Of a stretch of DNA of 64,000 nucleotides, positions 1 through 64,000 are shown piece after piece. This DNA comes from an uncultured Parasphingopyxis sp. (GTDB lineage Bacteria > Pseudomonadota > Alphaproteobacteria > Sphingomonadales > Sphingomonadaceae): positions 124,001 to 188,000 of the forward strand of contig CAMYKP010000009.1 of the NCBI GenBank assembly GCA_947259005.1, in the 5' to 3' direction. How positions within the stretch are numbered: position 1 is the stretch's first letter; each line of letters opens with the position of its first letter. The notes below the pieces were generated by a model. It was not told where the DNA came from, made no database searches, and saw only the letters and a program-made list of their open reading frames with translations. The position numbers and the translations under genes were made by a program.

Positions 1-364
1 CGAGCACGACATCGCCCGGCGCTGTGATTGCCTGGGCGAGATTGGCGAGGCCTTCCTTGGAGCCGAGCGTAACGACGACTTCGCTATCGGGATCGAGATC
101 GACATCGAAGCGGCGCTTGTAATAGGCGGCCTGCGCCTTGCGGAGACCGGGAATACCCTTGGATGCCGAATAGCGGTGCGCCGTCGGATCGTTGGCGACT
201 TCGCATAATTTGTCGATCACATGCTGGGCGGGCGGGCTGTCGGGATTGCCCATGCCGAGATCGATAATATCCTCGCCGCGCGCGCGCGCCTCCGCCTTCA
301 TCGCGTTGACTTCGGCGAAAACATAGGGGGGCAGGCGGCGGATGCGGTAAAAATCTGTGTTCAT
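1..364 (-). CDS. class I/II pyridoxal-phosphate aminotransferase (N-terminal part; gene runs off the window start)
   Basis: Reverse-strand translation from ATG at 364: [53 protein letters not shown]...[24 protein letters not shown], typical aminotransferase N-terminus. Not in the ORF track because it is open at the edge. Confidence 0.88.
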
Positions 365-443
365 AGCCCCACCCCTATACGCAATGGATTGCCAATGTCA
401 TCGTCAATGTTGGTGGGGCAATATTACAGGAAAAGGCGTGGTT

Positions 444-806
444 ATGGCATTTTCGCTCAAAACCAAGATCACGACGCAACGGCTGGACGAAACGCGGAAC
501 TATTATGTTCGTGTCTTCGACATGGTCGTTGCCGAAGAATGGGATAGCCCGGAGGACAGGGGGGTGATCCTCGCGTTCCGGGACGGCCGGGAAGAGGCAT
601 TTCTTGAGATTTACGAAGGCGAGGCGGCGCATGACTTTTCCGGTCTCAGCCTGCAGTTCAAGACCGGAGACCTGACCGCATTTGTCGATAGCCTCGATCC
701 GGATGTGGAGCGGCGTGGGCCGGTCGAGCGGCCATGGGGATCGCATTATCTTTACCTGTCCGATCCTAATGGTGTCGCAATCATCGTTTATGAGGGCGGA
801 CTATAG
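444..806 (+). CDS. VOC/glyoxalase family protein
   Basis: MAFSLKTKITTQRLDETRNYYVRVFDMVVAEEW...GSHYLYLSDPNGVAIIVYEGGL; C-terminal 'Y..DPNG..I.vYE' VOC signature. Start moved from 357 to ATG 444. Confidence 0.8.
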   Translation: MAFSLKTKITTQRLDETRNYYVRVFDMVVAEEWDSPEDRGVILAFRDGREEAFLEIYEGEAAHDFSGLSLQFKTGDLTAFVDSLDPDVERRGPVERPWGSHYLYLSDPNGVAIIVYEGGL

Positions 807-870
807 CCGATCATGGCTTGCGCCCGTACGCGCATCGGATAGGCTGGGCCGACGCGGAGGAATCGATTGC

Positions 871-2688
871 ATGGCAGATAGCGAAGATGGCCCGATGGCC
901 GGTACCGACTTACCCAGTCTGGAGGATATGCAGCACTGGACAGCCGTGCTTGGCCGCGCGCAGCAGATGATGCTCGAACATTCGGCCAAACAGATGCAGC
1001 GCGCCGCCGAGAACAATCCAAAAGCGCTTTCTGAAACCGCCATGCCCAGTGCGGAACAGCTCCCCGCCATGTTCGCCGGTCTGTCATCCATGACGCTGAA
1101 TCCCGAACGGCTTGTTCAGGCGCAGTCCGATTTCTGGGAAGACAGTGTCAAATTATGGACGCGTTTTCTTAATCCGGGAGATGGCGAGCAGGAGGGGGAG
1201 GAGGCCCCCAAGTCCCGGGATCGCCGTTTCTCCGCCCCGCAATGGCAGAGCAATCCGATCTTCGACATGATACGCCAGAGCTATCTGATGATCTCCGATC
1301 ATATGCTGCGCAGCGTCGACACGATCGACGGGATCGATCCGAAGCAGAAGGAGCAGGCACGCTTCATGACGCAGCAGTTCGTGGATGCGATGAGCCCCAG
1401 CAATTTTGCGCTGACCAACCCCCAGGTGCTCGAAAAGGCGATCGAGACGAAGGGCGAGAGCATCCTCAAGGGTCTTGAGCATATGCTCGACGATCTCGAG
1501 CGGGGGCAGCTCACCCATACCGATCCCGACGCATTCAAGCTGGGTGAGAATATCGCGACGACGCCCGGCAAGGTCGTCAAGGAAACCCCGCTCTACCAGC
1601 TGATCCAGTATGAACCGACGACCAAGAAAGTGTTCGAAACGCCGCTGGTTATCTTTCCGCCCTGGATCAACCGTTTCTATATTCTCGACCTCAACGAAAA
1701 GAAGAGCTTCATCCGCTGGGCCGTGGCGCAGGGGATTACGGTTTTCGTCGTGTCCTGGAAATCGGCCGATTCAAGCATGGCCGACATATTGCAGGACGAT
1801 TATATCGTGCGCGGCCAGGTCGATGCGATCGACACCGTGTGCGAATTGCTCAATGTGCCCTCGGTCAATGCCATCGGCTATTGCGTGGCCGGCACAACGC
1901 TGGCCATGACGCTCGCCTATCTCGTCGCCAGGGGGGAAGCGGACAAGGTGAAGAGTGCGACCTTCTTCACCGCGCAGGTCGATTTCAGCCTGGCCGGCGA
2001 TCTCCATCTCTTCATCGACGAGACGCAGGCCAAGATGATCGAGCAGCTGACGGAGGGCGAAGGCTATCTCGATGGCCGTTACATGGCGGCGACGTTCAAC
2101 ATGCTGCGCGGCCGCGACCTGATCTGGAACTATGTCGTCAGCAACTACCTGCTGGGCGAGGATTATCCGGCGTTCGACCTGCTGCACTGGAATGGCGATA
2201 CGACAAACCTGCCGGCAAAATGGCACCGCAATTACCTGAACGATTTTTACCGCGACAATAAGCTGGTGGTGCCGGGCGCGCTCTCAGTGGACGATGTGCC
2301 GATCGATCTTAGCACCGTGGAAACGCCCGCCTATGTGCAGGCCGGGCGCGAGGATCATATCGCGCCGCCCGAAAGCGTCTGGAAGATTACCGAGCATTTC
2401 AAGGGCCCGATACGCTTTGTGCTGGCAGGGTCCGGGCATATTGCCGGGGTCGTGAATCCGCCTGACGCGAAGAAATACCAGTATTGGACGAACAAGAAAC
2501 GCACGGACACGCTCGAGGAGTTTATCGCAGGCGCGAAGGAAACGCCGGGAAGCTGGTGGCCGGACTGGCTGGGATGGCTGGAGAAACGGGCGGGCGACAA
2601 GGTCGATGCCAAGGGAGCGCGCAAGCCCGGAAAAGGGAAGCTAAAGGCGCTGGAAGACGCGCCGGGAAGCTATGTAAAGACCCGCTAG
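871..2688 (+). CDS. phaC: class I poly(3-hydroxyalkanoate) synthase
   Basis: Lipase-box-like GYCVAG (NAIGYCVAGTTLAMTLAYL), PLVIFPPWINRFYILDLNEKKSFIRWAV, AGREDHIAPPESVW, SGHIAGVVNPP. Start chosen at ATG 871. Confidence 0.95.
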   Translation: MADSEDGPMAGTDLPSLEDMQHWTAVLGRAQQMMLEHSAKQMQRAAENNPKALSETAMPSAEQLPAMFAGLSSMTLNPERLVQAQSDFWEDSVKLWTRFLNPGDGEQEGEEAPKSRDRRFSAPQWQSNPIFDMIRQSYLMISDHMLRSVDTIDGIDPKQKEQARFMTQQFVDAMSPSNFALTNPQVLEKAIETKGESILKGLEHMLDDLERGQLTHTDPDAFKLGENIATTPGKVVKETPLYQLIQYEPTTKKVFETPLVIFPPWINRFYILDLNEKKSFIRWAVAQGITVFVVSWKSADSSMADILQDDYIVRGQVDAIDTVCELLNVPSVNAIGYCVAGTTLAMTLAYLVARGEADKVKSATFFTAQVDFSLAGDLHLFIDETQAKMIEQLTEGEGYLDGRYMAATFNMLRGRDLIWNYVVSNYLLGEDYPAFDLLHWNGDTTNLPAKWHRNYLNDFYRDNKLVVPGALSVDDVPIDLSTVETPAYVQAGREDHIAPPESVWKITEHFKGPIRFVLAGSGHIAGVVNPPDAKKYQYWTNKKRTDTLEEFIAGAKETPGSWWPDWLGWLEKRAGDKVDAKGARKPGKGKLKALEDAPGSYVKTR

Positions 2689-2766
2689 CCGGGCTTTACC
2701 CCCCCCCCATATTACAGGCACAAGCATGGTGGCCGGGCGTTGCGGTGAATCGCACCCTTTGCGCGC

Positions 2767-2832
2767 TATGTTGCAGTGCACAAAAAAAGCTTGCAATTTC
2801 CGAATCTCTTCTATATTGTGCAGTGCAACATA
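2767..2832. promoter_or_regulatory. putative PhaR-type operator pair flanking the phasin promoter
   Basis: TATGTTGCAGTGCAC (2767-2781) and GTGCAGTGCAACATA (2818-2832) are inverted copies (14/15). Between them lie TTGCAA (2791-2796) and TATTGT/TATATT near 2812-2819 as candidate -35/-10. Confidence 0.55.
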
Positions 2833-2859
2833 GAGATAAATGGAAGTACGGAGTTACCA

Positions 2860-3471
2860 ATGGCTACCACGACCAAGACCGCCGCTGCCGCAAAGAAAGC
2901 GACCCCGGCCAAGAAGACTGCCGCAAAACCGGCGACAAAGAAACCAGTAGCAAAAAAGGCTGCCGGCACGACCGCAGCCACCTCGAAAGGAACGACCATG
3001 ACGAATGCAGCTGAAAAAGCACAGGAAACTGTAAAGAAAACTGCCGAAGCCGCTACCGAGCGTGCCAAGGAAATGTTCGGCGACATCAACGAACGCGCCA
3101 AGACTGCCATGGAAAAGAGCACCGAAGTTGCTCGCGAAATCGGCGAATTCAGCAAGGGCAATGTTGAAGCCGTAGTTGCTTCCGCCCGTATCGCCGCTGA
3201 AGGCACTGGCGAAATCGCTCGCGAAGCCGCCGAGTTCGGTCGCCAGCGTTTTGAAACGATGACCGGCACGATCAAGCAGGCTGCTTCCGTGAAGTCGCCG
3301 ACCGAATTCTTCCAGCTCCAGAACGATTACGCCAAAGGCGCATTCGAATCGATGGTTCAGGAAGGTTCCAAGTTGAGCGAAGCATGGCTGAAGCTTGCCG
3401 GCGAAGTTGCCGAGCCGATCTCCAACCGTTTCGCGGTTGCGGCTGACAAGGTGAAGAAGGCTGCTGCCTAA
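2860..3471 (+). CDS. phasin family protein with Lys/Ala-rich histone-like N-terminal extension
   Basis: MATTTKTAAAAKKATPAKKTAAKPATKKPVAKKAAGTT... followed by a phasin-like amphipathic helical region (AEFGRQRFETMTGTIKQAASVKSPTEFFQLQNDYAKGAFESMVQEGSKLSEAWLKLAGEVAEPISNRF); lies after phaC. Confidence 0.9.
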   Translation: MATTTKTAAAAKKATPAKKTAAKPATKKPVAKKAAGTTAATSKGTTMTNAAEKAQETVKKTAEAATERAKEMFGDINERAKTAMEKSTEVAREIGEFSKGNVEAVVASARIAAEGTGEIAREAAEFGRQRFETMTGTIKQAASVKSPTEFFQLQNDYAKGAFESMVQEGSKLSEAWLKLAGEVAEPISNRFAVAADKVKKAAA

Positions 3472-3490
3472 GCTTCCCGCCTGAATACGA

Positions 3491-3532
3491 AAAAAGGGGG
3501 CTGCTCCGCGTTTCTGCGGGGCGGCCCTTTTT
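3491..3532 (+). terminator. rho-independent terminator after phasin gene
   Basis: GGGCTGCTCCGC-GTTTCT-GCGGGGCGGCCC hairpin followed by TTTTT, preceded by AAAAA. Confidence 0.8.
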
Positions 3533-3635
3533 CGTTGGCGCGACGCGCCTCCATCCGGTTTTTACACCTGATTAGGCTTTTTACACCACAGCAACCCCTT
3601 GCTTCGCGGCCCTGCAATACGATATTCCGAGAACC

Positions 3636-3995
3636 ATGCTTCAAAGCTACGAAATTCTTGCCTCCGGCACCGATGACGATGGCGATGAGGGAACCGGCGG
3701 GTCCGGCCTCGGTGTCGCGACGCAAACGCGCACGCGCACGAAAAAGCCTTCGCCATACAAAGTGCTGATGTTGAATGACGATTTCACGCCGATGGAGTTC
3801 GTCGTGCTCGTTCTCCAGCGATTTTTCAGCATGAGCATGGACGATGCGACGCGGGTCATGCTGCAGGTTCACCAGCGCGGTGTGGGCGTATGCGGCGTGT
3901 TCAGCTATGAAGTCGCCGAGACCAAGGTCACCCAGGTGATCGATTTTGCGCGTGAGAATCAGCACCCGCTGCAATGCACGCTTGAAAAGGCCTGA
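3636..3995 (+). CDS. clpS: ATP-dependent Clp protease adaptor ClpS
   Basis: [59 protein letters not shown], canonical ClpS. Confidence 0.95.
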
Positions 3996-4055
3996 TCCAC
4001 CAGCATGCGTTGGCGCCGGGATTGCGCGCCCGCCAAGTTTCGGTAGAAGCCTGTC

Positions 4056-5336
4056 ATGGATAGTATAGTAGTTCGCGGCGGTAACCGCCTCTCAGGAACC
4101 CTGCAGATATCCGGCGCGAAGAACGCCGTCCTCACGCTCATGCCCTGCGCATTGCTGACGGATGAAGCGCTGTGCCTCGAGAATCTGCCTCGCCTCGCCG
4201 ATGTCGACAATTTCATGCACCTGCTCAACCAGCATGGCGCGTCGACTATGCTCGAAGGCGGGCATAGTGGCGGCGGCCGCAAGATGACGGTCAAGGCGTC
4301 CTCGATCGCATCGACCGTCGCGCCCTATGATTTCGTGCGCAAGATGCGGGCATCAATCCTCGTGCTAGGGCCATTGGTGGCGCGGGCAGGGGAGGCGACC
4401 GTTTCGATGCCCGGCGGCTGTGCCATCGGAAACCGACCGATCGATCTTCATCTGAAAGCGCTTGAGGCTCTGGGCGCCGATATCGAACTGGCGGCGGGCT
4501 ACGTGAAAGCCAGCGCCCCGGATGGCGGCCTAAAGGGCGGAACGATCTCCTTCCCGATGGTATCAGTCGGCGCCACGGAAAATGCGCTGATGGCGGCGGT
4601 GCTCGCGCGCGGCGAGACGGTGATCGAGAATGCCGCCCGCGAACCGGAAATCGTCGATCTGTGCAACTGCCTTGTCGCGATGGGTGCGGAGATCGAGGAT
4701 ATCGGCAGCGACCGGCTTGTCGTTCACGGCAAGGATCGGCTGCACGGTGCAACGTACAGCGTGATGCCGGACCGGATCGAGGCAGGCAGCTATGCCTGCG
4801 CGGCCGCGATCACCGGCGGAGAACTGATGCTCAAAGGCGCCGATGCGCACGACATGGCCTCCATCCTGGCGGGCCTGCGCGATGTCGGGCTGCACGTTGA
4901 GGAGATGGACGGCGGCGTGAAGGTCAGCGCCGAGGGGCGCCTTAAACCGGCGACCATCTCGACCGCACCTTTCCCGGGTTTCCCCACCGATATGCAAGCC
5001 CAGTTCATGTCGATGCTGGCGCTTGCCGACGGCACGAGCATGTTGACGGAAACGATCTTCGAGAACCGGTACATGCATGTGCCGGAGCTGGCACGGATGG
5101 GCGCAGATATAGAGGTGCGCGGTCGCACGGCCGTGGTGAAAGGCGTGGACGAACTGGTTGGCGCCAATGTCATGGCAACCGATCTGCGCGCTTCGATGAG
5201 CCTCGTGCTTGCCGGGCTGGCGGCCAAGGGCGAAACCAAGGTGCTGCGTGTCTATCACCTAGACCGCGGTTATGAGAGCCTGGAAGACAAGCTGAGCGCT
5301 GTCGGCGCCGATATCGAGCGCGTCAGCGAAGGCTGA
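4056..5336 (+). CDS. murA: UDP-N-acetylglucosamine 1-carboxyvinyltransferase
   Basis: [35 protein letters not shown]...[23 protein letters not shown]...; full-length MurA. Confidence 0.97.
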
Positions 5337-5338
5337 GC

Positions 5339-6610
5339 CTAGAAAATCGTGATCAATGTGTGGATGGTCAGGCCGACCAATCCGCCAACGATCGTGCCGT
5401 TCATCCGGATATATTGAAGATCGCGGCTGACGGCATTCTCGACCCGGTCGGTAATCGTTTTCGCGTCCCAGCCCTTCACCGTGTCCGAAACCAGCTTGAC
5501 GATACTGTCGCCATAATCGGCGACCGCGCCCACTGTCGCGCGGCGGGCGAAAAGGTTGATCGCCCGCTTGAGGTCGGGATCGCTTTGCAGTGTTTCTCCC
5601 AGTTCCCTGAGCGCATCGCCGAACTTGCCATCCATCGCGCTGTCGGGGTTGCGGGCAGCCCGCAACAGGGCTTCTCTCGCCTGTTCCCATAGCCCGTCCA
5701 GCCAGTCGGCCACAGCCGGATTGTCGATCAACTCGGATTTGAACTCCTCGACCCGCGCCTGCATGTCCGGATCATGCTGGAGATCGAAGATGAGGCGGAC
5801 AAAGCCCTGATTGGCTTGATCGCGCAACGGATGATGGGGATCGCCCTCCATCTGGACGAGCAGGCGGCGCAGGCCGTTGATGATCGAGTCTGACAGCCGG
5901 TCGTCAATGGCGAGCCAGCGCATGAAATTATTGGCGCGTTCGTGGACCATCGCGCGAACGATATCTTCGTTGGAATCGAGGATATTGGCGGCCCAGCGTA
6001 CGATTCCGTCGATGACCGGAACATGCCGGTTTTCGCGCATCGCCGCCTCGAGCGACTGGCCGAGCAGGGGAGCGATATCGAGCTCGCGCAGCCGGTTGGC
6101 GATCATCGTCTTGGTTGTGCCGCCGAGCCGTTCATCGTCGAGCGATTCAAGGATCATGGCGACGAGCCGGGATGCGCCCTGGCGCATCCGGCCTTCGCCG
6201 CCCGATGGATTGGTAAGGAAGGTGCCGATTGCGCCAGCAACGTCGAACCGTTTCATGCGCCGCGCAACGATTGAGGGGGTGAGGAAATTGTCTTTCAGGA
6301 ACCATGCCAGCTGTTCGCCGATCCGGTCCTTGTTGTTGGGCACGATTGCCGTGTGCGGGATTGGAATACCCATGGGATGACGGAACAGGGCGGTGACGGC
6401 GAACCAGTCGGCAAGCCCGCCGACCATCGCGGCTTCGGCAAAGGCGCGAACAAAGCCCCAGGCCGCATGGCTGGTTTCCATATTATGGGCGAGGACGAAT
6501 ATCCCGGCCATCAGGAACAGCATGGCCGTCGCGGTGCGGCGCATCGCCTTGCCGCGATCTTCTGCCGCGCCTGGCCGGCCCATGGGCCGGGAACGGTCAG
6601 ACGATCTCAT
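5339..6610 (-). CDS. DUF445 family membrane protein
   Basis: GGLADWFAVTALFRHPMGIPIPHTAIVPNNKDRIGEQLAWFLKDNFLTP and C-terminal YIRMNGTIVGGLVGLTIHTLITIF, DUF445 hallmarks. Confidence 0.9.
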   Translation of the reverse strand: MRSSDRSRPMGRPGAAEDRGKAMRRTATAMLFLMAGIFVLAHNMETSHAAWGFVRAFAEAAMVGGLADWFAVTALFRHPMGIPIPHTAIVPNNKDRIGEQLAWFLKDNFLTPSIVARRMKRFDVAGAIGTFLTNPSGGEGRMRQGASRLVAMILESLDDERLGGTTKTMIANRLRELDIAPLLGQSLEAAMRENRHVPVIDGIVRWAANILDSNEDIVRAMVHERANNFMRWLAIDDRLSDSIINGLRRLLVQMEGDPHHPLRDQANQGFVRLIFDLQHDPDMQARVEEFKSELIDNPAVADWLDGLWEQAREALLRAARNPDSAMDGKFGDALRELGETLQSDPDLKRAINLFARRATVGAVADYGDSIVKLVSDTVKGWDAKTITDRVENAVSRDLQYIRMNGTIVGGLVGLTIHTLITIF

Positions 6611-9600
6611 TCGGCGGGCTGGATTGCCGCCTTATCCTCGTCTTCCGGCTTGTAGGTGACAAGCCGACCGAAGAAGCGCCGCATTCGTTTTTCGATACTG
6701 TCGGCGAGGCTGAAACAGGCCGGTACAATCACCAGTGTCAGCACCGTCGACAGCAACAGGCCGCCAATCACGGTCCAGCCCATCGGCGCGCGCCAGGCAC
6801 CATCGCCGGTGAGCGCCAGAGCGGTCGGCACCATGCCGGCGGTCATTGCGACCGTCGTCATGACGATCGGCTGGGCGCGCTTGTGACCGGCATCGAGAAT
6901 GGCCGTGTCTTTGTCGACGCCTTTGTCCATCTCCTCGATCGCGAAATCGACGAGCAGGATCGAGTTCTTGGCGACGATACCCAACAACATCAGCATTCCG
7001 ATGAACACCGGCATTGATAACGGTTGCCCGACCAGATGGAGCGCAATGGCACTGCCAAGCGGCGCGAGAAGCAGCGAACCCATATTGACCAGCGGCGCCA
7101 TGATCCTGCGATACAGCAGGACGAGAACGGCGAACACGAGCAGCACGCCGGAGACCACCGCGACGAGGAAGTTGAACAGCATTTCGGCCTGCCATTCTTC
7201 CTGACCAGCGACCACGCGGTCGACGCCCGGGGGCAGGTTGTCCCAGAAATCGAGACCGTTAATTTGCGTCATCGCGTCGCCCGTCACCAGCCCGGGTGCG
7301 AGATCGGCGCCGATCACGATCCGCCGGCGCTGATTGTAGCGCCGGATTTCGGTTGGACCCGAGCCGAAACCGATTTCCGCGACCAGGCGCAGCGGCACGG
7401 AGCCGCCATTTGCTGTCGCAACCGGCAGGTTTTCGATCGTCGATAGGTCTCGCCGGCTTTCTTCGGCAAGCGCGACGCGGATCGGAATCTGGCGATCGCT
7501 CAGCGAGAAGCGGGCGGCATTCTGATCGATTTCGCCCTGGGTGGCGATGCGGATCGCGCGGCTCAATTCCGAGGTCGTCACGCCGAGATCTGCCGCAAGG
7601 TCGAGACGGGGCGTGACCACGATTTCCGGACGGCGAAGATCGCCGTCGATGCGCGGGGCGATGATCGAATCCAATGTGCTCATCTGTTCAACCAGCTCAT
7701 TGGCTGCCGCTTCCAGTGCAACGGGATCGTCCCCGCCGAGCGTCATGGAGATGTCGCGACCGCTAAAGCCGCCTTGCTGGGACATGAAGGTAACGCGGGC
7801 ATCCGGGATCGCGCGCAACAACGGTGCTGTTTCGCGCTCGAACTCGGTGCTCTTGCGTTCCCGATCATCCCGCAATGTCATGAAGATGCGGCCGCTACCT
7901 GGGTCGATCCGCTGGAATGCGGTCAGCACTTCGGGCTGCTGGCGCAATATGGCCGCAACCCGGTCGGATACCTGTTCGGTCTCTGCCAGCGTCGTGCCCG
8001 GGACCATTTCGATGGTCACGCGGCTGAAATCGTCATCGGTTTCCGGCTGGAAGGTCATCGGTAGCTGGCTGAACGCCACTATGGTTGCGACCAATGCGCC
8101 ACCGCCACCAATCAATGCGGTTTTCCAGCGATGGACGAGGGACCAGCGGAGGAGCGCCATATAGCGGTCCATCATCGGGCCTTCGCCATGCTCGCGAACG
8201 CCTTCGGCTTTCAGGAAATAGGCCGAGACAAGGGGCGTTATAAGGCGCGCGACGGCGAGGCTCATCAGCACAGCGACGACGGTTGTCATCCCGAACTGGA
8301 TGAAGAACTGGCCGGAAATTCCGGGCATCAGCGCAACCGGCAGGAACACGGCGACAATCGCCATGGTTGTCGCCAGCACGGCAAGGCTGATCTCCTCGGC
8401 AGCATCGATCGACGCCTGATAGGAGGATTTGCCCATCCGCATATGCCGGACGATATTCTCGATCTCGACGATCGCGTCATCGACAAGGACACCGGCCACC
8501 AGACTGAGTGCGAGCAGGCTGATGAAATTCAGCGAGAAGCCGAACAGGTCCATGAACCAGAAAGTGGGGATGGCTGACAGCGGAATGGCGATCGCGGAAA
8601 TCAGCGTAGCGCGCCAGTCCCGCAGGAAGAAGAAGACCACGACAACGGCCAGAATTGCCCCTTCGACCAAGGCGGCCATCGCGGATTCGTAATTCTCCCT
8701 CGTATACTCAACCGATGTGAAAAGCCGGGTAAAGGTTACGCCCGGATTGGCCTCTTCGATCTGCTCGAGTACGGCTTCGGCATTGTCGTAGACGGTAACG
8801 TCGGAGGCGCCCTTGGCCCGTTCGATGCCGAAGCTCACAACCTGACGGTTGTTCATCTTCGAAAGCGAGCGCTGTTCGCCATAAAGATCGCGGACTTCGG
8901 CAATATCCGATAGTTTGACTGTCCGGCCGCCGCCAAGCGCGATATCCGTCTGGCCCAGTTCATAGGCGGTTTCCGCATTGCCGAGGACGCGCACGGACTG
9001 TTCGGAACCGGCCACTTCCGCCCGGCCGCCGGCCGCATTGAGATTGGTCGCACGCAACTGCGCATTGACCTGGCTTGCCGTGATGCCCAGCGACTGGAGT
9101 CTTGCTGGATCAAGGATCACGCGAATTTCGCGGCTCACCCCGCCGCCGCGATCAACCGCAGCCATGCCCTCTACGGACAGCAATTGACGCGCCACGGTAT
9201 TGTCGACGAACCAGCTCAGTTCCTCCAGCGTCATGTCAACATTTTCGACCGCAAAATAAGCGATCGTCCCGCCACCGTTGATCTCGACGCGCAGCACCTG
9301 GGGCTCCAGAATGCCATCCGGCAAATCGCCGCGGATCTGGGCCACCGCATTGCGGACATCGTTGACGGCGCGATCGACCGGCGTGCCGATCGTAAATTCG
9401 ACGAAAGTGCTGGAATTGCCCTCATTTACGAAGGACTGGATGGTATTAACGCCGTTGATATTGCGGACCGCAGCCTCGATCCGCTGGGTGACCTGATTTT
9501 CCATCTCGGTCGGTGCTGCACCAGGCTGCGCAACGACGATGCGAACCGCTGGGAAATCGACCTCGGGGCTGTCATTGACGTCAAGCCGCGCAAAGCTGAT

Positions 9601-9687
9601 CAGTCCGGCCAGCATCAGCCCCAGGAACAGGACGAGCGACGGCGTCGGGTTTTTAATCGCCCAGGTTGATACTGTACGGAAACTCAT
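6607..9687 (-). CDS. RND efflux transporter permease subunit (AcrB/MexB-type)
   Basis: 1026 aa with RND motifs ([54 protein letters not shown]). Confidence 0.95.
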
Positions 9688-9696
9688 GGGTGGCTC

Positions 9697-10914
9697 CTAG
9701 TTGCCGCTTTCTTGAGACTGACGCTGCGGAATGACTTCGTCGCCCTCATTGAGGAATGCGCCAGCCGAGCGGACAACCCGCTCATTGCCTTGCAGGCCTT
9801 CGCGAACCGTTATCCCGGCGCTGCCGACCGCACCGATGGTGATATTGCGGCGTTCGACGATATTGCCCTCGGTGACGATATAGACGTAATTGCCCTCATC
9901 GTCGCTCTGCACAGCAGATTCCGGCAGCATCGGCGCGTCGACCGAACCGCTGACGATTTCGGCGCTGGCAAAGCCGCCCGGACGCAGGCCTTCCTGATAG
10001 GAAAGGGCGATACTCGCCGTGCCCTGACGGCTCGTCGGATCGATCGTCGGCGAAAGCTGCCAGATCTGGCCGGTATAGGTTTCGCTGGTTCCAACCGGCG
10101 TGATGGTGGCGCTTTGTCCGACGGAGAGCCGCGACAAATCGGACTCCGATACCTGTGCATTCATTTCCATCTCGCCGCCTTGCGCGAGCACGAACAGCGC
10201 GCCGCTGCCGGCACTCACGACCTGTCCCGGTTCGACATTGCGGGCGAGCACCAGGCCAGCGGAAGGAGCCCGGATCGCCAGGCGACCGGCGCGAGCGCGC
10301 AGTTCGTTAAGCTGGGCCCCGGCAACGTTGACGCGGGCGCGCGCCGCATCGCGGGTCGCCGTTTTCCGGTCGATATCCGCCTGGCTGATAAACCCGCGGG
10401 CGACCAGTTGCATGGCGCGGTCCAGCTCTGCCTGGGCAAGGGCGAGGTCGGAACGAGCGACTTCCACCTGCGCCGCAGCGGAGTTGACCTGCTGAGACTG
10501 GACCGAGCTTTCGATGGTGGCCAGCACCTGGCCCGCACCGACCCAGTCGCCTGCATCCACCAGAACGCGGGCGATCTGACCGCCTTCGCCAGCAACACCG
10601 ACAGGCATTTCCCGCCGGGCAGCCAGGGTGCCGCTAGCCGAGATCGTATTGGATATGGATTCCGATCCGGGCACGATTACGGTTACCGTCGGCAGCACCC
10701 GTTCCGGGCCGCCTTCGCCGCCGGCACCGCCGGCATTTTCACCGGCACCGCCCTGGAACATGAAATAGGCAGCGAGGATAACGAGCGCCAACACTACCGT
10801 ACCGATGATGATGAAGCGGCGCCGCTTGTCGGCCCGCCGTTCTTCGATTTCGAATTCATTCATCGGTTCGGAATCTCCGTCCGCGAAACTCTGTTCAATA
10901 TTCATATCTGCCAC
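9697..10914 (-). CDS. RND efflux periplasmic adaptor subunit (membrane fusion protein)
   Basis: Single TM anchor, GTLAARREMPVGVAGEGGQIARVLVDAGDWVGAGQVLATIES biotinyl-lipoyl-like motif, RAPSAGLVLARNVEPGQVVSAG; directly upstream of the RND permease. Confidence 0.93.
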   Translation of the reverse strand: MADMNIEQSFADGDSEPMNEFEIEERRADKRRRFIIIGTVVLALVILAAYFMFQGGAGENAGGAGGEGGPERVLPTVTVIVPGSESISNTISASGTLAARREMPVGVAGEGGQIARVLVDAGDWVGAGQVLATIESSVQSQQVNSAAAQVEVARSDLALAQAELDRAMQLVARGFISQADIDRKTATRDAARARVNVAGAQLNELRARAGRLAIRAPSAGLVLARNVEPGQVVSAGSGALFVLAQGGEMEMNAQVSESDLSRLSVGQSATITPVGTSETYTGQIWQLSPTIDPTSRQGTASIALSYQEGLRPGGFASAEIVSGSVDAPMLPESAVQSDDEGNYVYIVTEGNIVERRNITIGAVGSAGITVREGLQGNERVVRSAGAFLNEGDEVIPQRQSQESGN

Positions 10915-11127
10915 CTTGGCCCTACTCCGCTATGCCTCACTGCTATACTGTATTACATGAATATAACACAAGGCTCAAGCCGGAAGTGAATCTGCGGTTC
11001 GTTTACGTTTTATTGCAGTGCAAAATCAAGGTAAACTGCCGTAGGGATTCGACCGTTCATCGAAGCGAAACCAACAATCTGCTCCGATTGGGAGAGGAAA
11101 TCTCTGCATGTGCATTTTGGGAGTAAG

Positions 11128-11856
11128 ATGATGATGAGAAATATGGTCTTCGCATTGGCGGTTGCCTGTTCAACGATGTCGATCGCTTCTGCTGCTGGCG
11201 CCCAGCTTGCGACTCCGGTCCCCGTACTGGAAGGCACCCGACTCGATATCGTTGCGACCGGTGAGTCGCGCCAGGTGCCCGATATCGCCGTGATCAACGC
11301 TGGTGTCGTGACCGAAGCGCCCTCGGCCTCAGCTGCACTCGCCGACAATAATCGCCGGATGCAGGCGGTATTCCGGGCACTGGATGCTGCCGGAATCGAG
11401 GAGCGCGATATCCAGACCGCGTCGATCAACCTGAATGCGCGCTATGATTATTCGGAACGGAGCGAACCGCGGCTGCTGGGATATACGGCCTCGAACCAGC
11501 TGACCGTTCGCTTTCGCGAAATTGCACGGGCAGGGGCGATCATCGATGCTCTGGTCGCGCAGGGCGTAAACCAGATCAACGGACCAAGCCTGCAGATCGA
11601 TGCGCCCGAAGCGGCGTTGGACGAGGCGCGGCGTGATGCGATCGCCAAGGCGCGGCAGCGCGCCGAACTCTATGCGGTTGCGGCAGGCATGCGGGTCGTC
11701 CGGATTGTGGCCATCAGCGAAGCCGGCGCAGATCGCCCGCCGATAGCGATGGCCGGGCGCGCAATGTTGGAGGCTGACCAGTCAGCATCGCTGCAAATCG
11801 CCGCAGGCGAGCAACGGCTGACGGCAAATGTTTCGGTGACTTTCGAACTTCAGTAA
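11128..11856 (+). CDS. SIMPL (DUF541) domain periplasmic protein
   Basis: Signal peptide; LDIVATGESRQVPDIAVINAGVVTEAPSASAALADNNRRMQAVFRALDAAGIEERDIQTASINLNARYDYSE, canonical SIMPL domain. Start at ATG 11128 preceded by GGGAG. Confidence 0.9.
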   Translation: MMMRNMVFALAVACSTMSIASAAGAQLATPVPVLEGTRLDIVATGESRQVPDIAVINAGVVTEAPSASAALADNNRRMQAVFRALDAAGIEERDIQTASINLNARYDYSERSEPRLLGYTASNQLTVRFREIARAGAIIDALVAQGVNQINGPSLQIDAPEAALDEARRDAIAKARQRAELYAVAAGMRVVRIVAISEAGADRPPIAMAGRAMLEADQSASLQIAAGEQRLTANVSVTFELQ

Positions 11857-11875
11857 CACGGGTTGAACGGCAATG

Positions 11876-11908
11876 AAAAAGGGCCGCGCGATCCTGTCGC
11901 GCGGCCCC
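11876..11908 (-). terminator. rho-independent terminator (perfect 11-bp stem)
   Basis: GGGCCGCGCGA-TCCTG-TCGCGCGGCCC flanked by AAAAA on the plus strand, giving a U-tract for the minus-strand gene at 11933-12211. Confidence 0.75.
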
Positions 11909-11932
11909 GATTATATCCGTCTGTTTCGGTGG

Positions 11933-12211
11933 CTACCGGACGCGCCCGCGCTGAATCAGGTTCATGATTGCCAGAAGGATAATTGCGCCGCCAAAGGCGA
12001 CCAGCAATGTTTCGATGTTGAACGCATTGTCGCGCAGCCGCTCCGATGCGCCGCCTGCCACCAGCCCATAGGCAAACCGGCCGAGGATGGAGCCGACACA
12101 GCCGACCACGATATTCCAGAAAATGCCCATTGAGGCATCGCGGTTCATGACAAGGCTTGCCAGCCAACCAATTACGCCGCCCACGGCCAGTGCAATAATC
12201 CAACCCCACAT
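11933..12211 (-). CDS. GlsB/YeaQ/YmgE family stress-response membrane protein
   Basis: MWGWIIALAVGGVIGWLASLVMNRDASMGIFWNIVVGCVGSILGRFAYGLV, transglycosylase-associated family. Confidence 0.9.
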   Translation of the reverse strand: MWGWIIALAVGGVIGWLASLVMNRDASMGIFWNIVVGCVGSILGRFAYGLVAGGASERLRDNAFNIETLLVAFGGAIILLAIMNLIQRGRVR

Positions 12212-12310
12212 AGTGTCTCTCCCTGTATTGCTACCCGCGCGGCCGCACCATTATCTGGATGGCGTCACGAATCGACCGTGCAATGGAGAGAGCCTAGTCG
12301 CATCGGCCTC

Positions 12311-12355
12311 AAAAACAAATTCCCCGGTCGCCGACGGAGGTGGCGACCGGGGAAT
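12311..12355 (-). terminator. rho-independent terminator downstream of sciP (perfect 14-bp stem)
   Basis: ATTCCCCGGTCGCC (12319-12332) and GGCGACCGGGGAAT (12342-12355); minus-strand 3' flank is TTTGTTTTT. Confidence 0.8.
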
Positions 12356-12411
12356 CCGTTGCTCGCTGGCGGCCGCTGATCGGCCGTGCGACAAATCCGA
12401 TTAGTTCAGAT

Positions 12412-12711
12412 CTAGTATTTCTGCTGGCGCTCGTAGAGCGACTTGTAATGCTGGATCCGCGTAACGCGCAGTCCGGGCATGCCCGACCGATCGATGGCGC
12501 GTTGCCAGCTGGCAAACTCCTCAACCGTCAGGTCATAGCGTTCGCACGCTTCATCGACTGTCAGCAGCCCGCCATTAACGGCAGCCACGACCTCGGCCTT
12601 GCGGCGCACGACCCAGCGGCGGGTCGAAGGCGGCGGAAGGGAGTCAAGCGTGAGCGGCTCTCCCAAGGGGCCGATGACTTGTGCCGGACGTATCTTTTGG
12701 TTCTCGATCAT
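12412..12711 (-). CDS. sciP: CtrA inhibitor SciP (DUF1153 family)
   Basis: MIENQKIRPAQVIGPLGEPLTLDSLPPPSTRRWVVRRKAEVVAAVNGGLLTVDEACERYDLTVEEFASWQRAIDRSGMPGLRVTRIQHYK; start set to the Met at 12711. Confidence 0.9.
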   Translation of the reverse strand: MIENQKIRPAQVIGPLGEPLTLDSLPPPSTRRWVVRRKAEVVAAVNGGLLTVDEACERYDLTVEEFASWQRAIDRSGMPGLRVTRIQHYKSLYERQQKY

Positions 12712-13292
12712 TATTTCCTCAATGGGATCATGCGATCCTTGCTTGGTCGTCAGCATTACGATGAACACCTTGTAAGCAAAACTCGTTGAAAAAAGGCTGA
12801 AATGCCAAGGTAAACAGGCACTTTACCAACCTTTCTTACTGGTTACCGGGATGTGCGAAATTGGCACTGCGGGATTGAAACAACCCTTTAGTGCCTGCCC
12901 CTGCCCCAAGACGTTCATACCTTCGGTGCCTGGTCGCGGTGCGAACACCGAGATCAAAGCCTCCGTTGCAACCATCTGGCTAGCGCCCCCCATTGCAAGG
13001 CGCGTTGCAAGCCTGCCCGTTGGCTGCGCAGCCTGCGCTGCGGCCAAAAAGGCGATGAGTGCGTGAAAGTGCGGCTTGATGTTGCCGGCCGCATCCATTC
13101 GGTTGCCAAAGGAAGTAAACGTCATGTCCATGAAGCAGGGTAATAGGGACGAAGGTTGAAAACGTGGTAAAGGCGTTGGCAACGCTTTGGTCACGATTTG
13201 CGGCGCGATATTCGGGCTCATGGTTACTCAAGCGGTAATGCGCGGCGGATTGCCCTTTGCGCCCGGCGCTACGAAACACTAAATGGCCCTCT

Positions 13293-14405
13293 ATGATGAA
13301 CGCAGAATTCGATCTTGATCGTCCGGCGGGTGAATGCCGTATCGTTGTCGCCATGTCCGGCGGCGTCGATTCATCGGTTGTCGCCGCGCTCGCTGCGAAG
13401 ACCGGTGCCGAGGTGATCGGCATCACGTTGCAGCTCTATGATCATGGTGAGGCTACCGGCCGTACCGGCAGCTGCTGCGCCGGTCAGGATATCCGCGATG
13501 CACGGGCCGTCGCCGAAAAACTCGGCATCGCCCATTATGTATTCGACTATGAAAGCCGGTTCCGGGAATCGGTGATCGACGATTTTGCCGACGAATATAT
13601 GGCGGGCCGGACGCCCATCCCGTGCATCCGCTGCAACCAGAGCGTGAAGTTCAAGGACCTGCTGGACATGGCCCGCGACTTGGGCGCCGATTGCCTCGCG
13701 ACCGGCCATTATGTGCGCCGCGTGATGGGTGAGGGCGGAGCCGAGCTGCACCGCGCGCTCGATCCGGCACGCGACCAGAGCTATTTTCTTTTCGCGACGA
13801 CGAAGGACCAGCTCGATTATCTGCGCTTTCCGCTGGGCGGGATGCCCAAGGCCGAGGTTCGCGAGATTGCCAAAGAGCTAGGCCTTGGTGTGGCGCTAAA
13901 GCCCGACAGCCAGGACATCTGTTTCGTGCCCGATGGCGATTATGCCAAGATCGTGAAGAAGGTCCGCCCCGAGGCCGGGGAGGGCGGCGAGATCGTGACC
14001 CGGTCCGGTGAGGTGCTCGGTGAGCATAAGGGCCTGATCCACTATACGGTCGGCCAGCGCCGGGGGCTCGAGATTGGTGGCCAGCCCGAGCCGCTTTATG
14101 TTGTCAGGCTGGAGCCCGAAACGCGGCGTGTCGTGGTGGGGCCGAAATCTGCACTGGCGATCAGCGCAGCGCGGATCGAGGATCTGAACTGGCTTGGCGA
14201 GAGTTTCGAGGGCGGGATGACGGCCAAGGTCCGCTCGCTGTCCAAGCCTGCACCGGCGCGTTTCGACGGTGAGACAGTGGTTTTCGATACGCCCGAATTC
14301 GGCGTGGCTCCGGGCCAGGCCGCAGTTCTCTATGCAGGCGACCGCGTCATGGGCGGAGGCTGGATCGCCGAGACGGAAGCGGCGGAAGAAGCACTGGCTG
14401 CGTAA
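13293..14405 (+). CDS. mnmA: tRNA-specific 2-thiouridylase
   Basis: [36 protein letters not shown]...[18 protein letters not shown]...[20 protein letters not shown]. Confidence 0.97.
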
Positions 14406-14408
14406 ATC

Positions 14409-15239
14409 CTAACGGCGGCGAACGTCGTAATCGAAACGGATTCTGACCCAGGCGCCGACTTGGGGTGTTCCGCCAATCCGGGGCGGGCGCACACGAAATT
14501 GCCATGTTGCGGCAAGCAGCGATCGTCCGATGTTCGATCCACGGGGATATTCGGTGATTAGCTGGCAATTATCGACTCGATATTCTGGCATTGTCTGACA
14601 GATGATCAGGGCCCAGCCCGGCCCCTGGGCCGTATCCAGATAGCCATCCAGTTCATCGGGGCGAGGTTCGTAATACCAGGACGCGGCATAAAGCGGCTCG
14701 CCGTTCGGGCCGGAGCCTTCGACCCGTTGTGAGTCTCCGCTCCCACGCCGTGCGCGTGGTGCTGGCGGGCCCATCACCTCTCCATTCGCCGGTGCCGGCG
14801 GTGCCGGGCGGGTGGGCATGTCGGCGATATCCGGCGGGGCCGCTTGCTGGCGCGTGAACGGGAGCAACGGCGGGGGAACGCGGGCAGCCGGTGTGTCATC
14901 CGGTCTTGTGGTTTCCGGCTCGGCTACTGGCTCGGGCGGGCTGGCCTGTTCGGGGTCTTGTGCGCCGGCCTCTGCAGGTACCGGCGTCTGCTCTCCGGCG
15001 GGGGCGAGGGTAAAGGTAGACATCGGAACGACCTCTCGCTCCTCCTCCGCGTTCGACTGATTGAGGGTGAGCAGCAGGATCAGCAACAGCGCCTCTATGA
15101 GGACCACAAACAGCGCCGCGCCCGCCCGCCGGCCAAGCGTTTCGCGAATCCGTTCAGACAGGAGGCTGGATGGGGCGGGGGTCGACTGCAAGAAAAGGCT
15201 CCAGCGCTGCGCGTCATCTGCAAGCGCAGCTAGGGTCAA
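14409..15239 (-). CDS. proline-rich single-TM protein with TonB-like layout (uncharacterised)
   Basis: N-terminal TM (AGAALFVVLIEALLLILLLTL), Pro/Ala/Glu-rich spacer, then a globular ~110-aa C-terminal region (EPLYAASWYYEPRPDELDGYL...QVGAWVRIRFDYDVRRR). Confidence 0.6.
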   Translation of the reverse strand: MTLAALADDAQRWSLFLQSTPAPSSLLSERIRETLGRRAGAALFVVLIEALLLILLLTLNQSNAEEEREVVPMSTFTLAPAGEQTPVPAEAGAQDPEQASPPEPVAEPETTRPDDTPAARVPPPLLPFTRQQAAPPDIADMPTRPAPPAPANGEVMGPPAPRARRGSGDSQRVEGSGPNGEPLYAASWYYEPRPDELDGYLDTAQGPGWALIICQTMPEYRVDNCQLITEYPRGSNIGRSLLAATWQFRVRPPRIGGTPQVGAWVRIRFDYDVRRR

Positions 15240-15345
15240 TAATGATGGGTCGCTATCGGGGCAGGTGGCGGTTAGTCGATGAATGCTGGCTTACGATATG
15301 TTCGCGGCGTCGTTTGAATCTGGTGGCGGGCAAAATTCTGCCCTT

Positions 15346-15678
15346 CTAGCCGTCGTCGCCCGGCAATGGCTCGAGTATGCAGCCCAGCCCCTCGCGGAAT
15401 TGCGCCGAGCGGCTGGCGAGCAGGGGGACGCTGGCGGTGATCCGCTTATTCTCTTCATCCTCCGACATCGAGATCATCTCCATACCGGGTTCGTAATCAT
15501 TGTAGCAGCTCTGCATGTCGCGCCCGCCAATATAGCGGCAGGAACAGATGACATGCGCACCGTAACCCACGCCGAGTTCGACGGTCGGCTTCATGCGCAT
15601 CGCATAGACCACGGCAGCAACCAGCAGGATGAGCAGCAGGATAATCGTGCCGGTGAGAAAAGGGCGCTTCACTTTCAT
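15346..15678 (-). CDS. small membrane-anchored protein resembling the N-terminal domain of fused serine hydrolases
   Basis: 110 aa: N-terminal TM then GYGAHVICSCRYIGGRDMQSCYNDY...RSAQFREGLGCILEPLPGDDG. The 500-aa ORF-track entry is an antisense read-through; ATG at 15678 is the likely start. Confidence 0.65.
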   Translation of the reverse strand: MKVKRPFLTGTIILLLILLVAAVVYAMRMKPTVELGVGYGAHVICSCRYIGGRDMQSCYNDYEPGMEMISMSEDEENKRITASVPLLASRSAQFREGLGCILEPLPGDDG

Positions 15679-15702
15679 GACGTCCAGACGTAGCCTGATG
15701 CG

Positions 15703-16830
15703 ATGATGAAGCAAAGATGGATTATCCCGCTCGCTCCGGCCCTGGCGTTGTTCGCCAGCGCTGCAGCACCGGTCCTTGACCTGGATGGGGCGGAGGGTGA
15801 CGCCATCGCAGCAGATGCACCGGCCATCGCCCGCGCCGATCTCGCACCGCTTGTCGATGCGCTGTTCACGGAAGAGGGCGTAGGCGAAACCCGCGTCGTC
15901 CTCATTCTGCACAATGGCGAAGTGATCGCGGAGCGCTATGCGCCCGGCTATTCGGCGGACATGCGCTACATCTCCTGGTCGATGGCGAAGACGGTGACCG
16001 CGATGCTGGTCGGCTTTCTCGTCGATGATGGCGTCCTGCAACTCGATGCGCCGGCACCGGTGCCCGAATGGCAGGGCGAGAATGATGCCCGGCGCAATAT
16101 TACCCTGCGCCACCTCCTCCATATGGCGTCCGGCCTCGATCATACCGAGGTCAATGATCCGATCTGGGATTCCGACACCAACCGGATGCTGTTCTCGACC
16201 GAAACCGACGATATGGCGGCCTATGCCGTTTCCCGGCCGCTCGAAGCCAATCCGGGCGATAAATATGAGTATAGCAGCGCAACCACCGTTATCCTTGCGC
16301 GGATCATCGCCGACCGGCTGACGGATTCGGATGACCCGGGCGAACGGGCCGCGGCCTATCGCCGCTTCGCCGAACAGCGGCTGCTTGGCCCTGCGCAGAT
16401 ATCGAGTGTCTTTTTCGAATTCGATGCGCGCGGAACGCAAATCGGCGGCAGCCTGATCCATGCGACGGCGCGGGACTGGGCAGCGCTTGGCGAAGTCATG
16501 CGCACGGGGCAGGGGCCGGACGGAACGCAGATCATCTCCCCCGAATGGCGCGAATTCATGCTGACGCCATCGCCGCGCAACGGCGAATATGGCGGACAGA
16601 CATGGCTGAACCGGCCGGGCGGCGTTTATGACACCCCGGTCCTGTTTCCGGACCGGGCGCCCAACACGCTGTTCGCCTTTAACGGCCATCTTGGCCAATA
16701 TGTGATGGTGTCGCCCGAACAGGGGCTGACCGTCGTCCGGCTGGGCAACACGCCCGATGGTGAATTGCGCGAAGCGGTTGTTATGCGGCTCGCCCGGATA
16801 TTCGAAGCCTTTGGGTCGGAATCCGGCTGA
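15703..16830 (+). CDS. serine hydrolase, beta-lactamase class C / 6-aminohexanoate-dimer-hydrolase-like
   Basis: SxxK motif SMAK (YISWSMAKTVTAMLVGFL), YSS motif (YEYSSATTVILARI), LRHLLHMASGLDHTE. Confidence 0.9.
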   Translation: MMKQRWIIPLAPALALFASAAAPVLDLDGAEGDAIAADAPAIARADLAPLVDALFTEEGVGETRVVLILHNGEVIAERYAPGYSADMRYISWSMAKTVTAMLVGFLVDDGVLQLDAPAPVPEWQGENDARRNITLRHLLHMASGLDHTEVNDPIWDSDTNRMLFSTETDDMAAYAVSRPLEANPGDKYEYSSATTVILARIIADRLTDSDDPGERAAAYRRFAEQRLLGPAQISSVFFEFDARGTQIGGSLIHATARDWAALGEVMRTGQGPDGTQIISPEWREFMLTPSPRNGEYGGQTWLNRPGGVYDTPVLFPDRAPNTLFAFNGHLGQYVMVSPEQGLTVVRLGNTPDGELREAVVMRLARIFEAFGSESG

Positions 16831-16971
16831 CCCTGTGCTCCAGATCATAATTGCGGCCTGGCGATCATGGCATCACAGCCTCATATCGCGGGTCGAAATC
16901 GCTTTGTCGTTGTTCAGCCCCGCTTCACCGCAGGCCCGCTAGCTGTTAGGCGGGTCGGCGAATTGGGGAAG

Positions 16972-18930
16972 ATGATGACTATGAAATCGAAGATGCTCGC
17001 CGGTCTGGGTGTCGCTTTGGCGGCACTCGCTGTTTCGCAGCCTGTGCAGGGCCAGTCTCAGAACGGCGCCCTGTCGGTTGGCCGAACCTTTGAGGGCGAG
17101 CTATCGTCCGGCGACCAGGTTTCGGGCGGCAAGCAGCAATTTTATGACGATTGGAGCATTCGCGGCTCGGCTGGCGATCATGTGTCCATCATCATGGAAT
17201 CTGATGCGTTTGACACCCAGCTCCAGGCCCGCCTCCCTGATGGCACGACGCTCGTCAACGACGATAACCACTGGGTGCCGGAAACCACAAACAGCCGGAT
17301 AGATGTCATCGTCCCGGCCAGCGGTTCCATTTCCGTCCGCGCTCAGGCGTTCCGCGAAGCCCAGACGGGCGCCTATACGATACGTCTCGTCCCGACCGAA
17401 ACGCTTCAGGCCGCCGCAGTAACTTCAACGCCTCCGCAAATGATCACGATCGGGCAGTCGCGCGAAGGTGCGCTGTCTTCGGATGGGGATAGCCAGGTCG
17501 CGGGCCGCTATACGGATCGCTACGAATTCAGCGGCACGCGCGGCCAGCGCATCGATCTGAACGTATCGGGTGATTTTGACACGATGCTGACATTGTCGGG
17601 GCCGGGTAATTATTCGGTTCGCAATGACGACGACACGACCGCCGGTGAGCCGACGCTGGACAGCCGCATACTTGCGACCCTGCCAGCCGATGGCCGCTAT
17701 GTGATTGCCGTCACCAGCTATGGCCGCGGCGATACTGGAGACTATGCGCTGGTGACGGGTTTGAACCGGACCCAGATCGCAGACACCGAATTCATCGGTG
17801 CCGACGCGACTCCTCTGGCCTTTGGCCGGACGCTGACGAGCGAACTCGGCAAGGATGACGACACGCTTGGTACCGGCGAATATCTGGAGCGCTACAGCTT
17901 TACCGGCCGTCGCGGCCAGCCGGTCACTGTCGATCTGAGTTCGGACGATTTCGACACATATCTGATATTGCGGACTCCATCGGGCGAACAGATCGACATC
18001 GACGACACAGGCGAATCCCTTAACAGCCGCTTCGAGCGGGTGCTGGAAGAAGACGGTATCTATACAATCGTCGCGACCTCCTATGCCCCGGCTGCAACCG
18101 GCAGCTTCCAGCTCGCGTTGAGCGAGGGCACGACGCGAATTCCGGCCAATGCCCAGCAGCGGCAGGTGTTCGCGATTTCGGTCGGGATTGCCGATTATGG
18201 CGGAAATACTTCCGACCTCACCTATACCGATACCGATGCGGCGAAACTCTATCAGAAGTTCGAAGAGCTCGGCATGTTGCGGCAAGAGAGCATCCTGCTC
18301 ACCAACCAGGAAGCAACACTGCCCGAATTCCGCCGGGCATTCCAGCGGGTTGCAGCCCAGGCCGGTCCGGACGATATCTTCCTCTTCTTCTATTCGGGCC
18401 ATGGCAGCCAGATTGACGACCCGAATGATCGCGGCGAGCTGGACGGGCGCGACGAAACGCTTGTCTTTGCCGATGGCGAGGAACTGACCGACGACGATCT
18501 CGCGACCATGTTTGCCGATGTCCGCGCCGGAACGACAATGATTGTGCTCGATGCCTGTTTCTCGGGCGGGTTCGAGCGCGATCTGATTACCCGGCCCAAC
18601 ATGATGGGGCTGTTCAGCTCGGAAGAGGATCTGACCAGCCTTGTCGCGTCGGAATTCAACGCAGGCGGCTATCTCTCGCGTTTCTTCTCGGATGGCGTGG
18701 GTGGTCAGGCCGATGACAATGCCGATGGCAACATCACGGCCGGCGAACTGGTTTCCTATCTCCGCTACCGCTTCCGCGAACAGTGCGACGGACGCAACTG
18801 CATCGAAGCCGAAACCGGCGACGCCCAGCGCAACCATCAGGAACTGGTTGTCCAGCGCGGCAGTGTCGAGGTCGACGATATCCTCGTCACCTTGCCCGAA
18901 CAGTTCGGCGTGGTGAGAGGCGGGGACTAA
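16972..18930 (+). CDS. secreted caspase-family (metacaspase-like) peptidase with three PPC-like repeats and EF-hand-like loop
   Basis: Signal peptide; three ~110-aa repeats (FEGELSSGD...; REGALSSDGD...; LTSELGKDD...); caspase p20-like YSGHGSQ (His codon 18400-18402) and VLDACFSGGF (Cys codon 18556-18558); DDNADGNITAGE. Confidence 0.9.
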   Translation: MMTMKSKMLAGLGVALAALAVSQPVQGQSQNGALSVGRTFEGELSSGDQVSGGKQQFYDDWSIRGSAGDHVSIIMESDAFDTQLQARLPDGTTLVNDDNHWVPETTNSRIDVIVPASGSISVRAQAFREAQTGAYTIRLVPTETLQAAAVTSTPPQMITIGQSREGALSSDGDSQVAGRYTDRYEFSGTRGQRIDLNVSGDFDTMLTLSGPGNYSVRNDDDTTAGEPTLDSRILATLPADGRYVIAVTSYGRGDTGDYALVTGLNRTQIADTEFIGADATPLAFGRTLTSELGKDDDTLGTGEYLERYSFTGRRGQPVTVDLSSDDFDTYLILRTPSGEQIDIDDTGESLNSRFERVLEEDGIYTIVATSYAPAATGSFQLALSEGTTRIPANAQQRQVFAISVGIADYGGNTSDLTYTDTDAAKLYQKFEELGMLRQESILLTNQEATLPEFRRAFQRVAAQAGPDDIFLFFYSGHGSQIDDPNDRGELDGRDETLVFADGEELTDDDLATMFADVRAGTTMIVLDACFSGGFERDLITRPNMMGLFSSEEDLTSLVASEFNAGGYLSRFFSDGVGGQADDNADGNITAGELVSYLRYRFREQCDGRNCIEAETGDAQRNHQELVVQRGSVEVDDILVTLPEQFGVVRGGD

Positions 18931-18947
18931 GGAGCGGTACGCCCGGT

Positions 18948-19745
18948 CTAGGGGATAGTGAAGCTGCCTTGGACGACGGTAACGCAATCGCCGGTCAGGA
19001 TTGCACGATCACCGTCGAGCCTGCAGCTTAGATAACCGCCGCGCTTGCTTGCCTGATAGGCGGTGAAGCTGTCGCGCCCCAATCGCTTGGCCCAGAAAGG
19101 GGTCAGGACTGAATGGGCCGAACCAGTCACGCTATCCTCGTCCACACCGGCACCGGGCACGAACACCCGGCTGATGATATCGGTGTCCGTGCCGGGTGCG
19201 GTAACGGTGAAGCTATCGTCTCCGAGCGCGCCTAGCGCGCGGATATCAGGATCGAGATTGAGCACGTCGTCGGCGGTTTCATAGAGAAACACATTATAAT
19301 GGTCGGGATGGCGATAGGTGGCGACCGGTTTCTTGCCGAGCGCCGCTTCGGCTTCGGGCAAGTTTGCAAGCTCGGCCACGATTGCCGGCAGCGCCACCGC
19401 ATATTGGCTGCCTTCGCGCCAGACTTCCAATATGCCCGCCTTGCGCGTCTGGAAGCGCACCCGCTCAAGATCAGGATTCTCCGTCAGCAGGATATGACCG
19501 CTGGCTAAAGTCGCATGGCCGCAAAGCCGGATCTCGTCGGTCGGTGTGAACCAGCGCAGTTCATAATCGGCCTCGCCGCTTTGATCGGGCACGAAAAAGG
19601 CGGTTTCGGCAAAATTATTCTCTTCGCCGATTGCGCGTAGAAGCTCGTCGTCCGGCCAGCTTTCCAGTGGCATGACGGCGGCCTGGTTTCCGGTGAACGG
19701 CCGTTCGGCAAAAGCGTCGACATGATAGTAGGGCAGTTTCGGCAT
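18948..19745 (-). CDS. PhzF family phenazine biosynthesis-like isomerase
   Basis: MPKLPYYHVDAFAERPFTGNQAAVMPLESWPDDELLRAIGEENNFAETAFF...LCGHATLASGHIL, PhzF signature. Confidence 0.93.
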   Translation of the reverse strand: MPKLPYYHVDAFAERPFTGNQAAVMPLESWPDDELLRAIGEENNFAETAFFVPDQSGEADYELRWFTPTDEIRLCGHATLASGHILLTENPDLERVRFQTRKAGILEVWREGSQYAVALPAIVAELANLPEAEAALGKKPVATYRHPDHYNVFLYETADDVLNLDPDIRALGALGDDSFTVTAPGTDTDIISRVFVPGAGVDEDSVTGSAHSVLTPFWAKRLGRDSFTAYQASKRGGYLSCRLDGDRAILTGDCVTVVQGSFTIP

Positions 19746-19811
19746 GACATGCTCCTTCGCTTCGGACGGCTTTATCGCCGGAGCAGTGCTCGACGAAGCG
19801 CGATTATCTGA

Positions 19812-20390
19812 TCAGGGGTAAAGCAGCCCTTCGTCCCAGCCGGACTCCGTGCGCGTGAACAGTCTGCGATGATGAAGACGGTGCGCGCCGTCTTCCCAGA
19901 ATTCGATGCGTTGCGGGTCGAGGCGAAAGCCCGACCAGTGCGGCGGGCGCGTGACATCCTTGCCTTCGAACCGGGCCCGTGCTTCTTCATACCGCGCTTC
20001 GAATGTTTCGCGGGAGTCGAGCGGGCGGGACTGGTCCGATGCCCAGGCGCCGAGCTGCGAATCGCGGCTGCGTGTGGCGAAATAGGCATTGCCTTCTTCG
20101 TCGGAAACGCGGCTGACCGGCCCTTCGATCCTCACCTGGCGGCGCAGCGATTTCCAGTGGAAGAGCAGGGCCGCCTTTTGGGTGGTGAGCAATTCGCCTG
20201 CCTTGCGACTTTCCAGATTCGTGTACCAGACGAAACCGCGCTCATCATGACCCTTTAGCAGCACCATGCGGACCGAAGGCTGGTTGTCCGGGGTTGTCGT
20301 CGCCAGCGCCATCGCGTTGGAGTCGTTGATCTCGCTGGCCCGGGCTTCGGCCGCCCATGCCGTGAACAGTGCGTGAGGATCGTTTGTCAT
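19812..20390 (-). CDS. pdxH: pyridoxamine 5'-phosphate oxidase
   Basis: AMALATTTPDNQPSVRMVLLKGHDERGFVWYTNLESRKAGELLTTQKAALLFHWKSLRRQVRIEG...RPPHWSGFRLDPQRIEFWEDGAHRLHHRRLF. Confidence 0.96.
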   Translation of the reverse strand: MTNDPHALFTAWAAEARASEINDSNAMALATTTPDNQPSVRMVLLKGHDERGFVWYTNLESRKAGELLTTQKAALLFHWKSLRRQVRIEGPVSRVSDEEGNAYFATRSRDSQLGAWASDQSRPLDSRETFEARYEEARARFEGKDVTRPPHWSGFRLDPQRIEFWEDGAHRLHHRRLFTRTESGWDEGLLYP

Positions 20391-20455
20391 GAGGGGGCTT
20401 CTAGGGCAGGCGGCCATGGTCTATCAATGACGCAGACAAAAGGAATTCGGGGGAC

Positions 20456-20902
20456 ATGACGATGGATTGGCCGACGATATTCAAGTTCGCGAACCTGTTT
20501 GCGATGCTCGCATGGGTGGCGCTGATTTTCGGACCGCGGCGCGAGGCAGTATATACATTGTTGTTCAACGGCGTCGTCGGCCTTTTCAGCCTCTTCTACG
20601 CTGCCCTGTTGATCTATCTGCTGTTCATCGCCCCGTCGGCGGGTGGCGAAGGCCCCGATTTCACGACGATCGAAGGCGTTCGCGCGGCATTCGCGGCCGA
20701 TGCCGGGCTCACACTTGGCTGGGTTCACTATCTGGCGTTCGACCTGTTTGTAGGTCTCTGGATTGCACGAAATGCCGATGAAATATCGCTCTCCCGCTTC
20801 GTGCAGGTACCCATCCTGCTGGCGACCTTTATTTTCGGACCGTTCGGATTGTTCATTTACCTGATCGTCCGGTGGATCCATGAAGCGCGCAAAGCCGCTT
20901 GA
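20456..20902 (+). CDS. ABA4-like (DUF4281) membrane protein
   Basis: IFKFANLFAMLAWVALIFGPRR...WVHYLAFDLFVGLWIARNADE...FGPFGLFIYLIVRW, matches the ABA4-like family pattern. Confidence 0.75.
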   Translation: MTMDWPTIFKFANLFAMLAWVALIFGPRREAVYTLLFNGVVGLFSLFYAALLIYLLFIAPSAGGEGPDFTTIEGVRAAFAADAGLTLGWVHYLAFDLFVGLWIARNADEISLSRFVQVPILLATFIFGPFGLFIYLIVRWIHEARKAA

Positions 20903-20984
20903 AACAAAGGGAACTTCTCCCCATTTCGGCTGTTGTAATACTGCAACAGTTGGCTAACGGCACATGATATACGACACGGACACC

Positions 20985-21917
20985 ATGGCAGCAGATCCTT
21001 ACGCAACTCTCGGACTCTCGCGCGGCGCAAGCGAGGACGAAATCAAGAAGGCCTATCGCAAGCTCGCCAAGGAGCTGCATCCGGACCGCAACAAGGATAA
21101 TCCGAAGGCTACCGAAAAATTCTCAGCGGCGACGGAAGCCTATGATCTGCTCAGCGACAAGGACAAGCGCGCCCAGTTCGATCGCGGCGAGATCGATGCC
21201 GAGGGCAATCCGACCAATCCGTTCGGCGGGGGTGGCTTTGGCGGCCCCCAGGGCGGCTCATCTTTCGAATTTTCCGAAGGCGGCGACATTGGCGACATAT
21301 TCGAAGGTTTGTTCGGCGGAGGCAGTCGTTCGGCAGGCTCTTCGCGGGGGCCCTTTGGCGGTGGTTTCGGCCGGCGTCAGGCTCCGCCGCCCAAGGGTGC
21401 GGATATGGCCTATCGCCTTGCGGTGCCGTTCGAGGCCGCAGCGCGGCTTGACGACCAGCGGATAACCCTGTCGAGCGGCAAGACGATCGACCTGAAGCTG
21501 AAACCCGGCGTGGAGAGCGGTACGCAGATGCGGCTGTCGGGCCAGGGGCAGAAAGGCCCGGGCGGGGCCGGCGATGCGATCGTAACGATCTTCGTCCAGG
21601 ATCACAAATTCTATGAGCGGGATGGCGACAATATCCGTCTCGACGTTCCGATCGGTCTCGACGAGGCGGTGCTGGGCGCGAAAATCAAAGTGCCGACGGT
21701 CGACGGACCGGTGATGCTGACCGTGCCCAAAAACGCGGCATCGGGAAAAACGCTTCGCCTGAAAGGCAAGGGCTTCCACAAAAAAGGCGGTGGCCGCGGC
21801 GACCAGCTGGTGAAGCTTGAAATCGATCTGCCGGAAGACGATGCGGAGCTGGCGGAGTTCGTCAAAGGCTGGACGCCCGGCAAGCCGCAAAATCCGCGCT
21901 CGGAATTTGGTGTCTGA
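20985..21917 (+). CDS. DnaJ C-terminal domain protein (CbpA-like co-chaperone)
   Basis: J-domain with HPD ([40 protein letters not shown]), Gly/Phe-rich linker, DnaJ C-terminal domain; no zinc finger. Confidence 0.93.
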
Positions 21918-21920
21918 CAA

Positions 21921-22892
21921 TTGACCCATGAAGCCTCGCAATCGCCTGAGGCGCGCCGCAGGCTTGCCGAGGTCCGTATTCGGGAAGGTCGGCCTGTTGA
22001 TCGCCCCGAACCGCGCACCTGGGGCTGGACGACGCTGAAACGCGTAGCCGATGGTGTTTACGCGGAAGGCTTTATCCATGCGGGCAATCTTGCTTTCATG
22101 GCGCTGCTCGCCCTGTTTCCCTTCTTCATCGTATTAGCCGCCATCGCGCAGAGCCTTGGCCGGACGGAGGACGGATTGCAGGCGGTCGCAATATTCCTGC
22201 AAAATGTACCGCCCAGCGTGGCGTCTGCACTGGAAGATCCGATTGCGAGCGTCCTTTCCGCGCGCACCGGAAATCTGTTGTGGATCGGCGCTGCAATCGG
22301 GCTTTGGACAACCGCCAGCTTTATCGAAACGGTACGGGAAATCCTGCGCCGCGCCTATGGCACGCCCTATGGACGGCCCTTTTATGAATATCGGCTGTTC
22401 TCGATCGGGCTGATCATCATCTCCGTTGCCCTGGCGTTGCTCGCCTTTGCGCTGCAGTTCGTGATGACCGGCGTGGAGCAGTTCATCTATCGCCTCGTGC
22501 CGTTTTTCGAGGACTATCGGATTTTCGTTTCGCTCTCCCGGCTGGTGCCCGCTGTCGTGATCTTCCTCGGCTTCTATCTTGTGTTCTGGTCGCTGACGCC
22601 GCGCCAGTATCGCGCGCGGCTGTATCCCAAATGGCCGGGCGCGCTTCTCGTCACGGCCTGGTGGCTTGGCACGACAGCCCTGATGCCCGTCATTCTTGAA
22701 AATCTGATCAGTTACGATCTGACCTATGGCAGCCTGGCAGGCTTCATGCTTTCGATGATGTTCTTCTTCGTCATCGGGTTCGGGGTCGTTGTTGCCGCAT
22801 ATCTTAACGCGGCACTGGCGGAAGTGCCTGAAAGCGAGCTAAGGAAGCGCATAGAAGAAACTGCAGCAGAAACTGAAGTCGAGGAACCTTAA
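21921..22892 (+). CDS. YihY/virulence factor BrkB family membrane protein (TTG start)
   Basis: VYAEGFIHAGNLAFMALLALFPFFIVLAAIAQSLGR...YDLTYGSLAGFMLSMMFFFVIGFGVVVAAYLNAAL. Confidence 0.88.
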   Translation: MTHEASQSPEARRRLAEVRIREGRPVDRPEPRTWGWTTLKRVADGVYAEGFIHAGNLAFMALLALFPFFIVLAAIAQSLGRTEDGLQAVAIFLQNVPPSVASALEDPIASVLSARTGNLLWIGAAIGLWTTASFIETVREILRRAYGTPYGRPFYEYRLFSIGLIIISVALALLAFALQFVMTGVEQFIYRLVPFFEDYRIFVSLSRLVPAVVIFLGFYLVFWSLTPRQYRARLYPKWPGALLVTAWWLGTTALMPVILENLISYDLTYGSLAGFMLSMMFFFVIGFGVVVAAYLNAALAEVPESELRKRIEETAAETEVEEP

Positions 22893-23698
22893 TGACGGGA
22901 CTGATGGAAGGAAAACGCGGGCTGATCATGGGGCTCGCCAATGACCGATCTCTGGCGTGGGGAATAGCCAAACAATTGCACGAACAGGGCGCCGAAATGG
23001 CGTTCAGCTATCAGGGCGAGGCGCTTGAACGTCGTGTGCGGCCGCTTGCCGAGAGCGTGGGTTCGGATTTCCTGATCGAATGTGACGTGTCCGACATGGA
23101 GGCGCTGGACAGCGCATTCGCGACGCTCAAGCAGAGATGGGAAACCATCGACTTTGTCGTTCATGCCATCGGCTTTTCCGACAAGAATGAGCTGCGCGGC
23201 AAATATGTCGATACCAGTCTCGACAATTTCCTGATGACGATGAACATTTCGGTCTATTCGATGGTCGCCGTTACCAAGCGGGCCAGCGAGATGATGCCGA
23301 ACGGAGGCTCTATCCTGACGCTCAGCTATTATGGCGCGGAAAAGGTCGTGCCGCATTACAACGTCATGGGCCCGGCAAAATCGGCGCTGGAGACCAGCGT
23401 CCAGTATCTGGCGATGGATCTTGGCCCCGACAATATCCGCGTCAATGCGATCTCGGCCGGGCCGATCAAGACGCTTGCCGCCAGCGGTATTGGCGACTTC
23501 CGGTACATCCTCAAATGGAACGAGCTGAACTCTCCTTTGCGCCGCAATGTCACGATCGACGATGTCGGCGGCGCCGGCGTTTACCTGCTTAGCGATCTCT
23601 CTTCGGGCGTCACCGGTGAGACCCATCATGTCGATGCCGGCTATAATGTCATCGGCATGAAGGCCGAGGACGCCCCGGATATCGCGCTGGAGAAATGA
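22892..23698 (+). CDS. fabI: enoyl-[acyl-carrier-protein] reductase (NADH)
   Basis: GKRGLIMGLANDRSLAWGIAKQLHEQGAEMAFSYQGEALERRV...GPIKTLAASGIGDFRYILKWNELNSPLRRNVTIDDVGGAGVYLLSDLSSGVTGE. Confidence 0.96.
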   Translation: MTGLMEGKRGLIMGLANDRSLAWGIAKQLHEQGAEMAFSYQGEALERRVRPLAESVGSDFLIECDVSDMEALDSAFATLKQRWETIDFVVHAIGFSDKNELRGKYVDTSLDNFLMTMNISVYSMVAVTKRASEMMPNGGSILTLSYYGAEKVVPHYNVMGPAKSALETSVQYLAMDLGPDNIRVNAISAGPIKTLAASGIGDFRYILKWNELNSPLRRNVTIDDVGGAGVYLLSDLSSGVTGETHHVDAGYNVIGMKAEDAPDIALEK

Positions 23699-24204
23699 TC
23701 GCAGTTCGGCCCGAGCGGCCGGGTGAGCAGGACGGGGTTTTTGCGATCCATGCGGCGGCATTCGAAACCGATCTGGAGGCTCGCCTCGCTGACAGGCTGC
23801 GTGCCGACGGAGATGTGCTGCTTTCGCTGATGGCGCTTGATGGTGATGAGCCGGTCGGCAACCTGATCCTGTCGCTCATGCACGCCCAGGCCGAAGGCGA
23901 ACCTCTCAAAGCCGCAGCTATCGGTCCGATCGGTGTCCGTCCCGACCGGCAAGGGGAAGGCATCGGAAGCGCGCTCATGCGGGCCTGCATCGAATGGGCG
24001 CGGGGCGAGGGGTTCGCAGCGATCTTCCTGCTCGGCAGTCCGGACTATTATGGCCGCTTCGGCTTTTCAGCTGAGGCGGCAGCCCCTTTTGCCTCGCCCT
24101 ATGCGGGCCCCTATTTTCAGGCGCTGATGCTGGATGACACTTTTGTGGTGCCAAAATCGGGCAGGGCCGACTATGCTCCGGCTTTTGCGGCGTTTGAGGA
24201 CTGA
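23695..24204 (+). CDS. GNAT family N-acetyltransferase
   Basis: MIAVRPERPGEQDGVFAIHAAAFET...AIGPIGVRPDRQGEGIGSALMRACIEWARGEGFAAIFLLGSPDYYGRFGF. Confidence 0.93.
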   Translation: MIAVRPERPGEQDGVFAIHAAAFETDLEARLADRLRADGDVLLSLMALDGDEPVGNLILSLMHAQAEGEPLKAAAIGPIGVRPDRQGEGIGSALMRACIEWARGEGFAAIFLLGSPDYYGRFGFSAEAAAPFASPYAGPYFQALMLDDTFVVPKSGRADYAPAFAAFED

Positions 24205-24213
24205 CGGAACCCG

Positions 24214-25284
24214 ATGAGCTATAACAGTTTTGGACATGTGTTCCGCTATACCACTTGGGGCGAAAGCCACGGCCCGGCGCTGGGCGCAGTCGTGGATGGC
24301 TGCCCGCCAGGCATTGCGCTCGACGAAAGCGATATCCAGCCCTGGATGGACAAGCGCCGTCCGGGTCAGTCTCGGCACACCACGCAGCGGCGTGAACCGG
24401 ACACGGTTCGGATCATGTCCGGCGTGTTCGAGGGCAGGACGACCGGCACGCCGATCCATCTGATGATCGAGAATGTCGACCAGCGCTCCAAGGACTATTC
24501 GGAGATCGCGGCGAAGTACCGTCCCGGCCATGCGGATTATACCTATGACACCAAATATGGCTTTCGCGACTATCGCGGCGGCGGGCGATCCTCGGCGCGA
24601 GAGACAGCAGCCCGCGTGGCGGCGGGTGCGGTTGCGCGCAAGGTATTGGGCGAAGGAATCTCGATCCGTGCCTATCTGACCGAGCTTGGCGGCATCTCCA
24701 TCGATCACAGCCGGTTCGCCGATGCAGCGATCGATGCGAATGATTTTTTCTGCCCCGATCCAGTCGCCGCAGGCGAATGGGAAGCCGCTGTCGATGCTGC
24801 GCGCAAGGATGGCAATTCGCTGGGCGCGGTGGCGGAATGCACCGCGACGGGCGTTCCTGCCGGCTGGGGAGCACCGGTCTATGCAAAGCTGGATGCCGAG
24901 CTTGCCGCCGCGATGATGTCGATCCATGCGACCAAGGGCGTGGAAATCGGAAACGGGTTTGAGGCAGCCCGGATCACCGGGCGCGATAATGCCGATGAGA
25001 TGGAACCGGGCAACAATGGTCCGCGCTTTCTTTCCAACAATGCAGGCGGCGTGCTTGGCGGCATATCCAATGGCGATGCTATCATCTGCCGAACTGCCTT
25101 CAAACCCACCAGCTCGATCCTGACTCCGCTCAAAACGGTGACGCGCGATGGCGAGGCAGCCGAGATTTCAACCAAGGGCAGGCATGATCCCTGTGTCGGA
25201 ATTCGCGGCGTACCAGTCGTCGAAGCGATGATGGCGCTGGTCCTTGCCGATCAAATGTTGCTTCACCGCGCGCAATGCGGCTGA
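24214..25284 (+). CDS. aroC: chorismate synthase
   Basis: [34 protein letters not shown]...[37 protein letters not shown]. Confidence 0.97.
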
Positions 25285-25310
25285 TAAGCGGGTTGGCAGA
25301 GGGGTAAATT

Positions 25311-27098
25311 TTGGAAACAGTTCGGTTCTTTATCGAGGCCAATCAGGCGGTTATCGGTCTGGTCATTCTTGGCGTGATGTTCGTCGCCTTCCTGTTCGAA
25401 CGATTTCCTGCAGCGGTAGTCGCGCTGTTTGGGGCCTGCACCTTTCTGTTCCTTGGCATCCTCGATTCCGAAGGGCTGCTGTCGGTATTCTCCAATCCCG
25501 CGCCGATAACCATCGGCGCAATGTTCGTGCTGTCCGGCGCGCTCCTGAGAACAGGCACGATCGACGCATTGGCATCCGGCATCGTAGCGCGAGCGGCCAA
25601 GCGCCCGAAACTCGCGCTGGTGGAGCTTCTGGCTGGCGCCTTTACCGCCTCGGCCTTCATGAACAACACGCCTGTTGTTCTGGTGCTTACGCCGATCATG
25701 GCGCGGCTTGCCGAGGCGACAGGGATGTCGGTCAAGCGCTTGCTGATCCCATTGTCCTATATCTGCATACTTGGCGGCACGATGACGCTGATCGGCACGT
25801 CCACGAACCTTATCGTCGATGCTGTCGCCCGTCAGGAAGGGCTGGAGCCCTTCGGCATATTCGAGATCACGCCTTACGGTCTGATGGCCGCACTCGCCGG
25901 CGCGGTTACTCTGGCCATTTTCGGCCCCATCCTGCTGCCCAAGGGCGATCCGACATCGCTCTATCGCAGTACCGAGGATACGGACTTTCTGACCGAGCTG
26001 ATCGTGCTCGACGACAGCGATGTGATCGGGAAAAATTACGGGGAACTGTCCGCGCTGCGGCCGAGCAGGCTCAAGGTGCTGGCGATCAAACGGGACGACC
26101 AGTTCATCCGGCAGGATATTGCCGAAGAAGTCGCGATGGCCGGCGATCACATCATCATCCGGACCGACATGACCGAACTGCTTTCGTTGCGCAGGACGCG
26201 CCAGTTCGAGATGGGGATTGCCGGCAAGAATGGCCCGAGCGCGAACAGCGAGGCGCTGGTCGAGGCAACGATCGCGCCAACCCATCCCAGTCTGGGCCGG
26301 CGCCTCAGCGATATCCCGTTCCTCAACCGGTTGCGGGTGCGGATCATCGGGATTACCCGCCATCGCCAGCTACCCGGCCCCGATATGCCCAATGCGCGCA
26401 TGCGGGCGGCCGATCATTTGCTGGTAACCGGATCCGAAGACGCCATTCGGCGCATGTATGAAAACCCCAACCTGCTTGGTGTGGGCCAAACCCGGACCCG
26501 GGAATTTCGCAGGGACCGCGCGCCCATTGCGATTCTGGCCCTGGCTGCCGTCGTGCTGCTTGCCGCCCTCAACATCGTATCCCTCGCAGTGGCCGCAATC
26601 CTTGCGATGGGCGCGATTCTCGCAGCGCGCTGCATCGATGCCGAGGAAGCCTGGGGCTCGATCGACGGCAACGTGCTTATCCTCATCTTCGCCATGTTGG
26701 CGGTTGGCGTGGGGCTGGAGCAGGCGGGCAGTGTCACCCTGATCGTTGCGGCATCGGTACCCGCGCTAGAAGTCGTGCCGACCTGGTCTCTCATTTTCAT
26801 TGTTTATGCGCTTTCGGTGATTTTGACCGAGATTGTTACGAACAATGCGGTTGCGGTTGTCGTTACACCGATCGTAATCGGTCTGGCGGCGCAGCTCGGC
26901 ATTGATCCCCGGCCGCTCGTCATCGCCGTGATGTTTGCCGCCTCAGCCAGCTTTGCGACACCCATCGGCTATCAAACGAACACGCTTGTCTATGCAGCGG
27001 GCAATTACCGCTTCGTCGATTTCATCAAGGCGGGTTTGCCGCTGACAGCGGCGGTTGGCTTCACCACCTGTTGCACCATCGCCTTTCTGTTCGCGTGA
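25311..27098 (+). CDS. SLC13 family permease with TrkA-C-like domains (TTG start)
   Basis: FMNNTPVVLVLTPIMARLAEATGMSVKRLLIPLSYICILGGTMTLIGTSTNLIVDAVA plus central regulatory domains and a second TM half (EIVTNNAVAVVVTPIVIGLA). Confidence 0.92.
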   Translation: METVRFFIEANQAVIGLVILGVMFVAFLFERFPAAVVALFGACTFLFLGILDSEGLLSVFSNPAPITIGAMFVLSGALLRTGTIDALASGIVARAAKRPKLALVELLAGAFTASAFMNNTPVVLVLTPIMARLAEATGMSVKRLLIPLSYICILGGTMTLIGTSTNLIVDAVARQEGLEPFGIFEITPYGLMAALAGAVTLAIFGPILLPKGDPTSLYRSTEDTDFLTELIVLDDSDVIGKNYGELSALRPSRLKVLAIKRDDQFIRQDIAEEVAMAGDHIIIRTDMTELLSLRRTRQFEMGIAGKNGPSANSEALVEATIAPTHPSLGRRLSDIPFLNRLRVRIIGITRHRQLPGPDMPNARMRAADHLLVTGSEDAIRRMYENPNLLGVGQTRTREFRRDRAPIAILALAAVVLLAALNIVSLAVAAILAMGAILAARCIDAEEAWGSIDGNVLILIFAMLAVGVGLEQAGSVTLIVAASVPALEVVPTWSLIFIVYALSVILTEIVTNNAVAVVVTPIVIGLAAQLGIDPRPLVIAVMFAASASFATPIGYQTNTLVYAAGNYRFVDFIKAGLPLTAAVGFTTCCTIAFLFA

Positions 27099-27165
27099 GG
27101 GTGTTGCCGTAAGTCCGGCTGCGCTCTAGCGTCATGCCAAGATACCGATTCTGGGGGAGCGCCAC

Positions 27166-28401
27166 ATGAAATTCTGGTTTGGAATTCCGCTTTGGCAGCG
27201 GGTTGTGGGCGCGCTGATCCTTGGCGTCGTAACGGGCTTCCTTTGGGGGCCCGATGCCGAAAGCATCAAATGGATCGGCGATCTCTTCATTCGCGCGATC
27301 AAGATGCTTGTCGTTCCATTGATTTTCTTCTCTCTCGTTTCGGGCGTTGCCGCGATTGGCGATTTGCGCAAGCTCGGCGCCGTCGGAGGGCGGGCCCTGT
27401 TGCTGTTTATCGTCACCGGTCAGATCGCCGCATGGCTCGGTCTGTTGCTCGGCACCATGGTTCAGCCGGGGGTAGGCGTCGACACCAGCACAATCGAGAT
27501 GGGGCCGATTCCCGAACCCAATCCGACCGGTTTTCAGGAGATGATCCTTTCGGTCGTGCCCGACAGCCCGGTACAGGCGATGGCAGACGTCAATGTCCTG
27601 CCGCTTATCGTATTTTCGATGCTGATCGGTATCGGCATCCTGATGGCCAAGAAAGACGGTGAGCCTGCCCAGAGAATCTTCGATTCCGGGGCGATCGTCA
27701 TGCAGAAAGTGACGATGATCGTGATGGAACTGACGCCGTTCGGGGTCTTCGCGCTGATGGCCTGGGTCGCCGGTACACTCGGCATGGATGCGCTGGTTTC
27801 GCTCGCGAAACTGGTGGCGCTCAACTATGCGGGCTGCCTGCTGATCATATTCGTCATGTATTCGGCGATGGTAAAGTTCCTCGCGAAAGTGCCCGTGAGA
27901 GACTTTTTCCGAGGGATCATCGATGCCATGGCAGTTAGCTATTCGACGGCTTCTTCCAACGCGACCCTGCCTGTCACGCTGCGCTGTACCCAGCGCAATC
28001 TTGGCGTTTCACAACCTGTGTCGAGCTTTGTCGTTTCGCTAGGTGCGACGATCAACATGAATGGCACGGCGATGTATCTTGGGCTGGCAACCCTGTTCGG
28101 TGCGCAGATTTTCGGTGTCGACCTGAGCTGGGGCCAATATTTCCTGATCACCATTCTCGCGACGCTTGGCGCGATCGGCGCGGCAGGAATTCCGGGTGCC
28201 GGCCTCATCATGATGGCGCTGGTTTTCGGCGCCGTCGGAGTGCCGCTGGAAACCATTGCCTTTGTCGCCGGTGTCGACCGGATCATGGACATGATGCGCA
28301 CGACGACCAATGTATCGGGTGATGCGGCAGTGGCGACGACGGTGGCGGCAATGACCGGCGAACTGGACCGCGAGGAACTGATTTCAGCGGACGACGTCTA
28401 A
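27166..28401 (+). CDS. dicarboxylate/amino acid:cation symporter (DAACS family)
   Basis: AVSYSTASSNATLPVTLRCTQRNLGVSQPVSSFVVSLGATINMNGTAMYLGLATLFGAQ, DAACS signature. Confidence 0.95.
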   Translation: MKFWFGIPLWQRVVGALILGVVTGFLWGPDAESIKWIGDLFIRAIKMLVVPLIFFSLVSGVAAIGDLRKLGAVGGRALLLFIVTGQIAAWLGLLLGTMVQPGVGVDTSTIEMGPIPEPNPTGFQEMILSVVPDSPVQAMADVNVLPLIVFSMLIGIGILMAKKDGEPAQRIFDSGAIVMQKVTMIVMELTPFGVFALMAWVAGTLGMDALVSLAKLVALNYAGCLLIIFVMYSAMVKFLAKVPVRDFFRGIIDAMAVSYSTASSNATLPVTLRCTQRNLGVSQPVSSFVVSLGATINMNGTAMYLGLATLFGAQIFGVDLSWGQYFLITILATLGAIGAAGIPGAGLIMMALVFGAVGVPLETIAFVAGVDRIMDMMRTTTNVSGDAAVATTVAAMTGELDREELISADDV

Positions 28402-28521
28402 GCGCAACTACTTGTCGCATTTACTATGGACAATTGCTGAATTCGCTCCCATTTCGCTGCTCGCGTATCGCGCTCTGGCCAAAGGCTAGAGACGAGCGCC
28501 TAACATATGGAGTGTCGCAAA

Positions 28522-28773
28522 ATGAAGAAGCTAGTCTATGCCATGCTGGTAGCATTGGTGGGCAGCCCGCCCGCGATTGCTCAAAGCGATGGCGCTGTCG
28601 AAGAAACAGAACTGACGGCTGAAGAACAGGCCGTTCTGGACGCGGAAAAATCCGAGGCAGCCGATGCTGAGCCTGAAATGCTGACGGAAGAAGAAGCCGC
28701 AGCGAATGATGCAGCAAAAGCCAGTCTGGAAGCTGCGGATGAGGATGCCAAACCGGCCGAAGAATCAGAATAA
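28522..28773 (+). CDS. small secreted acidic protein of unknown function
   Basis: MKKLVYAMLVALVGSPPAIAQ signal peptide then a 62-residue tail with 23 Asp/Glu; followed by a strong terminator. Confidence 0.6.
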   Translation: MKKLVYAMLVALVGSPPAIAQSDGAVEETELTAEEQAVLDAEKSEAADAEPEMLTEEEAAANDAAKASLEAADEDAKPAEESE

Positions 28774-28793
28774 TCCGGCCTTAAATTGATATG

Positions 28794-28829
28794 GGCGGCA
28801 GACCGGGCTCCGGTTTGCCGCCTTTTTTA
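28794..28829 (+). terminator. rho-independent terminator
   Basis: GGCGGCAGACCGG ... CCGGTTTGCCGCC hairpin followed by TTTTTT. Confidence 0.8.
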
Positions 28830-29570
28830 TGCGCGGCGGATGCCGATAACGGTGCCTTTGGTGCCGTCGCTGACAAGCTCGAAATCGAAATTCGGGAACA
28901 TTCTCGCCCAGCGGCGGCGGACGATGCGCTCGCCGGGTCGGGCACCGTCATCGAGCATCACCATGCCGCCGATAGAGATTTTGCCAAACAGGCTGGCCGC
29001 AGCACCCCGGCCAAGGGGGTGAATGGTCCAGCATGGGCCATCGATCAGCATCAGGTCTATTCCGTCCGGTAGCGGGCCATGATCATACCAAAGGCCGCGC
29101 CAGTTATCCGGCGATGCGACAAGGGACACAGCACGCATATCCGACGAAAGCCCATGTTCGCCCAGCCATTGACGGGTCGCAATGACAAAATCTTCATGCT
29201 GGTCGAAACTGATCAACCGCCCGGAGCCGTTTATCTGCAAAGCACGGGCCGCAATCAGGGTCGATGCGCCTGCGCCGAACTCGACGACGAGCTGCGGTTT
29301 GGTCTCCAATATTCGATCGGCAATCTTGTGCAACAGGCTGGTATCGGCTTTCCAGCTGCCGAGATTGGGGAGCGCATCCTGTGGCAGGCCGAGCCTGTCG
29401 AGCAGCCGCTTTTTCTCGGCCCTGGTACCGCCGCGAAGCGATCTGAGAAGCCAGGGCCACTGGATCGCGCCTATGCCCAGAAGAGCCGCCCAATCCTGCC
29501 ATTCGCGTTCGAAATGTGCTTCGTCCGCATGGGCGCGGGGCAGCAACTGGGTCGATTCTCGCGATGTCAT
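28827..29570 (-). CDS. class I SAM-dependent methyltransferase-like protein
   Basis: KPQLVVEFGAGASTLIAARALQINGSGRLISFDQHEDFV...GIDLMLIDGPCWTIHPLGRGAAASLFGKISIGGMVMLDDGARPGE, Rossmann-like motifs. Confidence 0.75.
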   Translation of the reverse strand: MTSRESTQLLPRAHADEAHFEREWQDWAALLGIGAIQWPWLLRSLRGGTRAEKKRLLDRLGLPQDALPNLGSWKADTSLLHKIADRILETKPQLVVEFGAGASTLIAARALQINGSGRLISFDQHEDFVIATRQWLGEHGLSSDMRAVSLVASPDNWRGLWYDHGPLPDGIDLMLIDGPCWTIHPLGRGAAASLFGKISIGGMVMLDDGARPGERIVRRRWARMFPNFDFELVSDGTKGTVIGIRRA

Positions 29571-29579
29571 GCAGTCGGC

Positions 29580-30623
29580 CTACCCCTGATTTTCCATGGT
29601 GGCGATATAGCGGCGGATAAGCGCGATACCTTCCTCATGCAACAGTTCCCGGCCCAGTTCGGGCATGGCGATGCCGGGATCGCGGGCCTCCATCCGAAAG
29701 AGCAGGATCGAGCGTTGGGGATGGCCGGGCTCGATATCGAATGCGAATCCGCCGCTCCCGCGCCCTGCCGCAACCGGCCTCTTCAATATGCCGCGCGCAA
29801 CCGGATTGCTCTCCTCATAGGCGAGGAACAGGCCCGAATTGCTCGCACTGCCGGAACCATTGTGACAATGGGCGCAATTGACATCGAGATAGGCCCGGGC
29901 ACGCTCATCCAGGGTGCCGTCGCTTTCATCGTCCCAGCGCGGCACGCGCGGTGCGTTATCGGGCGCACGGTCGAGGATGCCCCAGTCGACCCATTGGGCC
30001 AGCCGCTGGCCATTGTTGAGATTGCGCGCGCTCGGTCCGATCAGGGCAATTTCTCCATCGCGCGCATGGCAGGTCTTGCACTGATTCTGGTTGGGGACGC
30101 GGTAGCTGATCTCCTGCGTCTCGCCGTCCATGTCGATCCAGCTGGCAGGCAGACGGCGCCCTGCGCGGGCGAGTACAGCGTCCGTGCCGTCCTCGTTCCA
30201 GATATAGGGTAGCGCGACCCAGCCGCTTTCCCGGCGCAAAAGAACGCGCGTTTCGATCCAGCGGACCGGGCTGTCCGGATCCCGGAAATCGGCCGGATAG
30301 CCAAAACTCTTGATGAGCGCCGATCCGACAGGAAACTCCAGAACACCGCTTTCTGCGTATCGCGCGGTCTGTCCCTCGGGCACATAGACGAACCGGTTCT
30401 TCACCGCATAATCGGAAAAGAGCGGCGTATTCAGGTCATAGCCGATGACCCGGGCATTGGGCGTCTGGCCGATCCCGTCCGTGAAGAACCGGAATTCGGA
30501 CAGTGATCGCGGCAATGTGTCTCCCATGATGACGTCAGTCGCCACAGGTGCCGGAGCGGGCACGGGCGCGCTGGCACTGACGAGTGCCAGCCAGCCGAAA
30601 AGCGCGAGCAGGGCCCGGGTCAC
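29580..30623 (-). CDS. SO2930/HNE_0200-like c-type cytochrome family protein
   Basis: LSEFRFFTDGIGQTPNARVIGYDLNTPLFSDYAVKNRFVYVPEGQTARY...PNQNQCKTCHARDG...LDVNCAHCHNGSG; two CxxCH haem motifs and an N-terminal signal. Confidence 0.85.
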   Translation of the reverse strand: MTRALLALFGWLALVSASAPVPAPAPVATDVIMGDTLPRSLSEFRFFTDGIGQTPNARVIGYDLNTPLFSDYAVKNRFVYVPEGQTARYAESGVLEFPVGSALIKSFGYPADFRDPDSPVRWIETRVLLRRESGWVALPYIWNEDGTDAVLARAGRRLPASWIDMDGETQEISYRVPNQNQCKTCHARDGEIALIGPSARNLNNGQRLAQWVDWGILDRAPDNAPRVPRWDDESDGTLDERARAYLDVNCAHCHNGSGSASNSGLFLAYEESNPVARGILKRPVAAGRGSGGFAFDIEPGHPQRSILLFRMEARDPGIAMPELGRELLHEEGIALIRRYIATMENQG

Positions 30624-31810
30624 TGGATGGCGGCCAGCATGCTTTCTGGAAGGACGACGGCTTCCGGGCTCGCGGCAGGTGTTTCGCTGGCAAGTTCGGC
30701 CATGGAAGGTTGGGCTTGGGTGAGCGGTTGCCCGGGCGTGGTGAGGCCGAGCGTCAGAACCGGTACCTCGTCATTGACGACGATTCCCGTGCCAATCCCG
30801 TCCCACAGAACCGGGGGCAGCGTTCCGCCGACGGCCGCAGCCAGTTGCTCGCCGCCCTCGAAATCCGGTGCATAGCCGGCCCGGCCCTGCACATTGCTAT
30901 GGACGACAACGTCGCGAATGGTCGGTTCGTAATTCGGATCGTCGAACGACTCGGTATAGGCGACCAGCATGACATTGCTCGTTCCATGATCCTGAATCAC
31001 ATTCTCGAACACATGGACGTTGCGATTGGCCATCACCATCACACCGGTTCCGGCGGGAACGCCCGCAACGATATTGCCTTCAGGCGCAAAATTGGCCGTG
31101 TTGTTGTCCTGGATCATATTGTTGAACACGCGGACGCTATGGCCGCCCATCTGCGGTAGGTTGGGCAGATCGAAGACGAGGATGCCTCCGGTATTCTGTG
31201 TCACCATATTTTCGAACACATCGGCGTTGAAACTGTTCTCGATCTCGATGCCGGCGACATTCTGGCTCACCATGTTTTCGCGGACGATGATCTGCTGTGA
31301 CTGGCCGACATAGATGCCGGCGTCAGAAGCGCCGATCACCTGTGACCGCTGGACAAGAACATGGGTCGATTCGACGGGGTAGATTCCATAGGCGCCGTTA
31401 TTGGCGTCTGGCCCGTTCGTCCATTCGACGCGAATGCCGTGATAGACGATCCGGTCGGCCTCTTTCGACTTGATCCCGTCGCCGCGGCTGTTCTCGACGG
31501 CGAAATCGCGCAATACAACATCGTCCGAAGTTACCATCAGTCCTTCGCCTGCACCGACCTGATTGGTGAAATCGAGGATCGATTCGCCGGCTCCCGCACC
31601 GCGCACCGTGACATTGTCGACATCCAGAGAAAGGCCGTCGGTCAGCTCGAACCGTCCCGCGCCGATTTCGATTGTATCGCCCGGTTCAGCCTCGATAAGC
31701 GCCCCTTGCAGCCGTTCCTGGGCGTTCGGCCCGGCCTCGACGGTGTGGACGGCGGCAAAGGCGCTTGTCGATGCGAGCAGCAGTGCGGCCATGGCGGCGA
31801 TGGATTTCAT
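30620..31810 (-). CDS. secreted parallel beta-helix repeat protein
   Basis: Signal peptide (MKSIAAMAALLLASTSAFA); right-handed beta-helix pattern (VLRDFAVENSRGDGIKSKEADRIVYHGIRVEWT...AGIYVGQSQQIIVRENMVSQNVAGIEIENSFNADVFENMVTQNTGGILVFDLPNL). Confidence 0.88.
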   Translation of the reverse strand: MKSIAAMAALLLASTSAFAAVHTVEAGPNAQERLQGALIEAEPGDTIEIGAGRFELTDGLSLDVDNVTVRGAGAGESILDFTNQVGAGEGLMVTSDDVVLRDFAVENSRGDGIKSKEADRIVYHGIRVEWTNGPDANNGAYGIYPVESTHVLVQRSQVIGASDAGIYVGQSQQIIVRENMVSQNVAGIEIENSFNADVFENMVTQNTGGILVFDLPNLPQMGGHSVRVFNNMIQDNNTANFAPEGNIVAGVPAGTGVMVMANRNVHVFENVIQDHGTSNVMLVAYTESFDDPNYEPTIRDVVVHSNVQGRAGYAPDFEGGEQLAAAVGGTLPPVLWDGIGTGIVVNDEVPVLTLGLTTPGQPLTQAQPSMAELASETPAASPEAVVLPESMLAAIQ

Positions 31811-31863
31811 AGGTCCGATCCTCTCTCTTTTTGGGATCAGTCTACTAACATCGCTGTCAGCGA

Positions 31864-33150
31864 TCAATCGGCGAAGGGATCGCGCACCAATATCGTGTCT
31901 TCGCGTTCCGGGCTCGTCGACACGAGCGCGACCGGGCAGCCGATCAATTCTTCCACGCGGCGCACATATTTGATGGCCTGGGCGGGCAGGTCGTTCCAGG
32001 TCCGCGCGCCGGCGGTCGACTCGCTCCAGCCGTCTATGCTCTCATAGATCGGTTCCACTGCGGCCTGGTCGGCGGGATGGGGCGGCAGATAATCATAGGT
32101 TTCGCCGTTCAGTCGATAGCCGGTGCAGATTTTCAGCTCCTCGAACCCGTCAAGCACATCGAGCTTGGTTAGTGCGATGCCGGTTACGCCGGAAACGGCG
32201 ATCGACTGGCGCACCAGAACCGCATCAAACCAGCCGCAGCGGCGCTGCCTGCCGGTCACGGTGCCGAATTCATGGCCGCGTTCGCCCAGCTTCTGCCCGT
32301 TCTCGTCATCGAGTTCGGTCGGGAAGGGACCAGCGCCGACACGGGTCGTATAGGCTTTGACAATGCCGAGGATGAAGCCGGTGGTTTGCGGTCCAACCCC
32401 GGATCCGCCGGCGGCCGTGCCTGCGATCGTGTTGGACGATGTGACGAACGGATAGGTGCCATGGTCGACATCGAGCAACATGCCCTGTGCGCCCTCGAAC
32501 AGGATACGGTCGCCACGCTGGCGGATTTCGTTGAGCTCGCGCCATACCGGCTTTGCGAAGGGCAGGATTGTGGAGGCGATATCTTCCAGATCGCGCTTCA
32601 GGCGATCGCGGTCGATCGGCGATTCCCCAAACCCGGCCCGAACTGCGTCATGGTGCGCACATAGCCGGTCGATCTGCGGATCGATCGCATCAAGGTGCGC
32701 GAGATCGCAAACGCGGATTGCGCGGCGGCCGACCTTATCTTCGTACGCTGGCCCGATACCGCGCCGGGTCGTGCCGATTTTGAAATCGCTGGCATCTTCG
32801 CGCAGCCCGTCAAGATCGCGGTGAAAAGGCAGGATCAGCGGGCAGGTTTCGGCAATGTGCAGATTGTCCGGCGTGATCGTCAGTCCTTGGCCGCGCAGCT
32901 TCGCCAGTTCTTCACGGAGATGCCACGGGTCCAGAACCACACCGTTGCCGATGATCGACAGGGTGCCGCGCACAATGCCCGAGGGCAGCAGGGACAGCTT
33001 ATAAACTTCATTGCCGACGACGAGCGTATGGCCTGCATTGTGGCCGCCCTGATAGCGGACGACGACATCGGCTCGGGATGACAGCCAGTCGACAATCTTC
33101 CCTTTTCCCTCATCGCCCCATTGGGCGCCGATAACGGTTACATTGGCCAT
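31864..33150 (-). CDS. purA: adenylosuccinate synthetase
   Basis: [59 protein letters not shown]. Confidence 0.98.
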
Positions 33151-33247
33151 GCGGATTTGCTTTCGCTTGCTGGTTACGCCCTGCTCCTAATTGTCTCGGG
33201 CAGGCACGTCCACGCCCCTATCCACCGGGCGTAGGACAGGGCCGGAT

Positions 33248-34366
33248 TTACAGTGGCTCCGGTGCGCCATTTGTGATCTGATGGGTGCAGTCCAGCGCCT
33301 CGGCTGTATCGTCGTTCGAAAGGGCTGCAACCGTACGCCAACCTTCGGATCGCAACCGGCTGGAAAGGTCGATATCCGTTCCCAGCGGTACGAACAGGCG
33401 TTTCCTTTCCTTCACGCCAAGCCCGGCATCGACCAGCGGGTCGAGATAGAGCGAAAAGCCCATGGCTGCTTCTTCCGTGCCGTCACTGTGGCAGATCGTA
33501 TAGCTGCCACCGCGGCCCAGTTCTCCGGAAATTCCGGAGCCAAAGAGCGAAAAACCGAGCCAGCTCTGATATTCAAAGCCGTGGCGTTCCGTCGGGTCCA
33601 GCGTGATCGTGGCGCGGCCGTTCAACTTCCCGGCTATTTCCGCAATTCCGTCGAGACGCGATTGCAGTGCGCCGCCTGCATCAATGGCCCGCATCCGTTC
33701 CATCGCCATATCCAAAGGGCCGGCGGCATGGATCAGGGGGAGGTAGGAGTCGGCTCCCAAAGCCGTGATGGCGCCGGCATCCTTTTCATCTAGCTCGGCC
33801 CGTACAGTTTCGACCAGATCGGCATCGAGCGGGAAGGGGCCCGCAGCCAGTGTCGGTACAAGATCGGGCAAGGTCAGGTCGACGGTGATGTCGGTCACCC
33901 CGGCATCGCCCAGCGCATCGACAGCCATGGAAAGGAGTTCGCTTGCCGCAGCAACGCTGTCGCTGCCTATCAACTCTGCTCCAGCCTGAAGCAACTGCCG
34001 TTCGGGTCGCAACTGGGTGGCGCGGAGTTTCAGCACGTCGCCGCCATAAGCGAGCCGAAGGGGCCGCGCCCGACCTGCCATCCGGGTCGCGGCAATCCGT
34101 CCGACCTGCGCGGTAATGTCAGGGCGCAGGGCCAGTGTCCGGCGCGAGACGGGATCGATGATCCGCAGCAAATCCTGCGCGCCATCGGATTTTAGCTGGC
34201 CGATGAGCCCTTCCTCGAACTCCGCGAGGGGCGGGGATACCCGTTCATAACCATAGGATGCGACGCTATCCATTATGGAGTGCAACAGGCGCGCGGCGGC
34301 CTCCGCCTCGGGCGGAAGCCGGTCGCGCAATCCTTCGGGAAGGAGGCCGGGCGGTATTTTGCTCAT
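33248..34366 (-). CDS. hisZ: ATP phosphoribosyltransferase regulatory subunit
   Basis: MSKIPPGLLPEGLRDRLPPEAEAAARLLHSIMDSVASYGYERVSPPLAEFEEGL...RIIDPVSRRTLALRPDITAQVGRIAATRM, class II aaRS-like HisZ. Confidence 0.9.
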   Translation of the reverse strand: MSKIPPGLLPEGLRDRLPPEAEAAARLLHSIMDSVASYGYERVSPPLAEFEEGLIGQLKSDGAQDLLRIIDPVSRRTLALRPDITAQVGRIAATRMAGRARPLRLAYGGDVLKLRATQLRPERQLLQAGAELIGSDSVAAASELLSMAVDALGDAGVTDITVDLTLPDLVPTLAAGPFPLDADLVETVRAELDEKDAGAITALGADSYLPLIHAAGPLDMAMERMRAIDAGGALQSRLDGIAEIAGKLNGRATITLDPTERHGFEYQSWLGFSLFGSGISGELGRGGSYTICHSDGTEEAAMGFSLYLDPLVDAGLGVKERKRLFVPLGTDIDLSSRLRSEGWRTVAALSNDDTAEALDCTHQITNGAPEPL

Positions 34367-34395
34367 GGCCGGATCGTAGCCCCTTTCTTGCCAGT

Positions 34396-35973
34396 CTAGA
34401 AGCTTAGCGTTTTGACGGTCTTGACGCCCTCGAGGTTGCAGACCTTCCACAGCATGGGCTCATCAACCTGCTGGTCGACGGACAGGAGGAGCACGGCATC
34501 GCCGCCGCCATCGCGGCGACCGAGATGGAAGTTGCCGATATTGACGCCCGCTTCGCCCAATGTCGTGCCGATCCGGCCGATAAAGCCGGGAGCATCCTCG
34601 TTGACGACATAGAGCATGTCGCCGTCGAGATCGGCTTCGATCTTGATCCCGAATATCTCGACCAGGCGGGGAGCATCTTCGCCAAACAAGGTCCCGGCTA
34701 CCGACTTCTCGCCCTCATCGGTCATAACCGCAACGCAGATCAGCGTGTGATAAACGCCTTCGCGTTCATGGCGGATTTCGCGGACGTCTAGACCGCGTTC
34801 CTTGGCCAGATACGGTGCGTTGACCATATTCACTGAATCCGAATAGGCGCCCATGAACCCGGCGAGCACAGCGCCCGTGATCGGCTTCTGGTTCAGTTCG
34901 GCGGCAGCGCCTTCGACCTCGATCGAAATGCCTTTGACAGCGTCATGCGCCAGCTGACCGACAAGCGAGCCGAGTTTCTTGGCAAGCGCCATATAGGGTT
35001 TGAGTTTCGGTGCTTCTTCGGCGGTCAGCGAAGGCATGTTGAGCGCATTGGTAACGCCGCCATCGAGCAGGAAGTCGGCCATCTGTTCGGCAACCTGGAT
35101 CGCGACATTGACCTGCGCCTCGCTGGTCGACGCGCCGAGATGCGGTGTCGAGATCAGCCCCGGCGTGCCGAATAGCGGGTTGTTCGTGGCCGGCTCTTCA
35201 GCGAACACATCGAGCGCCGCGCCCGCTACCTGTCCGGATTCAAGCGCTTCCTTCAGCGCCACTTCGTCGATCAGCCCGCCGCGCGCGCAGTTGATGATGC
35301 GCACGCCCTTCTTGGTCTTGGCGAGTGCTTCGCGCGAAACGATGCCGCGCGTCTGATCGGTAAGCGGCGTGTGCAGCGTGATGAAGTCCGCCCGTTCGAA
35401 CAGTTCGTCGAGCGTGACCTTTTCGATCCCGAGCTCAATCGCACGATCTTCGGTCAGGAACGGGTCATAGGCGATGACCTTCATCTTCAGGCCATGCGCA
35501 CGGTCTGCAACGATCGAGCCGATATTGCCGGCACCGATCAGGCCGAGCGTCTTGTGGGTCAGCTCGACGCCCATGAATTTGGACTTTTCCCATTTGCCGG
35601 CCTGGGTCGAAGCATCGGCCTCGGGCAGCTGCCGGGCAAGTGCAAACATCATTGCGATCGCATGTTCAGCAGTCGTGATCGAGTTGCCGAACGGCGTGTT
35701 CATGACGACAACGCCCTTCGCCGACGCGGCGGGAATATCGATATTGTCGACGCCGATCCCGGCACGTCCGACCACTTTCAGGTTGGTGGCCGATTCGAGG
35801 ATCTTCGGTGTGAGCTTGGTTGCGGAACGGACGGCAAGGCCATCATATTTGCCGATGATCTCGGCCAGCTCTTCCTTGGAAAGGCCGGTGATTTCATCGA
35901 CTTCGATGCCGCGTGCACGGAAAATCTCGGTGGCTTTGGGATCCATTTTATCGGAAATAAGAACTTTAGGCAT
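34396..35973 (-). CDS. serA: D-3-phosphoglycerate dehydrogenase
   Basis: MPKVLISDKMDPKATEIFRARGIEVDEITGLSKEELAEIIGKYDGLAVRSATKLT...LGLIGAGNIGSIVADRAHGLKMKV, long SerA with ACT domain. Confidence 0.97.
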   Translation of the reverse strand: MPKVLISDKMDPKATEIFRARGIEVDEITGLSKEELAEIIGKYDGLAVRSATKLTPKILESATNLKVVGRAGIGVDNIDIPAASAKGVVVMNTPFGNSITTAEHAIAMMFALARQLPEADASTQAGKWEKSKFMGVELTHKTLGLIGAGNIGSIVADRAHGLKMKVIAYDPFLTEDRAIELGIEKVTLDELFERADFITLHTPLTDQTRGIVSREALAKTKKGVRIINCARGGLIDEVALKEALESGQVAGAALDVFAEEPATNNPLFGTPGLISTPHLGASTSEAQVNVAIQVAEQMADFLLDGGVTNALNMPSLTAEEAPKLKPYMALAKKLGSLVGQLAHDAVKGISIEVEGAAAELNQKPITGAVLAGFMGAYSDSVNMVNAPYLAKERGLDVREIRHEREGVYHTLICVAVMTDEGEKSVAGTLFGEDAPRLVEIFGIKIEADLDGDMLYVVNEDAPGFIGRIGTTLGEAGVNIGNFHLGRRDGGGDAVLLLSVDQQVDEPMLWKVCNLEGVKTVKTLSF

Positions 35974-35997
35974 GACTAAACCCTTTCTGGGTTTGCA

Positions 35998-36075
35998 TCA
36001 TCCCGGCACGGACCGGGAATTCGGGAGCTGTGGCGTTGCCGCCCTATCCCGAATTCCCGGTCCGTGCCGGGATGA
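35998..36075. repeat. perfect 29-bp inverted repeat with 20-nt loop between serA and serC
   Basis: TCATCCCGGCACGGACCGGGAATTCGGGA (35998-36026) and its exact reverse complement (36047-36075). Confidence 0.95.
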
Positions 36076-36080
36076 CAGAA

Positions 36081-37241
36081 TTAGGAGTGTGAGGCTTTTA
36101 CTTCGGCATAGGCCCATTCGATCCAGGGCAGGAGCGCGGCGACGTCTTCGGTTTCGACCGTCGATCCGCACCAGATGCGCAAGGATGGCGGAGCATCGCG
36201 ATAGCCGTTGAAATCGTATCCGACGTGACGCTCTTCGAGCATCGATACGATCTTCTTGGGCACACCGGCCTGATCCTCGGCAGAAAGGCTTTCATACCAT
36301 TCGCCCTGGAACACCATGCAGACACCGGTGTTGGTGCGCTTGGCAGGATCGGAGACCATGTTGCGCATCCATGGCGTGGCATCGATCCATTCCTGGACAA
36401 CCGCTGCGTTGCGATCGGCACGCGCCTGCAATTCGGCAAGGCCGCCGATCGACTGTGCCCATTCAAGCGCCGCGATATAGTCTTCGGTGGCCAGCATGGA
36501 CGGCGTGTTGATCGTCGCGCCTTCGAAGATCGCACGGTTGAGCTTGTCGCCCTTTTTCACACGGAAGATTTTCGGCAGCGGCCATTCCGGATTATAGCTT
36601 TCGATCCGTTCGACTGCGCGCGGGCTGAGGATCAGCATGCCATGAGCGGCCTCCGATCCCATGACCTTCTGCCACGAATAAGTGGTCGCATCGAGCTTCG
36701 ACCAATCCATTTCCTGCGCGAAAATGGCGGAGGTCGCGTCGTTGATCGTCACGCCTTCGCGATCATCGGCGATCCAGTCGGTATTCGGGATTTTCGCGCC
36801 TGAGGTCGTGCCGTTCCAGGTGAAGACGATATCGTCGCCCTTGTCGATCGAGGCGAGATCGGGGATTTCGCCATAATCGGCTTCGAGAACGGTCAGGTTT
36901 TTTGGCTTGAGCTGCTTGGCAGCGTCCTGAATCCAGACATTGCCGAAGCTTTCCCAAGCGGCGACGGTGACCGGGCGTGCGCCCAGCATGTTCCACATGG
37001 CAAGCTCTACAGCACCGGTATCGGAGCCCGGCACAATGCCGATCAGATAATCGTCGGGAATACCGAGAATCTCGCGGCTCAGGTCGATCGCATATTTGAG
37101 GCGACCCTTGCCGAGCGCCGAACGATGCGAACGGCCGAGCGATTCGGTGCTCAATTTGTCGAGCGACCAGCCGGGAAATTTGGAGGTGGGTCCGGAAGAA
37201 AAAAACGGGCGGCCCGGACGGACCGTAGGTTCGTTAGTCAT
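36081..37241 (-). CDS. serC: phosphoserine transaminase
   Basis: MTNEPTVRPGRPFFSSGPTSKFPGWSLDKLSTESLGRSHRSALGKGRLKYAIDLSREILGIPDDYLIGIVPGSDTGAVELAMWNMLG. Confidence 0.96.
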   Translation of the reverse strand: MTNEPTVRPGRPFFSSGPTSKFPGWSLDKLSTESLGRSHRSALGKGRLKYAIDLSREILGIPDDYLIGIVPGSDTGAVELAMWNMLGARPVTVAAWESFGNVWIQDAAKQLKPKNLTVLEADYGEIPDLASIDKGDDIVFTWNGTTSGAKIPNTDWIADDREGVTINDATSAIFAQEMDWSKLDATTYSWQKVMGSEAAHGMLILSPRAVERIESYNPEWPLPKIFRVKKGDKLNRAIFEGATINTPSMLATEDYIAALEWAQSIGGLAELQARADRNAAVVQEWIDATPWMRNMVSDPAKRTNTGVCMVFQGEWYESLSAEDQAGVPKKIVSMLEERHVGYDFNGYRDAPPSLRIWCGSTVETEDVAALLPWIEWAYAEVKASHS

Positions 37242-37418
37242 ATATTCTCTCCTCACAGAGAGTTAGCGCTGCGTTGGGGCAGCGTGGCCCGGCGCCGCAA
37301 TGCGTATTGCAGCGCACCATGTCAATATCGAAGATGGCGAAGCCCGGGATTGGTCGACGGTTTCCCGCGGCGAAGCGTTTGGGCGTTAACCCTTCGATAA
37401 CCATAAGACGATAAAAAT

Positions 37419-38075
37419 ATGGCCATGCGCCAGCTACACATTCTCCTGCCTGTTATCCTGCTGCTCTCAGCCTGCGGAATGATCGATGGCAATACAGACG
37501 GCCCCCAGCCGTCACGCACTACCGAACGGCTCCCAGCACCTAGCGGTGAAACCCGGCAGTGTCTGGCCGATCTTTCCAATCGGGGTGTCGCATATCGCCG
37601 CCTTCCGGATCGCAATTTTTCCAATGGCTGCCGGGCAATCGGCGCCGTGCAGCTGGTCCAGGTCGGCACGCCGACCCGCAATCTCGGAGCGATGACCTGT
37701 CCGCTCGCAGAACGCTATGCCCGCTGGACGCGGGAAGTGTTGCAGCCCGCCGCGCGGCGGCATTTCGGCGAACAGGTGTCGCTGGTCGAAACGTTCGGAA
37801 CCTATGGCTGCCGCAATATCGCCGGGACCGGGCGGCTCTCGGAACACGGCAAGGCCAATGCGATCGACATCTCCGCCTTCAATCTGACGGGTGGCCGGCG
37901 GATCACGGTGCTCGATGGCTGGAACAACAGCGACAACCGTGAACAACGGTTCCTGCGGGATCTTCATCGCGGTGCCTGTGAGCGGTTTGAAATCGTGCTC
38001 GGTCCGGACGCCAATGCCGACCATCGGAACCATTTTCACTTCGATATGGGTAGCCGCGGGCCATATTGCCGCTAA
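37419..38075 (+). CDS. extensin family protein (probable lipoprotein)
   Basis: Lipobox-like LLLSACGM; MTCPLAERYARWTREVLQPAARRHFGEQVSLVETFGTYGCRNIAGTGRLSEHGKANAIDISAF...NHFHFDMGSRGPYCR. Alternative start 37425. Confidence 0.9.
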   Translation: MAMRQLHILLPVILLLSACGMIDGNTDGPQPSRTTERLPAPSGETRQCLADLSNRGVAYRRLPDRNFSNGCRAIGAVQLVQVGTPTRNLGAMTCPLAERYARWTREVLQPAARRHFGEQVSLVETFGTYGCRNIAGTGRLSEHGKANAIDISAFNLTGGRRITVLDGWNNSDNREQRFLRDLHRGACERFEIVLGPDANADHRNHFHFDMGSRGPYCR

Positions 38076-38086
38076 AGAGAGCGGTT

Positions 38087-38986
38087 ATGAACGATCCTAA
38101 TATTCCCGAAGAAATTTTCTATTCGTCCGGCGAAGACGCAGCCTATGCGCGCCAGGTCGTATCGACACCGCAAACCGAGGATCCTGCCTATCGGCTGGCC
38201 TTTCAGGACACGGACTTCCTGCTGCGAGAAGATTTGCGGCCCATCCGGTTTCAGCTTGAACTGCTGAAGCCGAAGCTGCTGCTCGATGAGGCCAAGATCG
38301 GCTCGACATTGGTGATGTACGGTTCCGCGCGCATCCCGGAACCTTCCAAGGCGGATGCCGTGGTCGATGCTGCGCCGGAGGGACCACAGAAGCGGGTTGC
38401 CGAGCGATTGCGCGCCAAAGCCAAATATTATGAGGAAGCGCGCAGTCTCGCGCAGCTCGCAAGCCAGTGCGAATGCGACGAAGAAGGCAAGCGCCAGTTC
38501 GTCGTCTGTTCAGGTGGCGGCCCTTCCATCATGGAGGCGGCCAATCGCGGTGCGGCGGAAGTGGGCGCCGAATCGATCGGGCTCAACATCGTGCTGCCGC
38601 ATGAACAGGCTCCCAACGAGTATGTGACGCCTTCGCTCAGTTTTCAGTTTCATTATTTCGCGCTGCGCAAGATGCATTTTCTCATCCGTGCGCGGGCCGT
38701 AGCAGTGTTTCCCGGTGGTTTCGGGACGTTCGACGAGATGTTTGAGCTGCTTTGCCTGGTTCAGACGGGAAAGATGAAGGCGCTGCCCATCCTGCTGTTC
38801 GGCAAGGAGTTCTGGACGCGCGTGATCAACTTCGAGGCACTGGCCGAAGAAGGCACGATTTCGCCGGAAAACCTGAAGATCATGCGTTTCGTCGAAACTG
38901 CCGATGAAGCATGGCAGATGATTACGGAATTCTATCAGAAACCCGTCGGATGGAAGAGTGAACCGAGCGATTTCAGCCTGGAATAG
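38087..38986 (+). CDS. LOG/TIGR00730-type Rossmann fold nucleotide phosphoribohydrolase-like protein
   Basis: VCSGGGPSIMEAANRGAAEVGAESIGLNIVLPHEQAPNEYVTPSLSFQFHYFALRKMHFLIRARAVAVFPGGFGTFDEMFELL (PGGxGTxxE motif). Confidence 0.9.
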   Translation: MNDPNIPEEIFYSSGEDAAYARQVVSTPQTEDPAYRLAFQDTDFLLREDLRPIRFQLELLKPKLLLDEAKIGSTLVMYGSARIPEPSKADAVVDAAPEGPQKRVAERLRAKAKYYEEARSLAQLASQCECDEEGKRQFVVCSGGGPSIMEAANRGAAEVGAESIGLNIVLPHEQAPNEYVTPSLSFQFHYFALRKMHFLIRARAVAVFPGGFGTFDEMFELLCLVQTGKMKALPILLFGKEFWTRVINFEALAEEGTISPENLKIMRFVETADEAWQMITEFYQKPVGWKSEPSDFSLE

Positions 38987-38995
38987 ACCTTAAAA

Positions 38996-39631
38996 TCAGG
39001 CTTCCGGTTCCGCCTCGGCGGCAGCGCCGCCTTCGATATCCGCTTCAGCTTCAGGATCGGCAGCTTCTTCGCCTTCTGTCGCTTCATCCTCTGCTGCTGG
39101 TTCGTCCGCTGCGGGCGGTTCAGGCAGCGGCAAATTGGAGCCTTGAGCGTTCAGATACAGGATGACCGCAGCGCGATCGAGCGGATCGGACAAGCCTGCA
39201 AAGCTCATCGTCGTGCCTTGGGCATAGGCCGAAGGCCGCGCGAGCCATGCGCTCAGGTCGTCAAACGTCCATGGACCGGACATGCCGCTCAACGCAGATG
39301 AATAGTTGAAGTCTGCGCGATGCGCATGCTGGGCACCGACAACCCCATAAAGATTGGGGCCGATGCCGTTGGCACCTCCCTCATTGACCGTGTGGCAGCT
39401 CGCACAGCGGCGGAATACCGCCTCGCCCTGTTCGACCGTCACTTGCGGGAATGCTTCAGCCATCGTCATTTCGGCTTCTTCTTCGCCGCCATGCTCGACC
39501 ACGCCTTCAACGACATAACCCATCGTTTCAGGCCGTTCCGCATGGAAGACCTCTCCGACAACGATTGATGTGCCGAGCGCTACGATTCCGCCCGCCAAAG
39601 ACCAGCCTGCAATGGTGTTGAACTGACTCAT
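38996..39631 (-). CDS. membrane-anchored cytochrome c with acidic C-terminal tail
   Basis: N-terminal TM (IAGWSLAGGIVALGTSIVVGEVF), CASCH haem motif, GPNLYGVVGAQHAHRADFNYSSAL, AYAQGTTMSFAGL; C-terminus is Glu/Ala-rich. Confidence 0.92.
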   Translation of the reverse strand: MSQFNTIAGWSLAGGIVALGTSIVVGEVFHAERPETMGYVVEGVVEHGGEEEAEMTMAEAFPQVTVEQGEAVFRRCASCHTVNEGGANGIGPNLYGVVGAQHAHRADFNYSSALSGMSGPWTFDDLSAWLARPSAYAQGTTMSFAGLSDPLDRAAVILYLNAQGSNLPLPEPPAADEPAAEDEATEGEEAADPEAEADIEGGAAAEAEPEA

Positions 39632-39706
39632 TATATTTGATTCCCGTCTGTCAGGATTGCTTGCGCGGTGCTTTAAAGAGCGGATGGCATTATCGCAAGC
39701 GGGCAA

Positions 39707-40588
39707 TCATTTCCCGTCAACCCATGCGCGCAACAAAGTATGGGCGATTGCGAAATGGGGCGGCGCTATAAAGGCAGCATCCACAGCGCCTTCATACGCG
39801 TCCCTAACTTCGGCGCGGGTCACCCATTTGGCGGCTTCCAGCTCCTCGGTGTCGAGCGTGAGCGTGTCGTCTTCAACCGGAGCGATGCAGGCCATCATCA
39901 TGGTGTTGGGAAAAGGCCAGGGCTGGCTGGTCAGATAGCGGACGGACGTGGCCCGCACGCCTGCCTCTTCGAACAATTCCCTCGTCACCGCGCCTTCCAG
40001 CGATTCGCCGGGCTCGACAAAGCCCGCCAGTGCCGAATAGCGATCCGGCGGGAATTGCGGCTGGCGACCGACCAGCGCCTTGTCCTCAAATGTGGCGAGC
40101 ATGATCACAACCGGGTCGACGCGGGGGAAATGTTCGGCGGAGCATGCCGGGCACTTGCGGCCCCAGCCTCCCTTGGAAACGACCGAGCGTACACCGCAGC
40201 GGCTGCAGAAAAGATGGCCGCGATGCCATTCGATCAGCGAGCGTGCGGCAGCATATGTCGAGGCTTCTTCGGGCGGCATGATGTCGAGATGACGCCAAAC
40301 CGCATATGCGCGCTGGCCGACCGGAGGCCGGTCTTCCACAAGCGGTGCAAAACAGGGTTTGCCATCTTCGATACCCAGAAAGAGCAGTTCGGCATTGTCG
40401 GGGCGGTCGGCCATAGAACCCCAGACCAGGGTGCCGTCCGGATTAATTTCAGGGTCGAGATCGTTCAGCTTTAACAGCCGGGCACGCAAACTGCTGCGTA
40501 CTTCGGCGAGCAAATCTTCTTTGACCCGAATCTGGTCCGCGCGATCAAGGCGCGTGCCTGTAAGGCCGGGTCGAAAAGGCGTATTCAC
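39707..40588 (-). CDS. nudC: NAD(+) diphosphatase
   Basis: Zn site HLFCSRCGVRSVVSKGGWGRKCPACSAEHFPRVDPVVIML and Nudix box GFVEPGESLEGAVTRELFEEAGV; SQPWPFP motif. Confidence 0.95.
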   Translation of the reverse strand: MNTPFRPGLTGTRLDRADQIRVKEDLLAEVRSSLRARLLKLNDLDPEINPDGTLVWGSMADRPDNAELLFLGIEDGKPCFAPLVEDRPPVGQRAYAVWRHLDIMPPEEASTYAAARSLIEWHRGHLFCSRCGVRSVVSKGGWGRKCPACSAEHFPRVDPVVIMLATFEDKALVGRQPQFPPDRYSALAGFVEPGESLEGAVTRELFEEAGVRATSVRYLTSQPWPFPNTMMMACIAPVEDDTLTLDTEELEAAKWVTRAEVRDAYEGAVDAAFIAPPHFAIAHTLLRAWVDGK

Positions 40589-41631
40589 TGATCATTCTCC
40601 CTTTGCGCCCCGACAAGGGCCACGGCTTTGGCGAACAAAGTCGGCAGGCCGGCCTCTTCGATCGTGGCGATGGGCCACCATTCGCCTTGATGGTCCTCAT
40701 CCGTCAAGGCGCGCCCGCCCACAACTTCGAGCTCCAGCGCGAAATGGGTGAAAACATGACTGACAGTGCCATAGCGGGTCCAGTCGATCCCTGCCGGAGC
40801 GTCCGCAGGCCCGGGAGAGGCCTCCCGCCAGCCAGTGCTGGGTAGCGCGCGCATCCCGCCGAGCATGCCGCGTTCGGGATGGCGCACCAGCAGCACTGTC
40901 TCATTGCGCTCTATCCAATATGCGGTGCCGCGGCGGACGGGTTTTGCTTTCTTTGGCGCTTTGATCGGAAATCTGCCGGGGTCGTCGGTGCGAAAAGCCA
41001 AACAGGCGCCCTGCAATGGGCAGCGCTGGCAGTCCGGGTTGCGGGCAGTACAAATAGTCGCGCCAAGATCCATCATCGCCTGCGCAAAATCACCGGCATG
41101 GATTTCCGGAGTCAGCGATTCGGCAATGGCGCGGATCGCGGGCCGGGCTTTCGGAAGCGGCGTTTCGATCGCGTGAAGCCGGGCGATTACCCGTTCGACA
41201 TTCGCGTCGACGACAGTGGCTGATTTGCCAAAAGCGATGGCGGCAATGGCCGCCCCCGTATAGGCGCCGATGCCGGGGAGCGTTCGAAGCTCAGCCTCGG
41301 TTTCCGGGAATTTTCCGTCATGGTCGGAAACAATTGCCCGTGCGCAGGCATGAAGATTGCGGGCCCGGGCATAATATCCAAGCCCCGCCCAGGCCGCCAT
41401 GATCTCTGCATTGGCTGCAGCGGCAAGTGCTTCAACGGTTGGCCAGCGTTCGGTGAAGGCCGAGAAATAGGGTTTAACTGCTGCGACCGTCGTCTGCTGC
41501 AACATGATCTCCGATAGCCAGACGCGATAGGCGTCTGGCGGCGCTTCCCCAGGCTGTGCCCGCCACGGCAGCGCACGTGCATGGCTGCGATACCATCGCA
41601 AAAGCGCGTCACTGAGCAGCATATCAGCCAT
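40585..41631 (-). CDS. mutY: A/G-specific adenine glycosylase
   Basis: ALPWRAQPGEAPPDAYRVWLSEIMLQQTTVAAVKPYFSAFTERWPTV; Fe-S cluster CTARNPDCQRCPLQGAC. Confidence 0.96.
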   Translation of the reverse strand: MADMLLSDALLRWYRSHARALPWRAQPGEAPPDAYRVWLSEIMLQQTTVAAVKPYFSAFTERWPTVEALAAAANAEIMAAWAGLGYYARARNLHACARAIVSDHDGKFPETEAELRTLPGIGAYTGAAIAAIAFGKSATVVDANVERVIARLHAIETPLPKARPAIRAIAESLTPEIHAGDFAQAMMDLGATICTARNPDCQRCPLQGACLAFRTDDPGRFPIKAPKKAKPVRRGTAYWIERNETVLLVRHPERGMLGGMRALPSTGWREASPGPADAPAGIDWTRYGTVSHVFTHFALELEVVGGRALTDEDHQGEWWPIATIEEAGLPTLFAKAVALVGAQRENDQ

Positions 41632-41708
41632 TCAGGGCGATTTTCCGGGCATGCGGATTATCCACACGGCCCTGCAAGTTTTTATGGCAGCCATTGGGGG
41701 CCTATGGC

Positions 41709-42338
41709 ATGAGCAGTGGGATGGCGAAAACCGGCAATATTTCCGGACGTGGCAAGTCCGATCCGTCCGACAGGGGCGCAGCTCGAAGTCGCCGCCCGCG
41801 CGCGGTCGGCGATATGCTGCCGCATATCGGAAAAGCGTCCTTCCGGCGCTTCGGTTTCGTCCAGAGTTCAATCGTGTCGCGCTGGCCGGAAATCGTCGGC
41901 GAGCGCTATGCGGAAGTTTCGACTCCCGAATCGATTCGCTTTCCCTTTGGCAAGCGGTCTGACGGGATGCTCAGGCTCAACGTATCCGGCGCGCATGCGA
42001 CGATGATGCAGCATATCGAGCCGACGATCATCGAGCGGGTAAACCGGTTTTTCGGCTATCCGGCGATTGCGCGGATCTCAATTCAGCAGGGCAAAACCGA
42101 AAAACCGGCTGAGCGCCGACCTGCGCCGCCTTCGCTAAGGCCCGTTCCCGAGGCCCTTGGCGCATCGCTGCGCGAGATTGCGGATCCCGAATTGCGCGCC
42201 TGCCTGGAAGGGCTGGCGGCTTCGGTGATCGCAACGGAAGGCGCGCCGCTCGTCGATGATCGGATGCCGCCCCGGCAATTGCAGGTTAAGCGTCTCGGCG
42301 ATATTGGCCGGGACACATCAAATGGAGTGAGCGAGTAA
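41709..42338 (+). CDS. DUF721/DciA family protein
   Basis: FGFVQSSIVSRWPEIVGERYAEVSTPESIRFPFGKRSDGMLRLNVSGAHATMMQHIEPTIIERVNRFFGYPAIARISI. Confidence 0.85.
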   Translation: MSSGMAKTGNISGRGKSDPSDRGAARSRRPRAVGDMLPHIGKASFRRFGFVQSSIVSRWPEIVGERYAEVSTPESIRFPFGKRSDGMLRLNVSGAHATMMQHIEPTIIERVNRFFGYPAIARISIQQGKTEKPAERRPAPPSLRPVPEALGASLREIADPELRACLEGLAASVIATEGAPLVDDRMPPRQLQVKRLGDIGRDTSNGVSE

Positions 42339-43075
42339 TGACGAACTTTCTGAAAGTATCCGCAATCGCATTGGCGGCCACTTTGGCGGCATGCGGTGGC
42401 GAAACATCGGCCAATGGCACCGAAGTCGGCATGGTTGAGGCTGATACGTCGCAAAACTGGGTCGAGATGGTTACCAAGACCGAAGATGGCGGTTTCCTGA
42501 TGGGGAATCCCGATGCTCCGATCACGATTGTCGAATATGCATCGCTGACCTGCAGCCATTGCGCTTCCTTCGCGGAAGAAAGTTTCACACCGCTGACCGA
42601 GAATTATATCTCGCAGGGCACCGTCAATTTCGAGGTCCGCAACTTCGTTCGCGATCCGCTGGATCTCAGCGCTGCATTGCTGTCTCGCTGCAACGGCGAG
42701 GGACCCTTTTTCCAGCTCAATGAACGGCTGTTCGCCAATCAGGGCGCAATGTTCGAAACGATCCAGGGCGCCGACCAGGCATCACTTCAGGCTCTCGCAA
42801 CGCCGGAAGCGCTGCAGAGCGGCCGGACATTTGTCGGCTTTGCGGAAGCCGCAGGCCTGATCGACGTGGTTGGCGGGCTCGGCATCTCCGAACAGCAGGC
42901 GCGCACGTGCCTTGCCGACACTGCAGCCGTGACGGAGCTTGAGGAAATGCGGAACACAGCCTTGAACGACCACAATATCACCGGGACCCCGGCTTTCCTT
43001 ATCAATGGTCAGCTGGCGGCCGGCGTGTCGAACTGGGCTCAGCTTGAAGCGCGGCTTCAGGAGCTGGTCCAGTAG
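42338..43075 (+). CDS. DsbA-family thioredoxin-fold protein (probable lipoprotein)
   Basis: AATLAACGGE lipobox-like; GNPDAPITIVEYASLTCSHCASFAEESFTPL (CSHC), GTPAFLINGQLAAGV cis-Pro motif. Confidence 0.9.
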   Translation: MTNFLKVSAIALAATLAACGGETSANGTEVGMVEADTSQNWVEMVTKTEDGGFLMGNPDAPITIVEYASLTCSHCASFAEESFTPLTENYISQGTVNFEVRNFVRDPLDLSAALLSRCNGEGPFFQLNERLFANQGAMFETIQGADQASLQALATPEALQSGRTFVGFAEAAGLIDVVGGLGISEQQARTCLADTAAVTELEEMRNTALNDHNITGTPAFLINGQLAAGVSNWAQLEARLQELVQ

Positions 43076-43126
43076 TTTGAACATATTGGGGGTACTCAAC
43101 AGCCGAATGCAGGACAGGCCTGGCCG

Positions 43127-46100
43127 ATGCGGATAAAGCGCCTGAAACTTGCGGGCTTCAAAAGCTTTGTCGATCCGACGGAGCTGAGAATCGAGCCCGG
43201 CCTGACAGGGGTGGTCGGCCCCAATGGCTGCGGCAAGTCCAACCTGCTTGAGGCGTTGCGCTGGACGATGGGTGAAAGCTCGCCCAAGTCCATGCGCGGC
43301 GGCGGTATGGAAGATGTGATCTTCGCCGGTACCGATGCCCGGCCTGCTCGCGATTTCGCCGAAGTCTCCATCCTTGCGGAGCGCGACGAAGGCGATCGCC
43401 CCGATAACGATACCGTGGCGCTGGAAAGCGAAGTCGAGGTTGTTCGTCGAATTGAGCGCGGCGCGGGTTCTGCCTACCGGGTGAATGGCCGCGACGTCCG
43501 CGCCAAGGATGTCGCGTTGCTCTTCGCCGATGCGGCGACTGGCGCCCATTCCCCGGCACTGGTCAGCCAGGGCAAGATCGGGGCCGTGGTTTCGGCGAAA
43601 CCGGCCGAGCGGCGGCAGATGCTTGAAGAGGCGGCTGGCATTGCCGGGTTGCATGTGCGGCGCAAGGATGCCGAACAGAAGCTGCGCGCCACCGAAACCA
43701 ACCTGTCGCGGCTCGATGATTTGCTGGCCGATATGGATGGCCGGATTCGCGCGTTGAAGCGCCAGGCCAATCAGGCACGCCGCTATCGCAAGCTGAGCGA
43801 TCAGATTGAGCTGGGCGAGGCGCGGCTGGTATTTGCGCGGTGGCGCGATGCTGCTGCTGCTGCCGAAGCGGCGAAAGCCGAAGCCGAACAGGCCGAAGCG
43901 CAGGTTTCAGAGGCAGCCGAGCGTCAGCGCGGGGCCGCCGTGCACCAGGCCGATGCCGCCCGCAAACTGGCTGAGCACCGCAGCGCCGCCGAAGAAGCGC
44001 GGGCCGTAGCGGCGACACTTGGCCATGAATTGGCGGCACTGAAAAACGAACGCAGCGCGCTCGAGCGGCGGATCGGGGAGCTTGCCAGCCAGCAGGAAAA
44101 CCTGTCGCGCGACCGGGGCAGGGAAGACGCGCTGGCAAGCGATGCCGCAGCCGCGCTCGAACGGCTTGAGGCGGAGGAGCAGGAGATATCGGCCCGGCTC
44201 GAGGGAACAGATGAACGCCGCGCCGATAGCGAACGCAAGTTACAGGAAGCCGAAACCGTTTCGCGGGATGCCGAACTGGCGATGGCGCGCGCGCTCGCTG
44301 CCCAGGCCTCGCAACAGGCCGATGTTCGCGTGGCTGAGGCCAATCTTGAAAGCGCGCAACAGCGCCTGTCCCGCGCCAAGGCCGAGGCCGACCGGATCGC
44401 TGCGGAATTTGCCGAGCTTGGCGATGTCGATCCGCTGGAAGCTGCCTATCGCGAAGCCGAAGCTGCGCGCAACGCGGCCGAAGCGCGGGTGGCCGAGTTG
44501 CGGGCCGCCATTGAACAGGCCGACGAACAGCGCGAAGCGGCCGCGTCTGCACGAGACCAAGCCGAAAGCGAAACAGCGGCTGCCCGGGCGGCGCTCGCCG
44601 CGCTTGAATCGGAAGCACAGGCCCTTGCGCGCGGCATGGACGATGCAGTCGAGGACAAGGCGCTTGGCCATGTTCGCGCGGCCAAGGGGTATGAGAAGGC
44701 GCTTGCTGCGGCTCTGGGCGACGACCTGGAGGCGGGACTGGGTGAAACTGGTGCGCGCCGTTGGTCCGGATCGGTTTCCCGTGACGGTGATCCCGCGCTT
44801 CCGCCGGGCACAGAGCGCCTGGCCGATCATGTAACTGCGCCTGACCAGTTGCTGCGCCGGCTCGCCCAGATCGGCGTTGTCGATTCCGATGATGGATCGA
44901 TCGCGCTCGCCGTCGGGCAACGGCTCGTGACCCATGATGGCGGGCTCCGTCGCTGGGACGGCTATGTCGCGAGCGGCGAAGGCGCCGCGGCGGCGGAACG
45001 GCTGGTTCGCGCCAACCGGCTGGAAACCATCGAAGCCGCGATGCCCGAGGCGCGCGCCAGGGTCGAGGCAGCGGCTGCGCGGGCAACGTCTGCCGTGGCA
45101 GCTGTTACCGCGGCACGGACGGTGCTGGAAGATTCGCGTGAAGCGATGGGCGAGGCCGAGAACAAGGCACGCGCAGCCATTCGCGAACAAGATGCCGCGC
45201 GTGCGGCCATTGAACGGCTTGCCGATCAGCAGGCCGGGCTTGCCGAGCGGCGGGACCGGGCGCGGGCGGAGCTTACCGAAGCCGAAGTAGGGCTGAAGGC
45301 AGCGGAAACCGGAATTGCGGAGCTTCCGGATAGCGGGGATTCCGACGCCACGGTCGAGCGCCTGAAGGCGGCCAGTGAAGCGGCGCGGATCATCCTTGCC
45401 GAAGCGCGGGCCGAGGCAGCGACCATCGGGCAGGCGATCGATGCCGACAAGGCGCGGCTGGATGCGGCTCGTGCCGAAGCAAGCAGCTGGAAAAGCCGGG
45501 CCGGCGAGGCGGCGCGGCGCGTGCAGGAAATGGCGAAGCGCGCGGCCGAGGCCGAAGCGGAAGCCAAGGCCCTGGTCGATGCGCCCGAGGCGATTGAGGC
45601 GAATATCGCCGCATTGCTGACCCGCGTTGCCGAGGCGGAGGGACTGGCCGAAAGTGCACGGGCAGAAGAACGGGCGGGCGAAGAACGCGTTGCCGAAACT
45701 GAGCGACTGGCCGCCGAGGCGATCGAGGCCTTGTCGATGGCGCGAGAGAATCGCGCTGGTGGGCAGGCGCGCTTTGAGAATGCCGAAACGCGGCGGCGCG
45801 AATTCGAGCGTATCTCGAGCGAAAGGTTCCAGTCGGCCCCGGGCGCGCTGGCTGCCAAGCTGGAATTTGACGCAGAGGCCGTGGAAGAGGCCGAACGCGA
45901 ATCGGCACAGCTCGACAAGTTGAAAGCGGACCGCGAACGGATAGGGCCGGTCAACCTCGTTGCCGAGAGCGAGCTGGAAGAGCTGGAAACCGAACGGGAC
46001 AGTTCCGTTGCCGAACGCGAGGAGCTGGGCCAGGCGATCAACCGGCTGCGCGGATCCATTGGCAATCTCAATCGCGAAGGCCGCGCCCGGTTGCTTGCGG

Positions 46101-46567
46101 CGTTCGAGGAAGTCGACATCCATTTCCGCCGGCTGTTCGGCACCCTGTTCCAGGGCGGACAGGCGCATCTGGCGCTGATCGATTCCGACGATCCGCTGGA
46201 AGCCGGGCTCGAAATCATGGCGCAGCCGCCGGGCAAGAAGCTGGCAACGCTGACGCTTCTTTCGGGCGGGGAGCAGGCGCTGACGGCTGTCGCGCTGATC
46301 TTCGCCCTGTTCCTGACCAATCCTGCGCCGATCTGTGTGCTGGATGAAGTCGATGCGCCGCTCGATGATGCGAATATCGAACGATTCTGCGAGCTTCTGG
46401 ACCAGATGGCGGCCGAAACCGATACACGCTATCTGATCGTCACCCATAATGCGGTGACGATGTCGCGGATGCACCGGCTTTATGGTGTGACGATGGTTGA
46501 GCGGGGCGTAAGCCGGCTTGTTTCGGTCGATCTCGGCGGTGCGGAAACGCTGCTCGCCGCCGAATAG
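43127..46567 (+). CDS. smc: chromosome segregation protein SMC
   Basis: Walker A VVGPNGCGKSNLLEALRWTMGESS; long coiled coils; LLSGGEQALTAVALIFALFLTNPAPICVLDEVDAPLDDANIERF. Confidence 0.97.
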   Translation: MRIKRLKLAGFKSFVDPTELRIEPGLTGVVGPNGCGKSNLLEALRWTMGESSPKSMRGGGMEDVIFAGTDARPARDFAEVSILAERDEGDRPDNDTVALESEVEVVRRIERGAGSAYRVNGRDVRAKDVALLFADAATGAHSPALVSQGKIGAVVSAKPAERRQMLEEAAGIAGLHVRRKDAEQKLRATETNLSRLDDLLADMDGRIRALKRQANQARRYRKLSDQIELGEARLVFARWRDAAAAAEAAKAEAEQAEAQVSEAAERQRGAAVHQADAARKLAEHRSAAEEARAVAATLGHELAALKNERSALERRIGELASQQENLSRDRGREDALASDAAAALERLEAEEQEISARLEGTDERRADSERKLQEAETVSRDAELAMARALAAQASQQADVRVAEANLESAQQRLSRAKAEADRIAAEFAELGDVDPLEAAYREAEAARNAAEARVAELRAAIEQADEQREAAASARDQAESETAAARAALAALESEAQALARGMDDAVEDKALGHVRAAKGYEKALAAALGDDLEAGLGETGARRWSGSVSRDGDPALPPGTERLADHVTAPDQLLRRLAQIGVVDSDDGSIALAVGQRLVTHDGGLRRWDGYVASGEGAAAAERLVRANRLETIEAAMPEARARVEAAAARATSAVAAVTAARTVLEDSREAMGEAENKARAAIREQDAARAAIERLADQQAGLAERRDRARAELTEAEVGLKAAETGIAELPDSGDSDATVERLKAASEAARIILAEARAEAATIGQAIDADKARLDAARAEASSWKSRAGEAARRVQEMAKRAAEAEAEAKALVDAPEAIEANIAALLTRVAEAEGLAESARAEERAGEERVAETERLAAEAIEALSMARENRAGGQARFENAETRRREFERISSERFQSAPGALAAKLEFDAEAVEEAERESAQLDKLKADRERIGPVNLVAESELEELETERDSSVAEREELGQAINRLRGSIGNLNREGRARLLAAFEEVDIHFRRLFGTLFQGGQAHLALIDSDDPLEAGLEIMAQPPGKKLATLTLLSGGEQALTAVALIFALFLTNPAPICVLDEVDAPLDDANIERFCELLDQMAAETDTRYLIVTHNAVTMSRMHRLYGVTMVERGVSRLVSVDLGGAETLLAAE

Positions 46568-46661
46568 GGCAATATCCCACCAGCATCGGAGAATCATCGG
46601 GTTGCATCGGGGTCACGGTGCACCACAATCTTATAATGACATGCGCTCGCAACAGTTTTGT

Positions 46662-46681
46662 AATTGAAAGTCATTCGCAAT
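46662..46681. promoter_or_regulatory. candidate Fur-box-like site upstream of TonB-dependent receptor
   Basis: AATTGAAAGTCATTCGCAAT (reverse complement ATTGCGAATGACTTTCAATT), imperfect dyad about 45 nt before the GTG start. Confidence 0.4.
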
Positions 46682-46726
46682 ACGTATAACGGCCTCCTGC
46701 ATTGAAGTGTTTGCAGGGGAATAAGT

Positions 46727-48994
46727 GTGCGTATCACGGTATCGACTTCGTTTTTGGCAGTTGCGGCTATGCTCGCAACGCCGGTGTATGCCGAAGTTTC
46801 ACAAGACAGTTCAGGGGCGGCAACGACCATGGCCGCCGCCGCAATGGCGGCCGATGCCGATCCGTCGGCTATCCAGTCCATCCTCGTTATCGGCAATCGC
46901 TTTGATCCCTTTGCCGTGCCGGGTTCGGTAACCGTGCTCGACCAGGATGCCCTCGCAACCTTCCGCTACGGCGATGCCAACCGGATTCTGCGCCAGGTTC
47001 CCGGCGTTAACCTGCAGGAAGAAGACGGCGCGGGCCTGTTCCCCAATATCGGCCTGCGCGGCAGCTCGGTTGAGCGCTCCTCGAACATCACGTTGATGGA
47101 AGATGGCGTGCTGATTGCGCCCGCTCCCTATGCCGCGCCCGCTGCCTATTATTTTCCGCAGATTGGACGGATGCAGTCCATCGAAGTGGTGAAGGGAGCT
47201 CAGGCCGTCCGCTATGGCCCGCGCACGATCAGCGGCGCGATCAACCTTCGCTCCACCCAGATCCCCGAAGCGCCCTATGCCGGCTATCTCTCCGGCCAGA
47301 TCGGTGAAGACGGCAACTATGTCGTGCATGGCTGGGCAGGCGGCACGGCCGGCCAGTTCTCCGCGCTCGTCGAAACCTATCAATCGGGAAGCGATGGATT
47401 CAAGCAGCTCGATGGCGGCGGCGATACCGGTTTCGAGGTGGAAGACTATCTCGCGCGCTTGCGGTGGCAAACGCCGGAGGGTGCCGCCACACCGATGAGC
47501 CTGGAATTCAAGTTCGGCCATACGAACCGCGAAGCCGATGAGACATATCTCGGGCTTTCGGATGCGGATTTCGCGACCGATCCGTTCCGCCGCTATGCCG
47601 CGAGTGCAGCGGACAATTTCGCTTCCGACCACTATCAGTATCAGCTGACCCACAGGATCGAGGCAGGCCGCGCCCAGTTCGAAACCGTGATCTATTATAA
47701 CGAGTTCGCCCGTAACTGGTTCAAGCTCGAGAATCTCGACATCGGGGACGGCAACGGATTCGTCAGCCCGAACAGTTTTTTCAGCAATCCCGGCACGGTG
47801 TCGAGCGATCTCGGCCTAGCCGTTCTGCGCGGTGAAGTCGATACTGCGCCAGACGCATTGCGGCTGCGCAACAACAGCCGCGAATATTACAGTTTCGGTG
47901 CCCAGACCGCGATGACGCTGCCCTGGGAGATAGGTTCGGTTGAAAACATACTGACCGTGTCCGCGCGCTATCACGAGGATGAGGAAGACCGGCTCCAGAA
48001 TTACGAGCGTTTCCAGATTTTGAACGGCCAGCTCGTTCGCACATCGATCGATCCGCTGGGCAGCAACGCCAATCGGCAGGCACAGGCCAACGCCTTTGCC
48101 TTCTACATCCAGAACGTCATCCAGGCGGGGCCGCTTACGGTGACGCCCGGCCTGCGCTACGAAGGTGTGCAGCTGACGCGTATCGACTATTCCACTGCCA
48201 ATCCGTCGCGCTCGGCCGGCCCTACTCAGGTCCGCCGGAATTTTGTCGAGGCCGTCCTCCCGGCGCTTGGCGCGACTTATGAGCTCGACGAAGGTCTGCT
48301 GTTGCTCGCCAGCTTCAGCCGCGGCTTTTCTCCGCCCGGCCCTGGGTCAGCCGCCGATCCGGAGAAGAGCTGGAATTATGAAGCGGGTATCCGTTTCGCG
48401 CGCGGGAACTGGGAAGCCTCGGCGATCGGCTTCTACAGCGACTATTCGAACCTGCTCGGCGACTGCACCAATGCAACTGGTTGCACTGCAGGCGATATCG
48501 GCGACCAGTTCAATGGCGGTGAAGTCGATGTATTGGGACTGGAAGCGGTTGTGGGCGGGGCTTTCCCGATCAATGATACTTTCAGCATCCCGGTTCGGGC
48601 TGTCTACACATACACCCAAGCGGAATTCCAACAGACGTTCGATTCGGACTTTTTCGGCAATGTCGCAGTAGGTGATGCGCTGCCCTATATACCGGAGCAT
48701 CAGCTCTATTTGTCGGCGGGTATCGAGAGCGAACGGATGGCGCTGACCTTCGGCGGTAATTATGTCAGCTCCGTGCGGACAGAAGCCGGGCAGGGGACAA
48801 TTCCGATGCTCGAACGCGTGCCCAGCCGCTGGGTTTTCGATCTGGCCGCGCGGTTCGCGGTTAGCGACCAGATCGGCCTGTTCGCACGGGTCGATAATTT
48901 GTTCGATGAGGAATATGCCGTGGCGCGGCGGCCAGCTGGTCTGCGCCCCGGCAAACCGCAGACGATTCTCGGCGGCGTGGAATTACGCTTCTAG
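46727..48994 (+). CDS. TonB-dependent receptor, FecA-like (GTG start)
   Basis: VPGVNLQEEDGAGLFPNIGLRGSSVERSSNITLMEDGVLIAPAPYAAPAAYYFPQIGRMQSIEVVKGAQAVRYGPRTISGAINL plug; terminal beta-barrel strand ILGGVELRF. Confidence 0.93.
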   Translation: MRITVSTSFLAVAAMLATPVYAEVSQDSSGAATTMAAAAMAADADPSAIQSILVIGNRFDPFAVPGSVTVLDQDALATFRYGDANRILRQVPGVNLQEEDGAGLFPNIGLRGSSVERSSNITLMEDGVLIAPAPYAAPAAYYFPQIGRMQSIEVVKGAQAVRYGPRTISGAINLRSTQIPEAPYAGYLSGQIGEDGNYVVHGWAGGTAGQFSALVETYQSGSDGFKQLDGGGDTGFEVEDYLARLRWQTPEGAATPMSLEFKFGHTNREADETYLGLSDADFATDPFRRYAASAADNFASDHYQYQLTHRIEAGRAQFETVIYYNEFARNWFKLENLDIGDGNGFVSPNSFFSNPGTVSSDLGLAVLRGEVDTAPDALRLRNNSREYYSFGAQTAMTLPWEIGSVENILTVSARYHEDEEDRLQNYERFQILNGQLVRTSIDPLGSNANRQAQANAFAFYIQNVIQAGPLTVTPGLRYEGVQLTRIDYSTANPSRSAGPTQVRRNFVEAVLPALGATYELDEGLLLLASFSRGFSPPGPGSAADPEKSWNYEAGIRFARGNWEASAIGFYSDYSNLLGDCTNATGCTAGDIGDQFNGGEVDVLGLEAVVGGAFPINDTFSIPVRAVYTYTQAEFQQTFDSDFFGNVAVGDALPYIPEHQLYLSAGIESERMALTFGGNYVSSVRTEAGQGTIPMLERVPSRWVFDLAARFAVSDQIGLFARVDNLFDEEYAVARRPAGLRPGKPQTILGGVELRF

Positions 48995-48997
48995 GGT

Positions 48998-50110
48998 TTA
49001 GTTCTCGCCATTCGCTTCGGCTTCACGGGCAAGCTCGCGCATCAGGGCCGGGCGTTCCAGCAGGTAGCGCGCATACACGCCTTCCTCGGGATCGTCGGTG
49101 AAGAAGCCGTCGATTCCGAGTTGCAGGAAACGGCTCAGTTCGGCTTCGAGCCGGCCATCCGCACGAGGGTCCGCGCCCGATTGCAGGCTGGTCGGCAAGA
49201 AGTGGTTTTCCGGCCGGAAAGTATAGGGAATGACCAACAGGCCGGCCGCATGGGCGTTGGAAATGAGACTGGTCGGGTCGCCGAGATTGTCTGCCTCATC
49301 GCGCGGGATCAGCAAATTCTTGTCGGGCCCGATTGCGTCGGCATAGGCGGCAATGGCGGCCAGCCCCTCGGGCGTGGTCATCTGCGCATAGCTTGTGTTC
49401 GGCGCATCGGCGGGCGAACCCGAACCCGCGATTAGCTGAACCAGCCGGATATCCGAGAGAATGTCGAGCCGGGCGAGCGGAGCAATCTCGAAGCACTGGA
49501 TCATGACCAGGTCTTCGGGGCCGTCAAATCCGGCGGCCGCCAGCTGTTCGACCAGCGCCTCTTCCATCGGCAGGCCAGCAGCGCGGAAATAGCCCGGATG
49601 CTTGATCTCGGGAATGATCCCGACCGGGCGATTTTGTCGCGCGACCAGTTCGAGAATTTCCGCCAGCGTCGGTACGGAGAATTGCCCGTCATAATCGGTG
49701 TTACCGGGGCGAAGCCGGGGCAGCCTTTCGCGGGCGCGCAGGGTCCGGAGCTCGGCAAGGGTGAAATCCTCCGTGAACCAGCCAGTAAGGCTTTCGCCAT
49801 CGATGGTTTTCGTCGTGCGCCGGTCTGCGAATTCGGGATGATCGGCGACATCGGTTGTGGCTGAAATCTCATTCTCATGACGGGCGACGAATATGCCGTC
49901 GCGGGTCATCACCAGATCGGGCTCGATATAGTCGGCGCCTTGGTCGATCGCGAGCTGATAGGCTGCGAGCGTATGCTCTGGGCGTTCGCTGGATGCACCG
50001 CGGTGGGCAATGACGAGCGGCGATGCCGGTTCGATTGCGCCCTGCTCAGCCGGCATGGTCGAGCATGCCGTGACGAAAAGAGCCAGGAGAATCAATGCAA
50101 TCTGACGCAT
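48998..50110 (-). CDS. glycerophosphodiester phosphodiesterase (lipoprotein)
   Basis: LFVTACSTM lipobox; PLVIAHRGASSERPEHTLAAYQLAIDQGADYIEPDLVMTRDGIFVARHENEISATTDVADHPEF. Confidence 0.94.
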   Translation of the reverse strand: MRQIALILLALFVTACSTMPAEQGAIEPASPLVIAHRGASSERPEHTLAAYQLAIDQGADYIEPDLVMTRDGIFVARHENEISATTDVADHPEFADRRTTKTIDGESLTGWFTEDFTLAELRTLRARERLPRLRPGNTDYDGQFSVPTLAEILELVARQNRPVGIIPEIKHPGYFRAAGLPMEEALVEQLAAAGFDGPEDLVMIQCFEIAPLARLDILSDIRLVQLIAGSGSPADAPNTSYAQMTTPEGLAAIAAYADAIGPDKNLLIPRDEADNLGDPTSLISNAHAAGLLVIPYTFRPENHFLPTSLQSGADPRADGRLEAELSRFLQLGIDGFFTDDPEEGVYARYLLERPALMRELAREAEANGEN

Positions 50111-50138
50111 CGCTTTTTTCCTTCATCACTGAATGCTC

Positions 50139-51557
50139 TTATGCCCCAACCTTGGCTGCTTCTGCATCGCTTCCATTGCTGGCCAGAATGCGGCCGGCAA
50201 CAAGTTTGAACAGGATGAAGCAGACGCCGGAAACTACGGCGAACCCGGCATGCATCAGCCAGAATGTCGTGGTCGGCATTGTTTCATACCAACCCCCGAT
50301 CCAGCCGACCATCGAGTTGCCGACGAAAAAGGCCATATAATAGAGGCCGATCACCGTCGCATTCACAGCCTTGGGCGCGAGTTTCGCAAACAGCGCCAGG
50401 CTGACAGGCAGCATGTGCGCAAAGCCGATCGAGTTCACGATATGGAAGGTGACGGGCCAGAACAGGCCGATCTTCTCGCCCTCGCCCTGGGTCGAGGCGG
50501 CCATGAACAGGCACAGCATCCCGCCGATGGAAAAAAGCGAGCCGATGATAATCTTGGTAATCTCGTCGGGCTCCTGCCAATGCTTGCCGTACCAGCGATA
50601 GAATATGGCGACGAGGGCGAGGAAGCTGACGCTGACGATGGCATCAAGGGTAACCAGCCATGTAGTCGGGAGCTGAGTACCGAAGAAGTTGAGATCGAAT
50701 TGCTGGTCGCCCCAGACGAGATAGGCATTGAATATCTGGTTGTTCGGAACGATCGCGATTGCCAGAACCGGGATCAGCAGCAGCAAGGCAATCAGTGCCG
50801 GCCAGTCCTGCCGGGTCAGTTTGGGCGGCTTTTCGACCGATGCACCGGTGCCTTGCGGCTCGAAATGTTCCTTGGGCAGATATTTTTGACCGGCGACATA
50901 AATGGCGAGACCGATCAGCATGCCGACACCGGCAGCACCAAAGCCCCAATGCCAGCCGACTGTTTCGCCCAGCGTACCGACGATCAGCGGCGATGCGATA
51001 ACGCCCGCATTGATCCCGAGATAGAATATCTGGAAGGCATCTGCGCGGCGCAGGTCGTCTGGTTTGTAGAGTGCGCCGACTTGGCTCGCGATATTGCCTT
51101 TGAACATGCCCGAACCGAGGATGAGGCAGAGTAACGCGAACAGGAAACTTGCTTCGAATGCCATGAGAAAATGGCCGAGCGCCATTGTGATCGCACCGAG
51201 CAGCACCGTGCGGCGTTTGCCCAGTATGCGGTCGGCGAGATATCCGCCAAGAATCGGAGTCAGATAGACTGATGCGGCATAGGTGCCGAAGATCGCCGAA
51301 GCGAGCGCCTGACCCTGAAGCCCGCCGTATAGCGCGCTGAATTGCTCGAAAAGGGCGATATTTTCAACATGGCCGGGAAGCAGCAGCTCATTGACCATGT
51401 AGAGAACAAGGAGCGCCTGCATCCCGTAAAAGGAGAAGCGCTCCCAGGCTTCGGTGAAGGCCAGATAGCCAAGGCCCTTGGGATGGCCAAGGAAGGACCG
51501 GTCTCCGACCGGCTCTTCCATCGCCGCTACAGCTTCATTCGCTTCGCCCACGCTCAT
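50139..51557 (-). CDS. POT family peptide MFS transporter
   Basis: FLGHPKGLGYLAFTEAWERFSFYGMQALLVLYMVNELL...GGYLADRILGKRRTVLLGAI...FQIFYLGINAGVIASPLI. Confidence 0.94.
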   Translation of the reverse strand: MSVGEANEAVAAMEEPVGDRSFLGHPKGLGYLAFTEAWERFSFYGMQALLVLYMVNELLLPGHVENIALFEQFSALYGGLQGQALASAIFGTYAASVYLTPILGGYLADRILGKRRTVLLGAITMALGHFLMAFEASFLFALLCLILGSGMFKGNIASQVGALYKPDDLRRADAFQIFYLGINAGVIASPLIVGTLGETVGWHWGFGAAGVGMLIGLAIYVAGQKYLPKEHFEPQGTGASVEKPPKLTRQDWPALIALLLLIPVLAIAIVPNNQIFNAYLVWGDQQFDLNFFGTQLPTTWLVTLDAIVSVSFLALVAIFYRWYGKHWQEPDEITKIIIGSLFSIGGMLCLFMAASTQGEGEKIGLFWPVTFHIVNSIGFAHMLPVSLALFAKLAPKAVNATVIGLYYMAFFVGNSMVGWIGGWYETMPTTTFWLMHAGFAVVSGVCFILFKLVAGRILASNGSDAEAAKVGA

Positions 51558-51631
51558 TGTGCGACCTCCCCCGCAATATTTTGCGCAGACTAGAGCGGCG
51601 GGGGCGGGCGGCAAGCGATTAGTCGATTATT

Positions 51632-52090
51632 TCACTCTGCAGCCATTTCGAGTTCGGCGGGTTTCCGTTTTTCGAAGGTCTTTGCCAGCTGCTTTTCCGT
51701 CTCCCTGGTCAAACCCTTGGCTGCGGCGACAAACATTTCGTCTTCCTCTTCTTCGATATGATGGAGGTAGCGGTCCTTCATCGTGCGGTAGCGGGCGAGC
51801 CAGCCGGTCGAGGAAAAATCCATCTCCTCCAGTTCCTCGAGACAGTCCTCGATTTCCTTGTGCTCAGCCACGGAATGCTGCGATTTGTCGCGCAGGTCCG
51901 GATCGGCCAGCATCGTCGCGTAGAGCGTTTCTTCCTCGGCGGCGGCATGGGCGGTCACCTCGGTCTTGAAGCGGGTAAACAGCTCCTCGCGCCCATCGCT
52001 GTCGCCATGGGTCTTGTCGATCAGGTCGAGCATGGTGCGATGCTTGTCATGATCTTCCTTGAGCCGGGCGAAAATTGTCTGGTCTGCCAT
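51632..52090 (-). CDS. hemerythrin-domain protein
   Basis: LKEDHDKHRTMLDLIDKTHGDSDGREELFTRFKTEVTAHAAAEEETLYATML...SVAEHKEIEDCLEEL...HHIEEEEDEMFVAA; His/Glu pattern of hemerythrins. Confidence 0.88.
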   Translation of the reverse strand: MADQTIFARLKEDHDKHRTMLDLIDKTHGDSDGREELFTRFKTEVTAHAAAEEETLYATMLADPDLRDKSQHSVAEHKEIEDCLEELEEMDFSSTGWLARYRTMKDRYLHHIEEEEDEMFVAAAKGLTRETEKQLAKTFEKRKPAELEMAAE

Positions 52091-52203
52091 TATGACTGTC
52101 TCCTTGGTTGCTTTGCTTTATCAACGGATGACAGACGCGATTGTTTCAGTTGAGAATAGTTATTAATTGGAACGTGTCGGCGTGCGGATGACGAAGGATT
52201 GCC

Positions 52204-52707
52204 ATGACGGAAGATCGGAAAATTGAGCGTGTCGAAGAGATCCGGATGACCGCTCTCGAACCTCGGCAAAAGGCGGTGCTGCGCATTCGGGCAATGCTTG
52301 CAGGGCTTGTGCCAGTGGCGATGCTTTCCGTTGCGGATGTCGTTCTCAATCGGGAATTGGGCTTTCCCTTCGGCTGGGGCATCGGACTGGGTGCGGCGCT
52401 GTACCTGTTCGCCGTGATTGTTTTGCCGGGCAGGCGCTATCGCCGCTGGGGATATCACACGGGTAAGCGCGCAATCCGCATCGCGTCCGGCCTGCTGGTC
52501 AGAAGGGAAACGGTCGTGCCCTATGACAGGGTCCAGCATATAGATGTTTCGCGCGGACCCATCGAGCGCGCTTTCGGTGTTGCAACGCTGACGCTTCACA
52601 CGGCGGGGAGCTATAACAGCACTGTCGATCTTCCGGGACTGGCGATCGACGATGCCAATCGGATGCGCGACGATATCCGAGCGCATATCAGCCAGGATCT
52701 GGCGTGA
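52204..52707 (+). CDS. PH domain (bPH2/DUF304, YdbS-like) membrane protein
   Basis: VVLPGRRYRRWGYHTGKRAIRIASGLLVRRETVVPYDRVQHIDVSRGPIERAFGVATLTLHTAGSYNSTVDLPGL. Confidence 0.9.
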   Translation: MTEDRKIERVEEIRMTALEPRQKAVLRIRAMLAGLVPVAMLSVADVVLNRELGFPFGWGIGLGAALYLFAVIVLPGRRYRRWGYHTGKRAIRIASGLLVRRETVVPYDRVQHIDVSRGPIERAFGVATLTLHTAGSYNSTVDLPGLAIDDANRMRDDIRAHISQDLA

Positions 52708-54155
52708 ACGAAGAGCCTGAAAACTGGTCGCGCCTGCATCCCGCGACGCTGGCGATCCGGGCGCTTGAGCGGCTGCCCGAACTGGTCCTGGGCCTGCCCG
52801 CTGCAGCCTATTTCATTGGCGATACCGGGATAGGCATCGCCCTGCTTCTGGCGGTTGTCGGGCTGGCGGCTTCGATGCTGTACGCCTTTGTCTATTGGCG
52901 GCGCTTCACATATTGGGTCGGCCCGGAGCAGCTGGTAATCGAGAGCGGAATAGTGAACCGCAACCGGCGTACCATCCCGTTCGACCGGATTCAGGACATC
53001 AGCCTTGAGCAGAAACTGCTCGCGCGCATCTTTGGCGTTTCCATTGTGCGGATCGAGACCGGCAGCTCTGGCGGCGATGAGGGAGAACTGGACTGCGTCA
53101 GCCGGGCGGAGGCGGATCATCTTCGCGACCGCATTCGCGCCTATCGTGCGGGCAGTGCAGAGCCGACGACGAGTGCCGCCGTGCCGGAGGCACAAGAGTC
53201 ACCACCGCTCTACACCATGCATTTCGACCGGCTGATCATTGCCGGTCTGTTCAATTTCTCGTTGGTCTTTCTCGCGATTCTGGGCGGTGTCTGGCAATAT
53301 CTGGGGAGCTATCTTCCTGCCGAATATCTCGACCCCGACCGCTTCATAGGCGACTATCGCAAACAGGCGGTCGGCCTCATGTCCGTCATGTCTGTGGTGT
53401 CATTTGCCATGCTTTTGCTGCTGGTTGGCGTCGTGACGGGGTTGATGCGGACCATTGCCCGGGATTTCGGATTCAGGCTTAGCCGGACAGAAACCGGTCT
53501 ACGCAGGCAGCGGGGCCTGTTCACGCGCACCGATGTCGTCATTCCGCTGCGTCGTGTGCAGGCCGGGATCGTCTCGACCGGAATCATAAAGCGCCTGTTC
53601 GGCTGGCGCGCGCTGGCCGTCCAGAGTCTGGGCAGTGACGGCTCCGCGGGGACCCATCATGAGGTCGCGCCTCTGGCGAAAGCCGAGGAGCTAACTCCCG
53701 TTCTGGACGAGCTGAGCCTGCCATTGCCGCCGCCTGCCCGGGACTTTGTCCGCGTATCGCCGAAACTGATCTGGCGGAGCTGGACCCAGGACGGGCTTGC
53801 ACTGGGCATGGCAGTCCTGATTTCGTCATTTTTCTGGAACGGCTGGCCCTTGCTGCTCCTGGCCGCGCCCTTCCTGCTCATCGCGCCCGTGCTGCAATAT
53901 CGTGCGCACGGCTATTGTTTCGGGCAAGATATCCTGTTTGTTCGGCGAGGTTTCTGGCGACCGCGGGTGACAATCCTTCCTCTTGCCAAAGCGCAATCGG
54001 CTACGCTGGTGCGCGGCCTGACACAGCAGGGCTTTGGTCTGGCAACCCTGGCGATCGGCACGGCCGGCACCTCACTCGCATCGCCGTTGAGGATCCTGGA
54101 TCTGGAAGAAGGTACCGCCCGGCGCCTGCTCGGGGAACAGATGCTTCTCGATTAG
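52704..54155 (+). CDS. PH domain (bPH2/DUF304, YdbT-like) membrane protein
   Basis: Repeated DUF304 motifs: NRNRRTIPFDRIQDISLEQKLLARIFGVSIVRIETG; TRTDVVIPLRRVQAGIVSTGIIKRLFGWRALAVQSLG; 4-bp overlap with preceding gene. Confidence 0.9.
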   Translation: MNEEPENWSRLHPATLAIRALERLPELVLGLPAAAYFIGDTGIGIALLLAVVGLAASMLYAFVYWRRFTYWVGPEQLVIESGIVNRNRRTIPFDRIQDISLEQKLLARIFGVSIVRIETGSSGGDEGELDCVSRAEADHLRDRIRAYRAGSAEPTTSAAVPEAQESPPLYTMHFDRLIIAGLFNFSLVFLAILGGVWQYLGSYLPAEYLDPDRFIGDYRKQAVGLMSVMSVVSFAMLLLLVGVVTGLMRTIARDFGFRLSRTETGLRRQRGLFTRTDVVIPLRRVQAGIVSTGIIKRLFGWRALAVQSLGSDGSAGTHHEVAPLAKAEELTPVLDELSLPLPPPARDFVRVSPKLIWRSWTQDGLALGMAVLISSFFWNGWPLLLLAAPFLLIAPVLQYRAHGYCFGQDILFVRRGFWRPRVTILPLAKAQSATLVRGLTQQGFGLATLAIGTAGTSLASPLRILDLEEGTARRLLGEQMLLD

Positions 54156-54161
54156 GAAGCT

Positions 54162-54371
54162 TCAGTCGTTGAGCTGGAAGCCAATCCGGAGCGTCACCTG
54201 ATAATGCGCCACTTTTCCGTCGACGACATGGCCGCGCGTTTCGGTGACTTCGAACCATCCGATATCGCGGACCGTCTCTGCCGTCCGATCGATTGCGCCG
54301 CTGATTGCATCTTCGATGCTGGTCGTCGATGTGCCGACGACCTCGGTGACCTTGTAGATGTTGTCGCTCAT
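54162..54371 (-). CDS. dodecin family flavin-binding protein
   Basis: MSDNIYKVTEVVGTSTTSIEDAISGAIDRTAETVRDIGWFEVTETRGHVVDGKVAHYQVTLRIGFQLND. Confidence 0.95.
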   Translation of the reverse strand: MSDNIYKVTEVVGTSTTSIEDAISGAIDRTAETVRDIGWFEVTETRGHVVDGKVAHYQVTLRIGFQLND

Positions 54372-54561
54372 GATTTTCCTTTCCTGTTATCCTATCAAAG
54401 CATGAAATCGCTTTTGGTTGCACCGCGTCACAAGATTCATCGTCCGGCGGGACGGGCATAAGGAAGCTGGCAGACCGTGCTGACCGTTTCGTCGAGCCGA
54501 TGCTGGTCAAGTCGCGCCGCGCCGCTTAGTTCCTTGGACAACAGACAGGGGAGACGGCGAC

Positions 54562-56316
54562 ATGCGTGCATTGATATTGGCTCTGGCTCTTGGAACGGCC
54601 GCACCCGCTTGGGCCGCGCCGGACGACGATCTCGGGACATTGATGGACGAAGTCTGGAACTCGGCGCTGCGCGAAAATCCGGTAATGGCCACCCGGGTCG
54701 GTGTGCATGACTATGACGACCGCGTCTTCGATCTCAGCCTTGCTGCCGAAGACCGCCGCGCGGCCGAGGCGCAGGCCTATCGCGATCGGTTGCGCGCCAT
54801 TCCGCGGGACCAGCTTTCGGCCGATGGCCAGACCAATTACGGTATTCTCGATCGCCTGCTTGGAGAAACGATCGAGGCCAACGGCTTTGGCCAGCGCGTG
54901 ATGCTGTTCACAACCTATAGTGGCTGGCATCAGAGTTTTGCAGGTCTGGCCAGCGCTCTGTCTTTCCAGACCCCAGCCGATTTCGAAAGCTACCTCACCC
55001 GCCTCAGCCTGTATCCGACGATCAATGACGAGGCGATTGCGATCAGCACACAGGCGGTAGAACAGGGATATACTCTGCCTTGCGCCGTTCTCGATGGATA
55101 TGAGCGCTCTATCTCTGGCGTGATCGGTGACGATCCGCTGGCGTCTCGTTTTTACGAGCCTTTCACCAGGCCGCGTCCGACCGGCGTGAGCGAAGAAGCG
55201 TTTGCCGGCTATGCCGCAAGAGCGCGGGAAATCATCACCACCATATTGGCTCCGGAATATGCCGAGCATCTGGAATGGTATCTGAACGTCTATCAGCCCG
55301 CCTGCCGCGAAGAGGTCGGCATATCGGCGCAGGAGGGCGGGGCGGACTTTTATGCTTTCCGCGTTCGGCAGATGACGACCACCGATCTTACGGCACAGGA
55401 AATTCACGATATCGGCCTGTCCGAAGTCGCCCGGATCCGTGCCGAGATGGAAGCGGTAACCGCCGAAGCCGGATTTGAAACGCGAGAAGCCTATATCGAG
55501 CATCTGCGCACCGATCCGCAATATTATGCCGAAACGCCTGAAGAGCTGATGGCTGCCGTTGCCCTGCAGGCCAAGGAGATTGACGGGCTGATGCCGACGA
55601 TGTTCGCGACCTTGCCGAGGTTGCCCTATGGCATCCGGGCGATTCCTGCCGAAATCGCCGAAGGTACGACGACGGCCTATTACAGCCCCGGCTCGCCCGA
55701 GAGCGGCATTGCGGGCACCTATTATGTGAATACATCCCTGCTCGACCAGCGGCCTTTATGGGAAATTCCGGCGCTTTCCGCGCATGAAGGCGTGCCGGGG
55801 CATCATAACCAGATCGCCCTGCAGCAGGAAATAGAGATGCATCCGCTGCGCCAGAATCTGGCCTTTTTCACCGCCTTTACCGAAGGTTGGGGGCTCTATT
55901 CCGAGCGCATCGGGATCGAGATAGGCATCTATGATACGCCCGCCGAGAATATGGGCCGGCTAAGCTACGAGATGTGGCGTGCCTGCCGACTGGTCGTCGA
56001 CACCGGTATCCATGCACTGGGATGGTCCAAGGAGCAGGCGATCGCCTTTATGAGCGAGAACACGGCACTGACCGACGCGAATATCGAAGCGGAGGTAAAC
56101 CGCTACATCTCCTGGCCGGGTCAGGCGCTCGGCTATAAAATGGGCGAACTCAGGATACGCGCCTTGCGGGCCCGGGCGGAGGCGGCGCTTGGAGAGAGTT
56201 TCGATGTGCGGCATTTCCACGACGCCGTTATCGGACAGGGTTCGGTTCCGCTCGACGTGCTCGAAGCGCAGATCGATCGCTGGATCGCATCGCAATTGGC
56301 AGGGGTGGAAGGCTAA
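54562..56316 (+). CDS. DUF885 family secreted protein (metallohydrolase-like)
   Basis: Signal peptide; WEIPALSAHEGVPGHHNQIALQQE...FFTAFTEGWGLYSERIGIEIGIY. Confidence 0.92.
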   Translation: MRALILALALGTAAPAWAAPDDDLGTLMDEVWNSALRENPVMATRVGVHDYDDRVFDLSLAAEDRRAAEAQAYRDRLRAIPRDQLSADGQTNYGILDRLLGETIEANGFGQRVMLFTTYSGWHQSFAGLASALSFQTPADFESYLTRLSLYPTINDEAIAISTQAVEQGYTLPCAVLDGYERSISGVIGDDPLASRFYEPFTRPRPTGVSEEAFAGYAARAREIITTILAPEYAEHLEWYLNVYQPACREEVGISAQEGGADFYAFRVRQMTTTDLTAQEIHDIGLSEVARIRAEMEAVTAEAGFETREAYIEHLRTDPQYYAETPEELMAAVALQAKEIDGLMPTMFATLPRLPYGIRAIPAEIAEGTTTAYYSPGSPESGIAGTYYVNTSLLDQRPLWEIPALSAHEGVPGHHNQIALQQEIEMHPLRQNLAFFTAFTEGWGLYSERIGIEIGIYDTPAENMGRLSYEMWRACRLVVDTGIHALGWSKEQAIAFMSENTALTDANIEAEVNRYISWPGQALGYKMGELRIRALRARAEAALGESFDVRHFHDAVIGQGSVPLDVLEAQIDRWIASQLAGVEG

Positions 56317-56340
56317 GCGCCCGCGACCAGAAGTCTTGCG

Positions 56341-56715
56341 CTAAAACTCGAGCAGGGCCCCGCGTTCCGCACGAGCCGACCGGAGCAGTTCTTGCGTGCA
56401 GCCGGTAAAGCCTCCGGGGCCGACAGGTGAACAGCTCATCGTGCCGCCTCGGCCGACATATTCGACGCTTTGTGAGCGAGACAACCAGCTTTCATTGGCG
56501 GCCAGGTCGCGTGTATCGCGCAACTCGGGAGGAATGCGATAGCGTTCGCTTTCATCGCGGCGCACGCAAACGACAATGATTTCGCCATTGCTGGTCGTGC
56601 ATTCTTCATCGCCATAGACGATTTGCATCCGGACATTATTCTGCGCGGCAGCGGGCGCGGAGGGAATAACGGCCAAGGCCCCAACAAGTGCCGTGGCGGC
56701 AAGCAAACGCGTCAT
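56341..56715 (-). CDS. small secreted Cys-containing hypothetical protein
   Basis: Signal peptide MTRLLAATALVGALAVIPSAPAAAQ; EECTTSNGEIIVVCVRRDESERYRIPPELRDTRD...SCSPVGPGGFTGCTQELLRSARAERGALLEF. Confidence 0.7.
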   Translation of the reverse strand: MTRLLAATALVGALAVIPSAPAAAQNNVRMQIVYGDEECTTSNGEIIVVCVRRDESERYRIPPELRDTRDLAANESWLSRSQSVEYVGRGGTMSCSPVGPGGFTGCTQELLRSARAERGALLEF

Positions 56716-56812
56716 TATCTTCTCCTATTGCAGCCTCAACGCTACAGCCTTTGGCCGGGTCTCCGCAAGATGGCTTAATCAATATTGCCCGATGCTGAAC
56801 TGGTTAAAACCA

Positions 56813-57367
56813 TCATATCCGCTTGGCGGCGGCAATGGCTAAGCGGCAACCGAGCCGGATTGCGCCAGACAGGAACGGATAGCCGGGCGCCTGTTCCGCG
56901 CCCTCCGCTAATGCGGTTTCACGATGTTCGACCTCTTCGGCCTGAAATTCGGCGATCATGGCGCTGAGCTCGGGGTCGGAATCGCCCAGTTCTTCAAGCT
57001 GTTCGCTATAGTGGAGGTCGATCTCGGTTTCGATCGCGGCTGTGCAAGCCATGGCAGCTTCGGGCCCAAGCAGTGCGGTGGCCGCGCCAAGGGCGAAGCC
57101 GGCACGATCCCATAATGGCTGGAGCAGGGTAGGGCGGACGCCGCGTTCAACGGCCAGCGCATCGAATCGCTCGCAATGGCGGTGTTCCTGCTCCGCCATC
57201 CGGGAGATTGAGCGCGCCACGGGATTGCGATCGCCCAAAATGGCGAGCTGGCCGGCATAGATTCGTGTAGCCCCATATTCACCGGCCTGATCGACCCGAA
57301 TCATCGAATCGACATCGGCCCGGGTATCGCCGGGGAGGGTCAGCGCGTCGTCTTGCGTGTCAGCCAT
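56813..57367 (-). CDS. coq7: demethoxyubiquinone hydroxylase (COQ7 family)
   Basis: IRVDQAGEYGATRIYAGQLAILG...MAEQEHRHCERFDAL...EEVEHRETALAEGAEQAPGYPFLSGAIRLGCRLAIAAAKRI; di-iron ExxH motifs. Confidence 0.93.
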   Translation of the reverse strand: MADTQDDALTLPGDTRADVDSMIRVDQAGEYGATRIYAGQLAILGDRNPVARSISRMAEQEHRHCERFDALAVERGVRPTLLQPLWDRAGFALGAATALLGPEAAMACTAAIETEIDLHYSEQLEELGDSDPELSAMIAEFQAEEVEHRETALAEGAEQAPGYPFLSGAIRLGCRLAIAAAKRI

Positions 57368-57810
57368 GCGATTACCATAGCAGCGCCGATTGAGATTATC
57401 GCGTTAAATCCGGCCAATGAAATGCCGAATAACGTCCATTGGGGCTGTTCGCACGAGATGATCGGCGTCGCCATGATATCGGTGAGGAAATCACCGCCGC
57501 CGCCCGGCGCGCTGGAGCAACGGGTCAGGCCTTCCCACCAGCCATATTCGACACCGGCATGGAATACACCGATTGCGCCGCTCGCGAAAATCGCCGCCAC
57601 TGCGAGCCAGAGGAAGAGCGTTCCGACACTTTTGTCGCGAAGGATGATGGCCAGGAGGGCGAGCGGGATGGCGGCATAATGCGGCCAGCGCTGCCAATGG
57701 CACATCTCGCACGGATAGAGCCCGCCCAGATATTGAGAACCGAGTGCGCCCGCGAGCAACAGGGCCGGCACGGCGAGTGCAAGAGTGCGCGCAAGACCGA
57801 TCGAACCCAT
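57340..57810 (-). CDS. dsbB: disulfide bond formation protein B
   Basis: LGGLYPCEMCHWQRWPHYAAIPLALLA...GVFHAGVEYGWWEGLTRCSS...IISCEQPQWTLFGISLAGFNAIIS. Confidence 0.92.
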   Translation of the reverse strand: MGSIGLARTLALAVPALLLAGALGSQYLGGLYPCEMCHWQRWPHYAAIPLALLAIILRDKSVGTLFLWLAVAAIFASGAIGVFHAGVEYGWWEGLTRCSSAPGGGGDFLTDIMATPIISCEQPQWTLFGISLAGFNAIISIGAAMVIAWLTRKTTR

Positions 57811-57826
57811 TGCCAGCTACCCTGTA

Positions 57827-59173
57827 TTAACGACTGCGTGTGCGATTGCCTGCCGCAGCGGTTGCTACCGGGCGCCGCTCCCTTGCAAGGCGCGAAATCG
57901 TTTCGACCGCATAATGCATCTGGAAATCCGTGATGCCCTGTTCCGCCAGTTCTTCCGTGGTTGCCGAGAAACGCGGATCGTCCCGAACATCTTCCTCGAT
58001 GACGTCATCTTGCACTGCCGTCTCATTGACCAGGTGTCGCCTCAGATCGGCTTCGCGGAAGCGCGGTGCGTCGCGCCAGTTCGGGTTGGTCAGCTGCGGC
58101 ACGTCGAGATCCGGCTCGATACCGCCTTCCTGCACCGAATGGCCGGCGGGCGTATAATAGCGCGCGGTTGTGAGGCGCAGAGCGGTGCTTTCGGAAAGCG
58201 GGAGGATCGTCTGGACCGACCCCTTGCCGAAAGTCCGTTCGCCGATGATCAGTCCGCGGCGATGATCCTGCAGCGCGCCCGCAACGATTTCGGAAGCCGA
58301 AGCGGTACCGGCGTCTACGAGAACGACGATCGGCAGGCCGTTCGTATCGTCTCCTGCACGGGCATAGTAGCGGTCGATATCGTCGGGCCGGCGTCCCCGC
58401 TGGGAGACGATCTCTCCGCGTTCGAGGAACACGTCGGAAACCGCGATCGCCTGATCCAGCAGGCCGCCCGGATTGGACCTGAGGTCAATCACATAGCCGG
58501 TGGGCGGGCCGCCGAGCGACTGGTTGATCGCCACGATTGCCGCCTGCACTTCTTCGCCCGTGTTGCGGTTGAATGTGTTGATGTTGATGATGCCGACCCG
58601 GTCCTGCACTTCCCATTCAACGGCGCGTAGTTCGATGACTTCGCGTGTCAGGGTGAATTCGAGCGGTTCGTCAGCGCCCGGGCGCACGATGGTCAGCTCG
58701 ATCGATGTGCCCGGCGCGCCGCGCATTTCTTCGACCGCTTCGTCCAGCGTTCCGCCGAAGATCAATTCTCCATCGAGATGGGTGATATAGTCGCCGGCCT
58801 GAATGCCGGCGCGGTCGGCCGGCGTATCTTCGAACGGTGCGATGACCTTAACCGCTCCGTCTTCCATCGTCACGGTGAGCCCGAGACCGCCATATTCGCC
58901 CTGGCTCTGCGTCGTCAGTCGCTCGAAACCCGTTTCGTCGAGGAAGGAACTGTGCGGGTCGAGGCTCGAGAGCATGCCGCCGATTGCTCCGCGCATCAGG
59001 TCTTCGTCGCTGATTTCATCGACATATTCGGCACGGACCCGCTCGAAAACATCCATGAACTGGTCAAGCTCGCGATAAGTGTCGACATCGACGGCCGCGA
59101 GGGAGGCGGTGAAGGCCGGAATAAGCGCCAGCGTACTGACCGCGCCAATCGCACTGATAATAGGTCTTGCCAT
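57827..59173 (-). CDS. ctpA: S41 family C-terminal processing peptidase
   Basis: VRAEYVDEISDEDLMRGAIGGMLSSLDPHSSFLDETGFERLTTQSQGEYGGLGLTV; PDZ domain; VLVDAGTASASEIVAGALQDHRRGLIIGERTFGKGSVQT. Confidence 0.96.
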   Translation of the reverse strand: MARPIISAIGAVSTLALIPAFTASLAAVDVDTYRELDQFMDVFERVRAEYVDEISDEDLMRGAIGGMLSSLDPHSSFLDETGFERLTTQSQGEYGGLGLTVTMEDGAVKVIAPFEDTPADRAGIQAGDYITHLDGELIFGGTLDEAVEEMRGAPGTSIELTIVRPGADEPLEFTLTREVIELRAVEWEVQDRVGIININTFNRNTGEEVQAAIVAINQSLGGPPTGYVIDLRSNPGGLLDQAIAVSDVFLERGEIVSQRGRRPDDIDRYYARAGDDTNGLPIVVLVDAGTASASEIVAGALQDHRRGLIIGERTFGKGSVQTILPLSESTALRLTTARYYTPAGHSVQEGGIEPDLDVPQLTNPNWRDAPRFREADLRRHLVNETAVQDDVIEEDVRDDPRFSATTEELAEQGITDFQMHYAVETISRLARERRPVATAAAGNRTRSR

Positions 59174-59247
59174 GACTTTAACTCTCTAAACTGATGCCCG
59201 CATGATAGCGGTTTTCCGGCGTTCGGCAAAGCATATGCTGTTTCGCC

Positions 59248-60447
59248 TTAACCGCGGCTTACGAGGGAGGAAATATCAACCGGTTCGCCGCTGCGGCGCA
59301 GTTCGACGGTGACTGTCGGCTGGTCATCGCCGGTTCTGCCGATCGGCGCCCCCTGTTGCACCACCTGGCCGACCTGAACGCTGACCGAGGCAAGATCGGT
59401 GATCAGGGTTGTCCATCCGCCGCTATGATCGATAATCACGATCTGGCCAAAGCCCCGAAAATCGCCGGCATAGCTGACCCTTCCGGCAGTCGGCGCAATC
59501 ACCTGTGCGCTCGGTTGAGTGGCGATTGTCAGGCCGCGTGAACGCACGCCTGCTTCCGATACTTCGCCTAGGCCTGCCACAACTTCGCCCATTACGGGCA
59601 GGCGATAGGGCGGGCGCCGGTTGCTGTCATTGCCAGTCCGTCTCTGCGTCGGTGCGCTGGCCTCTCCTGGTTGTGCGGGGCGCAGCCGGGGGCCGGGCAG
59701 GGTGATAAGATCCTGTCGAACTCCGGCCTGACGGTCGAGTTCAGCCATGAGTGTGCGAATATCGCGCGCGTCTTCGCCCAGCGCCATGACCCGGTCGGTT
59801 TCGAGCATTGCCGAACGTTCCAGCTGTTCGGCCCGCTGGCGCGATCCCCGTTCGAGCGCGGCGAGCTGGACGCGGCGGGTTTCAAGATCTTCCTGTCGTT
59901 GAGTGAGCAGGGCAACAGCCCGGTCGGCCTGGAGACGCAGGTTGGATCCGCGCACAACCTCAGCCCGCAAACTCGCTGTGCGTTCGCGAACGATGGGCAG
60001 GGTAGTCGAAAAGAGGGAACGGATATGAACGAGATCGCTGATGCTCCCCTGATGAACGAGCGCCAGTGCAGGTGGCCGGCGCGCCATGGTTTGCAAGGCC
60101 GCGGTCAGCCCGATGATCGTTCCCTGCCGTTCGGCCAGTCTTGCCCGTTGCTCCGCGCGCAATTGCTCGATGAGGCGGATACGGCTTTGTGCGGCGGTGA
60201 GGTCGGCCTCAGCCGCCTGAACCTGCGCTGCCGCAGCGGCCTCGTCGGCGGCGGCGCGCTCGGCGCGGCTTTGAGCGTTTTCGGCCTGCTGCTCAAACTG
60301 CGTGGCCCGCTGCTGGGCAATGGTGCGTTGGCGCAGGGCTTCTTCCAGTGCTTCGGCTTCGCTCGCGCCGCCGCTCGGCTGGGCAAGCGCGAATGGCGCG
60401 AGGATTGCCGAGAACAGCGTGATCATGGCGAGGAGGCGCATTATCAT
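59248..60447 (-). CDS. envC: murein hydrolase activator EnvC-like (coiled coil + M23/LytM domain)
   Basis: Signal peptide, long coiled coil, C-terminal degenerate LytM (GRVSYAGDFRGFGQIVIIDHSGGWTTLITDLASVSVQVGQVVQQGAPIGRTGDDQPTVTVELRRSGEPVDISSLVSR). Confidence 0.92.
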   Translation of the reverse strand: MIMRLLAMITLFSAILAPFALAQPSGGASEAEALEEALRQRTIAQQRATQFEQQAENAQSRAERAAADEAAAAAQVQAAEADLTAAQSRIRLIEQLRAEQRARLAERQGTIIGLTAALQTMARRPPALALVHQGSISDLVHIRSLFSTTLPIVRERTASLRAEVVRGSNLRLQADRAVALLTQRQEDLETRRVQLAALERGSRQRAEQLERSAMLETDRVMALGEDARDIRTLMAELDRQAGVRQDLITLPGPRLRPAQPGEASAPTQRRTGNDSNRRPPYRLPVMGEVVAGLGEVSEAGVRSRGLTIATQPSAQVIAPTAGRVSYAGDFRGFGQIVIIDHSGGWTTLITDLASVSVQVGQVVQQGAPIGRTGDDQPTVTVELRRSGEPVDISSLVSRG

Positions 60448-60451
60448 CCGG

Positions 60452-60880
60452 CTATCCTTCGCGATGATAGGGGTGATTGGCAAGGATCGAACTGGCCCGC
60501 CAAAGCTGTTCCGCGAGCATTGCCCGGGCCATCAGATGTGGCCAGGTGGCCTTGCCGAAGGCGATGGAGAGGTCCGCGCTGGCCCGTTCCTCTGTTGTCA
60601 GGCCGTCGGCAGCGCCAATCAGGAATCGGATTTCGCGGATGCCTTGGTCCTGCCAGTCTCCGATCTGCCGGGCGAGCTGGACCGAGCCAAGCTGTTTGCC
60701 GGATTCGTCCAGAGTTACGATTTTGGTTGCCGCTGGAAGGGACGGCATCTTGCCGCCTGTGTCGGGAAGCTCGGTCAGGCGTACGGGCCAGCCGATGCGC
60801 TGGACATAACGTTCGACGAGCTCGGCCTCTGGTCCGCGGCCGATTTTCCCGCGGGCGATAATGTGGAGCGAAAGGCTCAG
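60452..60880 (-). CDS. rlmH: 23S rRNA (pseudouridine-1915-N3)-methyltransferase RlmH, apparent CTG start
   Basis: Frame extends upstream of the ORF-track Met: (CTG)SLSLHIIARGKIGRGPEAELVERYVQRIGWPVRLTELPDTGGKMPSLP...LIGAADGL...LMARAMLAEQLWRASSILANHPYHREG; in-frame TAG immediately precedes the CTG. Confidence 0.9.
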   Translation of the reverse strand: MSLSLHIIARGKIGRGPEAELVERYVQRIGWPVRLTELPDTGGKMPSLPAATKIVTLDESGKQLGSVQLARQIGDWQDQGIREIRFLIGAADGLTTEERASADLSIAFGKATWPHLMARAMLAEQLWRASSILANHPYHREG

Positions 60881-61284
60881 CTATCGTCCTCTGCGGGGCT
60901 GTTTTCGCCGTCTTCCTGCTCGCCAAACCCCCACATGCGCTCCAGATTGTAAAAGCTGCGGACTTCGGGGCGAAACAGGTGGACGATCACATCGCCGGCA
61001 TCGAGCAGCACCCAGTCGGCCGTTGGCAGGCCTTCGATCCGCGTCGGGATGCCGAATGCAGCTTTCATGGACTCAGCCAGCTTCTCGGCAATCGCGGCAA
61101 CATGGCGCGTCGACCGGCCGCTGGCGATAACCATATAATCGCCAATAGACGATTTCCCGGCGAGCGGGATCGAGGTCACTTCCTGTGCCTGATCGTCCTC
61201 AAGGGCCTGTAAAATGTGCTGGTGAAGGTCTTCGGCCGTATAGGCCTCACTATTCGGTAGCGTCGCAACTGATGAAGCGGGCAA
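60877..61284 (-). CDS. rsfS: ribosome silencing factor
   Basis: IGDYMVIASGRSTRHVAAIAEKLAESMKAAFGIPTRIEGLPTADWVLLDAGDVIVHLFRPEVRSFYNLERMWG. Confidence 0.96.
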   Translation of the reverse strand: MPASSVATLPNSEAYTAEDLHQHILQALEDDQAQEVTSIPLAGKSSIGDYMVIASGRSTRHVAAIAEKLAESMKAAFGIPTRIEGLPTADWVLLDAGDVIVHLFRPEVRSFYNLERMWGFGEQEDGENSPAEDDS

Positions 61285-61293
61285 AGGGTTTTC

Positions 61294-61929
61294 CTATGGG
61301 ATGCGCCGTCGCGTAACCGGATCACGCGAAGCTGTGGTTGAGAATGCAAGATGCCATTGCGGGTTGTCACGCCGCAAGCGTGTGGCGGAACGGGGATCGG
61401 GTCGAAAGCGCAAATACACGAGCGCTGGCGGTCTCCAATCGGTCCAATTACGCGACTGGCTTGCGGGCCGGACGAAGCGCCGCAGCCAAGCCATGGCCGG
61501 AGCGGACAAGGCCTCATCCTCATACCCCGGACGCGCGATTACGGCAATCACAATATGACGGGCAATTTTCCGCCAGTTTTTCCAGCGGTGGAATTGCGCA
61601 AGATTGTCTGATCCCATGATCCAGACGAACTTCCGTCTGGGATAGCGGCGAATGAGTTTTTCAAGCGTTTCCACCGTATAGCGCGTGCCGAGTTCGCGTT
61701 CGATAGCGGTCGGCCGGATCCGGGCGCGCCGCGCCATTTTCCGGGCCGATCCCAGCCGCGCCTTCAACGGCGCCATATCCGAAGCGCCTTCTTTCAGCGG
61801 GTTTCCGGGCGAAACGAGCCACCAGACCTCGTCGAGGCCCAAGGCATCGAGCGCGAACAGGCTGATCCCGCGATGCCCGCCATGCGCCGGGTTGAACGAG
61901 CCGCCGAGAAGTCCGGTGGAGAGGTTCAA
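61294..61929 (-). CDS. nadD: nicotinate-nucleotide adenylyltransferase
   Basis: TGLLGGSFNPAHGGHRGISLFALDALGLDEVWWLVSPGNPLKE...RYTVETLEKLIRRYPRRKFVWIMGSDNLAQFHRWKNWRKI. Confidence 0.96.
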   Translation of the reverse strand: MNLSTGLLGGSFNPAHGGHRGISLFALDALGLDEVWWLVSPGNPLKEGASDMAPLKARLGSARKMARRARIRPTAIERELGTRYTVETLEKLIRRYPRRKFVWIMGSDNLAQFHRWKNWRKIARHIVIAVIARPGYEDEALSAPAMAWLRRFVRPASQSRNWTDWRPPALVYLRFRPDPRSATRLRRDNPQWHLAFSTTASRDPVTRRRIP

Positions 61930-61982
61930 GGCCCCGGCCGGTCCAGTATGGCGTTGGGCGTTCCAACTGCTATTAGTCGCCT

Positions 61983-62795
61983 ATGGCAGATGTCGAACAT
62001 TCTTTGTCTCCCGCCGTTTCCATCATGTGCGATATCTTCGGTGAAAAAATTGTCACTAATGCTCGCAAACATTTGAAGCTTGATGCCGTTCCGCCCCAAT
62101 ATGAGATCGGGGCCGATACGGTTTTGATTCTGCCGTTTACGGCCCGTTCCGGCAGCACCTTTGCCTCGAATTTGCTTTCGAAACATCCCGGCTTTGGTCA
62201 CGTGACCGAGTGGTTTTTGCCGCGCAGATTGGAAATACTCAGAGAAAACTGGAAATTGGAAACGCACAATCAAGTTATGCAGCGCATTTTCGATACCGAA
62301 ACGCCACCCGCGTTCGCGAGCAAGTGCAGTCGCACCGGGCTGCTCGAGGCCGTGCATCTCGGAATTCTCGATCAGTTTCGCGATAATATCACCTTTTTTG
62401 TGATTGAAAGGCATGACAAGGTGGCTCAGGCTGTTTCTTTCCACAAGGCGCGCGTCAGTGGAAAATTCCACAGCGATCAACCCCTTCAATCAACTGTTGT
62501 ACCGGATGACTTCGATTTCGACGAGATTTATCGATATTTCACGCGCTATCAGACGATTGCCAAGCAATTAATGACTTTGGGCGAGGCGTTCGACAGGCCA
62601 ATTCAACGATTTTGGTACGAGGACTTTTCGGAGAACCCTGCCGCCTTCCTTCAGTCGATCAACCAGGTGCTTGGATTGCCAGCCGACACCGGGCTGCACG
62701 CCAAGGTTGATGTTATCAAACTGAGAGACGAGATCAACGCACAATGGGCGGAGCGATTCCGCGAAATGCTTGCGGATCGAGGACTCGCTGAATAG
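61983..62795 (+). CDS. Stf0-type sulfotransferase family protein
   Basis: LILPFTARSGSTFASNLLSKHPGFGHVTEWFLPRR (5'-PSB-like loop), ASKCSRTGLLEAVHLGILDQFRDNITFFVIERHDKVAQAVSFHKARVSGKFHSD (Stf0 'R.D...QA.S...A' pattern). Confidence 0.82.
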   Translation: MADVEHSLSPAVSIMCDIFGEKIVTNARKHLKLDAVPPQYEIGADTVLILPFTARSGSTFASNLLSKHPGFGHVTEWFLPRRLEILRENWKLETHNQVMQRIFDTETPPAFASKCSRTGLLEAVHLGILDQFRDNITFFVIERHDKVAQAVSFHKARVSGKFHSDQPLQSTVVPDDFDFDEIYRYFTRYQTIAKQLMTLGEAFDRPIQRFWYEDFSENPAAFLQSINQVLGLPADTGLHAKVDVIKLRDEINAQWAERFREMLADRGLAE

Positions 62796-62812
62796 TCGTC
62801 AATGAGCGGCTT

Positions 62813-64000
62813 TCAACCGCGCACCGTACCCTTGCCCCGTGCGATCCACTTGTAGGTTGTGAGACCTTCCAGCGCGACCGGGCCGCGCGCATGCAGCCGG
62901 CCAGTTGAAATGCCGATCTCAGCGCCCAGCCCGAATTCTCCGCCATCGGCAAACTGGCTCGAGGCATTGTGCATGACGATGGCGCTGTCGACCGAGGCGA
63001 GGAAGCGGTCGGCTGCTTCCGGGTCATCGGTCACGATCACATCGGTATGTCCGGATGAGTGCCGGGCGATATGGGCGAGTGCTTCCTCCATCCCCGCGAC
63101 AATGGCGACCGATGCTATCGGTTCGAGATATTCGGTATCCCAGTCAGCGGGCTGGGCGGCAATCACCCGGTCGTCGAGCTTTTGAACGGCAGCATCCCCA
63201 CGAATTTCGCATCCGGCATCGATCAGGGCGGTGACGAGACTGGCGGGATCCGGGAAATTCGCGTCAACCAGCAAGGTTTCCATCGCCCCGCAAATGCCCG
63301 TGCGCCGCATCTTGGCATTGACGACGATATTGCGGGCCATTTCGGGCTCCGCGGCAGCATGCACATAAGTGTGGCAGATGCCGTCGAGATGGGCCAGCAC
63401 GGGAACGCGCGCTTCATCCTGCACCCGGGCGACCAGCCCTTTACCGCCGCGGGGGACGATAATGTCGATCAGGCCATTCGCCCTGAGCATTGCGCCCACG
63501 GCTTCGCGATCGGTGGTCGGCACGAGCTGGACCGCGTCGCCAGGAAGACCTGCCTTCTGGAGTCCGGTGACAAGGCAGCGATGAATGGCCCGGTTGGACT
63601 CAATCGCTTCGGACCCGCCGCGCAGTATCGCCGCATTGCCGGACATGAGGCACAGCGCTCCGGCGTCGGCGGTCACATTGGGCCGGCTTTCGTAGATGAT
63701 GCCGATCACGCCGAGCGGTATCCGCACGCGGCTCAGCTCCAGCCCGTTTGGCGGTGTGCTGCTGTCGATGATTTCGCCGATCGGGTCGGGGAGCGACGCG
63801 ACGGATTCCAGTGCGCCAGCAATTCCCTCGATCCGCTCCGCATCAAGCTTGAGCCGGTCGAGCAATGCAGGGCTCAGGCCGTTGGCGCTACCGCGAGCCA
63901 TATCCTCTGCATTGGCTGCGAGAATGGCATCTTTGGATTCCCGCAATGCGATCGCGGCATGCCGCAACGCCGCGCTTTTAACCGTTGTTGGCGCCTGTGC
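62813..64000 (-). CDS. proA: gamma-glutamyl phosphate reductase (N-terminus beyond window)
   Basis: ...AQAPTTVKSAALRHAAIALRESKDAILAANAEDMA...RVRIPLGVIGIIYESRPNVTADAGALCLMSGNAAILRGGSEAIESNRAIHRCL; frame open to position 64000 (ORF-track TTG start at 63967 is an edge artefact). Confidence 0.96.
   Translation of the reverse strand, partial: AQAPTTVKSAALRHAAIALRESKDAILAANAEDMARGSANGLSPALLDRLKLDAERIEGIAGALESVASLPDPIGEIIDSSTPPNGLELSRVRIPLGVIGIIYESRPNVTADAGALCLMSGNAAILRGGSEAIESNRAIHRCLVTGLQKAGLPGDAVQLVPTTDREAVGAMLRANGLIDIIVPRGGKGLVARVQDEARVPVLAHLDGICHTYVHAAAEPEMARNIVVNAKMRRTGICGAMETLLVDANFPDPASLVTALIDAGCEIRGDAAVQKLDDRVIAAQPADWDTEYLEPIASVAIVAGMEEALAHIARHSSGHTDVIVTDDPEAADRFLASVDSAIVMHNASSQFADGGEFGLGAEIGISTGRLHARGPVALEGLTTYKWIARGKGTVRG

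Follow-up and report, generated by a model that had tools for sequence, protein, structure and literature searches.

The rsfS-rlmH junction

The stretch of Parasphingopyxis DNA that we analysed (the window; 64,000 nt) contains on its minus strand the gene for RlmH, the 23S rRNA pseudouridine-1915 N3-methyltransferase of the SPOUT class, directly downstream of rsfS. RlmH was assigned from a match to PF02590 (107 bits, E 1.2e-30, cut-off 27); the NCBIfam RlmH equivalog models also match the window protein, but under their own cut-offs. The upstream gene was assigned as rsfS with TIGR00090 (112 bits vs a cut-off of 56.9). The features of the junction are as follows.

60452-60880, minus strand: rlmH, 142 codons plus a TAG stop when read from CTG (open frame and Pfam PF02590)
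60878-60880, minus strand: putative start codon of rlmH, a CTG shared by all nine congeners with the same arrangement
60877-60879, minus strand: TGA stop codon of rsfS, overlapping the CTG as CTGA (the stop is offset by +1 in eight genomes and by -5 in genome G009)
60881-60883, minus strand: in-frame TAG abutting the CTG on its 5' side (sequence; seen in six of nine congeners)
60887-60892, minus strand: AGAGGA, Shine-Dalgarno-like, neither conserved nor above chance
60746-60748, minus strand: internal ATG at codon 45, not conserved; the start for ORF callers that accept only ATG, GTG and TTG
60877-61284, minus strand: rsfS (ribosome silencing factor), the upstream gene, with a TTG start (TTG in eight of eight genomes compared; TIGR00090)

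The original prediction placed the start of rlmH at a CTG within a CTGA overlap with the rsfS stop, and its coordinates for the TAG (60883-60881), the CTG (60880-60878) and the internal ATG (60748) are all correct on re-reading. The rlmH frame on the minus strand reads, from 60883 down, TAG followed by CTG AGC CTT TCG CTC CAC ATT ATC GCC CGC GGG AAA, and the rsfS frame at the same junction reads GAC GAT AGC TGA, which puts the TGA at 60879-60877 and confirms the overlap. The stop-to-stop frame of rlmH spans 60880 to 60452 and ends in TAG (60454-60452); because a TAG lies in frame directly 5' of the CTG, any upstream start is ruled out in the window. The first ATG, GTG or TTG in the frame is the ATG at codon 45, which would give a product of 98 aa. 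The ORF-track start at 60748 thus costs RlmH 44 residues, as had been predicted, and the expectation that automatic callers would truncate the protein holds for callers restricted to ATG, GTG and TTG.

An AlphaFold model of RlmH (30-sequence alignment, pLDDT 84.8; E4-10 H17-28 E33-38 E52-62 ... H115-133) has the strand-helix order of the knotted domain, with residues 4-10 forming b1, residues 17-28 forming a1 and residues 33-38 forming b2. The sheet order of E. coli RlmH is b2-b1-b4-b3-b5, such that b1 is internal (PMC5430550), and on the predicted structure a start at M45 would delete b1-a1-b2 of the fold. At the other end of the protein H136 P137 Y138 H139 R140 E141 G142 are invariant in 30 sequences; this C-terminal tail (HPYHRE) provides catalytic residues (PMC5430550).

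Several other features of the neighbourhood are worth recording. The TTG start of rsfS (61284, minus strand) is preceded by AGGAG in six of the congeners compared, nadD (61929, minus strand) has TTG as its first start, and three successive genes of the operon are without ATG starts. Opposite rlmH and its neighbours lie antisense ORFs of 396 aa (59671-60861, plus strand) and 216 aa (60302-60952, plus strand), which are probably by-products of GC-rich coding sequence.

Conservation of the junction within and outside the genus

Ten Parasphingopyxis genomes, the window genome included, were searchable. The original prediction had proposed a comparison of the rlmH start in close relatives, and this comparison revealed the CTGA junction, together with an (M)SLxxH N-terminus, in nine of the ten, including the isolates P. 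lamellibrachiae and P. marina. The closest named loci to that of the window belong to P. lamellibrachiae (91% identity), a Parasphingopyxis MAG (85%) and P. marina (81%). Codon 1 is CTG in all nine genomes, codon 2 is Ser in all nine (AGC in eight, AGT in one) and codon 3 is Leu in all nine, encoded synonymously by CTT in five and CTG in four; codons 2 and 3 lie past the rsfS stop and so are free of its constraint except for the A of TGA. The CTG is fixed in the genus across divergences that leave rlmH third positions, on average, 55% identical. The rsfS TGA overlaps the CTG as CTGA with the same geometry in eight of the nine. In the other genome (G009, locus L009 on G009:C77) the hexamer AGCTGA occurs in tandem, giving two in-frame CTGA motifs two codons apart, so that rsfS ends two codons earlier, at the first CTGA, with the second one still in frame.

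Because six of the nine genomes have the TAG immediately before the CTG, the N-terminus of RlmH must fall in codons 1-5, and in six genomes the stretch from the in-frame stop to the conserved N-terminus is strictly devoid of ATG, GTG and TTG. In G004, G007 and G009 the rlmH frame extends upstream into rsfS with no intervening stop, and a GTG is listed there for G004 and G009. We note that the rsfS frame of G007 (L008, G007:C13:12027-15449) opens with the N-terminal part of NadD and runs into the C-terminus of RsfS; this joined frame, found in a 66%-complete genome, reflects a deletion or a misassembly. Downstream of the CTG, the nine genomes reach their first canonical in-frame codon at index 44, 54, 37, 25, 32, 21, 37, 103 and 28 (counted from the CTG), which places it at codon 22 to 104, depending on the species.

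To place rlmH within its genome, 187 gene-like ORFs of the 227-kb window contig were compared with a 400-kb stretch of P. lamellibrachiae. Among these ORFs it is rlmH that carries the longest conserved coding stretch ahead of any canonical start, 44 codons in the window genome and 54 in P. lamellibrachiae. Changes in that stretch fall 5/3/22 at codon positions 1/2/3, which shows these codons to be evolving as coding sequence. The test is blind to any CTG start that has an ATG within the next few codons. Stop-start overlaps of the ATGA, GTGA and TTGA types are common on the window contig. Four further CTGA overlaps on the contig were considered as CTG starts; each has a nearby in-frame ATG (for example at 57367), so no CTG start is needed there. 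Outside the window, a 377-codon frame (G000:C9:63553-64681) has its first canonical start at codon 43 and aligns to P. lamellibrachiae upstream of that codon with mixed substitutions (5/4/10).

Outside the genus the start of rlmH is ordinary. At 75 loci of other family members the codon three positions ahead of the conserved His is canonical in every case (ATG in 45, TTG in 19, GTG in 11), and this start aligns with codon 3 of Parasphingopyxis rlmH; in other alphaproteobacterial families all 24 readable rlmH N-termini have ATG, GTG or TTG. Across 401 family genomes a motif search located the CTG-type rlmH start in this genus only; two further matches to the motif, in G173 and G297 (TGAGTCTCTGCGTCCACATCC), look unrelated as judged from their sequence. 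The tenth genome of the genus (G006) has a GTG two codons further in. The end of rsfS and beginning of rlmH read CTGAGCGCCGGTGCGCGTGCAC in G006 vs CTGAGCCTTTCGCTCCAC in the window, and this 4-base difference puts CTGA in the rlmH frame and removes the GTG. It is plausible from these sequences, and we infer, that a small deletion eliminated the previous start, so that CTG was the sole initiator remaining.

Initiation signals and competing explanations

The Shine-Dalgarno sequence claimed for rlmH stood up in part. AGAGGA is present with a 6-nt spacer, but its predicted anti-Shine-Dalgarno pairing (-6.8 kcal/mol vs a shuffled mean of -5.8 kcal/mol) is equalled or bettered by 29% of shuffles and the motif is not conserved; in none of the nine genomes does a Shine-Dalgarno signal upstream of rlmH exceed that of shuffled sequence. 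The initiator tRNA of the genus (G000:C3:173337-173358 and relatives) carries A29-U41 in its anticodon stem instead of the usual G29-C41, and we considered this tRNA as a cause of loosened start selection. All matches in 52 family genera carry A29-U41, and a family-wide feature is not specific to the CTG case given the ordinary rlmH starts outside the genus.

The window genome is a 2.45-Mb draft of 84% estimated completeness, with the window on contig 9, and a base-calling or assembly error might have turned an ATG, GTG or TTG into CTG. The relatives already refute this reading, the probability of which is close to nil: the same CTG recurs in nine genomes that were assembled separately, of which G001 and G005 are single-contig and two are named isolates, which also excludes the A/C sequencing error at the start codon raised in the original prediction. 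Production of the 98-residue protein alone, from an rlmH that has decayed or been shortened, has in its favour that the M45 product is the longest with an ATG, GTG or TTG start in the rlmH frame. Codon 45, however, is ATG in the window genome only (ATG, GTC, GTC, ATT, GTG, ACG, CTG, ATA and CCG across the nine), a start at the first canonical codon of G004 would yield just 39 residues, and the codons upstream evolve as coding. Since the Met is not conserved and a product begun there would lack the first two strands and the helix between them, initiation at 60748 is excluded in practice.

Two further explanations keep the N-terminus and dispense with the CTG. Initiation at codon 3 (60874-60872, CTT in the window) would match the position of the start codon in other family members, and residues 1-3 fall outside b1 in the predicted structure; yet a start signal is not kept at this codon, given its split between CTT and CTG, CTT is absent from the start codons of table 11, and Ser2 and Leu3 are conserved despite lying past the rsfS stop. 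We regard this alternative as improbable. Still less probable is -1 frameshifting at the end of rsfS, which would yield an RsfS-RlmH fusion and make a start codon unnecessary. At the overlap rlmH is indeed read in frame -1 with respect to rsfS, but GAT AGC TGA contains no slippery heptamer, P-site re-pairing from AGC to TAG would be poor, the junction differs in G007, G009 and G004, and rlmH has a start codon of its own in 75 of 75 relatives.

Probable initiation at CTG and its implications

The reading that fits all nine genomes is the one originally predicted, namely initiation at the CTG of the CTGA overlap. The frame offers no canonical start that could serve, it shows coding character from codon 2-3 onwards, and the genus has kept the overlap; on this comparative evidence rlmH almost certainly starts at CTG in nine related Parasphingopyxis species. 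It is very probable that rlmH is translated from this codon with formyl-Met through rsfS termination-reinitiation on the overlapping CUG. Specifically, ribosomes that finish rsfS at the TGA would reinitiate at CUGA in place of AUGA, supplied by termination-reinitiation and not by de novo binding, and fMet-tRNA would decode CUG at 60880-60878 to give the product MSLSLHIIARGK. Consistent with such a mechanism, rsfS and rlmH are co-directed and overlap at stop and start, a feature used to recognise coupled pairs. In E. coli, initiation complexes formed on CUG have lower stability than their AUG, GUG or UUG counterparts (PMC11497404), from which a low yield of RlmH would be expected; the level may be low but sufficient, and a modifying enzyme may need little.

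Conservation of the CTG is weak as proof of selection, because the TG is also set by the rsfS stop, leaving the C alone to carry independent information, and an invariant C at the third position is not very rare (4/70 conserved rsfS codons). A C-to-T change would give the better start TTG and would be silent for RsfS in all nine genomes, where its last codon is AGC, GGC or GTC; none of the nine took it. That selection keeps the CTG as a deliberately weak, IF3-sensitive start, tying RlmH output to RsfS termination and initiation fidelity, is a possibility that we consider rather unlikely.

The statement that CTG initiation is unusual was fair, with the qualification that CTG starts are documented elsewhere: they account for 0.7% of Caulobacter CDSs by Ribo-seq (PMC4117421). 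Caulobacter crescentus is likewise an alphaproteobacterium with CTG starts in a minority of genes, but its cases were mapped by Ribo-seq, whereas the Parasphingopyxis rlmH start is supported by comparison, across a genus. Across 36 genome groups, switches to CUG were found for 2 of 61,358 AUG, 1 of 5,080 GUG and 1 of 2,468 UUG starts (PMC5622118). The 4-base NTGA overlap with a co-directed upstream gene resembles the ATGA overlaps that use termination-reinitiation (PMC6728339), except that CTG replaces ATG; in that study strict coupling was seen in 13 of 14 overlapping gene pairs tested, and the words CTG, GTGA and TTGA are absent from its text. Chromosomal genes with a weak but conserved start codon are also known: infC, ccpN and cvfC1 in Staphylococcus (PMC13009471) and sigR in Streptomyces, which has a GTC start (PMC5472188). 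The Staphylococcus genes combine AUA or AUU with extended Shine-Dalgarno motifs, whereas at rlmH the Shine-Dalgarno sequence is not conserved and rsfS overlaps. CTG starts are thus a known rarity, of which the rlmH case is new and unusually well conserved, being fixed across the genus.

For annotation, callers restricted to ATG, GTG and TTG would cut RlmH short at a codon that has no meaning as a start and that changes with nearly every species. In this conserved housekeeping gene comparative evidence alone forces a CTG start, genus-wide and without a conserved Shine-Dalgarno sequence. Were the weak-start reading true, RlmH would be a ribosome-modifying enzyme under feedback from the state of the ribosome. 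The rsfS-rlmH pair is a clean test case for whether bacteria become less strict about the start codon where stop and start overlap.
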